Origin: Banduia mediterranea
GTDB taxonomy: Bacteria; Pseudomonadota; Gammaproteobacteria; Nevskiales; Nevskiaceae
Assembly (NCBI RefSeq): GCF_031846245.1
Contig: NZ_JAVRIC010000001.1
Coordinates: 1-64,000, forward strand
Reading direction: 5' to 3'
Length of the DNA stretch: 64,000 bases
Shown: positions 1 through 64,000 of the stretch, piece after piece
Position numbering within the stretch: position 1 is the first letter of the stretch
How the letters are laid out: each line of letters begins with the position of its first letter
The notes under the pieces: model-generated
Seen by the model: the letters and a program-made list of their open reading frames with translations, nothing else
The model's database searches: none
Told to the model about the DNA's origin: nothing
Position numbers and translations under genes: made by a program

Positions 1-69
1 TAACCGTTCCCCTTGCCGGGCGAGTGGAGGACTTCCACCTCCAAGCAGGTGCGCTCTGCCGGGCGCACC

Positions 70-97
70 AAACAAAGACCCCGTGTTTTTCACGGGG
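70..97 (-). terminator. Rho-independent terminator of the outer-membrane protein gene
   Basis: On the minus strand a seven-base-pair stem (CCCCGTG/CACGGGG, loop of five) is followed by a T-rich tail (TCTTTGTTT). It lies about 40 nt past the stop codon of the minus-strand gene that ends at 136. Confidence 0.75.
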
Positions 98-135
98 CCA
101 TTTGCATTCCGGCCTGCAGCGACGTTCTTTCGTGT

Positions 136-780
136 TCAGACGCCGAAGTTGAAGCGTACCCCGGCACGCGCCTCGCCGATTTCCGGATCGAGTTGGTCCG
201 CGCTCAGATCCATGTAGCGATACTCAACGAACACGCCGACCATCGGGCTGAAGTCATAGGAAATGCCACCTGTCGCCTGCAGGCCGTCGCCGAAATCACC
301 GATGTCGACATAGCCGACTTCCACATAGCCAGCCAACTGCGGCAACAGATAGCCGCTGCTGCCGATATGGACGCCATAGCCGTCCTCATCAACATCGTCC
401 GCCGTCAGGTCCGCCGGCAGATCGTTCAGCTCGCCTTCGACGTGGATGTATTCGACCCGACCGTACAGCGGCCATTCGAACGGCACGTAGCCGACACCGG
501 CGCGGATGAAATCGAGGTCCAGATCCACAGCATCGCCGTCAACGTTGGCGATGTCGTCATAGGTGTTGGCTTGGTACTCGGCTGTGAAATACGCTTGGTC
601 GATGAACTGGAACTCGCCTTTGATGCCGTATCCGTCTCCGTCGTCGACCTCGCCGGCTTCGGTGTCGATGTCCGAATAGGGGACGTAGTATCCGTCGAGA
701 TGCGTGCTGATCGGTACCGCGAGGGCCAAGCCTGGCGACAGCAGCAACAGGCCGGCAGCGAACGTTCTGGCGTGAGTCAT
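136..780 (-). CDS. Outer-membrane beta-barrel protein, small, function unknown
   Basis: A 214-residue predicted outer-membrane protein. The N-terminus is a clear signal peptide (MTHARTF, then a Leu-rich core, cleavage after ALA). The mature part alternates short acidic turns with amphipathic strands, and the chain ends in a strand typical of barrel proteins (RAGVRFNFGV, although the last residue is Val rather than Phe). It resembles the small eight-stranded porin/OmpA-barrel class; substrate and role cannot be read from the sequence. The ATG at 780 is chosen because AAGGAG sits just upstream and the signal peptide starts there; a longer in-frame extension has no such support. It is monocistronic, with a terminator just downstream. 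Confidence 0.8.
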   Translation of the reverse strand: MTHARTFAAGLLLLSPGLALAVPISTHLDGYYVPYSDIDTEAGEVDDGDGYGIKGEFQFIDQAYFTAEYQANTYDDIANVDGDAVDLDLDFIRAGVGYVPFEWPLYGRVEYIHVEGELNDLPADLTADDVDEDGYGVHIGSSGYLLPQLAGYVEVGYVDIGDFGDGLQATGGISYDFSPMVGVFVEYRYMDLSADQLDPEIGEARAGVRFNFGV

Positions 781-1115
781 GACAGCTCCTTGAGGTGGGG
801 GGACAGCGGCGGTGGGCGAATGGAGACGCCGCAACAGTGGTGGCCCGCGTTGTGCGGATCCTCCCTGTAACCGCCGCCCGTACTATCGTAGCGCGCTCTG
901 AATTCGGACTGAACGCAGGCGCTTGCCGGACACGCATCGAAGCTGTTCGAGCTGTGGCGCTTGTCCCCGCGTTCCGGACAAACCGCAGGCCTGAACCGAA
1001 ACGATGGTGGCGCCGATGACGCGCGGCCCGGCTTTGCGCCCGCGCCATTCGACCACCCGACAAAAAACGGCCCGTGAGTACGGGCGGTCTCTTGTCATGC
1101 CTTGGGTCGCTTGCC
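781..1115. other. Gene-free stretch between the barrel protein and the cytochrome pair
   Basis: About 335 nt without a credible reading frame. It must hold the promoter of the minus-strand barrel gene, but no clear -35/-10 pair was recognised. The only definite element is the terminator near 1061-1085. Confidence 0.5.
1061..1085 (-). terminator. Rho-independent terminator after the cytochrome c pair
   Basis: The minus strand reads a GCCCGT/ACGGGC stem with a four-base loop followed by CGTTTTTTG. It lies about 30 nt past the stop of the minus-strand cytochrome gene ending at 1116. Confidence 0.8.
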
Positions 1116-1469
1116 TTACTTCGGCGTCGCCGGCGTGTGCAGCGGGCTGGGCTGCAGCGAGAAATACCGCGACAACACCTGAATATCGGCATCGCTCAGA
1201 TTCGCGGCCTGCGCCGACATCACCGCGTTCTTGCGCTGCCCGTTGCGGTAGGACTTGATCGAGTGCTCGAGATAGTTCGCATACTGGCCGGCCAGGATCG
1301 GATAGTTTGGTGCGATCGGCTTGTCACCGTGCTCGCCATGACAGGCGGCACAGACGGTCACCAGTTCATCGACACTCCTTTGCGACGCAGCGTCCTCGTG
1401 ATGTTCTTCGGCAGCCTGCGCAAAACCCGCGGACAGGCCCAGCACCAGCATCAATAAGGTCTTCTTCAT
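1116..1469 (-). CDS. Periplasmic class I cytochrome c, single haem
   Basis: A 117-residue small cytochrome c. The signal peptide runs from MKKTLLMLV to an AQA cleavage site. One CxxCH haem-binding motif (CAACH) is followed by GEHGD, and a downstream VMSAQA segment supplies a Met near the expected axial-ligand position. Family knowledge places it in the cytochrome c553/c4-like group, a soluble electron carrier for terminal oxidases or periplasmic enzymes. The start is the ATG at 1469, with a G-rich ribosome site upstream; an upstream GTG adds five residues ahead of the signal peptide and is unlikely. It is the second gene of a pair: the paralogous cytochrome ends 11 nt upstream, so the two are probably co-transcribed, with the terminator at 1061-1085 closing the unit. 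Confidence 0.9.
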   Translation of the reverse strand: MKKTLLMLVLGLSAGFAQAAEEHHEDAASQRSVDELVTVCAACHGEHGDKPIAPNYPILAGQYANYLEHSIKSYRNGQRKNAVMSAQAANLSDADIQVLSRYFSLQPSPLHTPATPK

Positions 1470-1480
1470 AAGGCCCCCGT

Positions 1481-1816
1481 TCACTTGCCGACAGCGCCGT
1501 CAGCCGGCGCTGTCGACAGGAATGCCGCGATGTCCTGAATGTCTTCGTCGCTCATGCTCGACGCCTGCGCACCCATGGTCGGATGCTGACGCTCGCCCGA
1601 GCGGTAGGCCTTGAGCGCGGTGACGATGTACTCCGCACTCTGGCCGCCGAGCTTGGGTACACGGTAGGTCGGATACACATTGTTGTAGCCGGGGATGCCG
1701 TGACATCCGAAGCAGGTTTCAGATTTGTCGCGGCCGGCTTCGCTATCACCGGCGGCTACGCCTTGCGCAGACCAAAGCGCGATGACGGCGAAGGTCGCCC
1801 ATCGCAGGGCTTTCAT
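1481..1816 (-). CDS. Periplasmic class I cytochrome c, first gene of the pair
   Basis: A 111-residue cytochrome c with an N-terminal signal peptide (MKALRWATF, cleavage near VAA), one haem motif CFGCH and a Met-containing segment (TMGAQASSMSDEDI) typical of cytochrome c4/c553 halves. It closely resembles the next gene downstream, so the two are likely duplicates or the separated halves of a di-haem c4-type protein. Start is the ATG at 1816, preceded by AGGAG at good spacing; a 42-residue in-frame extension lacks a signal-like sequence and is rejected. Probable role: electron transfer to a terminal oxidase. The partner enzyme is not in the window. Confidence 0.9.
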   Translation of the reverse strand: MKALRWATFAVIALWSAQGVAAGDSEAGRDKSETCFGCHGIPGYNNVYPTYRVPKLGGQSAEYIVTALKAYRSGERQHPTMGAQASSMSDEDIQDIAAFLSTAPADGAVGK

Positions 1817-2074
1817 CGTGGAGGACTCCTGGATACATGCGCGGAACGCGCCTTTTCGGTCGCATATGGTCTGGGAAAGCGGCTGCCGAGTCAATGGATT
1901 GGCAATGTCATGCGAACCATGAGCGCCCTTCATGCCGGGCAAGTCTGGACGTGCCGACCCGCAATCCGCACACTGCCGCCTGCCGGTCAGGCAGATGTTC
2001 GCGAGCCGGCCTTACGCAGCCCCTTCCAGCATCAGACCGACAACGGCATGACCGAACTCCCGGAAAACCTGGTG

Positions 2075-2455
2075 ATGAGCCTGCCGATCTCCGCCATTGC
2101 CGCCGCAGCGCTGGGCCTGTTGATCGTGGCGCTGGCTCTGAACGTGTCCAGACTGCGCTTGCGCCTGCAGATTTCCTTGGGCGACGGGGAACGCCCGGAA
2201 CTGTCGCGTGCCATTCGAGCGCATGGCAACACGGTCGAAAACGCGCCGCTGTTCCTGCTGCTTTGCCTGTTGCTGGAACTGACCGGCAGCGGCGCCTGGC
2301 TGGCTTGGGCCGCACTGCTGTTTGTGCTCGGTCGCTACGTCTACGCCTGGGGCTTGCTGCGACGCAGCTTCTCCCGCCAGCGACAGATCGGCGCGCTGCT
2401 GAGCTATCTGATCATCGCGGGAATGTCGCTCGCCCTGTTATTGCGCCTGGCCTGA
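2075..2455 (+). CDS. MAPEG-family membrane protein
   Basis: A 126-residue protein of the MAPEG family (membrane-associated proteins in eicosanoid and glutathione metabolism). It has about four hydrophobic segments. The family signature region reads RAIRAHGNTVENAPLFLLL, with the conserved Arg-Ala-His-Gly-Asn. Bacterial members are thought to be glutathione-dependent membrane transferases or peroxidases, but substrates are unknown. The ATG at 2075 gives the usual family N-terminus (MSLPISA); an ATG at 2048 would add nine residues. Its stop codon overlaps the next start (TGATG), so it is translationally coupled to ppx; the pairing looks like operon convenience rather than shared function. Confidence 0.85.
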   Translation: MSLPISAIAAAALGLLIVALALNVSRLRLRLQISLGDGERPELSRAIRAHGNTVENAPLFLLLCLLLELTGSGAWLAWAALLFVLGRYVYAWGLLRRSFSRQRQIGALLSYLIIAGMSLALLLRLA

Positions 2456-3972
2456 TGAGCAGCTCCGGGGAGGGCCTGGCCGCGGCGCGCGCGCAGGAAG
2501 TCGCAGCGGTCGATCTCGGTTCCAACAGTTTCCACATGCTGGTGGCGCGCGCGCGCGGCGATGAGATTCAGGTCATCGATCGCCTGCGCGATTCCACGCG
2601 CCTGGCCGCGGGCCTCGATGAGGAACGCAAGCTGTCGCCGCAGGTACAGGAACGCGCGCTGGCCTGCCTGGAGCGCTTCGGTCAGCGCCTGCGGCATATC
2701 CCGCCTTCACAGGTACGCGCCGCCGGCACCAACACCATGCGTGAGATGCAAGGCGGCGAGGCTTTCCTGTCCGCTGCCGAAGCGGCGCTGGGCCACGAGA
2801 TCGAAATCATCTCGGGCGTGGAGGAAGCGCGGCTGGTCTTCGGCGGCGTGACCCACGGCCTGGACGGCGCGCAGAGCCGGCGTCTGGTGGTGGATATCGG
2901 CGGCGGCAGCACGGAGCTGATCATCGGCCGCGACAACGATCCGAAACTGATGGAAAGCGTGTCGCTGGGTTGCGTGGTGCATACGCAACGCTTCTTCGCC
3001 GATGGCTCGATCAACAAGCGCAACTTCAACGCCGCAAGGCTGGCCGCACGTGTCGAACTCGAGTTTCTGGAAAAGACCTACCGCGACGCCGGATGGGATC
3101 TCGCCCTGGGTTCCAGCGGCACCATCCGCGGCATATGGCGGGTCATGTGCGCGCAGAAGTGGGCCGAGGATGAAATCACCCGCGAGGGCCTGGAGAAAAC
3201 GGTCGAGCTGCTGCTGAAAACCGGCAAGATCAGCAAGATCGATTTCGACGGCCTGCGCGAAGACCGCCGCCCGGTGTTTGCCGGCGGTCTCGCGGTGCTT
3301 GCGGGCGTTTTCGATTCGCTGGGCATCGAACGCATGCGGACCTCCGATCGCGCCCTGCGCGAAGGTCTGGTGTACGACCTGCTGGGACGGCTGTCCGATC
3401 AGGATGTGCGCGCGGACAGTGTGGCCGCAGTGGGGCGGCGCTTCGGTATTGATGCGCGGCATGCCCAGGCGGTCGCCGAGACCGCGGGCGAGGCGCTGTC
3501 GCAGGTGGCCGCCAGCTGGAAGCTGGACACCAAGGAGTGCCGCAGCCTGCTGGGCTGGGCCGCCGGCCTGCACGAGATCGGCCTGTCGATCGCGCATTCC
3601 TCGTACCATAAACACGGCGAATACATGCTGCGGCACGCCGATCTGCATGGCTTTTCGCAGACCGATCAGCGTTTGCTGGCGGTGCTGGTACGCCTGCATC
3701 GCGGCAAGATCGCCGTCGCGCTGTTCGACGAACTGCCGACCCAGTGGCGCGAACCCTTGCGCCGCCTCACGGTGATCCTGAGGCTGGCCTATCTGCTGAA
3801 CCGCTCGCGCATGCTCGACCAGCGGCCACGTTTCGTGTTGACCGCAGGCCGTCGCAGCCTGGAATTGCGCTGCCCGCGCGGCTGGCTGGAACAACACCCG
3901 CTGACGCGCGCCGATATCGAGCGCGAGCAGGAACTGCTCAAGGTTATCGACTTCAAACTTTCGGTGGATTGA
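2455..3972 (+). CDS. ppx: Exopolyphosphatase (Ppx/GppA family)
   Basis: A 505-residue member of the ASKHA-fold Ppx/GppA family that removes terminal phosphate from inorganic polyphosphate (GppA paralogues act on pppGpp). The first phosphate-binding motif is VDLGSNSFHML near residues 19-29, and the second is VVDIGGGSTELI near 144-155. A C-terminal HD-like region contains HEIG and SYHKHGEYM. The length matches the long two-domain form of gammaproteobacterial Ppx. The start ATG overlaps the stop of the MAPEG gene. It converges on the polyphosphate kinase gene with only 48 nt between, so synthesis and breakdown of polyphosphate are encoded tail to tail. Ppx and GppA are hard to tell apart; the ppk1 neighbour favours Ppx. 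Confidence 0.92.
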   Translation: MSSSGEGLAAARAQEVAAVDLGSNSFHMLVARARGDEIQVIDRLRDSTRLAAGLDEERKLSPQVQERALACLERFGQRLRHIPPSQVRAAGTNTMREMQGGEAFLSAAEAALGHEIEIISGVEEARLVFGGVTHGLDGAQSRRLVVDIGGGSTELIIGRDNDPKLMESVSLGCVVHTQRFFADGSINKRNFNAARLAARVELEFLEKTYRDAGWDLALGSSGTIRGIWRVMCAQKWAEDEITREGLEKTVELLLKTGKISKIDFDGLREDRRPVFAGGLAVLAGVFDSLGIERMRTSDRALREGLVYDLLGRLSDQDVRADSVAAVGRRFGIDARHAQAVAETAGEALSQVAASWKLDTKECRSLLGWAAGLHEIGLSIAHSSYHKHGEYMLRHADLHGFSQTDQRLLAVLVRLHRGKIAVALFDELPTQWREPLRRLTVILRLAYLLNRSRMLDQRPRFVLTAGRRSLELRCPRGWLEQHPLTRADIEREQELLKVIDFKLSVD

Positions 3973-4020
3973 ACGGCCCGAGGCGACTTCGATCCGAGGA
4001 GCTGGGACGCTCTTCGCGAT

Positions 4021-6132
4021 TCAGACCAGATCGCCGTCCAGCAATCGCTGTTGAACCGCGACGTCCTGCACATGGTCGGCACGGTGGTAGCCGCCGTCGG
4101 GCTGCAGATGCCAGCTTTGCGCGGTGTCGGCCAGATAGGCCTGCAAGTGCGTGATCAGGCGCTGGCGCAGCTTGTCGTCGAGTATCGGCGTGGCGATCTC
4201 GACGCGGCGATAGAGATTGCGTTCCATCCAGTCGGCACTGGAGATCCAGACCTCGGGTTTACCGGCGTTCTCGAAATGGAACACGCGATGGTGTTCCAGG
4301 AAGCGGCCGACCACGGAACGCACACGAATGCGATCCGATACGCCGGCAATGCCGGGTCGCAGCGAACACATGCCGCGCACGATCAGATCGATCTCCACAC
4401 CGGCCTGTGAGGCGCGATACAGCTTGCGGATCAATTCCGGTTCCACCAGCGAATTCATCTTGGCGATGATTCTTCCCGGGTGGCCGGCGGCGACGTGCTC
4501 GATCTCGCGGTCGATGCGTTCGACCATGCCCTTGAACAGGGTGAACGGCGACTGCAGCAGCCGTTCCATCTTGTTGACCTTGCCCAGCGAGGTGAGCTGC
4601 AGAAAGACGTTGTGCACGTCCTTGCAGATCTTCTGGTTGTAGGTGAACAGGCCGTAATCGGTGTACAGCCGCGCCGTGCGCGGGTGGTAGTTGCCGGTGC
4701 CCAGATGCGCGTAGTGGCGCAGACCTTCTTCTTCCCGCCGCACCACCAGTATCATCTTGGCGTGGGTCTTGTAGCCGACGATGCCGTAGACGACATGTGC
4801 GCCGACGTCCTGGAGCTTTTCGGCAAGGTCGATGTTGTCGGCCTCATCGAAACGCGCGCGCAGTTCGACCACCACCGTGACTTCCTTGCCGGCCTTGGCG
4901 GCCTCCATCAAGGCATCGACGATCGGGCTCTTGGTGCCGGTGCGGTACAGGGTCTGCTTGATCGCCAGTACGTTCGGATCGCGTGCGGCCTGGCGCAGGA
5001 ATTCGACGACCGGGACGAACGAATCGAAGGGGTGATGCAGCAGCACGTCGGCGTCGCGCACCGCGGAGAAGATGTCTTCACGCTGCAACTGGCGCGGTAC
5101 GCGCGGCACGAACGGCTGGAACTTCAGATCGGGCCGGTCGACCAGATCGGGCAGCGCCATCAGGCGATTGAGATTGACCGGACCGTTGACCTGATACACA
5201 TCCGCCGGGTCGAGCTGCACGGTCTGCATCAGATACTGCCAGAGATGATCCGGACAGTTGTGGGCCACCTCCAGTCGTACCGAATCGCCCCACTGGCGCT
5301 GCGACAACTCGCCTTCGAGCACTTCCAGCAGATCCTCGGCCTCCTCGACATCCACCAGCAGATCGCTGTTGCGGGTGATGCGGAACTGGTAACAGCCGGT
5401 GGCTTCCATGCCCGGGAACAGGTCATCGACATAGGCGTGGATGACCGAGGACAGGAACACGAAGTCGTGCGGCCCGGTGCCCTTGATCTCGTTCGGAACC
5501 TGGATGATGCGCGGCAGCGCGCGCGGTGCCTGCACGATCGCGAAGCCGCTGTTGCGGCCGAACGCGTCCTTGCCGTGCAGGGAAACGATGAAGTTCAGCG
5601 ACTTGTTGAGAATCCGCGGGAACGGGTGCGCCGGGTCCAACCCCAGGGGCGACAGCACCGGCAGCAGCTCGTCATGAAAGAACTGCCGTAGCCAGGCATC
5701 CTGCTGCGGGGTCCATGAGGAACGGCGCAGAAAGCGAATGTGTTCTTCATCCAGCGCCGGAACCAGAACCTCGTTGAACACGCGGTACTGCTCGTCGACC
5801 AGGGCATGCGCGCGCTGGCTGATGTCGCGCAGCAGGTCGATCGACGAGAGCCCATCGGCGCCACGCTGGTTCTGCCCCAGTTCCACGACTTTCTGCAGTC
5901 CGGCCACGCGAATCTCGAAGAACTCGTCGAGGTTGGAACTGGAAATGCACAGGAACTTGAGCCGTTCCAGCAAGGGCAGCCGCTCGTCCTTGGCCTGCTC
6001 CAGCACGCGCTGGTTGAACTCCAGCAACGACAGCTCGCGATTGATGAACAGCTCCGGATTCAGCGGCTCGGCGCTGTCGGAAACGGGTTCGGCTTGACGG
6101 GCGGCGATGCTCGGGGCGTCCATGTTGCTCAT
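4021..6132 (-). CDS. ppk1: Polyphosphate kinase 1
   Basis: A 703-residue Ppk1 that polymerises ATP gamma-phosphate into polyphosphate. The N-terminal domain starts at FINRELSLLEFNQRVLEQA, a family hallmark. The catalytic half carries the first phospholipase D-like site with the autophosphorylated His in GTGNYHPRTARLYTD, and the second near RGMCSLRPG. The ATG at 6132 is preferred; a TTG at 6192 would add 20 low-complexity residues, and the region before ELFINRELS is variable in the family. It faces ppx tail to tail. The stop lies 48 nt from ppx and no clear terminator was found between them. Confidence 0.95.
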   Translation of the reverse strand: MSNMDAPSIAARQAEPVSDSAEPLNPELFINRELSLLEFNQRVLEQAKDERLPLLERLKFLCISSSNLDEFFEIRVAGLQKVVELGQNQRGADGLSSIDLLRDISQRAHALVDEQYRVFNEVLVPALDEEHIRFLRRSSWTPQQDAWLRQFFHDELLPVLSPLGLDPAHPFPRILNKSLNFIVSLHGKDAFGRNSGFAIVQAPRALPRIIQVPNEIKGTGPHDFVFLSSVIHAYVDDLFPGMEATGCYQFRITRNSDLLVDVEEAEDLLEVLEGELSQRQWGDSVRLEVAHNCPDHLWQYLMQTVQLDPADVYQVNGPVNLNRLMALPDLVDRPDLKFQPFVPRVPRQLQREDIFSAVRDADVLLHHPFDSFVPVVEFLRQAARDPNVLAIKQTLYRTGTKSPIVDALMEAAKAGKEVTVVVELRARFDEADNIDLAEKLQDVGAHVVYGIVGYKTHAKMILVVRREEEGLRHYAHLGTGNYHPRTARLYTDYGLFTYNQKICKDVHNVFLQLTSLGKVNKMERLLQSPFTLFKGMVERIDREIEHVAAGHPGRIIAKMNSLVEPELIRKLYRASQAGVEIDLIVRGMCSLRPGIAGVSDRIRVRSVVGRFLEHHRVFHFENAGKPEVWISSADWMERNLYRRVEIATPILDDKLRQRLITHLQAYLADTAQSWHLQPDGGYHRADHVQDVAVQQRLLDGDLV

Positions 6133-6219
6133 GCGGTCAGGGTGGGGCACGGCTGGATCGGAAGCCGGGCCATTCGGCGGTGAATCCGGCAATCAGTCTA
6201 CGCCTTGCCCGGGACCGGC

Positions 6220-6990
6220 TCAGGCGGCGCGGTCGACGAATACCGCGCGCTCCGGGTAGTCGGTGAACACACCATCGATACCGCAAGCGCGCAGCTGTTC
6301 GATGTCGTCCTGATCGTTGACGGTGTAGACATAGACCTTGAGTCCGCGCGATCGCGCATCGGCCACCAGTTCCGCGTCAACGAAATCGGAGGCGAGATTG
6401 ATCGCCACCGCGCCGATTTCGGCGGCGCAGGCCGCCAGATCCAAGGGCACGCCACACAACAGCACGGCCGTCGGAATCATCGGCGCCAGGCGGCGGAATT
6501 CGCGCAGTTCGCGCAGGTGAAACGAGGACACCAGGAACTGATCCGGCACCCAGCCGCGCTGGTCGACGTACTCGCGCAACACCGATGCCACAGCGGCGGC
6601 AGTGCCGCCGAAGGACTTGAGCTCGATATTGACCCCGACCCGACGGTCGATGTGATCGAGCATTTCCTGCAGCGTCGGGATCGTTTCACCACGACCGGCA
6701 TCGAGCTGACGGATCGTTTCCAGCGACTGTTCGAGCAGGCGGCCCTGGCCATCGGTGGTGCGATCGAGCCGGTCGTCATGAAACACCAGCAGCGTATCGC
6801 CGTGGCGTTGTACGTCGAATTCGACCCACTGCGCGCCAAGACGTACGGCGGTGTCCATGGCGAGGCGGGTGTTTTCCGGAGCGTGGCCCGAAGCGCCGCG
6901 GTGTCCGATGGACAGAAATCCGCTGGGCGCGCCAGCGGCAAGCTCCTGGCGGGTCTTGAACGGAATCGGCATTTTCAACAAGTCATCCAT
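6220..6990 (-). CDS. Glycerophosphodiester phosphodiesterase
   Basis: A 256-residue GDPD-family enzyme that hydrolyses glycerophosphodiesters to glycerol-3-phosphate and an alcohol. Family motifs are all present: HRGASGHAPENT (catalytic His and metal-binding Glu), EFDVQRHGDTLLVFHDD (second catalytic His), NIELK, and the C-terminal VYTVND. There is no signal peptide, so it is the cytoplasmic UgpQ-like type. The ATG at 6990 was chosen; an in-frame GTG three codons upstream is possible. It is oriented the same way as ppk1 (start at 6132), with about 87 nt between. Confidence 0.9.
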   Translation of the reverse strand: MDDLLKMPIPFKTRQELAAGAPSGFLSIGHRGASGHAPENTRLAMDTAVRLGAQWVEFDVQRHGDTLLVFHDDRLDRTTDGQGRLLEQSLETIRQLDAGRGETIPTLQEMLDHIDRRVGVNIELKSFGGTAAAVASVLREYVDQRGWVPDQFLVSSFHLRELREFRRLAPMIPTAVLLCGVPLDLAACAAEIGAVAINLASDFVDAELVADARSRGLKVYVYTVNDQDDIEQLRACGIDGVFTDYPERAVFVDRAA

Positions 6991-7086
6991 TTGCGTCACC
7001 GCCCCATACTGAGTGGGAAATAATGCAGTTTCGTGACCGTGGCCGCCTTCAGCAAGCGCCTTTGTGGCGATTCTGTCCCGGAAAAC

Positions 7087-8523
7087 TCAGGGCGCCGTGA
7101 GAATCTTCATCGCGTTGGTACCACCGGGTCCGGTAAAATCGCCCTTGGTCAGCAGAACCCGGTCGCCACTGGACAACACGCCGCGCGCAGCGAGCATTTC
7201 CATCGCCTCGGTGGTCGGCTTGAGCGTCTCCAGCGCAGTCGGGACGAACGGCACCGGGTGCACGCCGCGGCACAAGGCCATGCGGCGCAAAGTGGCGACG
7301 TGCTGGGTCAGCGCATAAATCGGTATGCGCGTATCCGTGCGCGACATCATCAAGGCCGTGGCACCGGATTCGGTCAGCGCGACGATCGCCTGGGCGCGCA
7401 TGTGGCGTGCGGTCCAGCTGGTTGCCATCGCGATCGCCTCGTCGGTCTCGCGGAAATGCGAATCCAGATTGATCACATGGCGCTCCGTGACCAGCTCGGC
7501 GGCCTCGGCGCCCTGGCAGACCCGGACCATCGCCTCGACCGTCTTCACCGGATACCTGCCGGTGGCGGTTTCGGCCGAGAGCATCACCGCGTCGGTGCCG
7601 TCCATGACGGCATTGGCCACGTCCAGTACCTCGGCACGCGTGGGGATGGGATTGTTGATCATGGTTTCCATCATCTGCGTGGCGGTGATGACCATGCGGT
7701 TCTGCTCACGCGACTCACGGATGATCTTCTTCTGCCAGCCCGGCAATTCGGCATCCCCGATCTCCACGCCCAGATCGCCGCGCGCCACCATCACCGCGTC
7801 CGAGGCCGCGACGATCGCGGACAGTTCGCTCAGCGCTTCGGCGCGTTCGATCTTGGCCACCAGAGCCTGGCGTCCGCCGGCCGCGGTGATCAGTTCGCGC
7901 GCGTCGATCATGTCCTGCGCGCTGCGTGGGAAAGAGATCGCGATGAAGTCCACATCCAGTTCGACGGCGTGCTTGAGATGTTCGCGGTCGGCGTCGGTCA
8001 GGGCGGCCGCGGACAGACCGCCGCCGAGCTTGTTGATGCCCTTGCGGTCCGACAGCCTGCCGCCGAGCACCACGGTGCACTGCACACGCGAGCCGCGCAC
8101 CGAATCGACCTTGAGCGTGATCGCACCGTCATTCAGCAACAGCGTGTCACCGGCGTTCACATCGCGTGGCAGGTCCTCGTAGGCGCAGCCGACCACCTCG
8201 GCGGTGCCCGCGGTTTTCGGCCAGTGCGTGTCGAGCGCGAACGGCGCGCCTTCCTCGAGTTCGACATGGCCGCCGACGAAACGCTCGACGCGAATCTTGG
8301 GGCCCTGCAGATCGGCGAGGATGCCGACTTGCCGCTGCAAGGACTCGCCGACACGGCGTACTGCCGCGACCCGAACGGCCTGATCCTCGGGCTTGCCGTG
8401 CGAATAGTTGAGTCGCACCACGTCCACGCCGGCGGCGATCAGACGGTGCAGGACGGCCGGATCATCGGTGGCCGGACCGAGGGTCGCGAGAATCTTGGTG
8501 CTGCGTGGCGGCGGTGTCTGCAT
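7087..8523 (-). CDS. pyk: Pyruvate kinase
   Basis: A 478-residue pyruvate kinase, close to the length of E. coli PykA, converting phosphoenolpyruvate and ADP to pyruvate and ATP. The N-terminus reads TKILATLGPA and VVRLNYSHG. The active-site segment LVAKIERAEAL supplies the catalytic Lys, and VMVARGDLGVEIG is the metal-binding signature. The C-terminal regulatory domain ends GPGGTNAMKILTAP. The ATG at 8523 gives a family-like start; an ATG eight codons upstream is possible. It is transcribed divergently from purT, with about 95 nt shared upstream. Confidence 0.96.
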   Translation of the reverse strand: MQTPPPRSTKILATLGPATDDPAVLHRLIAAGVDVVRLNYSHGKPEDQAVRVAAVRRVGESLQRQVGILADLQGPKIRVERFVGGHVELEEGAPFALDTHWPKTAGTAEVVGCAYEDLPRDVNAGDTLLLNDGAITLKVDSVRGSRVQCTVVLGGRLSDRKGINKLGGGLSAAALTDADREHLKHAVELDVDFIAISFPRSAQDMIDARELITAAGGRQALVAKIERAEALSELSAIVAASDAVMVARGDLGVEIGDAELPGWQKKIIRESREQNRMVITATQMMETMINNPIPTRAEVLDVANAVMDGTDAVMLSAETATGRYPVKTVEAMVRVCQGAEAAELVTERHVINLDSHFRETDEAIAMATSWTARHMRAQAIVALTESGATALMMSRTDTRIPIYALTQHVATLRRMALCRGVHPVPFVPTALETLKPTTEAMEMLAARGVLSSGDRVLLTKGDFTGPGGTNAMKILTAP

Positions 8524-8618
8524 GCCACCGCATTCTAGGCCGATCATTGATGATGTATAGAACCCGGCGGTTCAGGTCGCGATAATCGGCGTCCGACCAA
8601 GCCCACGAGCACTTCATC

Positions 8619-9806
8619 ATGACTTCAAGTCTGCGACTCGGCACGCCGCTGTCCCGCGACGCGACCCGTCTGATGCTGCTCGGCGGCGGCGAACTCGGCA
8701 AGGAGGTGCTGATCGAGGCGCAGCGGCTCGGCGTGGAGACCATCGCGGTGGACCGCTACGCCAACGCGCCGGCGATGCAGGTGGCGCATCGCAGCCACGT
8801 GATTCCGATGCTCGACGGCGCCGAGCTGCGCCGCGTCATCGAATCCGAGAAGCCCGACTACCTGGTGCCCGAGATCGAGGCGATCCACACCCCAACGCTG
8901 CTGGAACTGGAAGCCGAGGGCTATCACGTGATCCCCACGGCGCGCGCAGCGCGGCTGACAATGGACCGCGAGGGCATACGCCGACTCGCCGCCGAGGAAC
9001 TGGGGTTGCCCACCTCGCCTTACCGATTCGCCAGCGACAAAGCCGGGTATCACGCGGCTGTGGAAGCGCTGGGCCTGCCCTGCGTGGTCAAGCCGGTGAT
9101 GTCGAGTTCCGGCAAGGGCCAGTCCCTGCTGCGCGAACCGGCCGATATCGACAGCGCCTGGAACTATGCGCAGGCCGGCGGCCGTGCCGGCACCGGGCGC
9201 GTGATCGTGGAAGGCTTTGTGCCGTTCGACTACGAGATCACCCTGCTGACGGTGCGCAGCGTTTCGGGCACGCGTCACTGCGATCCCATTGGCCACTTGC
9301 AGGTGGACGGCGACTATCGCGAATCCTGGCAACCGCATCCGATGTCCGCGCTGGCGATGCAGCGCGCCCGCGCCGTCGCCGAGCAGATCACCGGCGCGCT
9401 CGGCGGGCGCGGCCTGTTCGGCGTGGAGCTGTTCGTCAAGGGCGAGGAGGTGCTGTTCAGCGAGGTCTCGCCGCGCCCGCACGATACCGGCCTGGTCACG
9501 TTGATTTCGCAGGACCTGTCCGAGTTCGCGCTGCACCTGCGTGCCATCCTGGGTCTGCCGATTCCCTCGCTGCGCCAGTTCGGGCCGTCGGCCTCCTGCG
9601 CGGTTCTGATGGAGGGCGACCGCAAGGCACCGCATTATTCCGGTCTCGAAGCGGCGCTGGCCGAACCCGACACCCAGCTGCGGCTGTTCGGCAAACCGGA
9701 GGTCGTCGGCCGCCGGCGCATGGGCGTGGCGCTGGCGCTCGGCAATTCCATTGACGATGCGCGCGCGAAGGCGCGGCGGGCGGCGGCGGCGATACAGGTC
9801 GGCTAG
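8619..9806 (+). CDS. purT: Formate-dependent phosphoribosylglycinamide formyltransferase
   Basis: A 395-residue ATP-grasp enzyme that formylates GAR with formate and ATP, the folate-independent version of purine step 3. The N-terminal pre-ATP-grasp domain has [13 protein letters not shown] and EIEAIHT; the ATP-grasp part has [14 protein letters not shown]; the metal-binding end has GVELFVKG and [10 protein letters not shown]. All are typical of PurT and distinguish it from PurK, which occurs separately near 21 kb. It is divergent from pyk and ends 6 nt from the convergent dtd gene. Confidence 0.95.
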
Positions 9807-9812
9807 AACCTG

Positions 9813-10253
9813 TCAGCGCGTCTCCAACCAGAACGTAACCGGGCCGTCATTGATCAGAGACACCTGCATATCCGCGCCGAAACGACCGCAGGCCACATCA
9901 CGATGCTCGTCGCGCGCGCGATTGACGACGTCGGCGAACAAGCGCCGCGCCGCGTCCGGCGGCGCGGCCGTCGTGAAACTGGCGCGCATGCCCCGGCGCG
10001 TATCGGCCGCCAGCGTGAACTGCGGCACCAGCAACAATCCGCCACCATGTTCACGCAGGCTGCGGTTCATGCGTCCGTCCGCATCGGTGAAGACGCGATA
10101 GCCCAGCAGTCGTTCAACCAGACGGCGTACATCGGTCTCAGCATCGTCGGGACGCACACCCACGAGTACCAGCAGACCGGGACCGATAGCGGCGATACGT
10201 TCGCCGTCGACGTCCACCGCTGCGGAGCGCACTCGTTGTAGCAATCCGATCAT
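9813..10253 (-). CDS. dtd: D-aminoacyl-tRNA deacylase
   Basis: A 146-residue Dtd, which frees tRNA mischarged with D-amino acids. The start MIGLLQRV, the motif QFTLAADTRRG (usually preceded by Ser, here Pro) and the C-terminal cross-subunit motif NDGPVTF are visible. The ATG at 10253 fits the family length; 27 extra in-frame residues upstream are rejected because they run into the neighbouring regulatory region. It is read away from the tandem sRNA locus that begins about 30 nt upstream of its start. Confidence 0.95.
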   Translation of the reverse strand: MIGLLQRVRSAAVDVDGERIAAIGPGLLVLVGVRPDDAETDVRRLVERLLGYRVFTDADGRMNRSLREHGGGLLLVPQFTLAADTRRGMRASFTTAAPPDAARRLFADVVNRARDEHRDVACGRFGADMQVSLINDGPVTFWLETR

Positions 10254-10283
10254 TTCTGAATTCGTCCCTGTTGGTCGGGTCTG

Positions 10284-10351
10284 CGTAGGGAATTCCCTAC
10301 AGACCGTGTCGTCACCATCCGACTGTACTTGCACGGGCCCGCGCCCATACT
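10284..10351 (+). promoter_or_regulatory. Promoter of sRNA 1 with GacA-type upstream activating sequence
   Basis: A dyad CGTAGG-N6-CCTACA (10284-10301) has the geometry of the GacA/UvrY upstream activating sequence known from Pseudomonas (TGTAAG-N6-CTTACA), matching 9 of 12 defined bases. The inner 16 bases form a perfect palindrome (10285-10300). TCCGACTGT lies 16 nt downstream (10318-10326), and 19 nt beyond that a -10 like hexamer CATACT (10346-10351). The same blocks occur at identical spacing before sRNA 2. There is no good -35, as expected of an activator-dependent promoter. Naming the activator is inference. Confidence 0.65.
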
Positions 10352-10357
10352 GACATC

Positions 10358-10479
10358 AGAGTCACCAAGGATCAGGACGCAGGGATGGGTCCGGTGACTT
10401 CTCCAAGGATTGGAACAGCGCAGGAAGCGCGCTAATACCGACCGACCGTCAGGCAAGAGGCCCAACGGTCGGTTTTTTT
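10358..10479 (+). ncRNA. Putative CsrA/RsmA-sequestering small RNA, copy 1 (RsmY/RsmZ-like)
   Basis: A predicted RNA of about 120 nt from near 10358 (seven nt after the -10) to the T-run at 10479. It holds six GGA triplets (10369, 10375, 10383, 10407, 10412, 10423). One is in the hairpin GCGCAGGAAGCGC, a sequence I recall from Pseudomonas RsmY, in which an AGGA loop caps a GC stem. Multiple GGA loops, the length, the activator-type promoter and the strong terminator together define the Rsm/CsrB class, which titrates the translational repressor CsrA/RsmA. There is no open reading frame. The 5' end is predicted, not measured. Confidence 0.72.
10441..10479 (+). terminator. Rho-independent terminator of sRNA 1
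   Basis: A perfect 9-bp stem, ACCGACCGT (10441-10449) with ACGGTCGGT (10465-10473), is followed by seven T residues. Confidence 0.92.
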
Positions 10480-10507
10480 CGTGGTGTCGGCGCCGGTGTT
10501 CGGATTT

Positions 10508-10575
10508 TGCGCGAAAAGTCCTACAACAAACATCGGCGCTGTCCGACTGTGTTGCCGCGATGGCGCGAGCACAAT
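10508..10575 (+). promoter_or_regulatory. Promoter of sRNA 2, homologous to that of sRNA 1
   Basis: CCTACA (10520-10525), then 16 nt, TCCGACTGT (10542-10550), then 19 nt, and a -10 like CACAAT (10570-10575). Blocks and spacings are identical to those before sRNA 1. The upstream half-site is poor here (TGCGCG), so the activator dyad is weaker than in copy 1. Confidence 0.6.
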
Positions 10576-10581
10576 AGCCGC

Positions 10582-10702
10582 CAGTCGCCAAGGACAAGGA
10601 GCACACGGAGGTTCAGGCGACAACCGCAGGATGCGGACAGGATTCGCAGGACAGCTTGAAAACGAACCGGCCATCGACAGGGAATTCGATGGCCGGTTTT
10701 TT
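10582..10702 (+). ncRNA. Putative CsrA/RsmA-sequestering small RNA, copy 2
   Basis: A predicted RNA of about 121 nt. Both copies begin with near-identical leaders, AGTCACCAAGGA in copy 1 and AGTCGCCAAGGA here (10583-10594). GGA triplets occur at 10592, 10598, 10607, 10629, 10635, 10640 and 10649, with an eighth in the terminator loop at 10681. Bodies of the two RNAs differ apart from the GGA motifs, as is usual among Rsm sRNA paralogues. There is no coding potential. Likely role: antagonist of a CsrA/RsmA homologue, redundant with copy 1. Confidence 0.72.
10665..10702 (+). terminator. Rho-independent terminator of sRNA 2
   Basis: A perfect 13-bp stem, AACCGGCCATCGA (10665-10677) with TCGATGGCCGGTT (10686-10698), loop of eight, ending in six T residues. 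Confidence 0.94.
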
Positions 10703-10901
10703 CGTGCCCGGATGCTCTCTTCGACGATACCGGAAATGAGCTACAGGCCACCGCGTGGGCACGCTGAGCTTTGCCCCCCCTACCGGCCGACAGGCGCGGG
10801 GTTCGCGCAAAGAGGCAAAGGCGCGAAGAACAGCCGTTAACCTGAATCACGCGCCGCGTGATGCCGACCGACCCGCGCGAATGCGAGCGCTGGGTGAGGG
10901 C

Positions 10902-10957
10902 AACGGCCATGCCGCAGCAGATTCATTCTGTGGGGTGCCGCTTGCGGCATGGCCGTT
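10902..10957 (+). repeat. 15-bp perfect inverted repeat upstream of the acyltransferase gene
   Basis: AACGGCCATGCCGCA (10902-10916) is exactly complementary to 10943-10957, with a 26-nt spacer. No T-run follows, so it is not an ordinary terminator. It ends 31 nt before the acyltransferase start. A smaller stem (ATCACGC/GCGTGAT, 10846-10862) lies upstream. TACAAT at 10974-10979 could be a -10 element very close to the start codon. Confidence 0.6.
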
Positions 10958-10988
10958 AGGCGGCCGCTGCCTCTACAATCCTGCACCC

Positions 10989-11900
10989 ATGAAACTGCGT
11001 CTGGCGCGTTGGCTGTTGATGCTGAGCGGCTATCTGCCGTTGCCGCTGCTGCATGCCTGCGGCTGGCTGGTCGGACGGGTGCTGTGGTGGATTCCCAACA
11101 AGCCGCGTGCCATCACCCTGCGCCATTTGAGGCTTTGCCTGCCGGAACTCGATGACGCGCAGCGGCGACGGATCGCACGTGAAAGCCTGGGGCACATGGC
11201 GATGGCGGTACTGGAGGCCCCCGCGATCTGGTTCGGCCCGCAAGGCAGACTGCGCGCCTGGCTCAAGGATCCCGCCGCCGAGGCGGCATTGCGCGGCGCC
11301 TGCGCCGACGGCGGCACCATCGTGCTGTGTCCGCACCTGGGCTCCTGGGAACTGGCGGGCATGTTCTGCGCGGCGCAGGGGCAGATCACCTCACTGTACA
11401 AGCCGCAGAAAGGGGTGTTCGATCAGCTGATCCTCGAAGGCCGCCAACGGCTCGGTGCGCGGCTCGTACCGACGATCGGCAGCGGCGTCAAAGCCTTGCT
11501 CGAAGCCCTGCGCCAGGGCGAGATGATCGGCGTGCTGCCGGACCACGATCCACCGGCCGGCTCCGGCGTGTTCGCCCCGCTGTTCGGCATCCAGGCGCAC
11601 ACCACGGAACTGGTCAGCAAGCTCGCCGCACGCACCGGCGCCCCGGTATGGTTCTGCTATGCGGAACGCCTTGCGTTCGGCCGCGGCTTTCGTCTGCACG
11701 TGATGCCGGCGCCTGACGGCGTGGCCGACAAGACCCAGGGCGTCACCGCGATGAACCACGGCGTGGAACAATGCCTGCGGCACCTGCCCCAGCAATACTG
11801 GTGGAGTTACAAGCGCTACCGACGACGTCCGCCGGGCCAGCCGGACTTCTATAGGGCTGAAGGCCTGCGGACGCTCCCCGGAATCACCGATGCCGAGTAA
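10989..11900 (+). CDS. LpxL/HtrB-family lysophospholipid (lipid A) acyltransferase
   Basis: A 303-residue member of the LpxL/LpxM family, inner-membrane enzymes that add secondary acyl chains to lipid A or related lysophospholipids. An N-terminal hydrophobic segment (LLMLSGYLPLPLLHACGWL) anchors it. The catalytic HX4E motif is in CPHLGSWELAG, followed by GVLPDHDPP and APLFGIQAHTT, family features. The C-terminus has the conserved QQYWWSYKRYRRRP. Whether the acceptor is lipid A cannot be told. The ATG at 10989 is chosen because it precedes the membrane anchor; longer in-frame starts would run through the inverted repeat. It lies downstream of the two sRNA genes, read in the same direction but after strong terminators. 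Confidence 0.88.
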   Translation: MKLRLARWLLMLSGYLPLPLLHACGWLVGRVLWWIPNKPRAITLRHLRLCLPELDDAQRRRIARESLGHMAMAVLEAPAIWFGPQGRLRAWLKDPAAEAALRGACADGGTIVLCPHLGSWELAGMFCAAQGQITSLYKPQKGVFDQLILEGRQRLGARLVPTIGSGVKALLEALRQGEMIGVLPDHDPPAGSGVFAPLFGIQAHTTELVSKLAARTGAPVWFCYAERLAFGRGFRLHVMPAPDGVADKTQGVTAMNHGVEQCLRHLPQQYWWSYKRYRRRPPGQPDFYRAEGLRTLPGITDAE

Positions 11901-11980
11901 GCCTTTTTGCAAACAAGACGGAACCCGGAACGAAGATCCGGGTCCGAATCCGCATCCAGCACACTACAAGGACGCAAACA

Positions 11981-12922
11981 ATGGACGGTGAAATCCTCAT
12001 CGAGGCCCGCCATTTGTCGCGCCGATACGGCCCGACACTGGCGGTTTCCGATGTCAACCTGACGCTGCGCAAGGGCGAGATTCTGGGTCTGCTGGGCCCC
12101 AACGGGGCCGGCAAGTCCACAACCATGAAGATGCTCTGCGGCTGCCTGTCACCCAGTCAGGGCGAGGTCCTGATCAACGGGCAATCGATGCAGGTCAAGC
12201 CGGAAGCCGCGAAACGCTCTCTGGGCTATTTGCCGGAACAACCGCCGCTGTATCCCGAATTCAATGTGGACGAGTATCTCGGCTACTGTGCCGGCCTGCA
12301 TGGCATCAGTCGGGCCGAACGTGTGGCCGCGGTGACACGCGCCAAGCAGGCTTGCGGCCTGAGCCACATGGCCAAGCGCAACATCGCCAATCTGTCCAAG
12401 GGATATCAGCAGCGCGTCGGTCTGGCACAGGCGATCATTCACCGTCCGCCGGTGATCGTGCTGGACGAGCCGACCGTGGGTCTCGATCCAATCCAGATCC
12501 AGGAAATCCGCGCGCTGATCAAGGAGCTGGGACGCGAGCATTCGGTGATCCTGTCCAGTCACATCCTTCCGGAAATCCAGGCGGTGTGTTCGCGCGTGGC
12601 GATCATCGACAAGGGCCGGATCGTCTTCGCCGAAGCCATGGACGTCATCCAGCGCGAGAGCTTCGGCTCCATTGTGCTCGGCCTGCGGCGCCCACCGGAT
12701 CTCGCAGCATTGTCGGCCCTGCCTGAAATCATCGGTGTGGAAGCGCTCGGCGAGCAGCATTTCAGACTGCGCTGCGCGCGCGAAGCCGATCCACGCGAGG
12801 CCATCGTGGCCGAAGCCGCCAAAAGCGACTGGGGCCTGATCGAACTGCGGCCCGAGGTACGCACCCTGGAAGAGATCTTCATCGAAAAGACATCGGGCGA
12901 CGTGCTCGCGGAGGCGGCTTGA
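11981..12922 (+). CDS. ABC transporter ATPase, Gld-like ABC-2 type
   Basis: A 313-residue ATP-binding subunit. The Walker A motif is GPNGAGKST, the signature region NLSKGYQQR, and Walker B IVLDEPTVGLDP, with the switch His in LSSHIL. The C-terminal extension after the ABC domain (from about residue 220) is typical of the GldA-like group. A ribosome site AAGGAC precedes the ATG. It is the first gene of a four-gene unit with a permease, a GldG-like protein and a DUF4340 protein. By family knowledge these form an envelope ABC complex whose substrate is unknown; the gliding role of Gld proteins applies only to Bacteroidetes. Confidence 0.9.
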   Translation: MDGEILIEARHLSRRYGPTLAVSDVNLTLRKGEILGLLGPNGAGKSTTMKMLCGCLSPSQGEVLINGQSMQVKPEAAKRSLGYLPEQPPLYPEFNVDEYLGYCAGLHGISRAERVAAVTRAKQACGLSHMAKRNIANLSKGYQQRVGLAQAIIHRPPVIVLDEPTVGLDPIQIQEIRALIKELGREHSVILSSHILPEIQAVCSRVAIIDKGRIVFAEAMDVIQRESFGSIVLGLRRPPDLAALSALPEIIGVEALGEQHFRLRCAREADPREAIVAEAAKSDWGLIELRPEVRTLEEIFIEKTSGDVLAEAA

Positions 12923-12923
12923 C

Positions 12924-13667
12924 ATGGGCAACACACTGACGATCGCCAGCGCCGAATTCCGTCGCATCTTCGTCTCGCCGCTGGCTTGGGCGGTACTCGC
13001 GGTACTGCAGATCATCGCCGGCTATGTGTTCGCGGTGACGCTGTACCAGATCAGCGCCAACCCGACAGCGCTCAATGATTTTCTCGGTGTCTCCGACTAC
13101 GTGGGCGCCAACATCTTCGGCTTCATGACGGTGCTGTATCTGCTGGTGATGCCGCTGATGACGATGCGCGCGTTTTCCGAGGAGCGAAAATCCGGTTCGA
13201 TCACCCTGCTGTTCTCGGCGCCGGTGTCGCTGAGCCAGATCGTGCTCGGCAAATTCATGGGCCTGTTCGGCTTCATGCTGGTGATGCTGCTGCTGGTGGC
13301 CCTGATGCCGCTGTCGCTGATGTTCAGCACCGACCTGGACCTGGGACGCATCGCCGCCGGCCTGTTCGGCCTGTTGCTGATGTTGATGGCCTTCGGTGCG
13401 GCCGGTCTGTTCGTGTCCACCCTGACCAAGGAACCGACGATCGCCGCGATCGGTGGTTTCGGTCTGTTGCTGCTGGTGTGGCTGGTCAATGTCATGGCGT
13501 ATCAGGAAGGGGCCTACGCCGAGGTGTTCAAGCAGATCTCGCTGCTGTCGCACTACGAAAACCTGCGGCGCGGTGTGTTCAACACCTCGGATGTGACCTA
13601 CTACCTGCTGTTCTGCGTCCTGTTCCTGTGGGGCTCGGTGCAGCGCCTGGACATGGAACGCAACTGA
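12924..13667 (+). CDS. ABC-2 type permease (GldF-like)
   Basis: A 247-residue polytopic membrane protein with about six hydrophobic helices and the ABC-2 permease feature FSEERKSGSITLLFSAPVS between the second and third helices. It starts one base after the stop of the ATPase gene and is followed 10 nt later by the GldG-like gene, so tight co-translation is expected. It forms the membrane channel of the transporter. Confidence 0.88.
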   Translation: MGNTLTIASAEFRRIFVSPLAWAVLAVLQIIAGYVFAVTLYQISANPTALNDFLGVSDYVGANIFGFMTVLYLLVMPLMTMRAFSEERKSGSITLLFSAPVSLSQIVLGKFMGLFGFMLVMLLLVALMPLSLMFSTDLDLGRIAAGLFGLLLMLMAFGAAGLFVSTLTKEPTIAAIGGFGLLLLVWLVNVMAYQEGAYAEVFKQISLLSHYENLRRGVFNTSDVTYYLLFCVLFLWGSVQRLDMERN

Positions 13668-13677
13668 GGACCTGTCC

Positions 13678-15072
13678 ATGAACAAGAATCCACAACACAA
13701 GAAGCCACATCTCTCGCAACACCTGCTGACGATCCTGCTGGTGCCGGCGATCATCCTCGCCCTGGGCTGGCTGAGCGTGCGCTACCAGACCGACTTCGAC
13801 TGGACGGCCGGTAACCGCAATTCCTTGACCGAGGCCAGCGAGCGACTGCTGGACGCGATGCCCGACGAGATCGTCTTCACCGCCTACGTCTACCCGGATG
13901 GCGAGCAGCAGCGCCTGATCGAATTGGACCTGCGCCGCTACCAGCGTCTCAAGGACAACATCCGCATCGATTACGTCGATCCCAGCCGCAATCCGCAGCA
14001 GACGCAGGAGGCTGGCATCACCATGGCCGGCGAAGTGGTGGCCAGCTATCAGGGCCGCACCGAAACCCTGCGCGAGCTCACCGAACCGGTGGTCAGCGCC
14101 GCGCTGCAGCGACTCTCGGCATCGAGCGAGCAATGGATCGTGTTCCTCGAGGGTCATGGCGAGCGGGCCATCGACGGACAGGAACCGGGCGCCTTCGGTC
14201 GCTTCGCCGAGACGCTCAAGAGCAAGGGACTCAAGGCGCGCGGCCTGAACCTGGCGGCGACGCCGACGATACCGGACAACACGTCCGTGCTGGTCATCGC
14301 CAGCCCGCAACGCGCACTGCTGCCGGGCGAGGTCGAGCTGATCCGGCAGTATGTGGACGGTGGCGGCAATCTGATCTGGCTGTCCGATCCCGACAGCGCG
14401 CCGATTCCGGGTCTGGCTGAAACATTGGGTGTGAACTGGCTCAGCGGCATCGCCGTGTTCCCCGATTTCCAGTACACCTCGGGCGATCCGGCGGTGCTGC
14501 TGGCCAACCAGTACCCGCCACACCCGATCACGCGGCAGCTCGCCTACATCTCCATGTTTCCGTACGTGCACAGCCTGGAGGCCAAGCCGGATTCGGGCTG
14601 GACGGCCTTGCCGATCGTGCAGACCGGGCCGGTTGCCTGGCTGGAATCGGGTGATTTGTCGCAGGCCGTGGACTTCGATCCCCAATCCGGCGATGTCGGT
14701 GGCCCGCTCAATGTGGCGATGTCGCTGACACGCAATGTCGAACCGCCCAAGGCCGACGACGGCGACGGCGACGGCGACGAGTCCGAAACAGCGAAAGCCC
14801 GTCAACAGCGAGTGATCCTGGTCGGCGACGCGGATTTCGCCTCCAACGTCTATTACGAGCAGGTCGGCAACAGCGAACTCTCGATCAACCTGGTGCAATG
14901 GGCGGCCGCGCGGGACAAGCAACTCGACATCAATGTACCCAAGGTGCCGGACAGTTCGCTGTACCTGCCCAACTGGTTGCTCTACCTGTTGATTCTGGGC
15001 TTCGTGATCGTGCTGCCGCTGGCGCTGATCGTGTTCGGCGTGATCCGCTGGGCCGTGCGCCGCCGTCGCTGA
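13678..15072 (+). CDS. GldG-like ABC transporter auxiliary protein
   Basis: A 464-residue protein anchored by an N-terminal helix (LLTILLVPAIILALGWL) and a C-terminal helix (LLYLLILGFVIVLPLALIVF), with a large periplasmic region between. The core corresponds to the ABC-type auxiliary (GldG/IFT52-like) domain: SLTEASERLLDAM, DPSRNP, a Ser/Glu stretch FLEGHGERAIDG and the segment LLPGEVELIRQYVDGGGNLIWLSDP split by short linkers. An acidic low-complexity run (DDGDGDGDE) sits near residue 360. It probably couples the permease to a periplasmic substrate. Confidence 0.85.
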   Translation: MNKNPQHKKPHLSQHLLTILLVPAIILALGWLSVRYQTDFDWTAGNRNSLTEASERLLDAMPDEIVFTAYVYPDGEQQRLIELDLRRYQRLKDNIRIDYVDPSRNPQQTQEAGITMAGEVVASYQGRTETLRELTEPVVSAALQRLSASSEQWIVFLEGHGERAIDGQEPGAFGRFAETLKSKGLKARGLNLAATPTIPDNTSVLVIASPQRALLPGEVELIRQYVDGGGNLIWLSDPDSAPIPGLAETLGVNWLSGIAVFPDFQYTSGDPAVLLANQYPPHPITRQLAYISMFPYVHSLEAKPDSGWTALPIVQTGPVAWLESGDLSQAVDFDPQSGDVGGPLNVAMSLTRNVEPPKADDGDGDGDESETAKARQQRVILVGDADFASNVYYEQVGNSELSINLVQWAAARDKQLDINVPKVPDSSLYLPNWLLYLLILGFVIVLPLALIVFGVIRWAVRRRR

Positions 15073-15081
15073 GGACTGCCG

Positions 15082-15975
15082 ATGAACCGCAAATACCTCA
15101 ACCTCGCACTGCTGGTGCTGCTTCTCGGGCTCGGCGCCGTCCTGTATTTCGGTGACGAACAGGACGAGGAAGAGACGCCGTTGACCGCGCTTGCAGCCGC
15201 CGATGTCGAACGTGTGCAGATCGATCACCCGCAGCAGGCGCCAACCGTGCTGGTCAAACAGGACGGTGACTGGCGTCTGAGCTCACCGGTCGAGGCACGC
15301 GCCGACAACTTCGAGGTCAATGCGCTGTTGGCGCTGGCTGACACTCCAGTGCACAAGCAATTCCCGGCCGCCGGAACCGATCTGGCCGGGCTCGGACTGT
15401 CACCGCCGAAATACACGGTCACGCTCAACAACCGCGTGATCGATTTCGGCGATACCGAGCCGCTGCAACACCAGCGCTATGTGATGCTGGACGACGCGGT
15501 GGCCCTGATCGACGATCTCGGCTCGGCCGCCTTCGACGAGGACCCTTCCGACCTCGTCGCCAAGACCCTGTTGCCGGACGGTGCACGACTGAGCCGTATC
15601 GAACTGCCGAACCTGGTTCTGGTACGCAAGGACGATCGCTGGCAGTCCGAACCGGAGCGGCCCGAAGCCACTTCGGAACGAATCGAAGCGCTGGTCGACG
15701 CCTGGTCGCGCGCACGCGCGATGTGGAACGAAGCGATACCGGAGACCGGAGGCGGAGACCCGCTCACACTGGTTCTGGAGGACGGTCGTCAGATTCATCT
15801 GACCGTGGCTGCGCACGAACCCCAGTTGATATTGGAGCGGCCGGACTACGGCGTGCGCTACCACCTGTCCAAGGCGCTGGCCGATGAACTGCTGCGGCTG
15901 CCGCCGGCCACCGATGCGGCCGCCGATGAACCGGAGACAACGGAGGCAGCGCCGACTGCGGAGGGGCCCGATTAG
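15082..15975 (+). CDS. DUF4340 domain protein of the Gld-like ABC operon
   Basis: A 297-residue protein with an N-terminal membrane anchor (LNLALLVLLLGLGAVLYF) followed by a repeated beta-rich DUF4340 region: VERVQIDHPQQAPTVLV, GDWRLSSPVEARAD and a second similar unit near LSRIELPNLVLVRKDDRW. The C-terminus is an Ala/Glu/Thr-rich tail. DUF4340 proteins regularly accompany GldG-like genes, suggesting a periplasmic partner. It is the last gene of the unit, ends 4 nt inside the convergent GNAT remnant, and no terminator was identified. Confidence 0.85.
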   Translation: MNRKYLNLALLVLLLGLGAVLYFGDEQDEEETPLTALAAADVERVQIDHPQQAPTVLVKQDGDWRLSSPVEARADNFEVNALLALADTPVHKQFPAAGTDLAGLGLSPPKYTVTLNNRVIDFGDTEPLQHQRYVMLDDAVALIDDLGSAAFDEDPSDLVAKTLLPDGARLSRIELPNLVLVRKDDRWQSEPERPEATSERIEALVDAWSRARAMWNEAIPETGGGDPLTLVLEDGRQIHLTVAAHEPQLILERPDYGVRYHLSKALADELLRLPPATDAAADEPETTEAAPTAEGPD

Positions 15976-16256
15976 AGATCGCGCGAATCCAGTGCCGACT
16001 GCAGATGGCGCTTCACACCGGGCCATTCCGATTCGATGATCGAGAACACCACGGTATCGCGATAGCTGCCATCCGCGAGGCGCTGGTGATTGCGCAGCAC
16101 GCCATCCTGCTTCGCCCCGAGCCGCGCGATCGCCGCAGGTGAGGCGCGATTCATCCAGTGCTTACGAAACTCCACGGCGACGGTTTCGAGCGTCTCGTAC
16201 GCATGCTGCAACAACAGCAACTTGCATTCGGTATTGACGGCGCTGCGCTGCACGAT
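15972..16256 (-). pseudogene. C-terminal remnant of a GNAT-family acetyltransferase
   Basis: The last 94 codons of this frame match the C-terminal half of RimJ/RimL-like acetyltransferases: AVNTECKLLLLQHAYETL, a V-VEF strand, N-AS--AIARLGAKQDG and RDTVVFSIIESEWPGVK. The N-terminal half that should precede it is absent: upstream of about 16256 the frame runs into the mutM promoter and then antisense to mutM. No start codon with a ribosome site opens the conserved part. It looks like a gene cut at its 5' end, perhaps by the deletion that joined it to mutM. It could be a short functional fragment, but that is unlikely because the N-terminal strands of the fold are missing. Confidence 0.7.
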
Positions 16257-16328
16257 CGATGTGAGGAACGGCGCCTGCGCTATGCTGCGCCGCCGCCTTG
16301 CGCAAAGCCTGCCAGCTCCAGACGCACC

Positions 16329-17144
16329 GTGCCTGAACTGCCCGAAGTCGAGACGATACGCCGTGGCATCGAGCCGCATGTGCTCGGCCGACGCATCGAA
16401 CGCGTCACCGTGCGCGACCGCCGCCTGCGCTGGCCGATTCCCGAGGATCTGGAGGCGCGCCTGAGCGGGCGTACCGTGCACGCGACCGCTCGCCGCGGCA
16501 AATACCTGCTGTTGGACGTGGGTGAGGACCAACTGATGCTGCACATGGGCATGTCCGGGCGGCTGTTCGTGCTGCCGGCCAATGAGCCGCTGCACAAGCA
16601 TGACCATCTCGACCTCTTGCTCAGCGGCGATGTATTGCTGCGTTTCCACGACCCACGCCGCTTCGGTGCGGCACTGCTGTGGCCCAAGAACGAGCCCGAG
16701 CATCCGCTGCTCCGCGCGATGGGCCCGGAGCCGTTCGACGAAGCCTTCGACGGCGACTATCTGTTCCGGCGTTCGCGCGGACGCATCGCCGCCGTCAAGA
16801 CCTTTCTCATGGACGGTCGCATCGTCGTCGGCGCCGGCAACATCTACGCCGCAGAAGCCCTGTTTCGCGCCGGCATCCGACCCTTGCGCGCGGCCGGCCG
16901 CGTGTCCCGCCGCGAATATCAGCAACTGGCCGAAGCCACGCGTCAGACCCTGGCCGACGCGATTCGCGCCGGCGGCACCACGCTGCGCGACTTCTTCGGC
17001 GCGGACGGCAATCCCGGCTACTTCCAGCAGGATCTCTACGTTTACGGCCGCGAAGGTCTGCCCTGCCATGTCTGCGGCTCGATCATCCGCCACGCGGTGA
17101 TCGGCCAGCGTTCGAGTTGCTGGTGTCCAAGCTGCCAGCGCTGA
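16329..17144 (+). CDS. mutM: Formamidopyrimidine-DNA glycosylase
   Basis: A 271-residue MutM/Fpg that excises 8-oxoguanine and formamidopyrimidines. The start must be the GTG at 16329, since the processed protein has to begin PELPEVET with the catalytic Pro2 and Glu3. Further family landmarks are RRGKYLL (catalytic Lys), HMGMSGR, FHDPRRFG, the helix-two-turn-helix GAGNIYAAEAL, and the C-terminal zinc finger with two CxxC pairs (CHVCG and CPSC). It is read alone, with the GNAT remnant behind it. Confidence 0.96.
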   Translation: MPELPEVETIRRGIEPHVLGRRIERVTVRDRRLRWPIPEDLEARLSGRTVHATARRGKYLLLDVGEDQLMLHMGMSGRLFVLPANEPLHKHDHLDLLLSGDVLLRFHDPRRFGAALLWPKNEPEHPLLRAMGPEPFDEAFDGDYLFRRSRGRIAAVKTFLMDGRIVVGAGNIYAAEALFRAGIRPLRAAGRVSRREYQQLAEATRQTLADAIRAGGTTLRDFFGADGNPGYFQQDLYVYGREGLPCHVCGSIIRHAVIGQRSSCWCPSCQR

Positions 17145-17251
17145 GCGCATTGCGCCTCTGCGCGAGACAAAAGCCGGGTACTTGGCACGATCTGTCATGA
17201 GCGGCTGTCGGGTGCCGGGCATACTCCGCGCGAACCGGAGCGGGGAAACCG

Positions 17252-18565
17252 ATGATCGATCCACTGGCGCAGCCGCTGACGCTGCCGTGCGGTGCGCGTC
17301 TGCCGAACCGTCTATGCAAGGCGGCGATGACCGAAGGTATGGCGGACGCGAAGCTGCGCGCCACCGAACGCCACGAACGCCTGTACCGAACCTGGTCACT
17401 GGGCGGCGCCGGGCTGCTGCTCAGCGGCAATGTGATGATCGATCGCGAGGTGCTGGAGCGGGCAGGCAATGTCTGCCTCGACGTTCGGCACGGCGTCAGC
17501 GATGAAGCGTTGGAGCGACTGCGCCGCTGGGCGCGTGCCGGCACCGAGGGCGGCAATCATCTGTGGATGCAGATCTCGCATGCCGGGCGACAGTCGCCGC
17601 GCTATCTGACGCGACGCCCGCTGGCGCCTTCGGCGGTGAGCCTGGACCTGCTCGGCAACTACGCACGGCCACGCGCGCTCGAAGAATCGGAAATTCTGGA
17701 TTTCGTGGACCGCTTCGCGCGGGTGGCCGAGCTTGCGCGCGACACCGGCTTCACCGGTGTACAGATTCACTCCGCGCATGGTTATCTGCTGTCCTCGTTC
17801 CTGTCTCCGATCACCAACCAACGCGAGGACGCCTGGGGCGGCAGCCTGGAAAATCGTGCCCGCTTTCTGATCGAAACCCTGCGCGCGGTGCGGGCACGCG
17901 TCGGCGCCGATTTCTGCGTGGGCCTGAAGTTGAATTCGGATGATTTCCGCAAGGGCGGCTTCAGCAACATCGAGTGCCTGAAACTCGTGGAATGGCTCAA
18001 TGCCGAGCAGCTGGACCTGCTTGAAGTCTCCGGCGGAACCTATGAGCAACCGCGCTTGCTGGGCTTCTCGGGCCGTGCCGATTCGGCCGTGCCGGAGCAA
18101 TCCAGCACGCGCCAGCGCGAGGCCTATTTCCTGGACTATGCCCGCGCGATCAAGACGGTGGCGACCATGCCGGTAATGCTGACCGGCGGCTTCCGCTCAC
18201 GCGCCGGAATGTGCGAGGCGATCGACGAAGGGGCCTGCGATGTCATCGGTCTGGCGCGTCCGCTGGCGACCGACCCCGAGGCCCCGTCCCGCCTGCTGTC
18301 CGGCGAGATCGAAATGCTCGATACCTACGAGCAAGGGCTGCGCCTGGGTCGCGCCAAATGGCTGTCGGCCGCCAGTCCGATTCTGCCGCTCAAACTGATC
18401 AACGTGCTCGGCAGCCAGGCCTGGGCGGGACAACAGATGCTGCGCCTCGCGGACGGGCTGGCACCGCAACCCGAACACGGCGTGCTGTGGGCGTTCCTGC
18501 GCTATCTGCGTGATGAACTCAGCGGCGCGGTGCGGCTTTGGCGATCGCGACGCGGGCTCAGTTGA
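17252..18565 (+). CDS. NADH:flavin oxidoreductase, Old Yellow Enzyme family
   Basis: A 437-residue FMN-dependent oxidoreductase. The Old Yellow Enzyme barrel is seen in LPNRLCKAAMTEGMAD, MQISHAGRQ, GVQIHSAHGYLLSSFLSP (active-site His pair), RAGADFCVGLK-like strand and the FMN phosphate-binding MLTGGFRSR plus DVIGLARPLATDP. It resembles the 2,4-dienoyl-CoA reductase/NemA branch but lacks the extra C-terminal FAD/NAD domain, ending in a basic helix. The substrate is unknown. GGAG and GGGGA precede the ATG. Its last eight bases overlap the end of the convergent apaG. Confidence 0.88.
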   Translation: MIDPLAQPLTLPCGARLPNRLCKAAMTEGMADAKLRATERHERLYRTWSLGGAGLLLSGNVMIDREVLERAGNVCLDVRHGVSDEALERLRRWARAGTEGGNHLWMQISHAGRQSPRYLTRRPLAPSAVSLDLLGNYARPRALEESEILDFVDRFARVAELARDTGFTGVQIHSAHGYLLSSFLSPITNQREDAWGGSLENRARFLIETLRAVRARVGADFCVGLKLNSDDFRKGGFSNIECLKLVEWLNAEQLDLLEVSGGTYEQPRLLGFSGRADSAVPEQSSTRQREAYFLDYARAIKTVATMPVMLTGGFRSRAGMCEAIDEGACDVIGLARPLATDPEAPSRLLSGEIEMLDTYEQGLRLGRAKWLSAASPILPLKLINVLGSQAWAGQQMLRLADGLAPQPEHGVLWAFLRYLRDELSGAVRLWRSRRGLS

Positions 18566-18944
18566 GCAACTGCGGCACGGCGAGCCGGAAGGGGCGGATC
18601 GCGGCGTCGAAGCATTCGGTGAAGCCAATCACGGCCATCTGGAAACTGCCGTGCATGGTGCCCACCGGCGTTTCCAGCGGACAGGCGCTGGTGTATTCGA
18701 ACTGTTCGCCGGGTGCCAGCGTCGGTTGATGGCCGACCACGCCGGGGCCGCGCACATCCTCGGTCTGTCCCTGACCATTGGTGATGATCCAGTGGCGGCT
18801 CAACAACTGCACGGTCCTGTCGCCCTCGTTGCGGATCGTCACGTGGTAGGCGAACAGCCAGCGCTCGTTCTCGGGATCAGACTGTTCCTCGATATAGCGA
18901 GGCCGGACCAGAATGCGGATGCCACGGGTGACTGTGTCAGACAT
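18558..18944 (-). CDS. apaG: ApaG protein (Co2+/Mg2+ efflux-associated, FN3-like fold)
   Basis: A 128-residue ApaG. The chain shows the family pattern: IRILVRPRYIEEQSDPE, YHVTIRNEG, LLSRHWIITNGQG, a VRGPGVVGHQPTLAPGE glycine-rich loop and TMHGSFQM. ApaG mutants in enterics affect Co2+ and Mg2+ handling; the molecular role is unsettled. The ATG at 18944 is preferred to an upstream frame extension. It lies 22 nt downstream of sufT, likely in one transcript. Confidence 0.94.
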   Translation of the reverse strand: MSDTVTRGIRILVRPRYIEEQSDPENERWLFAYHVTIRNEGDRTVQLLSRHWIITNGQGQTEDVRGPGVVGHQPTLAPGEQFEYTSACPLETPVGTMHGSFQMAVIGFTECFDAAIRPFRLAVPQLLN

Positions 18945-18966
18945 TCGAAGTTCGGTCCGGATCGAT

Positions 18967-19515
18967 TCAGAACATGCCCAGCGCAAGCTGCGCGGTTTCG
19001 GACATCATCTCGCGCGTCCACGGCGGATCGAAAGTCAGTTCGACCTCTGCGTCCTCAACGGTCGGAACTTCGAGCAGCTTGCTACGCACGTCATTGACCA
19101 GAAAATCACCCATGCCGCAGCCCGGCGCGGTCAGCGTCATCTGCACCGAGGCACGGCGCGAACCGTCGTCCTGCTTGTCGAGCCGGCATTCATAGATCAA
19201 TCCGAGTTCGACAATATCGATCGGAATCTCCGGGTCGTAGCAGGTCTTGAGCTGCGCCCAGCAGGCTTTCTCGACGTCCTCGTCGCTGGCCTCGGCGGGG
19301 ATCTCGACCGTGGCCGGCGGCTCGCGCCCGATCACGTCCGCATCTTTGCCTTCGATACGGAACATATGGCCTTCCACCAGCACGGTGAAGCTGCTGCCGA
19401 GCGCCTGCGTGACCGTGGCCTTGGCGCCTTCGGGCAGTTCGACTTTCTGGCCGGACGGGACCAGCGCGGCGACGACGTCACGCGTCAGAGCGACTGTTTC
19501 CTGGGTTTCTTGCAT
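18967..19515 (-). CDS. sufT: SufT family Fe-S cluster assembly protein (MIP18/DUF59)
   Basis: A 182-residue protein with the DUF59 (MIP18-like) domain in its second half: DPEIPIDIVELGLIYE, the metal-coordinating Cys in LTAPGCGMGD, and a VELTFDPPWT end. The N-terminal extension (residues 1-80) is the SufT-specific part. SufT helps mature Fe-S proteins. The suf operon itself is not in this window. The ATG at 19515 opens a two-gene unit with apaG. Confidence 0.88.
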   Translation of the reverse strand: MQETQETVALTRDVVAALVPSGQKVELPEGAKATVTQALGSSFTVLVEGHMFRIEGKDADVIGREPPATVEIPAEASDEDVEKACWAQLKTCYDPEIPIDIVELGLIYECRLDKQDDGSRRASVQMTLTAPGCGMGDFLVNDVRSKLLEVPTVEDAEVELTFDPPWTREMMSETAQLALGMF

Positions 19516-19647
19516 CGTATGGAAATCGTTGATTCGAACGGCTTGCAGAGCCGAACAGTCTAAACCTCCGGCGTGGTGCCCGCATCCGCGTCACGATCTC
19601 GCGTGTAAGCTTCGCCAGCCCCGTGCCCCCGAACAAGGAGAATTCCA

Positions 19648-20406
19648 ATGACCGTTGTTCCTACATCCGCCACATCGTTGCGATTCGTCCTGACCCTGGC
19701 GGTCGCCGCCCTGTGTCTGAGCCCGGCGCTCGCACTGGCGCAGAATCCGCCGCCGATGCCCCCCCGCGCGATCTCGGTTTCCGGCAACGGTTCGGTACAC
19801 ACCCAGCCCGACCAGGCTTCCGTGAGCATGGCCGTGGACATCGTGGACGCGAAACTGGACACGGCGGAGGCCTCGGTCAGCCGCAGCGTTCGCGATTTTC
19901 TGGCGGCGGCGCGCAAGCTCGGCATCAGCGACAAGGATCTCGCCAGCGGCGCGGTCAGCGTGCGGCCCGAGTACGTCTGGGACGAGGAAACGCGCAAGCA
20001 GAAAATGGTCGGCTATCGCGTGCGCCGCGGCATCGTGGTCTCGCTCAAGGAGTTGGGCAAGCTCGGCGATCTGCTGCAAGCCGCCACCGGCGCCGGCATC
20101 AACGAGATTTCCCCGCCGACGCTGGAATCCTCGCGCGCCAAGTCGCTGCAGCGCGAAGCCCTGGTCAAGGCCACGCAGGACGCGCAGGAAAAGGCCGCGC
20201 TGCTCGCCAAGACCCTGGGCGTGGCGCTTGGACCGGTGCTTAGGCTGTCGGCGGACGACGGCATGAGCGCACCGCCCGTGCCGATGATGAAGGCTTCGCG
20301 GATGGTCGCGGACTCGGCCGAAAGCGGCAATTCCGGCATGGGCATCTCCACCGGCGAGATCGAGTTCCAGGCCAACGTGCACGCGGAGTTCGAACTCCAG
20401 CCGTAG
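19648..20406 (+). CDS. SIMPL-domain (DUF541) periplasmic protein
   Basis: A 252-residue exported protein with a clear signal peptide (RFVLTLAVAALCLSPALALA). The mature part is the SIMPL/DUF541 fold: AISVSGNGSVHTQPDQASVS, YRVRRGIVVSLKEL and a repeated A-A--KA-ALA helical segment. Bacterial members such as YggE protect against oxidative stress by an unknown mechanism. AAGGAG precedes the ATG. It is read alone, ahead of purE. Confidence 0.88.
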   Translation: MTVVPTSATSLRFVLTLAVAALCLSPALALAQNPPPMPPRAISVSGNGSVHTQPDQASVSMAVDIVDAKLDTAEASVSRSVRDFLAAARKLGISDKDLASGAVSVRPEYVWDEETRKQKMVGYRVRRGIVVSLKELGKLGDLLQAATGAGINEISPPTLESSRAKSLQREALVKATQDAQEKAALLAKTLGVALGPVLRLSADDGMSAPPVPMMKASRMVADSAESGNSGMGISTGEIEFQANVHAEFELQP

Positions 20407-20507
20407 GAGCCAGGCCGCGGCGGACCCGATCGAGCATGGCGCCTTTCGGCACAGGCGCCGCAGTGCCATAATCCGTCGCTTTCTCCGCAGCAAGGGGCAG
20501 ATCCAAG

Positions 20508-21002
20508 GTGGCCGAAAGCAAGGCGTTGGTTGGCGTGATCATGGGCTCGCGCTCCGATTGGGAGACGATGTCGCACGCCACCGAGATACTCGATCGGCTG
20601 CAGCTGCCCTATGAAGCCGAGGTGGTGTCTGCGCACCGCACGCCGGATCGTCTGTTCGAATACGCGCAGACAGCCCAGGCGCGCGGGCTGCGCGTGATCA
20701 TTGCCGGCGCCGGCGGCGCCGCGCATCTGCCCGGCATGACGGCCGCCAAGACCATGCTTCCGGTCCTCGGCGTGCCGGTACAGTCCAAGGCACTGTCGGG
20801 CATGGATTCGCTGCTGTCGATCGTGCAGATGCCAGCCGGTATTCCGGTGGCCAGCTTTGCGATCGGCCGCGCCGGCGCGGTCAATGCCGCGCTGTTCGCC
20901 GCCGCGATGCTGGCCACCGGCGACACCGCTTTGGCGCAGCGCCTGCAACAATTTCGGGACGCGCAGACCCAAGACGTGCTCGACGCAGCGCAGCTGCCGT
21001 GA
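20508..21002 (+). CDS. purE: N5-carboxyaminoimidazole ribonucleotide mutase
   Basis: A 164-residue class I PurE, which converts N5-CAIR to CAIR in purine synthesis. Motifs GSRSDWETM (phosphate binding), SAHRTPDR and [11 protein letters not shown] are intact. The start is a GTG with AAGG just before it. Its stop overlaps the GTG of purK, so the two subunits of the pathway step are translationally coupled. Confidence 0.95.
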
Positions 21003-22081
21003 AGATCGGGATTCTCGGCGCCGGCCAGCTGGGACGCATGCTGGCCCTGGCAGGCTATCCACTGGATCTCGAATTCACGTTCCTCGATCCGGCCACGGAT
21101 GCCTGCGCCGCTCCGCTGGGCACGCACCTGCACGCGGACTACGAGGACGAATCCGCACTCGCCCGTTTCTGCGAACAGATCGATGTGGCGACCTACGAAT
21201 TCGAGAACGTGCCGGCCTTCACCGCCGGCTTCGTCGGCGGCCTCAAGCCGCTGATGCCGCATCCTCGTGCGCTGATCGCCGCTCAGGACCGCTGCTCGGA
21301 AAAGCAGCTGTTCACCTCCTTGGGCATTCCGGTTGCCGGCAATGTCTCGGTGGGCAGCCTGGAACAGTTGCGCGCCGCGACCCGGGACATCGGTACGCCC
21401 GGCATCGTCAAGACACGGCGCTTCGGCTACGACGGCAAGGGCCAGAAGATCATTCGCGGTGAAGCCGATGTCGCCGCCGCCTGGGAATCACTCGGCTCCC
21501 GTCCGCTGATCTACGAAGCCTTCGTCGACTATCAGCGCGAGGTCTCGATGATCGGCGTGCGCGCCGCCGACGGTACCACCGCCTTCTATCCGCTGAGCGA
21601 GAACGTGCACCGCGACGGCATTCTGCGTGTTTCCACCCCCAGAGCGCACGACGCGCTGCAGGCCCTGGCCGAGGACTACACGCTGCGCGTGCTGGAACAT
21701 CTGGACTACGTGGGCGTGATGGCCTTCGAGTTCTTCGTGGTCGGCGATGAGCTGTACGCGAACGAAATTGCACCGCGGGTACACAACTCGGGGCATTGGA
21801 CGATGGACGGCGCGGTCTGTTCGCAGTTCGAGAACCATCTGCGCGCGATCGCCGGGCTGCCTCTGGGCGAAACCCGCCTGCGCGCACCCTGCGCAATGAT
21901 CAATTTCATCGGCGAGGTTCCGCCCACGGAACAGCTGCTGGCGATTCCGGAACTGCATCTGCACCTCTACGGAAAGACCCCGAAGCCACTGCGCAAGGTC
22001 GGCCACGCCAATATCATGGCGCCGGATCATCGAACGCTGCAGGATCGTGTGGCCGCCGTCGAACGGCTCTGCTTGAGCTGA
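20999..22081 (+). CDS. purK: N5-carboxyaminoimidazole ribonucleotide synthase
   Basis: A 360-residue ATP-grasp enzyme that makes N5-CAIR from AIR, bicarbonate and ATP. Features: [49 protein letters not shown], all PurK-specific. A GTG start overlaps the purE stop by four bases. It ends 18 nt from the convergent ParA gene with no obvious terminator between. Confidence 0.95.
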
Positions 22082-22099
22082 GCGGCGGCGCGGCGCGCT

Positions 22100-22867
22100 T
22101 CAGTCCGGCTGCTGCAAGCGCTTGAGACTGCGCTGAGCTTCTTTCCAGAGCGCATCGTAGGCCAGGTTTGCCACGTGCAGGCCCGGCGCGTAGGTTGCCA
22201 GCGGCGCACGGTATTCGCCCATGCGTTCGACCATCGAGGAGTACGGAATCGAGGTTCGACAGGCACCGGCCATCGCAGGCGGGGGATGGTCGAGCAATTC
22301 GTTGTGGAGATGACGACGACGGTCGACCATCGAGTAGAACGGCTTGAGCTTGGTCTCGTCCAGGTTCTTGCTGCGGAAGTATTCACGCAGCTGTTCCAGC
22401 GCCCGTACCGACAGATGCGTCGGCACCACCGGCACCAGAATCAGGTCCGAGGCTTCGAAAATTGCCTCGGCGAGGTGCGAGATCGTCGGCGGACAGTCCA
22501 GCACGACCAGCTGGTACTGCTCCGAGAACGGCTTGAGCAGGCGGCTCAGGACCTGACGCGGCCGGTCCGCCTTCTTCATCAGCACGTCCAGCGAACGGAA
22601 CGAGAAGTCGGCCGGAATCAGTGACAGCCGCTCGAAGGCCGTGGGCTGGACCAGCCGGCCCACCGGCGTGGAACCGTCGATCAGCTTGCGCGCCTTGGCA
22701 GCGGTCTCTTCGGCTTCCAGATACCAGCTGGCGGCACCCTGGGCATCCAGATCGAACAACAGGGTGTGCAGGCCGGATGCGGCGGCGAGACAGGCCATGT
22801 TGACGGCGGCGGCGGTCTTGCCGACACCTCCCTTGAGGTTGTACAGCGCGAGCGTTTGCATCGTCAT
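22100..22867 (-). CDS. Orphan ParA/MinD-family ATPase
   Basis: A 255-residue deviant Walker A ATPase. The P-loop is KGGVGKTAAAVN (residues 12-23), with a second loop FDLDAQGAASWYL and VVLDCPPTISHL. Unlike the chromosomal partition ParA, it lacks an N-terminal helix-turn-helix, has no ParB neighbour and lies alone, so it is an orphan ParA acting perhaps in positioning or plasmid-like partition of unknown cargo. Its start codon overlaps the stop of the eroded DegV frame, so translation is probably coupled to it. It ends close to and convergent with purK. Confidence 0.8.
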   Translation of the reverse strand: MTMQTLALYNLKGGVGKTAAAVNMACLAAASGLHTLLFDLDAQGAASWYLEAEETAAKARKLIDGSTPVGRLVQPTAFERLSLIPADFSFRSLDVLMKKADRPRQVLSRLLKPFSEQYQLVVLDCPPTISHLAEAIFEASDLILVPVVPTHLSVRALEQLREYFRSKNLDETKLKPFYSMVDRRRHLHNELLDHPPPAMAGACRTSIPYSSMVERMGEYRAPLATYAPGLHVANLAYDALWKEAQRSLKRLQQPD

Positions 22868-23097
22868 TGGTCGGATTTTAAGGGACGCCGATCGAGCGGC
22901 TCAGGATGCAAAAGGTACATGATCACGGGCGAACGCGATGCCGAGCGTTCCAGGAACACGGCGCGAATCTGCTCGGCGCTATAGGACAGCATTTCGTTAC
23001 CGAGACGGATGCTGATCGGCAGTATTCGAATGCCGTGCTGTCGAATGAACTCCTGCGGCAAATCACAGCTGGCGTCCGCCACGATTCCTATGCGCAT
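22864..23097 (-). pseudogene. Eroded DegV-family gene, coupled to the ParA gene
   Basis: A 77-codon frame starting at the ATG at 23097 with a strong GGAGG ribosome site. It opens as a DegV fatty-acid-binding protein (RIGIVADASCDLPQEFI, then ILPISIRLG) and then passes directly to short segments (YSAEQIRAVFLER, SASRSPVI) that in full-length relatives, as I recall them, are separated by tens of residues. The whole DegV family is about 280 residues, so internal in-frame deletions and loss of the C-terminal two thirds are inferred. The stop overlaps the ParA start, which may keep this leader translated. It could still encode a functional small peptide. Confidence 0.6.
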
Positions 23098-23150
23098 CTG
23101 GTTCTTTCCTCCCGATCTTGTTCTTGAACATCTCGGCGACGCGAAACACA

Positions 23151-23175
23151 GATCATCCCTGGAGATCATCCCTGG
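23151..23175. repeat. Tandem 12-nt direct repeat in a divergent intergenic region
   Basis: GATCATCCCTGG occurs twice (23151-23162 and 23164-23175), one base apart, between the DegV remnant and the amidase gene, upstream of both. This could be a paired binding site for a regulator; nothing else supports it. Confidence 0.5.
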
Positions 23176-23282
23176 CGCTGCAACGACCGGCGGAATCGAG
23201 ACGACCCGATTTTCCCGGCTTGCCGCAGCCGTGCCGGCACCGCAGAGTACCGCTGTCCAGAATGCTCAAGGGGAAGCCCCGG

Positions 23283-24878
23283 ATGGAATTCCAAGCACGC
23301 TCGCGGTCGCCTGCCGCCCGGCGATTTTGCATGCTGCTGCTGCTTGCCATATCGCCGTCGGCCTGGTGCCTGTCCGCGGCCACGGCCCTGCACGAGGCCG
23401 ACATCACCACGCTGCAAGCGGAAATGGACGCCGGGCGGCTCAGCTCGCATGAACTGGTCGAGCATTTCCTGCGACGCATCGACGCCTTGGACCGACACGG
23501 ACCCACACTCAACAGCGTCATCGAACTGAATCCGGACGCCCTGACCATCGCCGATCGGCTGGACGCGGAGCGCCTCAAACACGGACCGCGCAGTGCGATG
23601 CACGGCATTCCGATCCTGCTCAAGGACAATATCGACACCGCAGACCGCATGCATACCAGCGCCGGTTCGCTGGCATTGATGAATGATCGGCCGAGTGAGG
23701 ACGCGTCTATCGTGCAGCGGCTGCGCGACGCCGGTGCGGTCATTCTCGGCAAGACCAATCTCAGCGAATGGGCCAACTTCCGCTCATCGCGCTCGTCCAG
23801 CGGCTGGAGCGGTCGCGGCGGCCAGACGCTGAATCCCTACGATCCGGCGCGCAGCCCCTGCGGCTCCAGTTCAGGTTCCGGCGTGGCGGTCGCTGCCGGC
23901 TTCGCGGTCGTGGCAATCGGCACCGAAACCGATGGATCGATCGTCTGCCCCAGCAGCGTCAACGGCATCGTCGGAATCAAGCCAACGATCGGACTGGTGT
24001 CGCGTCGCGGCATCGTGCCGATCTCGGCCAGCCAGGACACTGCCGGCCCGATGGCGCGCAGCGTCGCCGACGCCGCCATTGTGCTCGCGGTGATTGCCGG
24101 CGCCGATGCCGAAGACCCAGCCACTGACGCTTTGAACGAGCGCTCGATTCCCGACTACCCGGCTTTGCTGAAAGACAGACAGGCACTGCGTGGCGCGCGC
24201 ATCGGTGTTGCGCGCGATCTCGCCGGCTTTCACGAAGGTGTGGATGTCGTCTTCGAGCAGGCCATCGTCGCGCTGCGTGCCGCAGGCGCCGTGATCGTCG
24301 ATCCGGCAAACCTCGAACTCGACGAAAGTCTTGGTGACGACGAATTTACCGTACTGCTCTACGAGTTCAAGGACGGCTTGGCGCACTACCTCGCCACACG
24401 CCCCGAGGCGCCGCAGGATCTGGGTGCGCTGATCGACTACAACCGTGCCCATCCGCAACAGGAGATGCCGTATTTCAGGCAAGAGCTGTTCCTGGCGGCG
24501 AACGAGAAAGCAAGCCTGGACTCGCCGGAGTATCTGAAAGCGAAGGAGCGCGCACAGCGTCTGGCGGGGCCGGACGGTATCGATGCCGCGATCCGCAGGC
24601 ACCGGCTCGATGCCCTGATCGCACCCACGGTGGGCGCCGCTTGGACGATCGATTTGGTCAACGGCGATCACTACCCCGGCGGCAACGCATCGACGGCGCC
24701 GGCTGTATCCGGCTACCCGCACATCACCGTGCCAGCGGGCTATCTGCACGGCCTGCCGGTCGGTGTCAGCTTTTTCGGACCCGCCTGGAGCGAGCCCTCG
24801 CTACTGCAGTTTGCGAATGACTACGAGCACAAGACAAACATCCGGCAAACACCGATGTTGCCGGGTCCGGCTCCGTAA
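23283..24878 (+). CDS. Secreted amidase, amidase-signature family
   Basis: A 531-residue amidase-signature hydrolase. A hydrophobic segment (CMLLLLAISPSAWCLSA) at the N-terminus suggests export. The Ser-cisSer-Lys triad is complete: Lys in PILLKDNIDTAD, the cis-Ser in SPCGSSSGSGVAVAAG, and the nucleophile in GTETDGSIVCPS. Relatives include peptide amidases and Glu-tRNA amidotransferase subunit A; the export signal and length favour a peptide or amide hydrolase of the envelope. The ATG at 23283 follows AAGGGG; another ATG seven codons upstream is possible. It is divergent from the DegV-ParA pair. Confidence 0.85.
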   Translation: MEFQARSRSPAARRFCMLLLLAISPSAWCLSAATALHEADITTLQAEMDAGRLSSHELVEHFLRRIDALDRHGPTLNSVIELNPDALTIADRLDAERLKHGPRSAMHGIPILLKDNIDTADRMHTSAGSLALMNDRPSEDASIVQRLRDAGAVILGKTNLSEWANFRSSRSSSGWSGRGGQTLNPYDPARSPCGSSSGSGVAVAAGFAVVAIGTETDGSIVCPSSVNGIVGIKPTIGLVSRRGIVPISASQDTAGPMARSVADAAIVLAVIAGADAEDPATDALNERSIPDYPALLKDRQALRGARIGVARDLAGFHEGVDVVFEQAIVALRAAGAVIVDPANLELDESLGDDEFTVLLYEFKDGLAHYLATRPEAPQDLGALIDYNRAHPQQEMPYFRQELFLAANEKASLDSPEYLKAKERAQRLAGPDGIDAAIRRHRLDALIAPTVGAAWTIDLVNGDHYPGGNASTAPAVSGYPHITVPAGYLHGLPVGVSFFGPAWSEPSLLQFANDYEHKTNIRQTPMLPGPAP

Positions 24879-25049
24879 CGAAGTGATCGCGCACGAACTT
24901 GTCTGTTTCTCGCGCAAAGGCGCAGGAATAAGAATAGTGTCGTGACTCAGCCTTGGGTCTTGGCAGCCTTCACGCGAGACCGAACGCCACGGCTTTTCCG
25001 GAGCGAAGCAAAGGCAAACGTGTCGGCTGAAACCGAGGTTTAACGCCTA

Positions 25050-27551
<2,502 letters not shown>

Positions 27552-28634
27552 TCAATCGTCTCGGGAACGAACCTGCCCTTGTTCCACGTGGAACAGTGTG
27601 CCGCCGAGCAATGCCTGCAAACCCGGATCGATCTGCAAGGCCGTAATAAAAAGCTGACCTTCATAAGTCTTGAGAACGTCGACAAAGCGACTTTGGAATT
27701 CCGCCCCAAGTTCGGCTGGGAGGTCATCGATCAACAGTATCGGGGGTGCACCACGTTCGATCCGGATCAATTCGGCCTGTGCCAGCACCAGGGCCGCGAT
27801 CAGCATCTTTTGCTGTCCGCGGCTCACATGATTGCGAACGCTGTGTTCACCGAAGCGAATCCGAAGTTCGGCGCGATGCGGCCCTTCAACGGTTTGCCGC
27901 ATTCGTCGGTCACGATCGCGGCCGGCATCCAGGGCCTCAGCGAAGCCGAGTTCCCGACGCCACCCTTGCTGAAGCTCGACGGTCCACCGTTCAATCCCGA
28001 GCAGGCGTCCTACGTGGTGGTTCAATATTGGCCGCAAACGCTCAAGGTACGCCTTGCGCAGCTCGGCAACCTGCACTGCGGAGTTGATGAGATCATTGTC
28101 CCAAGCGCGCAGCAGCCGGTCGCTGGCGCTTTGTCGCAAGGCCTGGTTTCGTTGTCGCAACGCGCGCTCGTAGGTCCGCCACACCTTCAAGAAGCGATGT
28201 TCCACGTGGAACACGCCCCAATCCAGGTATCGCCGACGATAGCCCGGCCCGTCTTCCAGTAACCGATGCTGCGCTGGATCAATCACCTGAATCGGCAGGC
28301 GCTCCACAAGCTCCGCTCGCTTGGCCTCATGCGAATCGATGTGAACAGATGTTTGACCGTTCTGCCAGCGCATCAGCATCGCTGAACCGGGCGTACCATC
28401 ATCTGCGCTCTGGAGTCGGCCGCGCACGCCCCAATGCTGACCGGCAGGGCCGGCTAGCTCCCCAGCAGACGAGCCGCGAAACGAGCGTGCGCGTCCCAAC
28501 ACAAATATGCTTTCCAGCAGGCTGGTCTTCCCTGCCGCATTGGCGCCCACAAAAAGATTGAGCCGCGCATGCGGCTCAATCGAATACTTTTCCAGACAGC
28601 GGAAATTCTGAGCCGCCAGGGCACTTAACCACAT
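27552..28634 (-). CDS. recF: DNA replication and repair protein RecF
   Basis: A 360-residue SMC-like ATPase that loads RecA at single-strand gaps with RecO and RecR. The Walker A is GANAAGKTSLLE, the signature VSRGQQKMLIAAL, and Walker B ILLIDDLPAEL. The gene carries two parS sites within its coding sequence, giving the peptide FHVE twice (in VFHVEHRF and in LFHVEQG near the C-terminus). The ATG at 28634 is close behind dnaN (14 nt) and fits the family start MWLSALAAQNFR. Confidence 0.97.
   Translation of the reverse strand: MWLSALAAQNFRCLEKYSIEPHARLNLFVGANAAGKTSLLESIFVLGRARSFRGSSAGELAGPAGQHWGVRGRLQSADDGTPGSAMLMRWQNGQTSVHIDSHEAKRAELVERLPIQVIDPAQHRLLEDGPGYRRRYLDWGVFHVEHRFLKVWRTYERALRQRNQALRQSASDRLLRAWDNDLINSAVQVAELRKAYLERLRPILNHHVGRLLGIERWTVELQQGWRRELGFAEALDAGRDRDRRMRQTVEGPHRAELRIRFGEHSVRNHVSRGQQKMLIAALVLAQAELIRIERGAPPILLIDDLPAELGAEFQSRFVDVLKTYEGQLFITALQIDPGLQALLGGTLFHVEQGQVRSRDD
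27580..27595. other. parS site 1 (ParB-binding centromere site)
   Basis: TGTTCCACGTGGAACA is a perfect 16-bp palindrome matching the parS consensus of gammaproteobacteria. It is inside the 3' end of recF. Confidence 0.9.
28198..28213. other. parS site 2 (ParB-binding centromere site)
   Basis: A second perfect copy of TGTTCCACGTGGAACA, 618 nt from the first, also inside recF. Two identical palindromes in one gene rule out chance. Confidence 0.9.
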
Positions 28635-28648
28635 TGCCTGACCGGTGA

Positions 28649-29749
28649 TCAGAGACGCATCGGCATCACGACGTAACGGCAGTCACCATCGCTGCTCTCC
28701 TGAATCAGGCCGCTACTATCGGCAGATTTAAGGTCCATGATGAAATCGTCTGTATCCATTACGCCCAGCGCATCCAGCAAATAAACCACATTGAAGCCGA
28801 TCTCCAGGGGCGCACCGCTGTAGTCGACTTCCAATTCTTCCTCGGCTTCTTCGTGCTCCGGGTTATGGGTCTGCAAGCTGAGCTTATTGTTCTCAAGCTG
28901 CAGCCGAACGCCACGAAACTTCTCGTTGGCGAGAATCGCGGCACGACCCAGCGCCTGCCGCATGCGTTCACGGTTGGCCGTGAGCCGCTTGTCGCCACCT
29001 TCTGGAACCACGCGTTCATAGTCTGGAAAACGACCGTCGATCAACTTGGAGGTCAATCGAATCGTGTCGACATCAGCCTGGAACTGTCCGTCGCCGATAC
29101 GCATCTGCACGATCTCGTCACTGCTTTCGAGTAAACGCTGCAATTCAAGCACGGTCTTGCGCGGCAGGATCACTTGCAGGTCATCACTGAAACCCGTGTC
29201 CATCATCACTTCGCTCATCGCCAGGCGATGACCATCCGTAGCCACGGCGCGAACTCGCTTGGGGCTGATGTGCAGAAGCAAACCGTTGAGGTAGTAACGA
29301 ACGTCCTGGGCCGCCATGGCGAACTGCGTGCGATCAATCAAACGCCGCAACGCCTTCTGGGACATGGTCAGTGATTGACCACCTTCTGCAATTCCGAACG
29401 CTGGAAACTCTTCCGCTCTCAGGGTGGCGAGCGTAAAGCGACTTCGACCTGATTTGAGGATCGCCTTATCCGCGCTGGCGTCAATCGTTATCTCCGCGCC
29501 TTCAGGAAGACCTCTGCAAATATCATTGAGCTTGCGCGCTGGAATCGTGGTTTTCCCCGGTTGGACTGTGCGTACACGGGCGCGACTGACCAGTTCCAGT
29601 TCCAGGTCGGTACCTGTGACAACAAGATCTTCTTCCCCGACATCAAAAAGCAGATTGGAGAGCACAGGCAAGGTCTGCCGCCGTTCGACAACGCCAATCA
29701 CTGACTGCAGTGAACTCAGCAATTCGTTTCGCCCTACTTCGAGCTTCAT
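28649..29749 (-). CDS. dnaN: DNA polymerase III beta subunit (sliding clamp)
   Basis: A 366-residue clamp of the usual length, with three homologous domains. N-terminal MKLEVGRNELLSSLQSVIGV, internal ATDGHRLA and the C-terminal RYVVMPMRL, which ends as in other gammaproteobacterial DnaN. The ATG at 29749 is chosen because an upstream in-frame extension of 42 residues lies in the AT-rich, probable origin region. It is followed by recF. Confidence 0.98.
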   Translation of the reverse strand: MKLEVGRNELLSSLQSVIGVVERRQTLPVLSNLLFDVGEEDLVVTGTDLELELVSRARVRTVQPGKTTIPARKLNDICRGLPEGAEITIDASADKAILKSGRSRFTLATLRAEEFPAFGIAEGGQSLTMSQKALRRLIDRTQFAMAAQDVRYYLNGLLLHISPKRVRAVATDGHRLAMSEVMMDTGFSDDLQVILPRKTVLELQRLLESSDEIVQMRIGDGQFQADVDTIRLTSKLIDGRFPDYERVVPEGGDKRLTANRERMRQALGRAAILANEKFRGVRLQLENNKLSLQTHNPEHEEAEEELEVDYSGAPLEIGFNVVYLLDALGVMDTDDFIMDLKSADSSGLIQESSDGDCRYVVMPMRL

Positions 29750-30050
29750 GTGTGTTCCTGTTCGCTTAATAAATATCTTTTTATCTTGTAAGGAAAGACA
29801 GTGATGATTAGCCCGCTGCCTCTGCCCTGCAAAACAAGAATAAAAGTATAAACAACAACGGCTTACTTCATTCAAAAACTGTGTATAGCCAGCCTGCTCT
29901 AGGCTTGTGCCGGCTGTGCATAAGTTGTGTGCCGCATGGGCCTTTCAACTTGTGCATCGGTTTGTTCACACCCTTGTGCCCAAGCTTATCCCTAGCCCGT
30001 AGGCGTTGCGAGCCTGCGTCGATCGAGGCACGGGAACCGCCGGCACGAAC
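29750..30050. other. oriC: Candidate replication origin between dnaN and dnaA
   Basis: 301 nt without genes. A cluster of DnaA-box-like sites (consensus TTATNCACA) spans 29880-29994: a perfect TGTGCATAA (29915-29923), and near matches TGTGTATAG (29880-29888), TTGTTCACA (29962-29970), TGTGCATCG (29951-29959) and TTATCCCTA (29986-29994). The adjoining 29761-29880 stretch is AT-rich (runs such as TTAATAAATATCTTTTTATC), as a DNA-unwinding element would be. Another DnaA box lies on the other side of dnaA. Confidence 0.6.
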
Positions 30051-31373
30051 CTAGCCACCGAGCTGCCGAACCAGATTCTCCCAATCCTCACGCATGCGGA
30101 TATCTTCGTCCTTCAGTTGCTTGATTCTGCGGCAGGCGTGGAGCACGGTCGTATGGTCTTTGCTGAAGGATTCACCAATTTCCGGAAGGCTGTGCTGGGT
30201 CAGTTCCTTGCACAGCGCCATGGCCATTTGCCGTGGCCGGGCAAGTCCACGGTTACGCCGGACGGATGCCAGATCGGCAACACGAATCTTGTAATAGCTC
30301 GCCACGGTGCGCTTGATGTTGTCCATCGTGATCATCCGCTCGTAGGACGAGAAGATGTCATTGAGCGTTTCACGAGCGAAGTCTTCGGTGATGTCGCGAC
30401 CCAGAAAGCGCGAACTGGCGGCGAGCCGGTTGAGCGCACCTTCTAGCTCTCGCACATTGGACCGGACCCGCTGTGCCACGAAGAATGCCACCTTTTCCGG
30501 AAGCGGCAATCCCAGGCCCTCGGCCTTCGACAGCAGGATCGCGACCCGCGTCTCCAGCTCAGGCGGTTCCACTGGCACCGTGAGACCCCAGGTGAAGCGC
30601 GACTTGAGACGCATGTCGAGCCCGTCGAGTTCGGCCGGATAGCGATCGCAGGTCATCACCATTTGCTGACGACCGTCCAGCAACTCATTGAAAGTATGAA
30701 AAAATTCTTCCTGAGAACCGGCCTTTCCGACCAGGAAATGAATGTCGTCGATGAGCAGAGCATCGACCGAGCGGTAGTTTTCCTTGAACGTTTCCGTGGT
30801 ACCGCCGCGTATCGCCGAAATCATGTCGCGCACGAATTTTTCGGCACCCACATAGAGCACACGCGCCGCTGGATTACGGTCGATCACGAAGTTCCCGATC
30901 GCGTGCATCAGGTGGGTCTTGCCGAGACCGGATTCACCATAGATCAACAAGGGATTGAAACGGGCGCCCGGGGCCTCGGCGACCTGCTCCGCCGCGGCGC
31001 GACCCTGCGCATTCGATTTCCCCTGGATGAAGCTGGCGAAGGTGTAGCGTGCATCGACGCGGCCGACATAACGTGGCGCGGTGGACGGATCTTCCGTGCT
31101 CGGGGCCGGGTTGTTCTGCGGACCCTCGGTGGATCCCGAAACGGCGAGTTCGACCTGTGGCGCATCGTCGCCACCGACCCGCGACACTGTCAGCCGAATC
31201 ACCGTCAGATAGTGCTCGCTGACGCGAGCCATCACCACCGGATTGGGTGCGAGCAGCAGCAGGCGCTCGCCATCGGCAACGGCACGCAAGGGCCGGATCC
31301 AGGTGGACAGTTCGCGATCCGAAAGTTCGCCTTCCAGACGCGTGAGACAATGACTCCATAACGCAGCCGACAC
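30051..31373 (-). CDS. dnaA: Chromosomal replication initiator DnaA
   Basis: A 440-residue DnaA. Domain I starts ALWSHCLTRLEGELSD; the variable linker (about residues 80-105) is Pro/Thr-rich; domain III has Walker A GESGLGKTHLMHA and LLIDDIHFL; domain IV has the DnaA-box-binding signature KDHTTVLHACRRI. The start is a GTG at 31373, giving the same N-terminal pattern as other gammaproteobacterial proteins. It heads the dnaA-dnaN-recF-gyrB series and is divergent from rpmH. Confidence 0.98.
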   Translation of the reverse strand: MSAALWSHCLTRLEGELSDRELSTWIRPLRAVADGERLLLLAPNPVVMARVSEHYLTVIRLTVSRVGGDDAPQVELAVSGSTEGPQNNPAPSTEDPSTAPRYVGRVDARYTFASFIQGKSNAQGRAAAEQVAEAPGARFNPLLIYGESGLGKTHLMHAIGNFVIDRNPAARVLYVGAEKFVRDMISAIRGGTTETFKENYRSVDALLIDDIHFLVGKAGSQEEFFHTFNELLDGRQQMVMTCDRYPAELDGLDMRLKSRFTWGLTVPVEPPELETRVAILLSKAEGLGLPLPEKVAFFVAQRVRSNVRELEGALNRLAASSRFLGRDITEDFARETLNDIFSSYERMITMDNIKRTVASYYKIRVADLASVRRNRGLARPRQMAMALCKELTQHSLPEIGESFSKDHTTVLHACRRIKQLKDEDIRMREDWENLVRQLGG

Positions 31374-31436
31374 AGCAGGCTCCGGGGCGATTCACGCATG
31401 GGAATGGCCGAGCAGTCTAATCCTTGATGGCTACGC

Positions 31437-31445
31437 TTATCCACA
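31437..31445 (+). promoter_or_regulatory. Consensus DnaA box in the dnaA-rpmH intergenic region
   Basis: A perfect TTATCCACA lies 64 nt upstream of the dnaA start. It is the only consensus box here and may serve autoregulation or form part of a bipartite origin. Confidence 0.75.
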
Positions 31446-31507
31446 AGCATCCGACGACCGAGTTGCCACCTCGTTTCCCGACCTGAATTTTGGGCCAAAC
31501 CGTGACC

Positions 31508-31536
31508 TTGCCGTGCTCTGGCTTAAGCGCTAAACT
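31508..31536 (+). promoter_or_regulatory. Putative promoter of rpmH
   Basis: TTGCCG (31508-31513), a 17-nt spacer and TAAACT (31531-31536), each 4 of 6 to sigma-70 consensus, about 38 nt before the rpmH start. Confidence 0.5.
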
Positions 31537-31574
31537 CCGCGACCTTTTTGACCCAACCCAACCGGGGCAGTGCC

Positions 31575-31709
31575 ATGAAACGCACTTTTCAACCGAAAAA
31601 TCTGCGCCGCAAGCGCACCCACGGCTTTCGAGCCCGTATGAGCACCCCAGGCGGTCGCTCGGTGCTTGCGCGCCGTCGTGCCAAAGGCCGTCAGCGGCTG
31701 ATTCCGTAA
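31575..31709 (+). CDS. rpmH: 50S ribosomal protein L34
   Basis: A 44-residue, highly basic L34. The family sequence is present: [20 protein letters not shown] at the start, [19 protein letters not shown] behind it, and RLIP at the end. It starts at the ATG at 31575 and stops with TAA at 31709. It is the first gene of the conserved rpmH-rnpA-yidD-yidC-mnmE unit, divergent from dnaA. Confidence 0.98.
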
Positions 31710-31741
31710 GCCGATTCTTCCAGTCCAGGCCTGCGCGCCGC

Positions 31742-32095
31742 GTGCAGCGGTTCACACCGCAAAGCCGCCTGCGCAAGCCCGCTGAGTTCAAAGCGGTGTT
31801 TGCGGCCGGCAAGCGGTTCTCGGGACAACATCTCGGGGCCGTGATCAGCGATTGCCCAGGACAGGAGCCGCGGCTGGGTCTGGCGATCGCCAAGCGAGCC
31901 GTGCCGCATGCGGTCGACCGCAACCGGATCAAGCGTCAGATTCGCGAAAGCTTTCGCGTGAATCGCAGCCGCCTGCCGCAGGTCGATGTCGTATTCAAAG
32001 CGCGCAATGGCGCGGCCCAGGCCGAGAACGCACAGCTGCGGGCCGAGCTCGAACAGCTTTGGAAGCGGGTACGCGAGCGATGGGGCATTTGTTGA
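31742..32095 (+). CDS. rnpA: Ribonuclease P protein component
   Basis: A 117-residue basic protein that assists the RNase P RNA in tRNA 5' maturation. The signature [12 protein letters not shown] near the N-terminus and the RNR-type motif [16 protein letters not shown] are seen. The GTG at 31742, 32 nt after rpmH, gives the start (M)[11 protein letters not shown]; longer in-frame extensions overlap rpmH and are not conserved. The 3' end overlaps yidD by 16 nt. Confidence 0.93.
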
Positions 32096-32295
32096 TCGGC
32101 CTGATTCGTTTCTACCAGCGGTGGATCAGCCCGCTGCTGGGTCCTCACTGCCGCTTTCACCCCACCTGTTCCCAATATGCGATCGAAGCCATCCGCCGTT
32201 ATGGAATGTTCCGTGGTGGCTGGCTGTCCTTGCGGCGAATCAGCCGCTGCCATCCGTTGAACCCGGGTGGTCACGACCCGGTTCCGACCGAATAA
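32080..32295 (+). CDS. yidD: Membrane protein insertion efficiency factor YidD
   Basis: A 71-residue YidD. Conserved features: [14 protein letters not shown], the [15 protein letters not shown] Cys pair and a C-terminal [12 protein letters not shown]. It helps YidC-dependent membrane insertion by an ill-defined role. Start ATG at 32080 lies inside the end of rnpA, as is common for this gene. It is followed 10 nt later by yidC. Confidence 0.95.
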
Positions 32296-32305
32296 AGCAC
32301 CTGCA

Positions 32306-34033
32306 ATGGAAAATCGTCGTTTCTTCCTGATCTGCGTCGTTGGCGTCATCCTGTTCTTCATCTATCAGGCCTGGAAGGAGGATCACGCCGAGCCGTCGTC
32401 GATCATCAGCGAGCAGACACCGCAGACGGATGCTTCGGATGTGGTGGCACCGCCGGCGCAGAGCGGCGACGTCCCCAGCATCGAGGGTCCGGCGGATTCG
32501 ACACCGACCGCGAGGCCGGCCGGGAATGCCCGGGTTCGAATCGATACGGACGTATATCGCGGCGAAATATCCTTGGCAGGCGGTGATCTGCATAGACTGG
32601 AGCTGAAAGCGTACGCGGCGGTCAAACAGCGTGAGGACATACCGGTGTCCTTGCTGGACGATCGCGGTGATCGTCTTTTCGTCGTTCAGAGCGGCCTCCT
32701 GGGACAAGGCGAGGCGCTGGTGTCGCAGTACACCGACTATCGGGCGTCGCAGACCGAATACGCCTTGGGCAAAGGCCAGGACCAGGTCGATGTCAGTCTC
32801 GAAGCCTCGCCGGCTCCGGGCGTAACCGTAACCAAGACCTACCACTTTCAGCGTGGCAGCTATGAGATTGGCCTGAGCCAGAAGGTCGTCAATACGGGCA
32901 CGCAGGCCTTGCAGCTGAGCCCGTACGTACAGCTGCACCGCACCGAGTTCAAGCTCGGCGAGGAACCGCCTTTCGTCCGGACCTTCAGTGGTTACGGTAT
33001 CTACGAGCAGAAAGCCGGCAGCAATGATTACCGGTTCCGCAAGACCGCGATGAACGACATCGCCGAGGAACCGATCGAGCTCAAGCAGACCGGCGGTTGG
33101 CTGGCAATGATGCAGCACTACTTCCTCACCGCGGTGATACCGCCGGAAAAGGAAGAACTGCGCTTCATCGCCCGCCCCAGCAAGACGCGGGGCTATCTCG
33201 GCCAGTACATCGGCGCCTACCACGTGGTGCCGGCCGGCGGCGAACAGGTATTCGAGAGCAAGCTCTATGCGGGCCCGACCTTGCAGCATGGTCTGGCGAG
33301 CAGCGACGACGCGGATGCCGGCTTTTTTGCACTGGACGGTCTGGAGAACATCGCGCCGGGTCTGGAGCTGACGGTGGATTACGGTCTGCTCACGCCGATC
33401 TCGGAGCCGCTGTTCTGGATCCTGCAGAAATTCCACGCCCTGACCGGAAACTGGGGCATCGCCATCATTCTGCTGACCTTGCTGATCAAGGGCGCAATGT
33501 TCAAGCTGTCCGAGGCGCAGTACCGCTCGATGGCGAAGATGCGCAAGTTCGCGCCGAAGATCCAGGACATCAAGGAGCGCTACGGCGACGATCGCGAGCG
33601 TCAGCAAAAAGCGATGATGGATCTGTACAAGAAGGAAGGCTTCAACCCGCTCGGTGGCTGCTGGCCGATGCTGGTGCAGTTCCCGGTGTTCATTTCGCTG
33701 TACTGGGTGCTGCTGCAGTCGGTGGAACTGCGTCAGGCCGACTTCATGTTGTGGATCAATGACTTGTCGGCCAAGGATCCCTACTACGTATTGCCGGTTC
33801 TGTTCGGCATCAGCATGTGGGCCCAGCAGAAACTGTCCGGCAATGCAATGACCATGGACCCGATGCAGAAGCGCATCATGAGCGCCATGCCGATCGCCAT
33901 GGGCGCCTTCTTCACGCTGTTCCCGGCGGGTCTGGTGCTCTACTGGTTCTTCAGCAATCTCGTCAGCATCATCCAGCAATGGCTGATCAATCGAAAGCTC
34001 GACAAGGAAGGTCTCGGCAAAGCCTCCAACTGA
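32306..34033 (+). CDS. yidC: Membrane protein insertase YidC
   Basis: A 575-residue insertase. The N-terminal membrane anchor (FFLICVVGVILFFIYQAW) is followed by the large periplasmic beta-domain of gram-negative YidC (to about residue 360) and then five transmembrane segments, including the region GGCWPMLVQFPVFISLYWV that forms the hydrophilic groove. It ends with a short basic tail (WLINRKLDKEGLGKASN). The ATG at 32306 gives the standard MENRRFFL start. It is followed by mnmE. Confidence 0.97.
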   Translation: MENRRFFLICVVGVILFFIYQAWKEDHAEPSSIISEQTPQTDASDVVAPPAQSGDVPSIEGPADSTPTARPAGNARVRIDTDVYRGEISLAGGDLHRLELKAYAAVKQREDIPVSLLDDRGDRLFVVQSGLLGQGEALVSQYTDYRASQTEYALGKGQDQVDVSLEASPAPGVTVTKTYHFQRGSYEIGLSQKVVNTGTQALQLSPYVQLHRTEFKLGEEPPFVRTFSGYGIYEQKAGSNDYRFRKTAMNDIAEEPIELKQTGGWLAMMQHYFLTAVIPPEKEELRFIARPSKTRGYLGQYIGAYHVVPAGGEQVFESKLYAGPTLQHGLASSDDADAGFFALDGLENIAPGLELTVDYGLLTPISEPLFWILQKFHALTGNWGIAIILLTLLIKGAMFKLSEAQYRSMAKMRKFAPKIQDIKERYGDDRERQQKAMMDLYKKEGFNPLGGCWPMLVQFPVFISLYWVLLQSVELRQADFMLWINDLSAKDPYYVLPVLFGISMWAQQKLSGNAMTMDPMQKRIMSAMPIAMGAFFTLFPAGLVLYWFFSNLVSIIQQWLINRKLDKEGLGKASN

Positions 34034-34052
34034 GGCCGCCGCGGAGCCGCGC

Positions 34053-35393
34053 ATGAGTGGCGGCGATGACACCATCGTCGCCATCGCTACGGCTGCCGGC
34101 CGCGGTGCGGTCGGCATCCTGCGCTTGTCCGGCGGCGATGCCTTCGCCATCGCCGAGCATCTGGCCGGCAGCTTGCCAGCCCCACGCCAGGCCCGCCTGC
34201 GCTCGCTGCGCGGCTCCGACGGCGAGATCATCGACCAGGGTCTGGTGCTGTGTTTTCGCGGGCCGAATTCCTTCACCGGCGAAGACGTGGTCGAATTGCA
34301 GGGCCACGGCGGCCCGGTTCTGCTTGAAGTCTTGCAGCGTGCCGCCGTCAGTGCCGGCGCCCGCCGCGCCCGGCCCGGCGAATTCAGCGAACGTGCCTTT
34401 CTCAACGGCCGCGTCGACCTGGCCCAGGCCGAAGCGATCGCCGATCTCATCAATGCCCAGACCGAGCAGGCCGCGCGTGCCGCACAGCGCTCGCTGGAAG
34501 GCGCCTTCTCGCGCCGCATACAGGCACTGCTGGACGCCCTGATCGGAATCCGAGTCTTCGTCGAAGGCGCACTCGATTTCTCGGACGAGGACATCGACTG
34601 GCTCTCGGACGAGGGTCTGCATCAGCGCATTGCGGAACTCGATGTGGCGATCGAACAATTGCTGCGCGAGGCCGAGCGTGCCAGTCGCCTGCGCGACGGC
34701 CTGGTTGTGGTACTGGCGGGCCAGCCCAACGTCGGCAAATCCACGCTGCTGAACCGGCTGGCCGGTCGCGAAGCGGCCATCGTCACCGAGGTCGCCGGCA
34801 CCACACGAGATGTGCTGCGCGAGGACATCGCCATAGACGGCATGCCGCTGACGATCGTCGATACCGCCGGTCTGCGTGAATCCGACGATCCGGTCGAACG
34901 CGAAGGCATACGCCGCGCCTGGGCCGCCGTGGAGCAGGCCGAACTCCTGTTGTTCCTGGTGGATGATCGCGACACCCGGAGCCCGGCCGATACCGCCCTG
35001 CTGGAAAAGCTGCCGGACGCCATCCCGCGTCTGCAGATTCGGAATAAATGCGATCTCAGCGGTGCGGCGCCCGGGGCATTTGAAGGCGGCGTACGGATTT
35101 GCGCGCGCAGCGGCGCCGGCATCGAAGCCCTGATCTCGGCGATGCGCGAGGTTGCCGGCATTGCCGAAAGTGGAGAAAGCGCGTTCTCTGCGCGCGCACG
35201 TCACGTCGAGGCACTGCGCCTGACCGCACAACAGCTACGCGTCGCCGCCGCCACACTGGCCGCAGGCAGCGGTGCCGAACTCGCCGCCGAGGATCTGCGC
35301 CTGGCGCAAAAGGCGCTGTCGCAGATCACCGGCAGCTTCGGCAGCGACGAGCTGCTGGGACATATCTTCAGCAGTTTCTGCATCGGCAAATAA
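34053..35393 (+). CDS. mnmE: tRNA modification GTPase MnmE
   Basis: A 446-residue MnmE, partner of MnmG in adding the cmnm5 group to U34 of certain tRNAs. The N-terminal tetrahydrofolate-binding domain has PNSFTGEDVVELQGHGG; the GTPase G1 is AGQPNVGKST, G3 DTAGLRESDD, G4 NKCD; the chain ends with the catalytic FCIGK. mnmG does not follow: an accessory island begins instead. Confidence 0.97.
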   Translation: MSGGDDTIVAIATAAGRGAVGILRLSGGDAFAIAEHLAGSLPAPRQARLRSLRGSDGEIIDQGLVLCFRGPNSFTGEDVVELQGHGGPVLLEVLQRAAVSAGARRARPGEFSERAFLNGRVDLAQAEAIADLINAQTEQAARAAQRSLEGAFSRRIQALLDALIGIRVFVEGALDFSDEDIDWLSDEGLHQRIAELDVAIEQLLREAERASRLRDGLVVVLAGQPNVGKSTLLNRLAGREAAIVTEVAGTTRDVLREDIAIDGMPLTIVDTAGLRESDDPVEREGIRRAWAAVEQAELLLFLVDDRDTRSPADTALLEKLPDAIPRLQIRNKCDLSGAAPGAFEGGVRICARSGAGIEALISAMREVAGIAESGESAFSARARHVEALRLTAQQLRVAAATLAAGSGAELAAEDLRLAQKALSQITGSFGSDELLGHIFSSFCIGK

Positions 35394-35812
35394 TCTCAGT
35401 CCGGTGCGATTGACCTCGCCGTGACGATGATTTGCGCTTTCGGCGACACGTGATAAGTCACTGTGGGACGGAAGTGGGCGCCCACGCCGTCGGTCAACGT
35501 GACCAAAACAGCCAAACTGACAGTGCTACGACGCGCCGGTTTGGCCGCCTTGTGGGAGCAAGTGGGTCTCTCCTTGCATATTCCTGGCGCTTGTTGAGCT
35601 GTGAACTTGGAGTATTTGGCCGATCAGCGGTGGTCCGGACTTCGACCGCAGGCCGGTGCGTGCTGCGGGAATCAGAGGATCGGCCACGTAGGAAATCGTG
35701 GGTTGTTCTGACAATCTATAGAAATGAACAACATAAGACGTCTGCCAGCCGCGGCAGATTCACCCGTTGTCGGTAAGCATCGGTGGTTGGTTGACTCGGG
35801 GGGATCATTGCA
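35394..35812. other. Gene-free junction between mnmE and the accessory island
   Basis: About 420 nt with no believable reading frame. It holds the promoter/operator-like element at 35702-35737. I see no tRNA, integrase or clear direct repeat marking an insertion end. Confidence 0.5.
35702..35737 (+). promoter_or_regulatory. Putative promoter of the defence island overlapped by an inverted repeat
   Basis: A -35 like CTGACA (35708-35713), 18 nt, and a -10 like CATAAG (35732-35737). The 7-bp inverted repeat GTTGTTC (35702-35708) / GAACAAC (35726-35732) straddles the spacer, as an operator would. The helicase start is about 75 nt downstream. Confidence 0.45.
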
Positions 35813-38800
35813 GTGGATCTGATCGACAACATCAATTCTCTGCTGGGAGACGACTTGAAGCGCACGCTGCAGCCTGGGGCCAAGCTCAAGGTTGCGGCCT
35901 CGTGTTTTTCGATGTACGCCTACATCGCTCTCAAGCAGGAGCTGGAGGCCATCGAGGCGCTTGAGTTTGTGTTCACCTCACCGACCTTCGTGCCGGACCA
36001 GGTTGCGGACAAGCTAAAAAAGGAAAAACGGGAGTTTCACATCCCCAAGGCGGAGCGCGAGCGCAGTCTTTACGGAAGTGAGTTCGAGATCCAGCTCCGA
36101 AACAAGCTGACCCAACGCGCCATTGCCCGCGAATGTGCGGACTGGATTCGCCGCAAGGCTTCATTCCGGTCCAACAAGGCACAGGCACCGATGCAACCGT
36201 TCGCCGGCGTTCGAGGCGCCGAAGAAGACACCGTGTACATGCCCATACCGGGCTTCACCGCCGTCGACCTCGGCTACGAGAAGGGCAATGCGGTCTCCAA
36301 CATCGTGACGCGCTTCAACGAGCCAGCGCACACCGCGATGCTCCTGAATCTATTCGACCACATCTGGAACAGTCCGGACCAATTGGAGGACGTCACAGCG
36401 CGGCTCTGCGATCACATCGCGTCTGTTTACCAAGAAAACCCGCCGGAGCGCATCTACTTCCTGATGCTCTACAACATCTTTCGGGAGTTCCTGGAAGACA
36501 TCAACGAAGACGTGTTGCCCAACGACCGAACGGGTTATCAGGACACGCTGATCTGGCAGAAGCTCTTCAATTTCCAGCGCGATGCGGCCACTGGCCTGAT
36601 CAACAAGCTGGAGACCTACAACGGCTGCATCCTGGCGGACAGCGTCGGCCTCGGAAAAACCTTTACCGCGCTCGCGGTCATCAAGTATTACGAGCTGCGC
36701 AACAAGTCCGTGCTGGTGCTGTGCCCAAAGAAGTTGGCGGATAACTGGCAGACCTACAAGGGCAACCTCAAGACCAACACCCTGTTCAAGGACCGGTTCA
36801 ACTATGACGTGCTTTGCCACACCGACCTGAGCCGAACGCGCGGCGAGTCATTGGGCATCGCGCTGGACCGAGTGAATTGGAGCAACTATGACCTCGTCGT
36901 GATCGACGAATCGCACAACTTCCGCAACAACGACATCTACAAGGACAAGGAAACGCGCTACCAGCGCCTGATGAATCAGGTGATCCGGCAGGGCGTGAAA
37001 ACCAAGGTGCTGATGCTTTCGGCCACCCCGGTCAACAACCGCTTCAACGACCTCAAGAACCAGCTGGCGCTGGCCTACGAGGGCGACAGCGAAACCCTCG
37101 GCGGCCAGCTGCGCACGGCCAAGGACATCGACAGCATCTTCCGCAGAGCGCAGGCCGCGTTCAACGCCTGGTCCGTGCTGCCGGCGGAAAAGCGCACCGC
37201 CACGGCCATCCTGACCGCGCTGGATTTTGATTTCTTCGAGCTGCTGGACAGCGTCACCATTGCGCGCTCGCGCAAGCACATCCAGACCTTCTACGACACC
37301 TCCGAGATCGGGCACTTCCCCGAGCGCCGCAAGCCGCTGTCCTTCCACTGTCCGCTGACCACGCGCGATGACGTCATCGGCTTCAACGACATCTTCGACC
37401 GCCTGTCCCTGCTGAAGCTGGCCGTCTACGCGCCCATCAGCTACATCCTGCCCAGCCGCCTGAAGAAATACGAGGAGTTGTACGACACCGAAGTCGAAAG
37501 CGGCGGCGGCAAGCTCAGGCAGGCGGACCGTGAGAAGAGCCTTCAGGCGCTCATGACCACCAACCTGCTCAAGCGCCTGGAAAGCTCGGTGCAAGCCTTT
37601 CGGCTCACGCTCAAGAGCCTGCGGCAGAGCCACACCAGCGCCCTGGACAAGATCGCGGACTGGCGCGAGCGCGGCGTGCCGAGCACTTTCGCTGACACTT
37701 CCAACGCGTTTGAAGACGTGTCGGAAGATGACGACGAACTGCCGCTGCCCGGTGACGCCACCATCGGCAAGAAGATCCAGATCAGCCTGGACGACATGGA
37801 TTTGCCGAGCTGGGAGCAGGACCTGCAGGCCGATCTGGTCTTCATCAACGAGCTGCTGCGCGAGATGGAAAAGGTCACGCCCGTCGACGACGCCAAGCTC
37901 CAGCACCTCAAGACGCAGATCACCAGCAAGCTCACCTCACCGATCAACCCCGGCAACCGCAAGCTGCTGGTCTTCACCGCCTTCGCCGACACCGCCAACT
38001 ACCTGTACGACAACCTGGCGGAGTTCCTGCTGAAAGCGCACAAGGTCCACACCGGCAAGGTCACGGGCTCGGACGCGCCCAAGTCCACACTCGGCACCAT
38101 CCCCGGCAGCCGGCAGACCTACGACTTCCAGGGCCTGCTCACACTGTTCTCGCCGCGCTCCAAGGAAAAGGTGCTGGTCTACCCCAACGAGCCGCGCGAG
38201 CTGGACATCCTCATCGGCACCGACTGCATCTCGGAAGGCCAGAACCTTCAGGACTGCGACTACCTCATCAACTACGACATCCACTGGAACCCGGTCCGCA
38301 TCATCCAGCGCTTCGGCCGCATCGACCGCATCGGTTCGCAGAACGCCAGCATCCAGCTGGTCAACTACTGGCCGGACATCAGTCTGGACGAGTACATCAA
38401 CCTCAAGGAGCGGGTCGAGAACCGCATGATGATTGCGGACGTCACCGCCACCGGGGATGACAACGTGCTCAACGCCCAGGCCAACGACGTGGCCTACCGC
38501 AAGGAACAGCTCCGCCGCCTGCAGGACGAAGTGATCGAGATGGAAGACGTGCGCACCGGGGTCAACATCACCGATCTCGGCCTCAACGACTTCCGCATGG
38601 ACCTGCTCAACTACATCAAGACCCACGGCGACCTGAGCAATATCCCCAACGGACTGCACGCGGTGGTCCCCGCTCGACCGGACTTGGGCCTGCACCCCGG
38701 CGTGATCTTCACGCTGCGCAACCGCAACCCCGCCGTCAACCTCAACCAGCACAACCGCCTGCATCCGTTCTATTTGATCTACATCGGCGCCGATGGCCGC

Positions 38801-39103
38801 ATCGTCAACGACCACACCGAGGCCAAGCGTCTGCTGGACCTTGCCCGCACGGCCTGTCGCGGGTTCCACGAACCCGTGCGGGAAGCCTATCTGCCGTTCA
38901 ACGAAGCGACACAAGACGGCAAGGACATGAAGCGCTACTCCGACCTGCTCGACCAGGCGATCAAGACCATGATCGACGTCAAGGAAGAAAAGGACCTGGA
39001 CAGCCTGTTCACGCCCGGCAAGACCACGGCCCTGACCGGCACCCTCTCCGGCCTTGATGACTTCGAGCTGATCACCTTCATCGTGGTGCAAGCCGTCGCA
39101 TGA
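35813..39103 (+). CDS. SNF2-type helicase with extended N-terminal region (possible PLD-like domain)
   Basis: A 1096-residue protein. Residues about 25-150 (starting VAASCFSMYAYIALKQELE) match, from memory, the N-terminal region of SNF2-related proteins annotated as carrying a PLD-like domain, although no HxK motif is seen. The motor has Walker A in ILADSVGLGKTFTAL (about residue 276), a DESH box in LVVIDESHNFRN (about 363), motif III MLSATPVNN (about 401) and the C-terminal helicase motifs ILIGTDCISEGQNLQ and QRFGRIDRIGS (about 803-845). It is not the usual type III restriction subunit, which is encoded separately downstream. The start is a GTG; an ATGA overlap couples it to the DUF4391 gene. 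It probably remodels DNA or displaces proteins in a defence complex; the substrate is unknown. Confidence 0.85.
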   Translation: MDLIDNINSLLGDDLKRTLQPGAKLKVAASCFSMYAYIALKQELEAIEALEFVFTSPTFVPDQVADKLKKEKREFHIPKAERERSLYGSEFEIQLRNKLTQRAIARECADWIRRKASFRSNKAQAPMQPFAGVRGAEEDTVYMPIPGFTAVDLGYEKGNAVSNIVTRFNEPAHTAMLLNLFDHIWNSPDQLEDVTARLCDHIASVYQENPPERIYFLMLYNIFREFLEDINEDVLPNDRTGYQDTLIWQKLFNFQRDAATGLINKLETYNGCILADSVGLGKTFTALAVIKYYELRNKSVLVLCPKKLADNWQTYKGNLKTNTLFKDRFNYDVLCHTDLSRTRGESLGIALDRVNWSNYDLVVIDESHNFRNNDIYKDKETRYQRLMNQVIRQGVKTKVLMLSATPVNNRFNDLKNQLALAYEGDSETLGGQLRTAKDIDSIFRRAQAAFNAWSVLPAEKRTATAILTALDFDFFELLDSVTIARSRKHIQTFYDTSEIGHFPERRKPLSFHCPLTTRDDVIGFNDIFDRLSLLKLAVYAPISYILPSRLKKYEELYDTEVESGGGKLRQADREKSLQALMTTNLLKRLESSVQAFRLTLKSLRQSHTSALDKIADWRERGVPSTFADTSNAFEDVSEDDDELPLPGDATIGKKIQISLDDMDLPSWEQDLQADLVFINELLREMEKVTPVDDAKLQHLKTQITSKLTSPINPGNRKLLVFTAFADTANYLYDNLAEFLLKAHKVHTGKVTGSDAPKSTLGTIPGSRQTYDFQGLLTLFSPRSKEKVLVYPNEPRELDILIGTDCISEGQNLQDCDYLINYDIHWNPVRIIQRFGRIDRIGSQNASIQLVNYWPDISLDEYINLKERVENRMMIADVTATGDDNVLNAQANDVAYRKEQLRRLQDEVIEMEDVRTGVNITDLGLNDFRMDLLNYIKTHGDLSNIPNGLHAVVPARPDLGLHPGVIFTLRNRNPAVNLNQHNRLHPFYLIYIGADGRIVNDHTEAKRLLDLARTACRGFHEPVREAYLPFNEATQDGKDMKRYSDLLDQAIKTMIDVKEEKDLDSLFTPGKTTALTGTLSGLDDFELITFIVVQAVA

Positions 39104-39765
39104 TCGGCGCCCCGTATAGCTACCCGGCCAAGGCCAGCTTTGGTCGGATCATCCCCAAGAATCGGATTTACGAGCACGGCCGCCTCGGCAAGGCCCTGCG
39201 CGAGCGCATCAAAGCCCAGGTGGACCGCATCACCTGGGCCGCGAAGCTGGCGCCAGAAACCACCAACCTGCCGGAAGCGCAGGGCGTGCAGGAAATCCAG
39301 ATCATTGAACTGACTCAGCGCGACAACGACCTGGATACGTCCGTGCTGTTGGCCATTGACAGGGCGATTCCCAAGCCCACCCTGTTCCACCTGCGCTACC
39401 GGGGACAGGTTCGCATGGCCGCCGCCTACAAGCGGCCGAGCGAGGCGGACCGCAGCAAGTGGGTCATCGGCGAGCACTATCTCGGGGACTGGTACCCTGA
39501 GAACGGGGACCGACAGGCACTGCCGATTGCCCTCGACCTTCAGGGGCTCTACGAACAACTGCTGCGCGGCCTGCTGCCGCACCCCGCGCGGCCGGGCGAG
39601 AGCATCGCCGCGCATCTGGAACGGGTCGAAGCGATCCGTCGCCATGAGCGCGAACGGGCCAGGCTGGATGCCAAGCTCCAGCGGGAAAAGCAGTTCAACC
39701 GCAAGGTCGCGCTCAATGCGCAGCTGCGCACGGTCAACCAACACATCGAGACGCTGACCGCCTGA
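39100..39765 (+). CDS. DUF4391-family protein
   Basis: A 221-residue protein of unknown function, recognised as DUF4391 from its pattern (RIIPKNRIYE, an internal IQIIELTQRDND strand, FHLRYRGQVRMAAAYKRPS) and its regular pairing with helicase and Mod genes. The C-terminal third is a charged coiled coil (RHERERARLDAKLQREKQ and beyond). There is no signal peptide and no catalytic motif was found. Its ATG overlaps the helicase stop, and mod follows 34 nt later, so it is likely a subunit or adaptor of the same complex. Confidence 0.7.
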   Translation: MIGAPYSYPAKASFGRIIPKNRIYEHGRLGKALRERIKAQVDRITWAAKLAPETTNLPEAQGVQEIQIIELTQRDNDLDTSVLLAIDRAIPKPTLFHLRYRGQVRMAAAYKRPSEADRSKWVIGEHYLGDWYPENGDRQALPIALDLQGLYEQLLRGLLPHPARPGESIAAHLERVEAIRRHERERARLDAKLQREKQFNRKVALNAQLRTVNQHIETLTA

Positions 39766-39799
39766 CGGCAAGCCAGCGCTGTGCAACACGGGGAACACG

Positions 39800-41665
39800 A
39801 TGGACAAGCTGAAGATGCACTCGCCGGACCTGACGCAGGACAACATCGCGCGCATTCGCGAGCTGTTTCCGGGGTGCGTGACGGAAGCCGCCGACAAGAA
39901 TGGCAAGCTGCGACTGGCGGTGAACTTCGATCAGTTGCGGCAGGAGCTGAGCGAGCAGGTTGTCGAGGGTCCGCAGGAGCGTTATCAGCTTGATTGGCCG
40001 GGGAAGCGCGAAGCGCTGCTAGCTGCGAACGCGCCAATAGCAAAGACGCTGCGGCCTGTCCGCGATGAGAGCGTTGACTTCGATACCACCAAAAACCTGT
40101 TCATTGAGGGCGACAATCTCGATGCAGTCAAGCTGCTGCAAGAAACCTATCTCGGCAAGGTCAAGATGATCTACATCGACCCGCCGTACAACACAGGGAA
40201 TGACTTCATCTACGAAGATGATTTCGCTGAGGACTCTGGTGAGTATCTACGCCGTTCCAATCAGATTGATGAATCGGGAATTAGGCTGGTAGCCAACACG
40301 ACATCTAATGGTCGATTTCATTCCGATTGGTTGACCATGATTTATCCCCGTCTGCGCCTTGCTCGCAACCTGCTGCGTGATGACGGAGTGATCTTCATCA
40401 GCATCGATGATGAAGAAGTTCACACCTTGCGAAAGGTATGCGACGAGGTCTTCGGGCGCGAAAATTTTGTTGCTCAGTTTGTTTGGAAGGCTAGGCAGTT
40501 TACGGATGCGAGGGCCAAAACCAACGTGTCCACAGACCATGAATACATCATTGCTTACGCTAAGAACAGTGGGTTTTCATTAAAGGGAGTTGGTCGAGAT
40601 GAGTCCAAGTTCTCAAATCCAGACAATGACCCTCGCGGCGACTGGATGAGCCGTAGCATTCTTGGCCTCGCGACCCGCGACCAGCGCCCAAACTTGCATT
40701 ACGAAATTGTTGAGCCTGGAACAGGGCGTGCATTTCCTCCGAGCCCATCCACGGGCTGGCGATACTCGAAGGAAAGAATGAATGAGTTGGCCGTAGAGGG
40801 GCGCATCCTCTTTCCAAAAAACGATGATGGCAGGCCGAGGGAGAAGAAATTTCGTAAAGAAATGAAGTCGGACTTCATCGCTTTTCGGTCCATCATTGAT
40901 GATGTCCACACGGCAGATGGTACGCAGGAGATACGCGCCCTCTTTGGATCAGATCTTTTCCCATTTCCGAAGCCAGTCGCCCTTATCGCAGACCTCGTCA
41001 ATCAGGTTGCAGATGAAGAGGATCTGGTCATGGATTTTTTCAGCGGGTCCGCAACCACGGCCCAGGCCGTAATGCAGGTCAACGCTGGTGACGGTGGAAA
41101 GAGAACATTTGTCATGGTGCAGCTTCCAGCGCCCTGCGATGAGAAATCAGATGCGCACAAGAGTGGCTACAGAACTATTGCCGAGATCGGCAAAGAGCGT
41201 ATCCGTCGTGCTGGCAAAAGAATCCTCGAAGCCCAGTACCACGCAAGTTGGAACAAGGACACCGGCTTCCGCGTCCTGAAGGTGGATGCCTCCAACATGG
41301 CGGACGTGTACTACTCGCCGGACGCTGTAAAGCAGGACCTGCTCGCCGAACAAATCGACAACATCCGCTACGACCGCACCCCTGAAGACCTGCTGTTCCA
41401 AGTACTGCTCGACTGGGGCGTCGATCTTTCGCTGCCGATCCGGCAGGAGAGCATCGCCGGCAAGACGGTGTTCTTCGTGGATGACAACGCGCTTGCCGCC
41501 TGCTTTGATCCTGGCGTGGATGAGGCCTTCGTCAAGACGCTGGCCGGCTACAAGCCGCTGCGCGTGGTGTTCCGGGATTCGGGCTTCGCAAGCGATAGCG
41601 TGAAGATCAACGTGGAGCAGCTGTTCAAGCTGCTGTCGCCGGGCACGGAAGTGAAGTGCGTCTGA
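39800..41665 (+). CDS. mod: Type III restriction-modification methyltransferase (Mod)
   Basis: A 621-residue adenine-specific DNA methyltransferase of the beta class, in which the catalytic motif IV (IDPPYNTGNDF, about residue 127) comes before the AdoMet-binding motif I (MDFFSGSATTAQA, about residue 411). The long stretch between (roughly 180-400) should hold target recognition. Its DNA is markedly poorer in GC (42 % and 47 % in two 60-nt lines counted at 40561 and 40801, against 65 % at 41521), so that part may have been exchanged. The C-terminus returns to high GC. The subunit normally works with Res, encoded two genes downstream. Confidence 0.93.
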   Translation: MDKLKMHSPDLTQDNIARIRELFPGCVTEAADKNGKLRLAVNFDQLRQELSEQVVEGPQERYQLDWPGKREALLAANAPIAKTLRPVRDESVDFDTTKNLFIEGDNLDAVKLLQETYLGKVKMIYIDPPYNTGNDFIYEDDFAEDSGEYLRRSNQIDESGIRLVANTTSNGRFHSDWLTMIYPRLRLARNLLRDDGVIFISIDDEEVHTLRKVCDEVFGRENFVAQFVWKARQFTDARAKTNVSTDHEYIIAYAKNSGFSLKGVGRDESKFSNPDNDPRGDWMSRSILGLATRDQRPNLHYEIVEPGTGRAFPPSPSTGWRYSKERMNELAVEGRILFPKNDDGRPREKKFRKEMKSDFIAFRSIIDDVHTADGTQEIRALFGSDLFPFPKPVALIADLVNQVADEEDLVMDFFSGSATTAQAVMQVNAGDGGKRTFVMVQLPAPCDEKSDAHKSGYRTIAEIGKERIRRAGKRILEAQYHASWNKDTGFRVLKVDASNMADVYYSPDAVKQDLLAEQIDNIRYDRTPEDLLFQVLLDWGVDLSLPIRQESIAGKTVFFVDDNALAACFDPGVDEAFVKTLAGYKPLRVVFRDSGFASDSVKINVEQLFKLLSPGTEVKCV

Positions 41666-41679
41666 CCCGGTAACCCGCC

Positions 41680-42804
41680 ATGCCAACCCACACCCCTTAC
41701 GAACCCGACGTCTTGCCGCTCACCGCGCTGGACTGGCGGCGACTGTTGCCACTGGTGGGCCAGGCCAACGCGGCGCTGGCGCGCTATGACGGGCTGCTGC
41801 AGGGCATCCCCAATCCGGCGGTGATGCTTTCGCCGCTGACCACGCAGGAGGCGGTGCTGTCGTCCAGGATCGAAGGCACCCAGGCCACCGTAGACGAGGT
41901 GCTGGAGCAGGAGGCCGGGTTGCTGAAGGAAGGCTCGAAGTTCCAGGACATCCAGGAGATCTCCAACTACCGCGCGGCGCTGTATGCCGCGCGCGAGCAG
42001 TTGAAGGATTATCCGATACGGCTGGCCTTCGTGCGCGAGCTGCACCGCATTCTGATGAGCAGCGTGCGCGGGCAGGACAAGACACCCGGCGAGTTCCGCA
42101 AGGACCAGAACTGGATCGGCAAACACGGTTGCCCCATCGAGCAGGCCAGCTTCGTGCCGCCCAACCCGGTGCAACTGCCCGACCACCTGCAGGCCTGGGA
42201 ACGCTATCTGGACAGCGACGATGCCGATTTCCTGCTGCAGACGGCCGTGGTGCACGCCCAGTTCGAGCTGCTGCACCCCTTCAAGGACGGCAACGGGCGC
42301 ATCGGGCGCATCCTGATCCCGCTGTTCCTGTTCCAGAAGCGTGCGTTGTCACAGCCGATGTTCTACCTGTCGGAATACCTGGAGGCGCACCGCGAGGACT
42401 ACTACGAACGGCTGAAGGCGATCTCGGCCGATGGCGACTGGGACGGCTGGATCGCGTTCTTCCTGCAGGCCATCGTGGCGCAGGCAGGCACCAACAGTGC
42501 CCGGGTGACGGCCATACAGGCGCTGTACGAGGAGATGAAGTTGGCCATTCAGGAGGCCACGCATTCGCAGTACACCGTGCATGTGCTGGACGCGATCTTC
42601 AGCAAGCCCATCTTCCGTTCGTCGGACTTGACCGCGCAGCTGAAGCGCGATTTCGGCATCCACGAGAAGACGACGCCCGGCCTGCTGCGGCAGATGCGCG
42701 ACGCCGGCATCCTGCGGGAACTGCAGGCCGGCAGCGGCCGCCGCCCGGCCACACTGTGCTTTCCGCGCCTGATCAACCTGGCCGAAGGCCGCGAGGTGCT
42801 TTGA
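41680..42804 (+). CDS. Fic-domain AMPylase/transferase with N-terminal inhibitory helix
   Basis: A 374-residue Fic protein. The complete catalytic motif HPFKDGNGRIGR (about residues 200-211) predicts nucleotide transfer to a target protein. An N-terminal inhibitory motif SSRIEG (about 61-66) matches the [S/T]xxxE[G/N] brake of self-inhibited Fic proteins. The C-terminal winged-helix-like part (SDLTAQLKRDFGIHEKT) may bind DNA. It sits between mod and res, 14 nt after mod, and shares their strand. A toxin or regulator role in the island is inferred; a house-keeping role is possible. Confidence 0.88.
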   Translation: MPTHTPYEPDVLPLTALDWRRLLPLVGQANAALARYDGLLQGIPNPAVMLSPLTTQEAVLSSRIEGTQATVDEVLEQEAGLLKEGSKFQDIQEISNYRAALYAAREQLKDYPIRLAFVRELHRILMSSVRGQDKTPGEFRKDQNWIGKHGCPIEQASFVPPNPVQLPDHLQAWERYLDSDDADFLLQTAVVHAQFELLHPFKDGNGRIGRILIPLFLFQKRALSQPMFYLSEYLEAHREDYYERLKAISADGDWDGWIAFFLQAIVAQAGTNSARVTAIQALYEEMKLAIQEATHSQYTVHVLDAIFSKPIFRSSDLTAQLKRDFGIHEKTTPGLLRQMRDAGILRELQAGSGRRPATLCFPRLINLAEGREVL

Positions 42805-43050
42805 GATGCTTGTGGAGCGCCTGAGCGCGACTAGCAGGCTTGTGGTGTCCATTTTTTGTTTTGGACTCCGCAAAACCGTTTGTGGCGTTCCCAGGCTCCG
42901 CAAGTTGTCCGCGGCTTGCAGAAACGGCCGAACCGAAGTCGGCCGCCGCGCGCGCGGAGAGCCACGACAAATCAATGGCTTAGGCTTTTCTGCAGGTCAA
43001 ACACCGCAGGAAGCTTGTAGAAAGGGTAAAGAAAGCGAGCGCAGATTCGA

Positions 43051-46000
43051 ATGAAACTCAAGTTCAAGGTCCAGCCGTACCAGACGGCTGCGGTTGAGGC
43101 GGTGCGGGATTGCTTCACCGGACAGCCGCCGGCCGCCCCGGTGCGCTACCGCATCGATCCGGGCAGCGCACCAGCATCCGAGCCGGCACCCCGGCAGGTG
43201 GGCATGTTCGGCGACGAGCCGCCCCCGGTCGATGCGGGTTTTCGCAATGCTGATGTGATGCTCAGCGCCGCGCAGCTGCTGGAGAACATCCAGACGGTCC
43301 AGCGGCATCAGAACCTGCCGCAGTCTGCCGCGATGGTCGTCGACAAGAAGACCGGCTGCGCGATCAATCTCGATATCGAGATGGAAACCGGCACGGGCAA
43401 GACGTACTGCTACCTGAAGTCGATGTTCGAGCTGAACCGCTGCTACGGCTGGAGCAAGTTCATCGTGGTGGTGCCGAGCATCGCGATCCGCGAGGGCGTC
43501 TTCAAGTCCCTGGAGATCACGGCCGACCACTTCCTGCGGGAGTACGGCAAGAAGGCACGGGCCTTCATCTACAACTCGAAGCAGTTGCACGAGCTGGAAA
43601 GCTTTTCGTCTGACGCCGGCATCAACGTGATGGTCATCAATGTCCAGGCGTTCAATTCCACTGCCAAAGACAATCGACGCATCTACGAGGAGCTGGATGA
43701 CTTCCAGTCGCGCCGGCCCATCGACGTGATCAAGGCCAACCGGCCGATCCTGATCCTGGACGAGCCGCAAAAGATGGAAGGCGAGAAGACGCTGAAGTCA
43801 CTCAGCGAGTTCAAGCCGCTGATGATCATGCGCTACTCCGCCACGCACAAGACCGAGTACAACAAGATCCATCGGCTGGACGCGCTGGACGCCTACAACC
43901 AGAAGCTGGTGAAGAAGATCAGTGTGCGCGGCATCACGGTGAAGGGCCTGACGGGCACCAATGCCTATCTGTACCTGGAAGGTATCGAGACCTCGCCGAG
44001 CAAGCCGCCGATCGCGCGCACCGAGCTGGAGATCAAGCAGGGCAACGGCATCAAGCGGGTGATGCGCAAGCTGGGGCGCAACGACAACCTGTTTGACCTG
44101 TCCGGCGGCCTGGATCAGTACAAGGGTTTCGTCGTCTCCGACATCGATGCGCGCACCAACACGCTCAGCTTCTCCAACGGCAAGGAGGTGAGCGCGGGAG
44201 AAGCCACGGGCAACGTGGACGAGGCGGCGATGCGGCGGATTCAGATCCGTGAGGCCATCCGCGCACATCTGGAGAAGGAGCAGACGCTGTTCCCGCAGGG
44301 CGTGAAGGTGCTCACGCTGTTCTTCATCGACGAGGTCGCGAAGTACCGCCAGTACGACGCCAGCGACGAAGTGCCGGGCGAGTACGCGCGGATCTTCGAG
44401 GAGGAGTACGCGAGCCAGCTCAACGAGCTGAAGACCCTGCTGGAGCCGGAGTACACCGCCTACCTGAACGGCATCGCGGCCCAGAACACCCACGCCGGCT
44501 ACTTCTCGATCGACCGGAAAACCAAACGGCTGGTGGACCCTGCCACGGGCCGAAGGTCCACAGAGACGGACGACGTCGATGCCTACGACCTGATCCTGAA
44601 GGACAAGGAGCGCCTGCTGTCGCTGACCGAGCCGGTGCGCTTCATCTTCTCCCACTCCGCGCTGCGCGAAGGCTGGGACAACCCCAACGTTTTCGTGATC
44701 TGCGCGCTCAAGCACAGCGACAACACCATCTCACGGCGGCAGGAGGTGGGGCGCGGCCTGCGTCTATCGGTGAACCAGAATGGTGACCGTATGGACAATC
44801 CCATCACGGTTCACGAGATCAACGAACTGACGGTGGTGGCCAGCGAGAGCTACAGGGATTTTGTGAATGCGTTGCAAAAGGACATCAGCAACTCGCTCTC
44901 CGCGCGGCCGCGTATTGCTGACGAGGCGTACTTCACCGGCAAGGTACTGAAGACGAGCACAGGTGATTTGGAAGTAACGCCGCTGATCGCCAAGCAGATC
45001 TATCGCTACCTCGCGAAGAACGACTATACCGACGACTACGACAAGATCACGGATGCCTATCACACCGCCAAGAAGGAAGATCAGCTGGTTGAGCTTCCTC
45101 CCGAGTTACAGCCCTACACGGAGCAGGTATTCGCCCTGATCGATAGCGTCTTCAGCGAGGCTCAGCTGCCGACGATTGGCGATGACCGAATGGCGAAGAC
45201 CAATGCACTCAACAAGAACTTCGAGAAGCAGGAGTTCCAGGCACTCTGGGGCAAGATCAACCAAAAGGCGGCCTATACCGTTCACTTCGATACCGATGAG
45301 CTGATCAAGAAGTGCGTGCAGGCTCTGGACAATGAGCTGAGAGTCACTCCGATGAAGTACTTGATCGAGCGCGGAACGCAGATCGACAAGGCGAAGCACG
45401 AGGACCTACAGGCCGGCTCGGCGTTCCGGGTTCTCGAAACCACGCGTGAGGAGTATCAGCATTCCGTGCACTCGGCAGTGAGGTACGACCTGATCGGCAA
45501 GCTCGCGGAGGCCACCCAGCTTACCCGACGCACCATCGCCAGCATCCTGACCGGGATCAACGAGGTTGTATTCGGACAGTTCCGGACCAACCCTGAGGAT
45601 TTCATCGCGAAAGCGGCCATGCTGATCGGCGAACAGAAGGCGACCGCCATCGTCGAGCACATTGCGTACGACCCCGTCGATGAGCGGTATAACTCGGACA
45701 TCTTCACAACAGAGAAGCCACGAGACGACCTCAGCAAGGCGTTTGAGGCCAGGCGTCACGTCTACGACTACGTATTTACCGACTCCAAGAACGAACGCCG
45801 TTTCGTCGAGGAGTTGGACGCGAGCGCCGAGGTCGTGGTCTACGCCAAAATGCCGAAGGGCTTCTTCATCCCGACGCCGGTCGGCAACTACAACCCTGAC
45901 TGGGCCATCGCGTTCCAGGCGGGCAAGGTGAAGCACATCTATTTCGTGGCCGAGACCAAGGGCTCGATGTCATCCTTGGATCTGCGAGCGATCGAGCAAT

Positions 46001-46104
46001 CGAAGATCGACTGCGCGAGGAAGTTTTTCGCCAGGATCACGTCCGACCAAGTTCGTTACGACGTCGTTGATAGCTACGGTAAGTTAATGGATTTGGTTGG
46101 TTGA
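43051..46104 (+). CDS. res: Type III restriction enzyme subunit (Res), helicase and nuclease
   Basis: A 1017-residue restriction subunit. Walker A is [12 protein letters not shown] (about residues 111-122), the DEAD-like box [10 protein letters not shown] (about 237), motif [12 protein letters not shown]-type ([12 protein letters not shown]). The C-terminal PD-(D/E)xK nuclease reads [11 protein letters not shown] and FVAETKG (about 949-972). Together with Mod it is predicted to cut DNA lacking its methyl mark after ATP-dependent translocation. A 246-nt gap without a gene precedes it, so it may have its own promoter. Confidence 0.93.
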
Positions 46105-46375
46105 TAGCATCTAAAGCTGCGGCAAGGTTCGCCCTATTTGTTTGATGCTAGACCGTCGTCATCGGCCGGCGAACAGAAGGTCTCTGACATTTGTGTCCAC
46201 TTTTGGGTGGTGCTCCTTTCAGATTCGCGCAATGTCAAGATATTCAAGCAGTCTTCAATAGTTTCTTCATCGAGAGGCTTGGACGAATACGCGCTCAAGG
46301 ACAGAGCGGCCGATTGGCGTCTTCAGATCGCTGCGCTATGGTGCGGCTCAGTCCCGATCATGAAATCCGCCTCCA

Positions 46376-46840
46376 ATGAACGCCCTGCCCGGCGCACGAG
46401 AAATTACGCAATTCCTGCATCAAAGCATCCCGCTGACCGCGGCTGCGCAACTCGATGTCCTGGAATTTTCGATCACGCGCGTCCGTATCGCGGCGCCGCT
46501 GGCGCCCAATCGAAACCACCATCAAACGGCCTTTGGCGGCAGCCAGGCAATGGTCGGTGTGGTCAGCGGCTGGACGCAGGCGCACGCACTCGTATTGCAG
46601 TCCGGTGTGTCGGTGACGTTGGTGGTGCAACACAGCGCCATGGATTTTCACGCGCCGGCACGTGCTGACTTCGAAGCGCTCAGCAGTTTGCTCGATTCGG
46701 AGGCGCAGGCCTTCGTCGAGACCTTGCGGCAGGGCCGGAAAGCCCGCATCGAGATTCACACCGAGATTCGACAGGCGGGCCGTCGCGTGTCGGGCCATGT
46801 CGGCCGTTATGTCGCCCTACCCGAGGAGCAAGCCACATGA
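46376..46840 (+). CDS. Thioesterase-like protein (YiiD C-terminal type)
   Basis: A 154-residue hot-dog-fold protein: LTAAAQLDVLEFSITRVRI, then PLAPNRNHHQTAFGGSQA, the signature of the YiiD C-terminal domain, thought to be a thioesterase. It marks the end of the accessory island, with core genes following. Its stop overlaps the next start (ATGA), so it is coupled to the NUDIX gene. The substrate is unknown. Confidence 0.8.
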   Translation: MNALPGAREITQFLHQSIPLTAAAQLDVLEFSITRVRIAAPLAPNRNHHQTAFGGSQAMVGVVSGWTQAHALVLQSGVSVTLVVQHSAMDFHAPARADFEALSSLLDSEAQAFVETLRQGRKARIEIHTEIRQAGRRVSGHVGRYVALPEEQAT

Positions 46841-47361
46841 AAACGCCCCGATTCTGTCTCGATTGTGCAGCGCCGCTGGTCGCGGCGGAGCAAGGTGGGA
46901 TGACGCGCCTGGCCTGCTCGGCGCCGGACTGCGCTTACGTGCACTGGGACAATCCGACGCCGGTGGTCGCCGCCGTGGTCGAGTATCGCGGCAAGATCGT
47001 GCTGGCCCGCAACAAGGCCTGGCCCGGCCCCTTCTTTGCGCTGATTACCGGTTTTCTCGAAAAGAACGAAGTGCCGCATGAAGCGGTGCTGCGCGAAGTC
47101 GAGGAAGAATTGGGATTGCACGGCGAAGTCGCAAGCTTCATCGGCCACTACGGTTTCGAACGCATGAACCAGCTGATCATCGCCTATCACGTGCGTGCCG
47201 AAGGCGAGATCGTGCTCGGCGAGGAACTGGCCGAATACCGGCTCGAGAACCATGCGGACATCGTGCCCTGGCCGGCCGCGACGGGTCTGGCGCTCTACGA
47301 CTGGCTCAAGGCGCAGGGACACGAACCGCCGACGCCGCGCTGGACGGTGCGGCCCGAATGA
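46837..47361 (+). CDS. NUDIX hydrolase with N-terminal zinc ribbon
   Basis: A 174-residue hydrolase. The N-terminal Cys pairs (CLDCA and CSAPDC) form a zinc ribbon like that of NudC-type NADH pyrophosphatases. The Nudix box is GFLEKNEVPHEAVLREVEEE followed by LGL. The substrate class (dinucleotide or NADH-like) is inferred from the ribbon. It ends 4 nt from the convergent phosphatase gene. Confidence 0.88.
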   Translation: MKTPRFCLDCAAPLVAAEQGGMTRLACSAPDCAYVHWDNPTPVVAAVVEYRGKIVLARNKAWPGPFFALITGFLEKNEVPHEAVLREVEEELGLHGEVASFIGHYGFERMNQLIIAYHVRAEGEIVLGEELAEYRLENHADIVPWPAATGLALYDWLKAQGHEPPTPRWTVRPE

Positions 47362-47365
47362 GCCC

Positions 47366-48172
47366 TCATCCGGAGGTGTAGGCCAGCGCCTCCAGCAGCA
47401 TCGGATGCAGCGCCGGGACCGCCGCCAGCAGATTGCGCGTGTCCAGATTCACTTCGCCGCCGTCGAGTTCGCTGACCACGGCGCCGGCCTCGCGCAGGAT
47501 CACCGTCAGCGCGGCGATGTCGAGGATGTTCAGATCCGATTCGAGCACGGCATCGAGCTTGCCGTCCGCGAGCCAATGGTAGTGCAGGAAATCGCCATAG
47601 CCGCGAATGCGGTGCAGGCGCGGAATCAGCTCGCCGAAACGCATCCAGGCCGGTGACTGCGCCAGGGACTTGAGGTTGCCGGTGGACAGCGTCGCTCGGT
47701 CGAGGCGGTCCACCTTGCTGACCGCAAGCGGACGCGGCGTCTCGTCGTCACGCGCGAACCAGGCGCCCTCACCGCGAGCGGCCCACAGACGTTCGGTGCC
47801 GTACCAGCACGGCGCGCTGGAGACGCCGACGATCAGATCGCCGCGCTGCATCAGCGCGATCTGTGTCGAAAACACCGGATAGCGACGCACGAAGGATTTG
47901 GTGCCGTCGATTGGATCGATCAGCCACAGAAAATCCGCATCGGCATTCTCGCGTCCGAATTCCTCGCCGAAGAATCCGTGCTCGGGAAAGCGCGTCTGCA
48001 AGACCTGCTTGATCGCCTTCTCCGCGTTTTCATCCACTTCCGTGACCGGACTGGCGTCCTGCTTGTAGCGCACGTCGAAGGGCTGGGCATAGGCCGTACG
48101 AATGACCTGAGCCGCCGCGTCGGCGGCTTCCAGCGCGGCCTGCAGGTAAGGGTTCGACGTGGCGTTCGACAT
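47366..48172 (-). CDS. Inositol monophosphatase-family phosphatase, possibly histidinol-phosphatase HisN
   Basis: A 268-residue metal-dependent phosphatase. Motifs EEFG, the DPIDGTKSFVRRYPVFS box and LNILDIAALTVILREAGA are the three metal-binding motifs of the family. The sequence FVRRYPVF after DGT favours the HisN (histidinol-phosphatase) subfamily over true inositol monophosphatases. Start is the ATG at 48172; 10 upstream residues are dispensable. Confidence 0.85.
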   Translation of the reverse strand: MSNATSNPYLQAALEAADAAAQVIRTAYAQPFDVRYKQDASPVTEVDENAEKAIKQVLQTRFPEHGFFGEEFGRENADADFLWLIDPIDGTKSFVRRYPVFSTQIALMQRGDLIVGVSSAPCWYGTERLWAARGEGAWFARDDETPRPLAVSKVDRLDRATLSTGNLKSLAQSPAWMRFGELIPRLHRIRGYGDFLHYHWLADGKLDAVLESDLNILDIAALTVILREAGAVVSELDGGEVNLDTRNLLAAVPALHPMLLEALAYTSG

Positions 48173-48263
48173 GGACAAGACAATGTGAAAAACGGGGCGC
48201 AAAGCATACCCGAAGCCCGCCGCCGGACTGTGGCCGGGCGGTACGGTGAATTACACTGCGGCG

Positions 48264-48830
48264 ATGGGCAAAAGACTATCCAAGATCGTGACGCGCACCG
48301 GTGATGCCGGTGAAACCGGCCTGGCGACGGGCGCGAGACTGGCCAAGACCGATCCGCGTATTGCGGCGATCGGCGAGGTCGATGAACTCAACAGCCATCT
48401 CGGCGTGCTCATCGAAATGGGTTTGCCCTCGCCCTTGCCAGAAATTCTGCGCGAAGTGCAGAACGATCTGTTCGACGTGGGTGGCGAGTTGTCGATGCCG
48501 GGACTGGCGCCGGACCAGGCCCTGATCCGCGATGTCGCGCTGGAACGACTGGAAGCGGATTTCGAGCGCATCAACGATACGCTGCCTCCGCTCACGGAAT
48601 TCGTGCTGCCGGGCGGCACCCCGGCCGCCGCGCAGGCGCATGTGGTGCGTGCCGTGTGCCGGCGCGTGGAACGCGCACTGTGGTCCGTGCCGGACCCGGC
48701 GATGAATCCGTTGCTGCCGCGCTATCTGAATCGTCTGTCCGATCTGATGTTCGCGGTGGCGCGCCAGCTGGCGCGGATCGACGGCGGCAGTGAAGTCATG
48801 TGGCGGCATTCACGGAAAAAGAAGAACTGA
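48264..48830 (+). CDS. Cob(I)alamin adenosyltransferase, PduO/MMAB type
   Basis: A 188-residue trimeric adenosyltransferase that makes coenzyme B12. Motifs: ivTRTGDAGETGLATG at the N-terminus (ATP site), GEVDELNSHLG, LFDVGGELS, FVLPGGTPAAAQAHVVRAVCRR and LNRLSDLMFAVAR. The ATG at 48264 is taken; an in-frame GTG six codons upstream is less likely. It is next to a cobalamin-binding protein gene, converging on it with 10 nt between, so both belong to B12 use. Confidence 0.93.
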   Translation: MGKRLSKIVTRTGDAGETGLATGARLAKTDPRIAAIGEVDELNSHLGVLIEMGLPSPLPEILREVQNDLFDVGGELSMPGLAPDQALIRDVALERLEADFERINDTLPPLTEFVLPGGTPAAAQAHVVRAVCRRVERALWSVPDPAMNPLLPRYLNRLSDLMFAVARQLARIDGGSEVMWRHSRKKKN

Positions 48831-48840
48831 GCGGCCGGCT

Positions 48841-49680
48841 TCAGTCCTTCGGCAGCTGCTCACGCATGCCGACGCAGAGCTGCTCGATGCCGTCGAGGAT
48901 GCGCGGCGACTGACGCGCCAGCAGGCTGGCGTCGACGCGCACGAAGGCCTGGGCGTCCACGGCCGGAATCGCATCGAACCGCGCCCAGTAGTCGCGCACG
49001 CTTGCGGCATCCTCGTGCTGGCCGTAGACGATCAGCTGGGGACTTTGCGCGATGATCGACTCCATGCCCACCGGCGCGGCGATGGCTGGCAGATCGGCGA
49101 AGACGTTGAGGCCGCCGCAGAGTTCGATGGCCTCGCTGATCGGCGAGGCCGCATTGACCGTGAACACCGGCTGCATCTGGATTTGGTAGAGCACGCGCCA
49201 GGGATCCGCGTTCACCGGTCGCCGAAAGCGTTCTCTGACGGCTTGAAGACGTCGTCGGTAGTCCTGTTCCAGTTCACAGGCGCGATCCTCGGCGCCGATC
49301 CAGCCGCCGATATCCAGAATCGCTTCCCCGATATCGTCCAGCCCTCCGCTGTCGATCCAGACCACCTGCAAGCCGAGCGACTGCAGACGCCGCACGGTGT
49401 CATCGCGGGTGCCGCCGCGCCAGGCCAGCACCAGATCGGGTTTGGCCGCCAGCAGTTGTTCGAGGTTCAGATTCGCAGCATCGCCGATGACCGGCTTGGC
49501 CGCTGCCTCCGCCGGGTAGTCGGTCCAGGCGATCACCCCGACCAGCGCATCGCAGCGGCCGAGCGCGCAGACCAGTTCGGCCAGGTGCGGTGCCAGCGTG
49601 ACGATGCGCTGTTGGGCCTGGAGCGGTGGCGAGAGCAGCATTGCGGAGAAGACAAAACCGAGTTTCGCGCAAAGACGCAA
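48841..49680 (-). CDS. btuF: Periplasmic cobalamin-binding protein (BtuF-like)
   Basis: A helical-backbone binding protein of BtuF type: RIVTLAPHLAELVCALG, VGVIAWTDYPAEA, KPDLVLAWRGG, then a long helix and a second domain with VFTVNAASPISEAIELCGG. It would deliver vitamin B12 to a BtuCD importer, which is not in the window. The start is uncertain. A TTG at 49680 yields a plausible signal peptide (KLGFVFSAMLLSPPLQA, cleavage at QAQ); the only ATG (49641) would leave too short a leader. The TTG falls within a dispersed intergenic repeat. The frame stays open far upstream, over ampE, without meaning. Confidence 0.85.
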   Translation of the reverse strand: MRLCAKLGFVFSAMLLSPPLQAQQRIVTLAPHLAELVCALGRCDALVGVIAWTDYPAEAAAKPVIGDAANLNLEQLLAAKPDLVLAWRGGTRDDTVRRLQSLGLQVVWIDSGGLDDIGEAILDIGGWIGAEDRACELEQDYRRRLQAVRERFRRPVNADPWRVLYQIQMQPVFTVNAASPISEAIELCGGLNVFADLPAIAAPVGMESIIAQSPQLIVYGQHEDAASVRDYWARFDAIPAVDAQAFVRVDASLLARQSPRILDGIEQLCVGMREQLPKD

Positions 49681-49709
49681 AGACTCAGCGACAAAAGCCG
49701 GAGATCCTC

Positions 49710-50570
49710 TCAAACGATGAATCCGCCGGCGGTGAAGGCCGCGAACGCCGCGAGCAGAATCAGCAGCGCGCGATTCTGCAGCGCCAGGACTTCGCGCAGC
49801 ACCTCGTCCAGGGTCGAGGGCAGCGCCGGGCCGTCTCCGTCCTCCGGTTCGCTGCTGAGCGCAGCCACGGCCACGCCGGCCAGCACGTCCCAGGTGCGTT
49901 CGCGCCAGTCCGTAGCCCGTTCGCCGACGCGCCGCCAGGCCGCGAGTGCGTCGTCGAGACTGCCGGACAATCCGAACAGCAGCGCCACCACGCGTGCTGT
50001 CCACCACGCGGCCGCCGCATGCAGCCGCATCGCGGCCAGCTCCGCCGCGCCGCCCGGCTGGATTTCGTGCCAGATGCGCGGCAGCCGGCTGGCGGCGCGA
50101 TACAGCACGGCGCCGGCCGGGCCCAGCAGAAAGAACCACAGCAACACGCCAAACAGGCGTTCGTGCGACTGAACGAACAGGGCGCCGAGCAGGGAACGGC
50201 GCTGCCCGTAGTCTTCCACGCTGTGCAGCAGGGTCTGAGCCAGCGCATCCGAGCGTCGCTGATCGCCAGCCTCGCGCGCGGCCATCAGCGCACGTACATC
50301 GTCGCTGAGGTCGCGTGGTCCCAGGCACAGCACCAGAATCACGACGCTCAAAAGTGTCTGCAGCAAGGGTCCGTGAATCAGCAGGTCGACATAGCCGGTC
50401 AGCAGCACTGGTATCGCCAGCAGCAGCGGCGGCAACCAGGCCGACTGCAACCAGGCTGCGTCGCCGGCCCGCGAGATCAGCAGGCCGGGCAGGGTCGGCC
50501 GGCCCAGCGGCAGGGTCTGCGACAGCAGTCGTTCGAGCGCCAGTGCCAGCAATATGCCGAGCAGGGTCAT
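49710..50570 (-). CDS. ampE: AmpE-like inner-membrane protein
   Basis: A 286-residue polytopic membrane protein. N-terminal helix TLLGILLALALERLLSQ, a helix near LLLAIPVLLTGYVDLL, a pair in the middle (GVLLWFFLLGPAGAVLYRAASR), and a C-terminal helix (ALLILLAAFAAFTAGGFIV). The CbiB/AmpE family pattern WxD-AL-D-R and position directly behind ampD (ATGA overlap) identify AmpE, a proposed sensory membrane protein of beta-lactamase induction. No ampC is visible here. Confidence 0.85.
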   Translation of the reverse strand: MTLLGILLALALERLLSQTLPLGRPTLPGLLISRAGDAAWLQSAWLPPLLLAIPVLLTGYVDLLIHGPLLQTLLSVVILVLCLGPRDLSDDVRALMAAREAGDQRRSDALAQTLLHSVEDYGQRRSLLGALFVQSHERLFGVLLWFFLLGPAGAVLYRAASRLPRIWHEIQPGGAAELAAMRLHAAAAWWTARVVALLFGLSGSLDDALAAWRRVGERATDWRERTWDVLAGVAVAALSSEPEDGDGPALPSTLDEVLREVLALQNRALLILLAAFAAFTAGGFIV

Positions 50571-51190
50571 CGTGCATGCTCCAACAGCGTGAGGAATCGC
50601 GGCCAGTCGAAATGCGGGCCGGGATCGGTCTTGCGGGCCGGCGCGATATCGGCGTGACCGATCACGCGCGACAGTTCGATCGCCGGGTAAGCGCGCATCA
50701 GTGCCGCACCGGCTTCGACCAGCCGGCGATACTGTATCTCCTCGAAGGGCTGCGTATCGCTGCCTTCGAGCTCAACGCCGATCGAAAAATCATTGACCCG
50801 GGTGCGGCCGTCGAACCAGGACTCGCCGGCATGCCAGGCGCGCTGGTCGAAGGGAACGTATTGGGTGATGCGTCCATCGCGGCGGATGCACAGATGCGCC
50901 GAGACGCGCACATCGCGCAGGCCTTTGAAGTCGGGATGCGCATCGCAATCCAGCTGACCCAGAAACAGGTCGTCGATGTAACTGCCGCCGAAGGTCTCGG
51001 GTGGCAGGGCGATTGCGTGAATCACGATGGTGTCGATCTCCATCGTCACCGGGCGCGCGTCGCAGTGCGGTGACGACAGAAACGTCACGTCTTGCAGACG
51101 CTGCGTCTGGGCGTCGACCTCAAGCCGCGGCAGACGCATCTGTGGCGGCGGGCCGGAACTTCGGGAAGCTGATGGGGTCTGCTCGGACAT
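50567..51190 (-). CDS. ampD: 1,6-anhydro-N-acetylmuramyl-L-alanine amidase
   Basis: A 207-residue cytoplasmic AmpD that recycles murein by cleaving anhydromuropeptides. The zinc and substrate sites are seen in IDTIVIHAIALPP, SAHLCIRRDGRI, WHAGES and GHADIAPARKTDPGP-type end. There is no signal peptide, as for AmpD and unlike AmiD. The ATG at 51190 is chosen. It is divergent from the M16 peptidase gene and coupled to ampE. Confidence 0.94.
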   Translation of the reverse strand: MSEQTPSASRSSGPPPQMRLPRLEVDAQTQRLQDVTFLSSPHCDARPVTMEIDTIVIHAIALPPETFGGSYIDDLFLGQLDCDAHPDFKGLRDVRVSAHLCIRRDGRITQYVPFDQRAWHAGESWFDGRTRVNDFSIGVELEGSDTQPFEEIQYRRLVEAGAALMRAYPAIELSRVIGHADIAPARKTDPGPHFDWPRFLTLLEHAR

Positions 51191-51244
51191 GGTGGCACGA
51201 TAAGCCGTAGACTCGTTCGAATCCAATATCGGGACCAGTACCGA

Positions 51245-54043
51245 ATGCTTTCAAGCAAGAACATGCTCGTGGCCGCAAGCGCGGCCGCCCTACTTTGCGG
51301 CTGCGCGACGGCCACCGTATCCACGGACGCGCCCAAGGCGGCAACGCAGGCGGGCGAACTTGCCCTGCCGAGCGTCAGCATCGATTTCGAGAAGTTCGTG
51401 CTGCCGAATGGCCTGACCCTGATTGTGCATGAGGACCACAAGGCCCCCATCGTGGCCGTGTCCGTCTGGTACCACGTCGGTTCCAAGGACGAGAAGCCGG
51501 GCAAGACCGGATTCGCCCACCTGTTCGAACACCTGATGTTCAATGGTTCGGAAAACTATCCCGGCGAGTTCTTCGCGCCGTTCGAACAGGTGGGCGCCAC
51601 CAGCATGAACGGCACCACCTGGCTGGACCGCACCAACTATTTCGAGAACGTGCCGAGTACCGCCGTCGACCTCGCGCTGTGGATGGAGTCGGACCGCATG
51701 GGCCATCTGCTCGGCGCGATCGATCAGGCCACGCTCGACGAACAGCGCGGCGTGGTGCAGAACGAGAAGCGCCAGGGCGAGAACCAGCCCTACGGCATGG
51801 TCTGGGAACGCTTGCAGCGCGCCAGCTTTCCGGAGGGCCATCCCTACCGCTGGGAAACCATCGGTTCGATGGAAGACCTCAATAGGGCTTCGCTGGAGGA
51901 CGTGAAGAACTGGTTCGGCGAATACTACGGCGCGGCCAACACCACCCTCGTGCTGGCCGGCGACATCACACCGGAACAGGCCAGGGCCAAGGTGATGCGC
52001 TACTTCGGCGACATACCGGCCGGACCGCCCGTCGCACGCCGCGAACAATGGGTCGCAGCACGCACCGAGTCCACCCGCGACCGTATGCAGGATCGCGTGG
52101 CGCAGACGCGCATCTACAAGTCCTGGAATGTGCCGCCGTTCGCCAGTGAGGACGCCGACCTTCTGGATCTGGCGGCCAAGGTGCTGGGCGGCGGGCGCAC
52201 TTCGCGTCTCTACCAGCGTCTGGTCGTCGATGAGTCCCTGGTCGATAACGTCAGCGTCAGTGCCGAGCCGTTCGAACTGGCCAGCCTGTTTCTGGTCACC
52301 GCCGACGTGAAAAGCGATGCCGATCCGAAGCGTGTGGAGGCGATCATCGACGAGGAGATGCAGACCTTCTTCGAGCAAGGCCCCAGTGTCGAGGAACTCA
52401 ATCGCGCCAAGACCTCGATCTTCGCCGGTCTCGTGCGCGGTGCCGAGGAGATTGGTGGCTTCGGCGGCAAGGCCGATCTGCTGGCGAGCTGCCAGACCTA
52501 CACCGGCGATCCCGCCTGCTTCGAAACCTCGCTGGACACGACCCGCAAGGCTTCACCCGAGGCGGTACGCAAGGCGGCCCGGACCTGGCTGGCGCAGGGT
52601 GACTACACGCTCACCGTGTCGCCGTATCCGAGTTTCGAAACCGTTGCCAGCGAGCTGGATCGCAGTGCCGGGCCGCCACAGGTCGACAACTTCCCCAGCC
52701 TCGGTTTCCCGGCGCTGCAACGCGCCGAACTGTCGAACGGCATGCAGGTGGTTCTCGCCGAACGACATGATATGCCCTTGGTCGAAATGCGCCTGCAGTT
52801 CGACGCCGGCTACGCCGCCGACGCTTCGGGCTTTGGACTCGGCACCGCGAGCTTCACGATGGCGATGCTCGACGAGGGTAGCGAGGGCCTGCAGGCACGC
52901 GAGATCGCTGAGCGCTTCGAGGATCTCGGTGCACAGTTCTCGGCGGACAGCGGCCTGGATACCTCCGAAGCCGACCTGTCGGCGCTGCGGGCGCGCTTGC
53001 CGGAAACCTTGGCGCTGTTCGCCGAGGTGGTGCGCAACCCGGCATTCCGCGAAGATGATCTGGAACGCTTGCGCGGCCAGTGGTTGGCCAGCATCGCGCA
53101 GGAGAAGTCGGAGCCGATGGGCTTGGCGCTGCGCAATCTGCCGCCCTTGCTCTACGGTGAAGGCCACCCATATGCGATGCCGTTCTCCGGCAGCGGCACC
53201 GAGGAGTCGATTACCGCGCTCAGCGCGGACGATTTGCGCCGCTTCCACCAGACCTGGATACGACCCGACGAGGCCACGCTGATCGTGGCCGGCGACGTGA
53301 GTATGGCCGAGCTCAAGCCGCTGCTGGAGAAATCACTGGGAGACTGGACCGCGCCGGCGCAGGCCGCGCCGCTCAAGTCGATACCGGACGTGGCTGCGCA
53401 GGCGAAGCCGCGGGTCTTCCTGATGGATCGACCGGGTGCTCAGCAGACCGTGATTCTGGCCGGCCAGCTGGCGCCCTCGTCCAAGGCCGAAAACAGCCTG
53501 CAGATCCAGACGATGAACTCGATCCTGGGCGGCGTCTTCACCGCGCGCATCAACATGAACCTGCGCGAGGACAAGCACTGGGCCTACGGCGCCTACAGCT
53601 TCATGCCGGGGGCTCTGGGTCAGCGGCCCTACCTGTTCTACGCCCCGGTGCAGACCGACAAGACCGCGCCGGCGATCAAGGAACTGCTCGGCGAGATTCG
53701 CGATTATATCGGCAGCAAGCCGGCCACCGAAGCGGAACTCGACAAGATCAAGGCCAAGGATGTGCGCAGCCTGCCCGGCAAGTTCGAAACCCTGAGTGCG
53801 GTCGCGGGCGCGGTGCAGAGCATCGTCACCTACGATCGGCCAGACGATTACATCGACACGATCAAGCAGCGCACTGAAGCGCAGACCCTGTCGCAGATTC
53901 GTGCTGCGGCTCAGCAGATCATCACGCCGGACCAGCTCACCTGGCTGATCGTCGGCGACCTGTCCACGATCGAAAAACCCGTGCGGGCGCTCAAGCTCGG
54001 CGATGTGATCCTGCTGGATGCCGAAGGGCTGCCGCAGCCCTAG
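51245..54043 (+). CDS. M16-family zinc metallopeptidase, double-domain lipoprotein
   Basis: A 932-residue peptidase with two M16 repeats. The zinc motif HLFEH is in GFAHLFEHLMFNG (about residues 93-97), with a downstream Glu in the first repeat; the second repeat, from about 490, lacks the HxxEH motif and is the usual inactive half. The N-terminus is a lipoprotein leader ending LLCGCAT (a lipobox with Cys), so it is likely tethered to the envelope. Relatives process envelope or imported peptides; substrates are unknown. It is read divergently from ampD, alone. Confidence 0.9.
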   Translation: MLSSKNMLVAASAAALLCGCATATVSTDAPKAATQAGELALPSVSIDFEKFVLPNGLTLIVHEDHKAPIVAVSVWYHVGSKDEKPGKTGFAHLFEHLMFNGSENYPGEFFAPFEQVGATSMNGTTWLDRTNYFENVPSTAVDLALWMESDRMGHLLGAIDQATLDEQRGVVQNEKRQGENQPYGMVWERLQRASFPEGHPYRWETIGSMEDLNRASLEDVKNWFGEYYGAANTTLVLAGDITPEQARAKVMRYFGDIPAGPPVARREQWVAARTESTRDRMQDRVAQTRIYKSWNVPPFASEDADLLDLAAKVLGGGRTSRLYQRLVVDESLVDNVSVSAEPFELASLFLVTADVKSDADPKRVEAIIDEEMQTFFEQGPSVEELNRAKTSIFAGLVRGAEEIGGFGGKADLLASCQTYTGDPACFETSLDTTRKASPEAVRKAARTWLAQGDYTLTVSPYPSFETVASELDRSAGPPQVDNFPSLGFPALQRAELSNGMQVVLAERHDMPLVEMRLQFDAGYAADASGFGLGTASFTMAMLDEGSEGLQAREIAERFEDLGAQFSADSGLDTSEADLSALRARLPETLALFAEVVRNPAFREDDLERLRGQWLASIAQEKSEPMGLALRNLPPLLYGEGHPYAMPFSGSGTEESITALSADDLRRFHQTWIRPDEATLIVAGDVSMAELKPLLEKSLGDWTAPAQAAPLKSIPDVAAQAKPRVFLMDRPGAQQTVILAGQLAPSSKAENSLQIQTMNSILGGVFTARINMNLREDKHWAYGAYSFMPGALGQRPYLFYAPVQTDKTAPAIKELLGEIRDYIGSKPATEAELDKIKAKDVRSLPGKFETLSAVAGAVQSIVTYDRPDDYIDTIKQRTEAQTLSQIRAAAQQIITPDQLTWLIVGDLSTIEKPVRALKLGDVILLDAEGLPQP

Positions 54044-54087
54044 GGTATCCGCGCGCGGCGCCCATCACCGGATTCCGGACAAGGCAA

Positions 54088-54116
54088 AGCGGCGTGGCCA
54101 CAATGGCCACGCCGCT
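54088..54116. terminator. Bidirectional hairpin terminator between convergent genes
   Basis: A perfect 13-bp stem, AGCGGCGTGGCCA with TGGCCACGCCGCT, loop CAA. It lies between the M16 gene and the convergent small gene. T-runs on either side are short, so termination may be partial. Confidence 0.7.
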
Positions 54117-54138
54117 CATGAACGCGCCGCGTTGCGAT

Positions 54139-54444
54139 TTATTCCAGCTGACCCAGCGGCCGCGTGAACGTATAGCTAAACGGTTCCACCACCAGCTTGT
54201 CGCCCGGCGCACTCGACCATTCGCCGTCGGCGGCGGCCTGAATACCGTTGAACGGAAGCTGCAATACCCAGAGTCCAGTACCGAGTACCGTTCCGACCAG
54301 TGAAATCGGTCGAACCACCACCAGGTCGAAGGCCATGGCGCCGGCCGACGGCGAGTGTTCGATTTGCTGATAGTCTTGCGCGGAGGCGACTGACACCGCC
54401 CCCAGCAAGGCCACTGCGGCACACATCTGCTTGAACTGTTTCAT
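54139..54444 (-). CDS. Small exported protein of unknown function
   Basis: A 101-residue protein. Signal peptide MKQFKQMCAAVALLGAVSVASA, then FDLVVVRPISLVGTVLGTGLW, a single hydrophobic helix, and a conserved-looking end VVEPFSYTFTRPLG. I recall similar VVRP...TVxGTxxxVxxLP proteins in many gammaproteobacteria, always uncharacterised. It is not a transporter. No operon partner. Confidence 0.75.
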   Translation of the reverse strand: MKQFKQMCAAVALLGAVSVASAQDYQQIEHSPSAGAMAFDLVVVRPISLVGTVLGTGLWVLQLPFNGIQAAADGEWSSAPGDKLVVEPFSYTFTRPLGQLE

Positions 54445-54543
54445 GTCCCTGATCCCCGCCTCGACACATCGAATACCCGGCGAGCGTAGGCACCGCCTCC
54501 GCTGGCTGTCAATTCAGGCGCGGCTGCCCAAGACGGTGTGCTG

Positions 54544-54849
54544 ATGCGCACCCTGTATCTGGCGGCCAATCCGGTCGATGCGCGCCTCGCCGCGGATTTT
54601 CTGGCCGGGCATGGCATCGCCGTACACATCTTCGACGAATTCGCCTGGGGCGGGCGCGGCGATCTGCCGGTAAATCAGTTTCCACGCCTGATGATCGAGG
54701 ATGAATCGCAGTATGAACGTGGCCGCGCGCTACTCAAGCAGTATGAGCGCGGCGTTCCTGGCGCACCGCCGTGGACCTGTCCGAACTGTGCCGAAGGCGT
54801 GGATCGCGGATTCGATCTGTGCTGGAACTGCGGTGGCGAGCGGCCATGA
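54544..54849 (+). CDS. DUF2007-family protein with zinc ribbon
   Basis: A 101-residue protein: a DUF2007 domain (LYLAANPVDARLAADFLAGH, then IFDEFAWGGRGDLP, RLMIEDESQYERGRALL) and a C-terminal Cys pair zinc ribbon (CPNC and CWNC). Possibly a signal-transducing or metal-binding module. An in-frame GTG two codons upstream is possible. Its stop overlaps the trmL start (ATGA). Confidence 0.85.
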   Translation: MRTLYLAANPVDARLAADFLAGHGIAVHIFDEFAWGGRGDLPVNQFPRLMIEDESQYERGRALLKQYERGVPGAPPWTCPNCAEGVDRGFDLCWNCGGERP

Positions 54850-55304
54850 CCGAGGTTGCGCTTTACCAGCCGGAGATTCCGCCGAATACCGGCAACGTGA
54901 TCCGCTTGTGTGCGAACACCGGGGTCGGGCTGCACCTGATCCATCCGCTTGGATTTCGTATGGAGGACCGCGAGTTGCGGCGCGCCGGCCTCGACTATCA
55001 CGAATATGCACGGGTCGCCGAACATCAGGATTTCAAGGCCCTGAAAGCGGCACGGCCGCGGGCGCGGATACTGGCCTTCACCACCAAGGCACAGCAGCGG
55101 TTCGACCACTTTGAGTACGCGCCCGATGATCTGCTGTTGTTCGGGCCGGAGTCACGCGGCCTCCCGCCGGAGGTGCTGGATGCGGCGGATGCCTGCCTGC
55201 GCATACCCATGCGGACCGGTTCGCGCAGCCTCAACTTGTCGAACGCCGTGGCCGTGGCGGTGTTCCAGGCCCTGCTCCAGCTCGGCGCCGATTCGCTCGA
55301 CTGA
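54846..55304 (+). CDS. trmL: tRNA (cytidine(34)-2'-O)-methyltransferase
   Basis: A 152-residue SPOUT methyltransferase modifying the wobble base of tRNA-Leu. Motifs: YQPEIPPNTGNVIRLCANTG (SPOUT motif 1), LLLFGPESRGLPPEV and IPMRTGSRSLNLSNAVAVA, the knot region. Start at 54846, coupled to the DUF2007 gene. Confidence 0.95.
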   Translation: MTEVALYQPEIPPNTGNVIRLCANTGVGLHLIHPLGFRMEDRELRRAGLDYHEYARVAEHQDFKALKAARPRARILAFTTKAQQRFDHFEYAPDDLLLFGPESRGLPPEVLDAADACLRIPMRTGSRSLNLSNAVAVAVFQALLQLGADSLD

Positions 55305-55519
55305 CTACCGGACCAAACTTTCGGCGACCGCGAACATCAGCGAGGCGACCTTCACCGAGGTGGCCGCGATTCCCGGCTTGCCGATCCACGCCAGCCAGCG
55401 CGGAGCCGGCGCCGGGCCGCGCCAGTCGGCGTCACGGCCTGACGGGCCTGAATCAAGACCCCCAGATCCGGGATGGTTCCCGCGAATCGTTTCCGAACCT
55501 TGTCGCCCGGCTTGCCGCC

Positions 55520-56245
55520 TCAGGCGTTCAGCACCGCCGCGCGTCGCGATCGCGTCGCCATGGCCGCGCGCCGATACTGGATCAGCGCGATCCCGAAAAT
55601 GATCGGCAAGCTCATTTCAAAGCCTTCTTCGTAGGCACCGATGAAGCGGCCCAGCAGGCCAGTGATTTCCAAGCCAAACCAGTCGTTCGCCCAGGAAATC
55701 ATTCGATCCAGTATCTTCGAAGCGAACACCGTGACCGTACCCAGCACCAGCGTTTGCATCCACTGATGCTGCAGGGCATTGCCGCTGCGCAGAAAACGGA
55801 TGCCGAGGTACAGCCCGTGGAAAATCAGGGCGAAGGCGAACAGCGCGACCATGCCGGCAGGCACTTTTTCCGCCAGCGGTGCCGGCGAATCGAAATAGTA
55901 ATTGCTCTTGAAAACGCTGTCGGCGGTGAAGGCCTTGTGCCAGTCCGCTTCGCGCGCGGCGGCGAACAGAGCCAGCAGGCCGCAGACCACCAGCGGCTTC
56001 CTGATCTCGTGTGCGAAGTCGAAACACCACGCCGCCAGCATCAGCCACAAGGGAATGCTGAGCATTTCGAACGGACCACGCTCGGAGAACACGGTCTGTT
56101 TCTGTTCGGGACTGAGTATCAGCACCAGTGCCGTCAGGCCCAGTGCATACACCAGCAGGGCGATACTCAATATCCGCAGATTGATTACGTCGAAGCCGCG
56201 AGCTTCCACGTATTCCGATCGCGATTCGTAGGTCGAAATCGACAC
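55520..56245 (-). CDS. Integral membrane protein of unknown function
   Basis: A 241-residue membrane protein with about six transmembrane helices (for example LRILSIALLVYALGLTALV and VALFAFALIFHGLYLGI). An acidic and aromatic segment SNYYFDSPAPLAEKVP links helices, and the tail is basic. I recognise no family. The start is a GTG at 56245, supported by GGAGGTGA eight bases upstream. It is monocistronic, with 215 nt of sequence without a gene behind it. Confidence 0.7.
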   Translation of the reverse strand: MSISTYESRSEYVEARGFDVINLRILSIALLVYALGLTALVLILSPEQKQTVFSERGPFEMLSIPLWLMLAAWCFDFAHEIRKPLVVCGLLALFAAAREADWHKAFTADSVFKSNYYFDSPAPLAEKVPAGMVALFAFALIFHGLYLGIRFLRSGNALQHQWMQTLVLGTVTVFASKILDRMISWANDWFGLEITGLLGRFIGAYEEGFEMSLPIIFGIALIQYRRAAMATRSRRAAVLNA

Positions 56246-56437
56246 CGATGGTCACCTCCGGGAATTCATGCCCGACTGTCGTTTCTCGTGCGTCGGTGTC
56301 GCAATGACGCCGCCTGACTGAAACAAAACAATCATTATACGGACAGCGCTGTCCCGAAGATGAAGCGGCATGCAACCGGGCCGCGCGCCGCCGGCGCACC
56401 CTCCAGCACCAGCCCCGGAAAATGCCCCGGAAAAGTC

Positions 56438-57454
56438 TTATTCGCTTTCGTGACGCGCAGGACGCGTTGCCAGCGTGCGCAGCGCATCCAGCGGCGTGGT
56501 GCGTCCGGCCAGGACTTCCACAACCTGATGCGTGATCGGCATGTCCACGTTGTAGCGTTGTGCCAGACGCAGCACCTCGGGCGCCACGCGCACGCCTTCG
56601 ACCACCTGACGGATTTCGGCCTGCGCCTCGTCCAGGGTCTTGCCCTTGGCCAGCAGCAGACCGGTGCGTCGGTTGCGTGATTGATCGTCGGTGCAGGTCA
56701 GCACCAGGTCGCCGAGGCCGGCCAGGCCCATGAAGGTGTCGCGCTCGCCGCCGAGCGCCTCGCCCAGGCGCATGATCTCCGCCAGGCCGCGCGTGATGAG
56801 GGCGGCCCGGGTATTCGCGCCCAGGCCCAGGCCGTCGGCGATGCCGACGCCGATCGCCAGCACGTTCTTGACGGCGCCGCCGATTTCCACGCCGACGACA
56901 TCCGGCACGTAGTAGGCGCGGAAGCCGCCGAAGTGCAGGGCGTTGACCACCGCTTCGCCGAAGTCGACGTCAGTGGACGCCACGGTCACGGCGGTGGGAA
57001 GGCCCTGGCCGACTTCCTTGGCAAAGGTCGGTCCGGAAATCACGGCGAGTCGGCGGGTACGGCCGGCGCCCTCGCCGATCACTTCATGAACCAGGCGGCC
57101 GGTTTCGGGCTCCAGGCCCTTGCAGGCGCTGATGATGCCCTGAGACTCGCGCAGCAGCGGCTTGATTTCACGCGTCACATCGCCCAGCGCGTGACTGGGC
57201 ACCGCCAGCAATACGTGCTCGGCGCCCGCGACCGCCTTGGCCAGAGAGGGCTCGACTTTCAGTCCGACGGGAAATTTGCAGCCCGGCAGATAATCCTCGT
57301 TCTCGCGCGCCTCGCCCATCGCCAGCAGGGATTCGCCGTTGCGGCCCCACAGGACGATCCCGACGCCACGTCGGGCCAGATGGATCGCCAGCGAGGTGCC
57401 GTAGGAGCCGGCACCGATCACCGCGATGCGTTTGAACAGGGGGGCATCGCTCAT
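56438..57454 (-). CDS. gpsA: Glycerol-3-phosphate dehydrogenase (NAD(P)+)
   Basis: A 338-residue GpsA, supplying sn-glycerol-3-phosphate for phospholipids. N-terminal Rossmann motif AVIGAGSYGTSLA, the catalytic lysine region GPTFAKEVGQGLP and C-terminal GLAGLGDLVLTCTDDQSRNRR. The ATG at 57454 follows secB by 13 nt. It is the last gene of the rhodanese-grxC-secB-gpsA unit. Confidence 0.97.
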   Translation of the reverse strand: MSDAPLFKRIAVIGAGSYGTSLAIHLARRGVGIVLWGRNGESLLAMGEARENEDYLPGCKFPVGLKVEPSLAKAVAGAEHVLLAVPSHALGDVTREIKPLLRESQGIISACKGLEPETGRLVHEVIGEGAGRTRRLAVISGPTFAKEVGQGLPTAVTVASTDVDFGEAVVNALHFGGFRAYYVPDVVGVEIGGAVKNVLAIGVGIADGLGLGANTRAALITRGLAEIMRLGEALGGERDTFMGLAGLGDLVLTCTDDQSRNRRTGLLLAKGKTLDEAQAEIRQVVEGVRVAPEVLRLAQRYNVDMPITHQVVEVLAGRTTPLDALRTLATRPARHESE

Positions 57455-57467
57455 ACAGTCTTCCGTT

Positions 57468-57962
57468 TCAGTGTGTGCGTGCAACACCGTCCGCAGCAGC
57501 CGGCGTCGTCTCGGCGCCGGGCTCGGCGGCAGCACGTTTGCGGTGTTCCAGATAAAGCGCGTCGAAGTTCACCGGCTGCAACAGCAGCTGCGGGAAGCCG
57601 GCGCGTTGCACCAGATCGGCGGCCGCTTCGCGGGCGAACGGGAACAGCTGATTGGGGCAGTAGGCGCCGAGTACGGCGCGCCGCTCTTCGCTGTCCTTGT
57701 CGAAACCACGAACCGCGAACAGGCCGGCCTGGTGGACCTCGATCAGAAATGCGGTGTCATCGCCGAGTTTGGTGGTGACGGTGACCGACAGCACGACCTC
57801 GACGCTTTCATCGTTCATCGGCTTGGCCGCGGTCTGCAGCTGCACATCCACCTGCGGCTGCCACTGCCGGGTGAAGACCGCAGGTGCCAGCGGAATCTCG
57901 ACCGAGGCATCCTTGAGGTAGATCTTCTGCAGCAGCACCTGCTTGGATTCTTCGTTGCTCAT
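57468..57962 (-). CDS. secB: Protein-export chaperone SecB
   Basis: A 164-residue tetrameric chaperone delivering preproteins to SecA. Typical segments: LQKIYLKDASVEIPLAP, AFLIEVHQAGLFAVRG, CPNQLFPFAREAAADLV and FPQLLLQPVNFDALY. Start ATG lies 5 nt after grxC. A variable, Ala/Pro-rich tail follows the conserved core. Confidence 0.97.
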   Translation of the reverse strand: MSNEESKQVLLQKIYLKDASVEIPLAPAVFTRQWQPQVDVQLQTAAKPMNDESVEVVLSVTVTTKLGDDTAFLIEVHQAGLFAVRGFDKDSEERRAVLGAYCPNQLFPFAREAAADLVQRAGFPQLLLQPVNFDALYLEHRKRAAAEPGAETTPAAADGVARTH

Positions 57963-57967
57963 GAACT

Positions 57968-58237
57968 CTATGGACCTTTGACTGCGGCGAGCAGTGGATC
58001 GAGCCCGCCTTGATGATCGAGGGCGGACAGATCGTCAAAGCCCCCGACATGGGTATCGCCGACGAAGATCTGCGGCACCGTGCGGCGTCCGCCGGTACGC
58101 GCGAGCATTTCGTCGCGACGCGCCGAATCCTCGTCGACCCTGATTTCCTCGATCGAGACGCCCTTGGACTGCAGCAGGCGCTTGGCCATCATGCAGTACG
58201 GGCAGACCCGTGTTGTATACATCTGTATCTTGCTCAT
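57968..58237 (-). CDS. grxC: Glutaredoxin 3
   Basis: An 89-residue glutaredoxin with the CPYC active site (VCPYCMMAKRLL), the cis-Pro in RTVPQIFVGD and the GG-D-L motif near the end. It reduces disulfides with glutathione. It lies between the rhodanese and secB genes, as in E. coli. Confidence 0.96.
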   Translation of the reverse strand: MSKIQMYTTRVCPYCMMAKRLLQSKGVSIEEIRVDEDSARRDEMLARTGGRRTVPQIFVGDTHVGGFDDLSALDHQGGLDPLLAAVKGP

Positions 58238-58272
58238 TGAGCCTACCCTTCGCTGATCGCCCCGGCTTGCGT

Positions 58273-58710
58273 CTACTTGCTCGTGACCGGCAGTCCGTCG
58301 GTCTGCCAGCCGCTGATTCCACCCTTCAGAGCAAACGCCGTGCCGTAGCCGAGTTTTTTGAGTTCGGAGGCGACGGATGGAGCGGTGGTGCCGATCGCGC
58401 AGTAGACGATCACCGGGCGTTCCTTGTCCTTGGGCAATTCCTTGATGCGTTCCTTGAGCTTGGCCGCCGGGATGTTGATGGCATTGATGATGTGGCCACG
58501 CTTGAAGTCGCCGGGTGCCCGTACATCGACGATCGCCGCATCCTGATCATTGATCAGGCGCACCGCCGCGCCGGCCGGCAGGCGCTTCTCGCCGCCGAGT
58601 TGTGCAAGTGCTTCATTGGCGACCAGGGCAGCCACCGCAACGGCCAGAGCCGTGAACAGGAAAGGGTGGTCGCCGACGAATTGAAGCAGCGACGGCAAGG
58701 ATAGATCCAT
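58273..58710 (-). CDS. Membrane-anchored rhodanese-like protein (YibN type)
   Basis: A 145-residue protein: an N-terminal membrane helix (FLFTALAVAVAALVANEAL) followed by a rhodanese domain with AIVDVRAPGDFKRGHI and the active-site loop VYCAIGTTAPSVA (catalytic Cys). The order rhodanese-grxC-secB-gpsA matches the yibN locus. It is the first gene of the unit, divergent from envC. Confidence 0.92.
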   Translation of the reverse strand: MDLSLPSLLQFVGDHPFLFTALAVAVAALVANEALAQLGGEKRLPAGAAVRLINDQDAAIVDVRAPGDFKRGHIINAINIPAAKLKERIKELPKDKERPVIVYCAIGTTAPSVASELKKLGYGTAFALKGGISGWQTDGLPVTSK

Positions 58711-58788
58711 CGTGGAAAGTGCGCAGTGCGGAGCCGAAAGTGGCCTATGATTGTAACCTTTTTGGCCCCCGGCCCGATTCGCGACCGC

Positions 58789-59955
58789 ATGATGCGCCGC
58801 CGAAACCCCGCTCTGCTGCTTGCCCTGATCATTGGCCTCGGTGCCGGCTGGGCTGCGAATGCCCAGGATTCCCAGGGCCTATCCGAGCGTGCCGCGGAAC
58901 TCGGCAAGGTGCAGCGCCGCATCGCCGAGGTTGAAAAGACGCTGGCGCGCGATCGCGGTAACCGTGACAGTGAAGCGCGCGAGTTGCGGGCAGCGCAGCG
59001 CGAAGTGGCGGCGGCAGCCGCCGATCTGAACGAAATCCGGGCGCGGGTGCAGACCCAATCCGACAAGGTCGAGGCGATCCGCGATCGTCAGCACCGCGAA
59101 ACGCAGCGTCTGGCCGAGCAGCGCCACGCATTGGGCCGGCAGGTCCGGCTTGCCTATCAGCTCGGTGGGCAGGCGCAGACACGGCTACTGCTCAATCAAG
59201 AAGATCCGGCCGAACTGTCACGGGTGAGCACCTGGTTCGACTATCTCAATCGCGCCCGTGCCGCGCGTATCGCCACGATCCGTCAGCAACTGCAGGTTTT
59301 GCTCGACCTCAAGGCCACGCTGGTTGGCGAACTCGAAACCCTGACCGTCTTGCGTGACGAACAGCAGTCGCGCGTGTCCGAGCTGGACCGGCGTCGACTG
59401 GAAAGCGCCAATGAACTGGCGGCCCTGGAATCGAAGTTGCGCAGTCGGGGACAGGAATTGTCGCAACTCCAGGCCGACGAGCGCGAACTGCGCAAGCTCA
59501 TCGAATCGCTGCAGGACGCACTGGCGGATGTCCCGCCTGATTTTCCGTCGGACAATCGGCCGTTTGCCGAACAGCGCGGTGAGTTGCCGTGGCCGGTGCG
59601 CGGCACGCTGTTGGCCCGCTTCGGGCAATCCAAGGCCGATGGCAAGCTCAAGTGGAACGGCGTCTGGATCGCCGCTGACGAAAACGCGCCGGTCCGCGCG
59701 GTGTCCGCCGGGCGCGTCGCCTATGTCGGCTGGATGCATCGTTACGGACTGATACTCGTGATCGAGCATGGCAAGGGCTACTTCACCCTGTATGGCCACA
59801 ATGCCTCGGTCGACAAGGCCGCCGGAGAGACGGTGCGCACTGGCGAGACCATCGCTCAGGTCGGTGCCACCGGTGGCCAGGAACGGCCCGGTCTGTACTT
59901 CGAGATTCGCAAGGGTTCCGACCCGGTCGATCCGCAAAGCTGGCTCGCAAAATAG
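58789..59955 (+). CDS. envC: EnvC-type amidase activator (murein hydrolase regulator)
   Basis: A 388-residue periplasmic protein. After a signal peptide (RRNPALLLALIIGLGAGWAANA) comes a long coiled coil (about residues 30-240) and a C-terminal LytM/M23 domain. The domain lacks the zinc ligands of true peptidases: the expected HxxxD is replaced in WNGVWIAADENAP and the HxHFE of active enzymes is LYFEIR. This is the known state of EnvC, which activates AmiA and AmiB at the septum. ATG at 58789 (or the next codon, also ATG) precedes the signal peptide; an upstream ATG at 58747 is less likely. Confidence 0.92.
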   Translation: MMRRRNPALLLALIIGLGAGWAANAQDSQGLSERAAELGKVQRRIAEVEKTLARDRGNRDSEARELRAAQREVAAAAADLNEIRARVQTQSDKVEAIRDRQHRETQRLAEQRHALGRQVRLAYQLGGQAQTRLLLNQEDPAELSRVSTWFDYLNRARAARIATIRQQLQVLLDLKATLVGELETLTVLRDEQQSRVSELDRRRLESANELAALESKLRSRGQELSQLQADERELRKLIESLQDALADVPPDFPSDNRPFAEQRGELPWPVRGTLLARFGQSKADGKLKWNGVWIAADENAPVRAVSAGRVAYVGWMHRYGLILVIEHGKGYFTLYGHNASVDKAAGETVRTGETIAQVGATGGQERPGLYFEIRKGSDPVDPQSWLAK

Positions 59956-60099
59956 GGTCTCGCGGTTCCCGCCGGACCGCACGGGCCCAGACCGGCCTCG
60001 ACGGGAGCGGCCGGCTGTGGCGCGCCTGCGATGTGCTACGCTCGCTCGAAACCCGTTTCGCAGCTTGAAAATCCATTGTTTTCCGGAGTCGTAAACCAG

Positions 60100-61452
60100 A
60101 TGATCCGATCAGTACGCACGCCGCTCGCCGTCGCCGCGGGCATGTTCCTCGGTTTGTCGGTGGCGCTCACGCATGGCGTGTGGGCCGACCGCCAGGCCGC
60201 CGTGCAGATGTCGGACGACATGGGATCCTTGCCGGTCAAGGATCTGCAGACCTTCGTCGAGATCCTCAATCGCGTGAAGGCGGACTACGTCGAAGAAGTG
60301 AGCGACGAACAACTGTTCGAAAGCGCCATTCGCGGCATGCTCGATGGCCTCGATCCGCATTCGGCCTATCTGGATGCGGAGGAATTCCGCGAGATCACGA
60401 TCTCCACCTCCGGCAAGTTCGGCGGCCTCGGCATCGAAGTGCAGATGCAGGACGGCTTCGTGCGTGTGGTCGCGCCGATCGATGAAACCCCCGCCGCGCG
60501 TGCCGGCATCCAGCCGGGCGATCTCATCGTCAAGATCGACGACGCGCCGGTCAAGGGTCTGTCGCTGATCGACGCAGTCAAGAAAATGCGCGGCGACCCC
60601 GGTACCAAGATCAAGCTGATGGTAGTCCGTCAGACCGAACCGCAGCCGCTGAACGTGGAACTGACGCGCGACATCATCAAGGTGTCCAGCGTGCGCAGCC
60701 GCATGCTCGAAGGCAAGCTCGGCTACGTGCGCATCAGCACCTTCGCGTCCAACACCGGACAGACCCTCGACGCCGAGATCAAGAAGCTGCAGAAAGAAGC
60801 CGGCGGCGAACTCGAAGGCCTGATTCTGGACCTGCGCAACAATCCGGGTGGCGTACTCAACGCGGCCGTCGAAGTGTCGGATACCTTCCTGGACTCAGGC
60901 TCGATCGTCTCGATCAAGGGCCGTGAGGCTGATGCCGGCCGCGAATTCAATGCCACCGCGGGCGACGCCCTCGGCGGCAAGCCGCTGGTGGTGATGGTCA
61001 ACACCGGCTCCGCATCGGCTTCCGAAATCGTCGCTGGCGCCTTGCAGGACCAGCACCGCGCCGTGCTGGTGGGCGCCAAGACCTTCGGCAAGGGTTCGGT
61101 GCAGACCATCCTTCCGCTGCAGAACGATTCCGCGATCAAACTGACCACGGCGCGTTACTACACGCCGTCCGGCCGCTCGATCCAGGCCGAAGGCATCGAG
61201 CCGGACATCAAGATCCGTCCGCTCAAGGTCAGCCAGGTCGAGGACAACGATCTGACACCGATCACCGAGGCCGATCTGTCGCGCCATCTCGAAAATCCGG
61301 ACAGCGAGGACGCCGAGAACGACGGAGCGGCCGATGAAGCCAAGCCCACCGTCGATTCGCCTGAGGACCTCAAATCCCTCGCCGAGAACGACTACGCGCT
61401 GTACGAATCGCTGAACCTGCTCAAGGGTCTGGTTATCTCCGGCCGTCGCTGA
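60100..61452 (+). CDS. Carboxyl-terminal processing protease (S41, CtpA type)
   Basis: A 450-residue protease with an N-terminal membrane/signal segment ([21 protein letters not shown]), a PDZ domain ([33 protein letters not shown]) and the S41 catalytic core: Ser in [15 protein letters not shown] and Lys in KTFGKGSVQ. Tail is acidic. ATG at 60100 follows GGAG. It lies between envC and the deacetylase, as in enteric envC-yibQ loci, which have no ctp here, so the insertion may be a lineage feature. Confidence 0.93.
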
Positions 61453-61471
61453 CCGTCAGCGGGGGCTTCGA

Positions 61472-62311
61472 GTGCGGGGACAACTCGAACTGCGGACAAG
61501 CCTGCTGGTCACCTTGACGCTGCTCGGCGTGCTGTTCGCGCCGAGCGGCCAGGCCGAACCGGCGATCGCCATCATCATCGACGACATCGGCTACCGCCGC
61601 GCCGATGGCCTGCGTGCGCTGGCTCTGCCCGGGGCGCTGGCCTACGCGGTGCTGCCGTTCACGCCTTACGGCGTGGAACAGGCCGCGCTGGCGCGCGACA
61701 AGGGTTCCGAAGTGCTGCTGCACCTGCCGCTGGAAGCGCAGAGCGGCGTGCTGCATCCGGCTGCGATCCGCATCGATGATGACCGTGCCGCGCTGGCGCG
61801 GCGTTTCCGTGACGCCATGCTGTTCCTGCCCGATGCCGACGGCATCAACAATCATCAGGGCAGCCTGGTCACTGCCAGCCGTCGCGAGATGAACTGGCTG
61901 ATGTCGGAAATCAGTGCGCTCGGCGGCCTGTACTTTGTCGACAGCAAGACCAGCTCGATGAGCGTGGCCTATGGCACGGCACGCAGTGCCGGAGTGCCCA
62001 GCACGCAGCGTGATGTGTTTCTGGACGATGCGCCGGGTCTCGAAGCCGCGCATCGCCAGTTTCATCGCCTCGTCGCACGCGCCTACAAGAAGGGCACGGC
62101 GCTGGCGATCGGCCATCCGCACCCGCAGACCCTGTCGGTGCTTGAGGCGGAGCTGCCGCGGCTTGCCGACTACGGTGTGCGACTGGTATCGCCAAGCGAG
62201 CTGATCCGTGAACAGAACGGTCAGCAGACTAGGCCAGCCGAGCCGCTGATCAAGGCCGACGCCGGCTCCGCCACCCCATCAGCAGCCCCGCCGCCGCGAC
62301 TGGCGCGCTGA
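61472..62311 (+). CDS. yibQ: Divergent polysaccharide deacetylase (YibQ family)
   Basis: A 279-residue periplasmic protein of DUF610/YibQ type: signal peptide then IAIIIDDIGYRRADGL, VLLHLPLEAQ, GINNHQGSLVTAS and FVDSKTSSMSVAY, the divergent deacetylase signatures. Start is a GTG (AGTGCGGG), 20 nt after ctpA. Its 3' end overlaps ubiB on the other strand by 62 nt. The substrate is unknown. Confidence 0.9.
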   Translation: MRGQLELRTSLLVTLTLLGVLFAPSGQAEPAIAIIIDDIGYRRADGLRALALPGALAYAVLPFTPYGVEQAALARDKGSEVLLHLPLEAQSGVLHPAAIRIDDDRAALARRFRDAMLFLPDADGINNHQGSLVTASRREMNWLMSEISALGGLYFVDSKTSSMSVAYGTARSAGVPSTQRDVFLDDAPGLEAAHRQFHRLVARAYKKGTALAIGHPHPQTLSVLEAELPRLADYGVRLVSPSELIREQNGQQTRPAEPLIKADAGSATPSAAPPPRLAR

Positions 62312-63839
62312 TCCACGGCGTGACCGCGCAGGCGAAGCCGATCGCCGCCGCGATGATCAGGCCGGTGCCGACGACGGCTTGACGCAGCGCACGCTGCCCC
62401 TCCCGCATCTGCGCATGCAGTGCCAACAGCGCGAGCTGGGTACGCTGTGCATCGCTGCCATCAAGCTGTTTCAGCGCCCGCGTCGCCAGCTCCGGCAGCA
62501 CTTCGGCGAGCGTCGGCAGCTGCGCACGTGCGCGCTCCAGCATGCCGGCCGGGCCCAGGCGGTTGCGCATCCATTCTTCCATGATCGGCTTGGCCGATTT
62601 CCACAGGTCCAGCTCCGGATCGAGCTGGCGGCCCAGGCCTTCGACCTGCAACAGGGTCTTCTGCAGCAACACCAATTGCGGCTGCACCTGATAGTCGAAG
62701 CGTCGCGCCACCTGGAACAGCCGCATCAGGAAGAAACCGAAGGAGATGTCCTTGATCGGCCGGCCGAAGATCGGTTCGCTGATGGTGCGGATCGCAGCCT
62801 CGAAATCCTCGACGCGCGTGCTCGAAGGAATCCAGCCGGATTCCAGATGCAGCTCGGCGATGCGCCGATAGTCGCGATTGAAGAAGGCCAGGAAGTTCTC
62901 GGCCAGATAACGCTGATCCGAGGGCGCCAGCGTGCCGACGATGCCGAAGTCGATCGCCAGATAGCGCGGGTCCTGCGGGTCCGAGGCGTCGACGATGATG
63001 TTGCCGGGGTGCATGTCCGCGTGGAAGAAATTGTCGCGGAACACCTGTTTGAAGAAGATTTCGACGCCGCGTTCGGACAGCTTCTTGAAGTCCACGCCCA
63101 GTTCACGCAGATAGGCAAGCTCCCGAATCGAAACGCCGTGGATGCGCTCCATCGTCAGCACGTCCGGCTTGGTGTAGTCCCACAGCACCAGCGGGTGATA
63201 GATCAGCGGCGAGCCCAGCCAGTTGCGGCGCAGCTGCGAACAGCTGGCGCCTTCGCGCATCAGGTCCAGCTCGTCAAGGATGATGCGTTCGAACTCGGCC
63301 ACGATCTCGCGCGGCCGCAGACGGGCCGCTTGCTGACTGAATCGCGTGGCCAGTTCGGCCAGTGTCCGCATGAGGGCGATGTCACCGCGTATCGTCTTTT
63401 CGATCCCTGGGCGAATCACCTTGACCACGACCTCGAAGCCGGGATCGTCGGCGCTGACCGGATGCAGGCGCGCCGCGTGAACCTGCGCCACCGAGGCCGA
63501 GGCCATCGGCGTTTCGTCGAACTCGGCATACAGCTCCGAAACCGGTTTGCCGAGCGCGCGTTCGATGATCGCGCGCGCCTCGCTGCCCGGAAACGGCGGC
63601 ACCTGATCCTGCAGTTTCATCAGTTCCAGCGCGATGTCCGCCGGCACGATGTCCGGCCGCGTCGACAGCGCCTGGCCGAACTTGATGAACACCGGCCCGA
63701 GTTCCTGCAGCGCAAGACGCAGGCGTTCGCCGCGCGGCGTGCCGGTCTTGCGCGGCTTGCCGTCGAGAAATTCGCGTAGACCGTAGCGGTGGACGATGCG
63801 ATGAATCTGCCAGAGCCGGCCGAGACGGCCGCCCCTCAT
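62250..63839 (-). CDS. ubiB: Ubiquinone biosynthesis regulatory kinase UbiB
   Basis: A 529-residue ABC1/ADCK-like protein needed for ubiquinone synthesis. The family signature KxGQ appears as FIKFGQALSTRPD, the Ala-rich loop as ASASVAQVH, kinase-like HADMHPGNIIV and DFGIVG. The C-terminal two transmembrane helices are present (VVGTGLIIAAAIGFACAV, WISAPVAAAGLLMGW). Its ATG overlaps the ubiJ stop. The stop lies inside the end of the convergent yibQ. Confidence 0.97.
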   Translation of the reverse strand: MRGGRLGRLWQIHRIVHRYGLREFLDGKPRKTGTPRGERLRLALQELGPVFIKFGQALSTRPDIVPADIALELMKLQDQVPPFPGSEARAIIERALGKPVSELYAEFDETPMASASVAQVHAARLHPVSADDPGFEVVVKVIRPGIEKTIRGDIALMRTLAELATRFSQQAARLRPREIVAEFERIILDELDLMREGASCSQLRRNWLGSPLIYHPLVLWDYTKPDVLTMERIHGVSIRELAYLRELGVDFKKLSERGVEIFFKQVFRDNFFHADMHPGNIIVDASDPQDPRYLAIDFGIVGTLAPSDQRYLAENFLAFFNRDYRRIAELHLESGWIPSSTRVEDFEAAIRTISEPIFGRPIKDISFGFFLMRLFQVARRFDYQVQPQLVLLQKTLLQVEGLGRQLDPELDLWKSAKPIMEEWMRNRLGPAGMLERARAQLPTLAEVLPELATRALKQLDGSDAQRTQLALLALHAQMREGQRALRQAVVGTGLIIAAAIGFACAVTPWISAPVAAAGLLMGWRSRRRP

Positions 63840-64000
63840 GCGGCGGGCTCCGACAATTTGCGATCGAGTCGGTCCAGGCGCGCGCCGAAGCGCTCCACGT
63901 CATCGCGCAGGCGCTCCACGCCATCGCCCCAGAGTTCGATGTCGGCGCGGTGCACCAGATCGCGGCGTTCCTCGCGCAGGTAGTCCGCCGTGTCCAGGGA
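63836..64000 (-). CDS. ubiJ: UbiJ, SCP2-domain ubiquinone biosynthesis accessory factor (C-terminal part only)
   Basis: The last 54 codons of a frame that enters from the right edge. The peptide includes TADYLREERRDLVHRADIE and ends DRLDRKLSEPAA, the charged C-terminal coiled coil of UbiJ. Its stop overlaps the ubiB start (ATGA), matching the ubiE-ubiJ-ubiB order. The N-terminal SCP2 domain is outside the window. Confidence 0.85.
   Translation of the reverse strand, partial: SLDTADYLREERRDLVHRADIELWGDGVERLRDDVERFGARLDRLDRKLSEPAA

Follow-up and report, generated by a model that had tools for sequence, protein, structure and literature searches.

Among small RNAs of the rsmX/Y/Z and csrB/C kind, tandem copies have already been published: rsmX-1 and rsmX-2 of Pseudomonas brassicacearum, F113 and P. 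stutzeri are neighbouring copies of ~110 nt, lying ~100-130 nt apart and provided with upstream GacA sites (PMC7911923). The same study reports that the two RNAs carry six GGA each in P. brassicacearum, with ANGGA or AGGA in the loops, that rsmX-2 has a mapped 5' end and is GacA-dependent, and that a few mutations in the UAS of the P. brassicacearum rsmX-2 were proposed to explain its eight-fold lower expression (PMC7911923). Two other sources give the consensus bound by UvrY as TGTAAG-N6-CTTACA and place the UvrY site of the E. coli csrB at -183/-182, as its centre (PMC4682653), and mention a duplication of csrB in Vibrio (PMC6262261).

The locus described here, which lies in a window of 64 kb (the whole stretch of DNA that was analysed), is of this same kind of system. 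With PrrB/RsmZ (RF00166) and CsrB/CsrC it has in common the anatomy of a decoy with many GGA and the putative control by a regulator of the GacA/UvrY type; with RsmY (RF00195) it shares GGA loops, a terminator, an upstream GacA-type dyad and a hairpin. Unlike the rsmX pairs, the two units belong to a different bacterial order, match no sequence family, are found at dtd and have a dyad of the TGTAGG/CCTACA type, with three copies in the sister species. Their dyads lie at about -65 from the predicted starts, in contrast to the far more distant site described for csrB. Among the top matches listed from the open-access literature, with few subscription journals covered, neither a dtd-linked Csr RNA nor a Csr RNA of Nevskiales was found. 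A classic genome-wide prediction of CsrA-regulating RNAs may list relatives.

By score, the units are not members of the Rfam families RsmY or RsmZ. The covariance-model comparison that the earlier sequence-only reading had proposed for RsmY, PrrB/RsmZ and CsrB was run with Rfam over the whole window and returned nothing at gathering, and all the permissive matches were below gathering: 12.6 bits for RsmY vs the 57 required, 11.8 bits for PrrB_RsmZ vs 44, and no match to CsrB or CsrC among those listed up to E 10. The RsmY-like hairpin noted by that reading is borne out in copy 1, where GCGCAGGAAGCGC is letter for letter the Rfam RsmY consensus and stands inside the sub-threshold alignment. 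In a search for RsmY through 369 genomes of the class, one genome scored above the cut-off. At an RsmY locus of a sampled genome (L239), a TGTAAG-N6-CTTACA was seen by eye ~40 nt ahead of a -10-like stretch, and a rough scan of 12 of the 14 other loci from the RsmY search found no dyad above 9/12.

Layout of the two units between dtd and the acyltransferase gene

The two units stand head to tail on the plus strand, between dtd on the left (D-aminoacyl-tRNA deacylase; 9813-10253, minus strand, start codon at 10253-10251; PF02580, E 2.9e-50) and a lipid A acyltransferase gene on the right (10989-11900, plus strand, start at ~10989; PF03279, E 6.7e-46). Four ORFs of 80-129 aa overlap them and give no Pfam match.

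In the first unit, a dyad with the 6-N6-6 geometry of a GacA site, CGTAGG-GAATTC-CCTACA, occupies 10284-10301 (CCTACA at 10296-10301) and agrees with TGTARG-N6-CYTACA at 11/12 positions. It is followed by the element TCCGACTGT at 10318-10326, by the -10-like CATACT at 10346-10351, 44 nt past the dyad, and by a predicted sRNA at 10358-10479, the last part of which (10440-10479) is a predicted intrinsic terminator. The second unit has the dyad TGCGCG-AAAAGT-CCTACA at 10508-10525 (9/12, with the right half CCTACA intact at 10520-10525), TCCGACTGT at the same offset (10542-10550), the -10-like CACAAT at 10570-10575, also 44 nt past the dyad, and a predicted sRNA at 10582-10702 with its predicted intrinsic terminator at 10665-10702. 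Each predicted RNA is ~120 nt long, with a start placed within +/- 3 nt. The spacings described earlier, 16 nt from CCTACA to TCCGACTGT and 19 nt from there to the -10-like hexamer, proved identical in the two copies when checked on the sequence, and CCGACTG is found 17 nt past the dyad in each. The announced six to eight GGA per copy come to 6 ahead of the terminator stem in copy 1 and 7 in copy 2, the eighth of copy 2 lying in its terminator loop, and the T-runs reach 10479 and 10702. At the units a simple scanner reported neither a sigma-70 promoter nor terminators, the latter being recognised from their fold and T-run, and a good -35 is absent from both promoters.

The dyad of copy 1 is the only zero-mismatch YGTARG-N6-CYTACA among the own-genome matches listed. 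The dyad of copy 2 is weak on its left half (TGCGCG), which suggests that the second copy is controlled less strongly or in another way.

Beyond the second terminator, the plus strand of the window retains at 10728-10745 what is left of a third promoter dyad, TACCGGAAATGAGCTACA, that had escaped the sequence-only reading. It was recognised by alignment with the sister genome (G001), which keeps a complete third tandem unit there (L015, 2412-2604). Short GCGCAAAG-GCAAAGG-like stretches are also present at 10805-10830, near the lost third copy, and again at L210 and L212, in its own and the sister genomes; they may be a dispersed repeat that played a part in losing that copy.

Motif density, predicted folding and divergence of the copies

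When both strands of the 64 kb were scored in stretches of 85 nt for the CsrA-type motif ([AC]AGGA, ACGGA or ANGGA), which was chosen after the units had been seen, the highest counts, 5 and 6, fell on the two units, and at most 4 was reached elsewhere. Dinucleotide shuffling gave P = 0.0024 for copy 1 and 0.0002 for copy 2, and the plain GGA counts were weaker, with mononucleotide-shuffle P values of 0.017 and 0.0043, respectively. The folding z-scores were -3.99 (copy 1) and -4.88 (copy 2), and GGA is mostly unpaired in the computed folds, namely 4/6 in copy 1 with P(unpaired) > 0.7 and 5/7 in copy 2 with P(unpaired) > 0.5. Several GGA motifs are thus predicted to be exposed in loops, as is characteristic of the Csr/Rsm class.

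The units are a tandem duplication of the rsmX type: they are adjacent and homologous, and each is equipped with an upstream site and a terminator. In an ungapped comparison, their promoters match best in exact register (50/110 identical at offset 224, next best 39/110), and the local alignment of the two RNA copies scores 28 vs a mononucleotide-shuffle mean of 16.9 (P 0.0005). The sister genome, the sole genome of the same genus returned by the searches, has both units at 96% identity. In a five-sequence alignment of the two species, compensatory changes that keep the pair occur at 13/35 consensus pairs, two of these 13 being located in the 5' stem around the multi-GGA loop; the hairpin counts in the second half of copy 2 are approximate because MAFFT aligns that half imperfectly. 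The register of the promoters, the homology of the RNAs, the covariation between paralogues and the third copy of the sister species all bear out the duplication first proposed from the spacings.

The GGA triplets are kept between the two species: 1/42 GGA bases differ, and that single change shifts a GGA without removing one. The interspecies differences are 4.1% and 2.5% for the RNAs, 8.0% for the acyltransferase stretch and 12.1% for the dtd-side leader, and dtd itself differs at 16/435 bases with no amino-acid change. The R1 model scores the five copies at 128.4, 126.8, 119.8, 118.3 and 104.9 bits, a match by construction. It finds no third copy in the own genome, and a divergent Csr RNA elsewhere would escape it. 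A DNA similarity search of 61 genomes reached the sister species alone; two further DNA matches of 41 bits (L004, L005) were judged chance on viewing.

The promoter at dtd in other genomes and the RNAs that follow it

Matches to dtd were obtained in 85/85 genomes of the order, and 84 of the upstream stretches were compared, L096 being omitted because its contig ends near dtd. L044 and L059 have shorter sequences, so that the later control stretches number slightly fewer than 84. Within 150 nt of dtd on the upstream side, 23/84 loci have a right half-site and, 43-46 nt beyond it, a -10-like hexamer, vs 1, 1, 1, 0 and 0 in five control stretches. Dyads of at least 11/12 against YGTARG-N6-CYTACA are found in 11/84 loci (five control stretches: 0, 0, 1, 0, 0) and dyads of at least 10/12 in 16/84 (control stretches: 1, 0, 1, 1, 1; shuffles: 1-3). 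These counts against controls are not probabilities, because the relatives are not independent. The promoter-bearing loci of the order span several families, and CCGAC, or its CGAC, stands in register 17 nt past the half-site in several other families (L034, L035, L055, L073, L080, L098, L134).

A wider search yielded 80 named loci, six of them likewise short (L108, L133, L142, L152, L155, L170). The half-site, spacing and -10 were found in 6/80 (controls 0, 1, 0, 0, 3), a weak count in which L114 and L036 come from a single genome, and dyads matching at 11 or more positions in 1/78 (controls 0, 0, 0, 0, 4), which is also weak as a count. By inspection, L119 and L169 (Sedimenticola), L124 (an Escarpia endosymbiont), L134 (Nitrococcus), L145 and L150 each have at dtd a dyad or half-site and, behind it, a terminated RNA containing 4-8 GGA, and the box with 6-8 GGA is found outside the order in L119, L169, L134, L145 and L150. 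The -10 boxes chosen by script for L169 and L124, at 62 and 64 nt, look wrong, and the -10 of these two loci is not placed with confidence. Searching 21 other sources with the R1 model left only L035 (E 0.0035) and L051 (E 0.02) below 0.05. Among the 85 genomes, six weak R1 matches outside the genus (E 8.8e-6 to 3.9e-4, including L225) were rejected, as they sit on a terminator that either adjoins a protein gene or is close to its end.

The conservation of the locus at dtd, a point that the sequence-only reading had wished to see checked, extends, as regards the promoter geometry, to these 23 loci of the order, only 9 of which have a GGA-rich RNA. These nine (L014, which is the window, L015, L034, L035, L051, L055, L077, L079 and L089) show at least 6 GGA ahead of a terminator in at least one unit, the transcript of L077 having 6. 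The other 14 (L016, L017, L029, L030, L032, L033, L036, L038, L040, L048, L073, L080, L086, L098) have at most 4 GGA or no recognised terminator, and the script rule found no terminator in L030, L048, L057 and L016. At L086 and L098, dtd is preceded by two Gac-type sRNA units in tandem, poor in GGA, which share a GGUUCUCCAGCC-like stretch ahead of the terminator; L055 and L073 also show a form of this stretch. As L086 and L098 hold two units each, tandem copies are not confined to a single family.

What was least expected is that, in seven related genomes, the half-site/44-nt promoter at dtd precedes an RNA of ~95 nt with 0-1 GGA (L029 1305-1402, L030 1330-1431, L032 1315-1422, L033 2004-2098, L036 2018-2118, L038 2002-2095, L040 1325-1423), as if the promoter had been kept and the payload swapped. 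These RNAs are otherwise divergent and contain an invariant C-rich core, ACATGG-UUUU(U/A)C(C/U)UCC, ahead of the terminator; the TTTTT inside the core was not taken as the transcript end in L029, L032, L033, L036, L038 and L040. Exact copies of the 16-nt core were found in 5/85 genomes among the matches listed, all at dtd. Against Rfam, this C-rich variant remained below gathering, with 36.8 of 41 for suhB/MmgR (L040) and 27.0 of 50 for the Betaproteobacteria toxic sRNA. The search for an extended mRNA target, GGAGGAAAAACCATG, in the seven genomes gave five zero-mismatch matches, all of them on the strand complementary to the RNA's own gene, and two places with 1 mismatch, one in G076 and one in G077.

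These RNAs bear on the first of the rival explanations, according to which the two units of the window would be Gac-controlled sRNAs acting mainly by base-pairing with mRNA, their GGA motifs being incidental or secondary. The recurrence of the same promoter ahead of a GGA-poor RNA with an invariant C-rich core speaks in its favour, as does the UUCUCC that copy 1 also contains. We consider it unlikely, given that the CsrA-motif density of the units is the highest of the window, that their GGA are retained between species and mostly unpaired, and that the C-rich core is absent from the own genome within 2 mismatches. A second rival sees in the units not independent sRNAs but leaders or attenuators of the acyltransferase gene downstream. 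The units are indeed on the strand of that gene and immediately upstream of it, and this reading is nonetheless very improbable in view of the two complete promoter-terminator units and of a further promoter-like TACAAT read on the sequence near the gene start. Moreover, dtd and the acyltransferase gene nearly adjoin in several relatives (e.g., L019, L020), and L119, L124, L134, L145 and L169 have the box and RNA at dtd with no acyltransferase homologue found in the fetched locus; in L150 the homologue is present, further away. A chance GGA cluster in G-rich intergenic DNA, or decaying functionless copies, would suit the mononucleotide-shuffle P of only 0.017 for the GGA of copy 1 and the loss of the third copy from the window genome, and is just as hard to believe in the face of the compensatory changes, conservation, register and synteny.

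CsrA, the Gac machinery and the proposed titration

The sequence-only reading had asked for csrA and gacA/uvrY homologues elsewhere in the genome. One CsrA is encoded (E 1.6e-24), of canonical sequence with VHREEI. The best GacA/UvrY candidate lies beside an ORF read as uvrC and scores 263.8 bits, under the NCBIfam cut-off of 280. The uvrC gene is the classical neighbour of gacA/uvrY. The best GacS/BarA candidate reaches 386.9 vs an NCBIfam cut-off of 890. In the order as a whole, CsrA is present in 69/85 genomes, namely in 22/23 of those with the promoter, the exception (G006) being 79% complete, and in 47/62 of the others. Two groups without the promoter lack a full-length CsrA: g5, with no match in 3/3 genomes, and g17, with no match in 8/14 and, in the remaining 6/14, shorter CsrA matches ending at position 42 of 53.

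Both units have an upstream dyad of the GacA/UvrY type, the geometry of which recurs in the order. Taken alone the dyad is unspecific, since reversed-pattern controls with at most 1 mismatch gave as many or more matches in 4/6 genomes, and fewer in two (49 vs 50 in G023, 37 vs 47 in G040). No further sRNA was recognised among 11 dyad places viewed in the six genomes searched. From the matches listed for the own genome, the places viewed besides the studied locus were L209, L210 and L219; some of the 11 precede protein genes. By eye, dyads of the TGTAGG-N6-CCTACA type were seen ahead of apparent protein genes at L214, L216, L217 and L218 (G001, G040), and they could represent a wider GacA regulon or the sites of another regulator with a similar site.

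Very probably, the locus consists of two Gac-controlled sRNAs of the Csr/Rsm type that sequester CsrA, arranged in tandem and diverged from each other, with three such copies in the sister species. This is in essence what the sequence-only reading had proposed, and it is the best-supported reading, in view of the covariation, the third copy, the csrA and GacA-like genes, and the fact that some other families and orders have at dtd a similar promoter and a GGA-rich RNA; the units may be, but need not be, the 'master decoy pair' of the lineage. We infer transcription of both units, GacA dependence, CsrA binding and titration, and a regulon affected by them, the most likely mechanism being the titration of CsrA by two Gac-induced decoys. 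Phosphorylated GacA/UvrY would bind the upstream dyad and drive transcription from the -10 placed 44 nt downstream. Each ~120-nt RNA would then fold into a 5' stem around several GGA, a short hairpin or two with (A)GGA in the loop, and the intrinsic terminator. Both RNAs together would offer about nine exposed sites to CsrA, titrating it from mRNAs.

With considerable reserve, one may also ask whether, in these gammaproteobacteria, the dtd-side stretch is a Gac-output locus of ancestral origin. In that possible, rather doubtful scenario, the promoter (dyad, CCGAC and 44-nt spacing) would have been kept and the payload would change from CsrA decoys, in two or three tandem copies, in some genera to a base-pairing RNA with at most 1 GGA and a C-rich, anti-Shine-Dalgarno-like core in others. 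If true, one signalling pathway would have switched its output, from protein titration to antisense control, at a single chromosomal position.

For the order Nevskiales, the two RNAs of the window are candidate CsrA antagonists. The synteny with dtd, combined with the promoter signature (dyad, 44 nt, -10), provides a handle for Csr RNAs missed by the Rfam models, and the loci with one, two or three copies and with a GGA-poor payload offer a natural series for the gain, loss and re-purposing of sibling regulatory RNAs.
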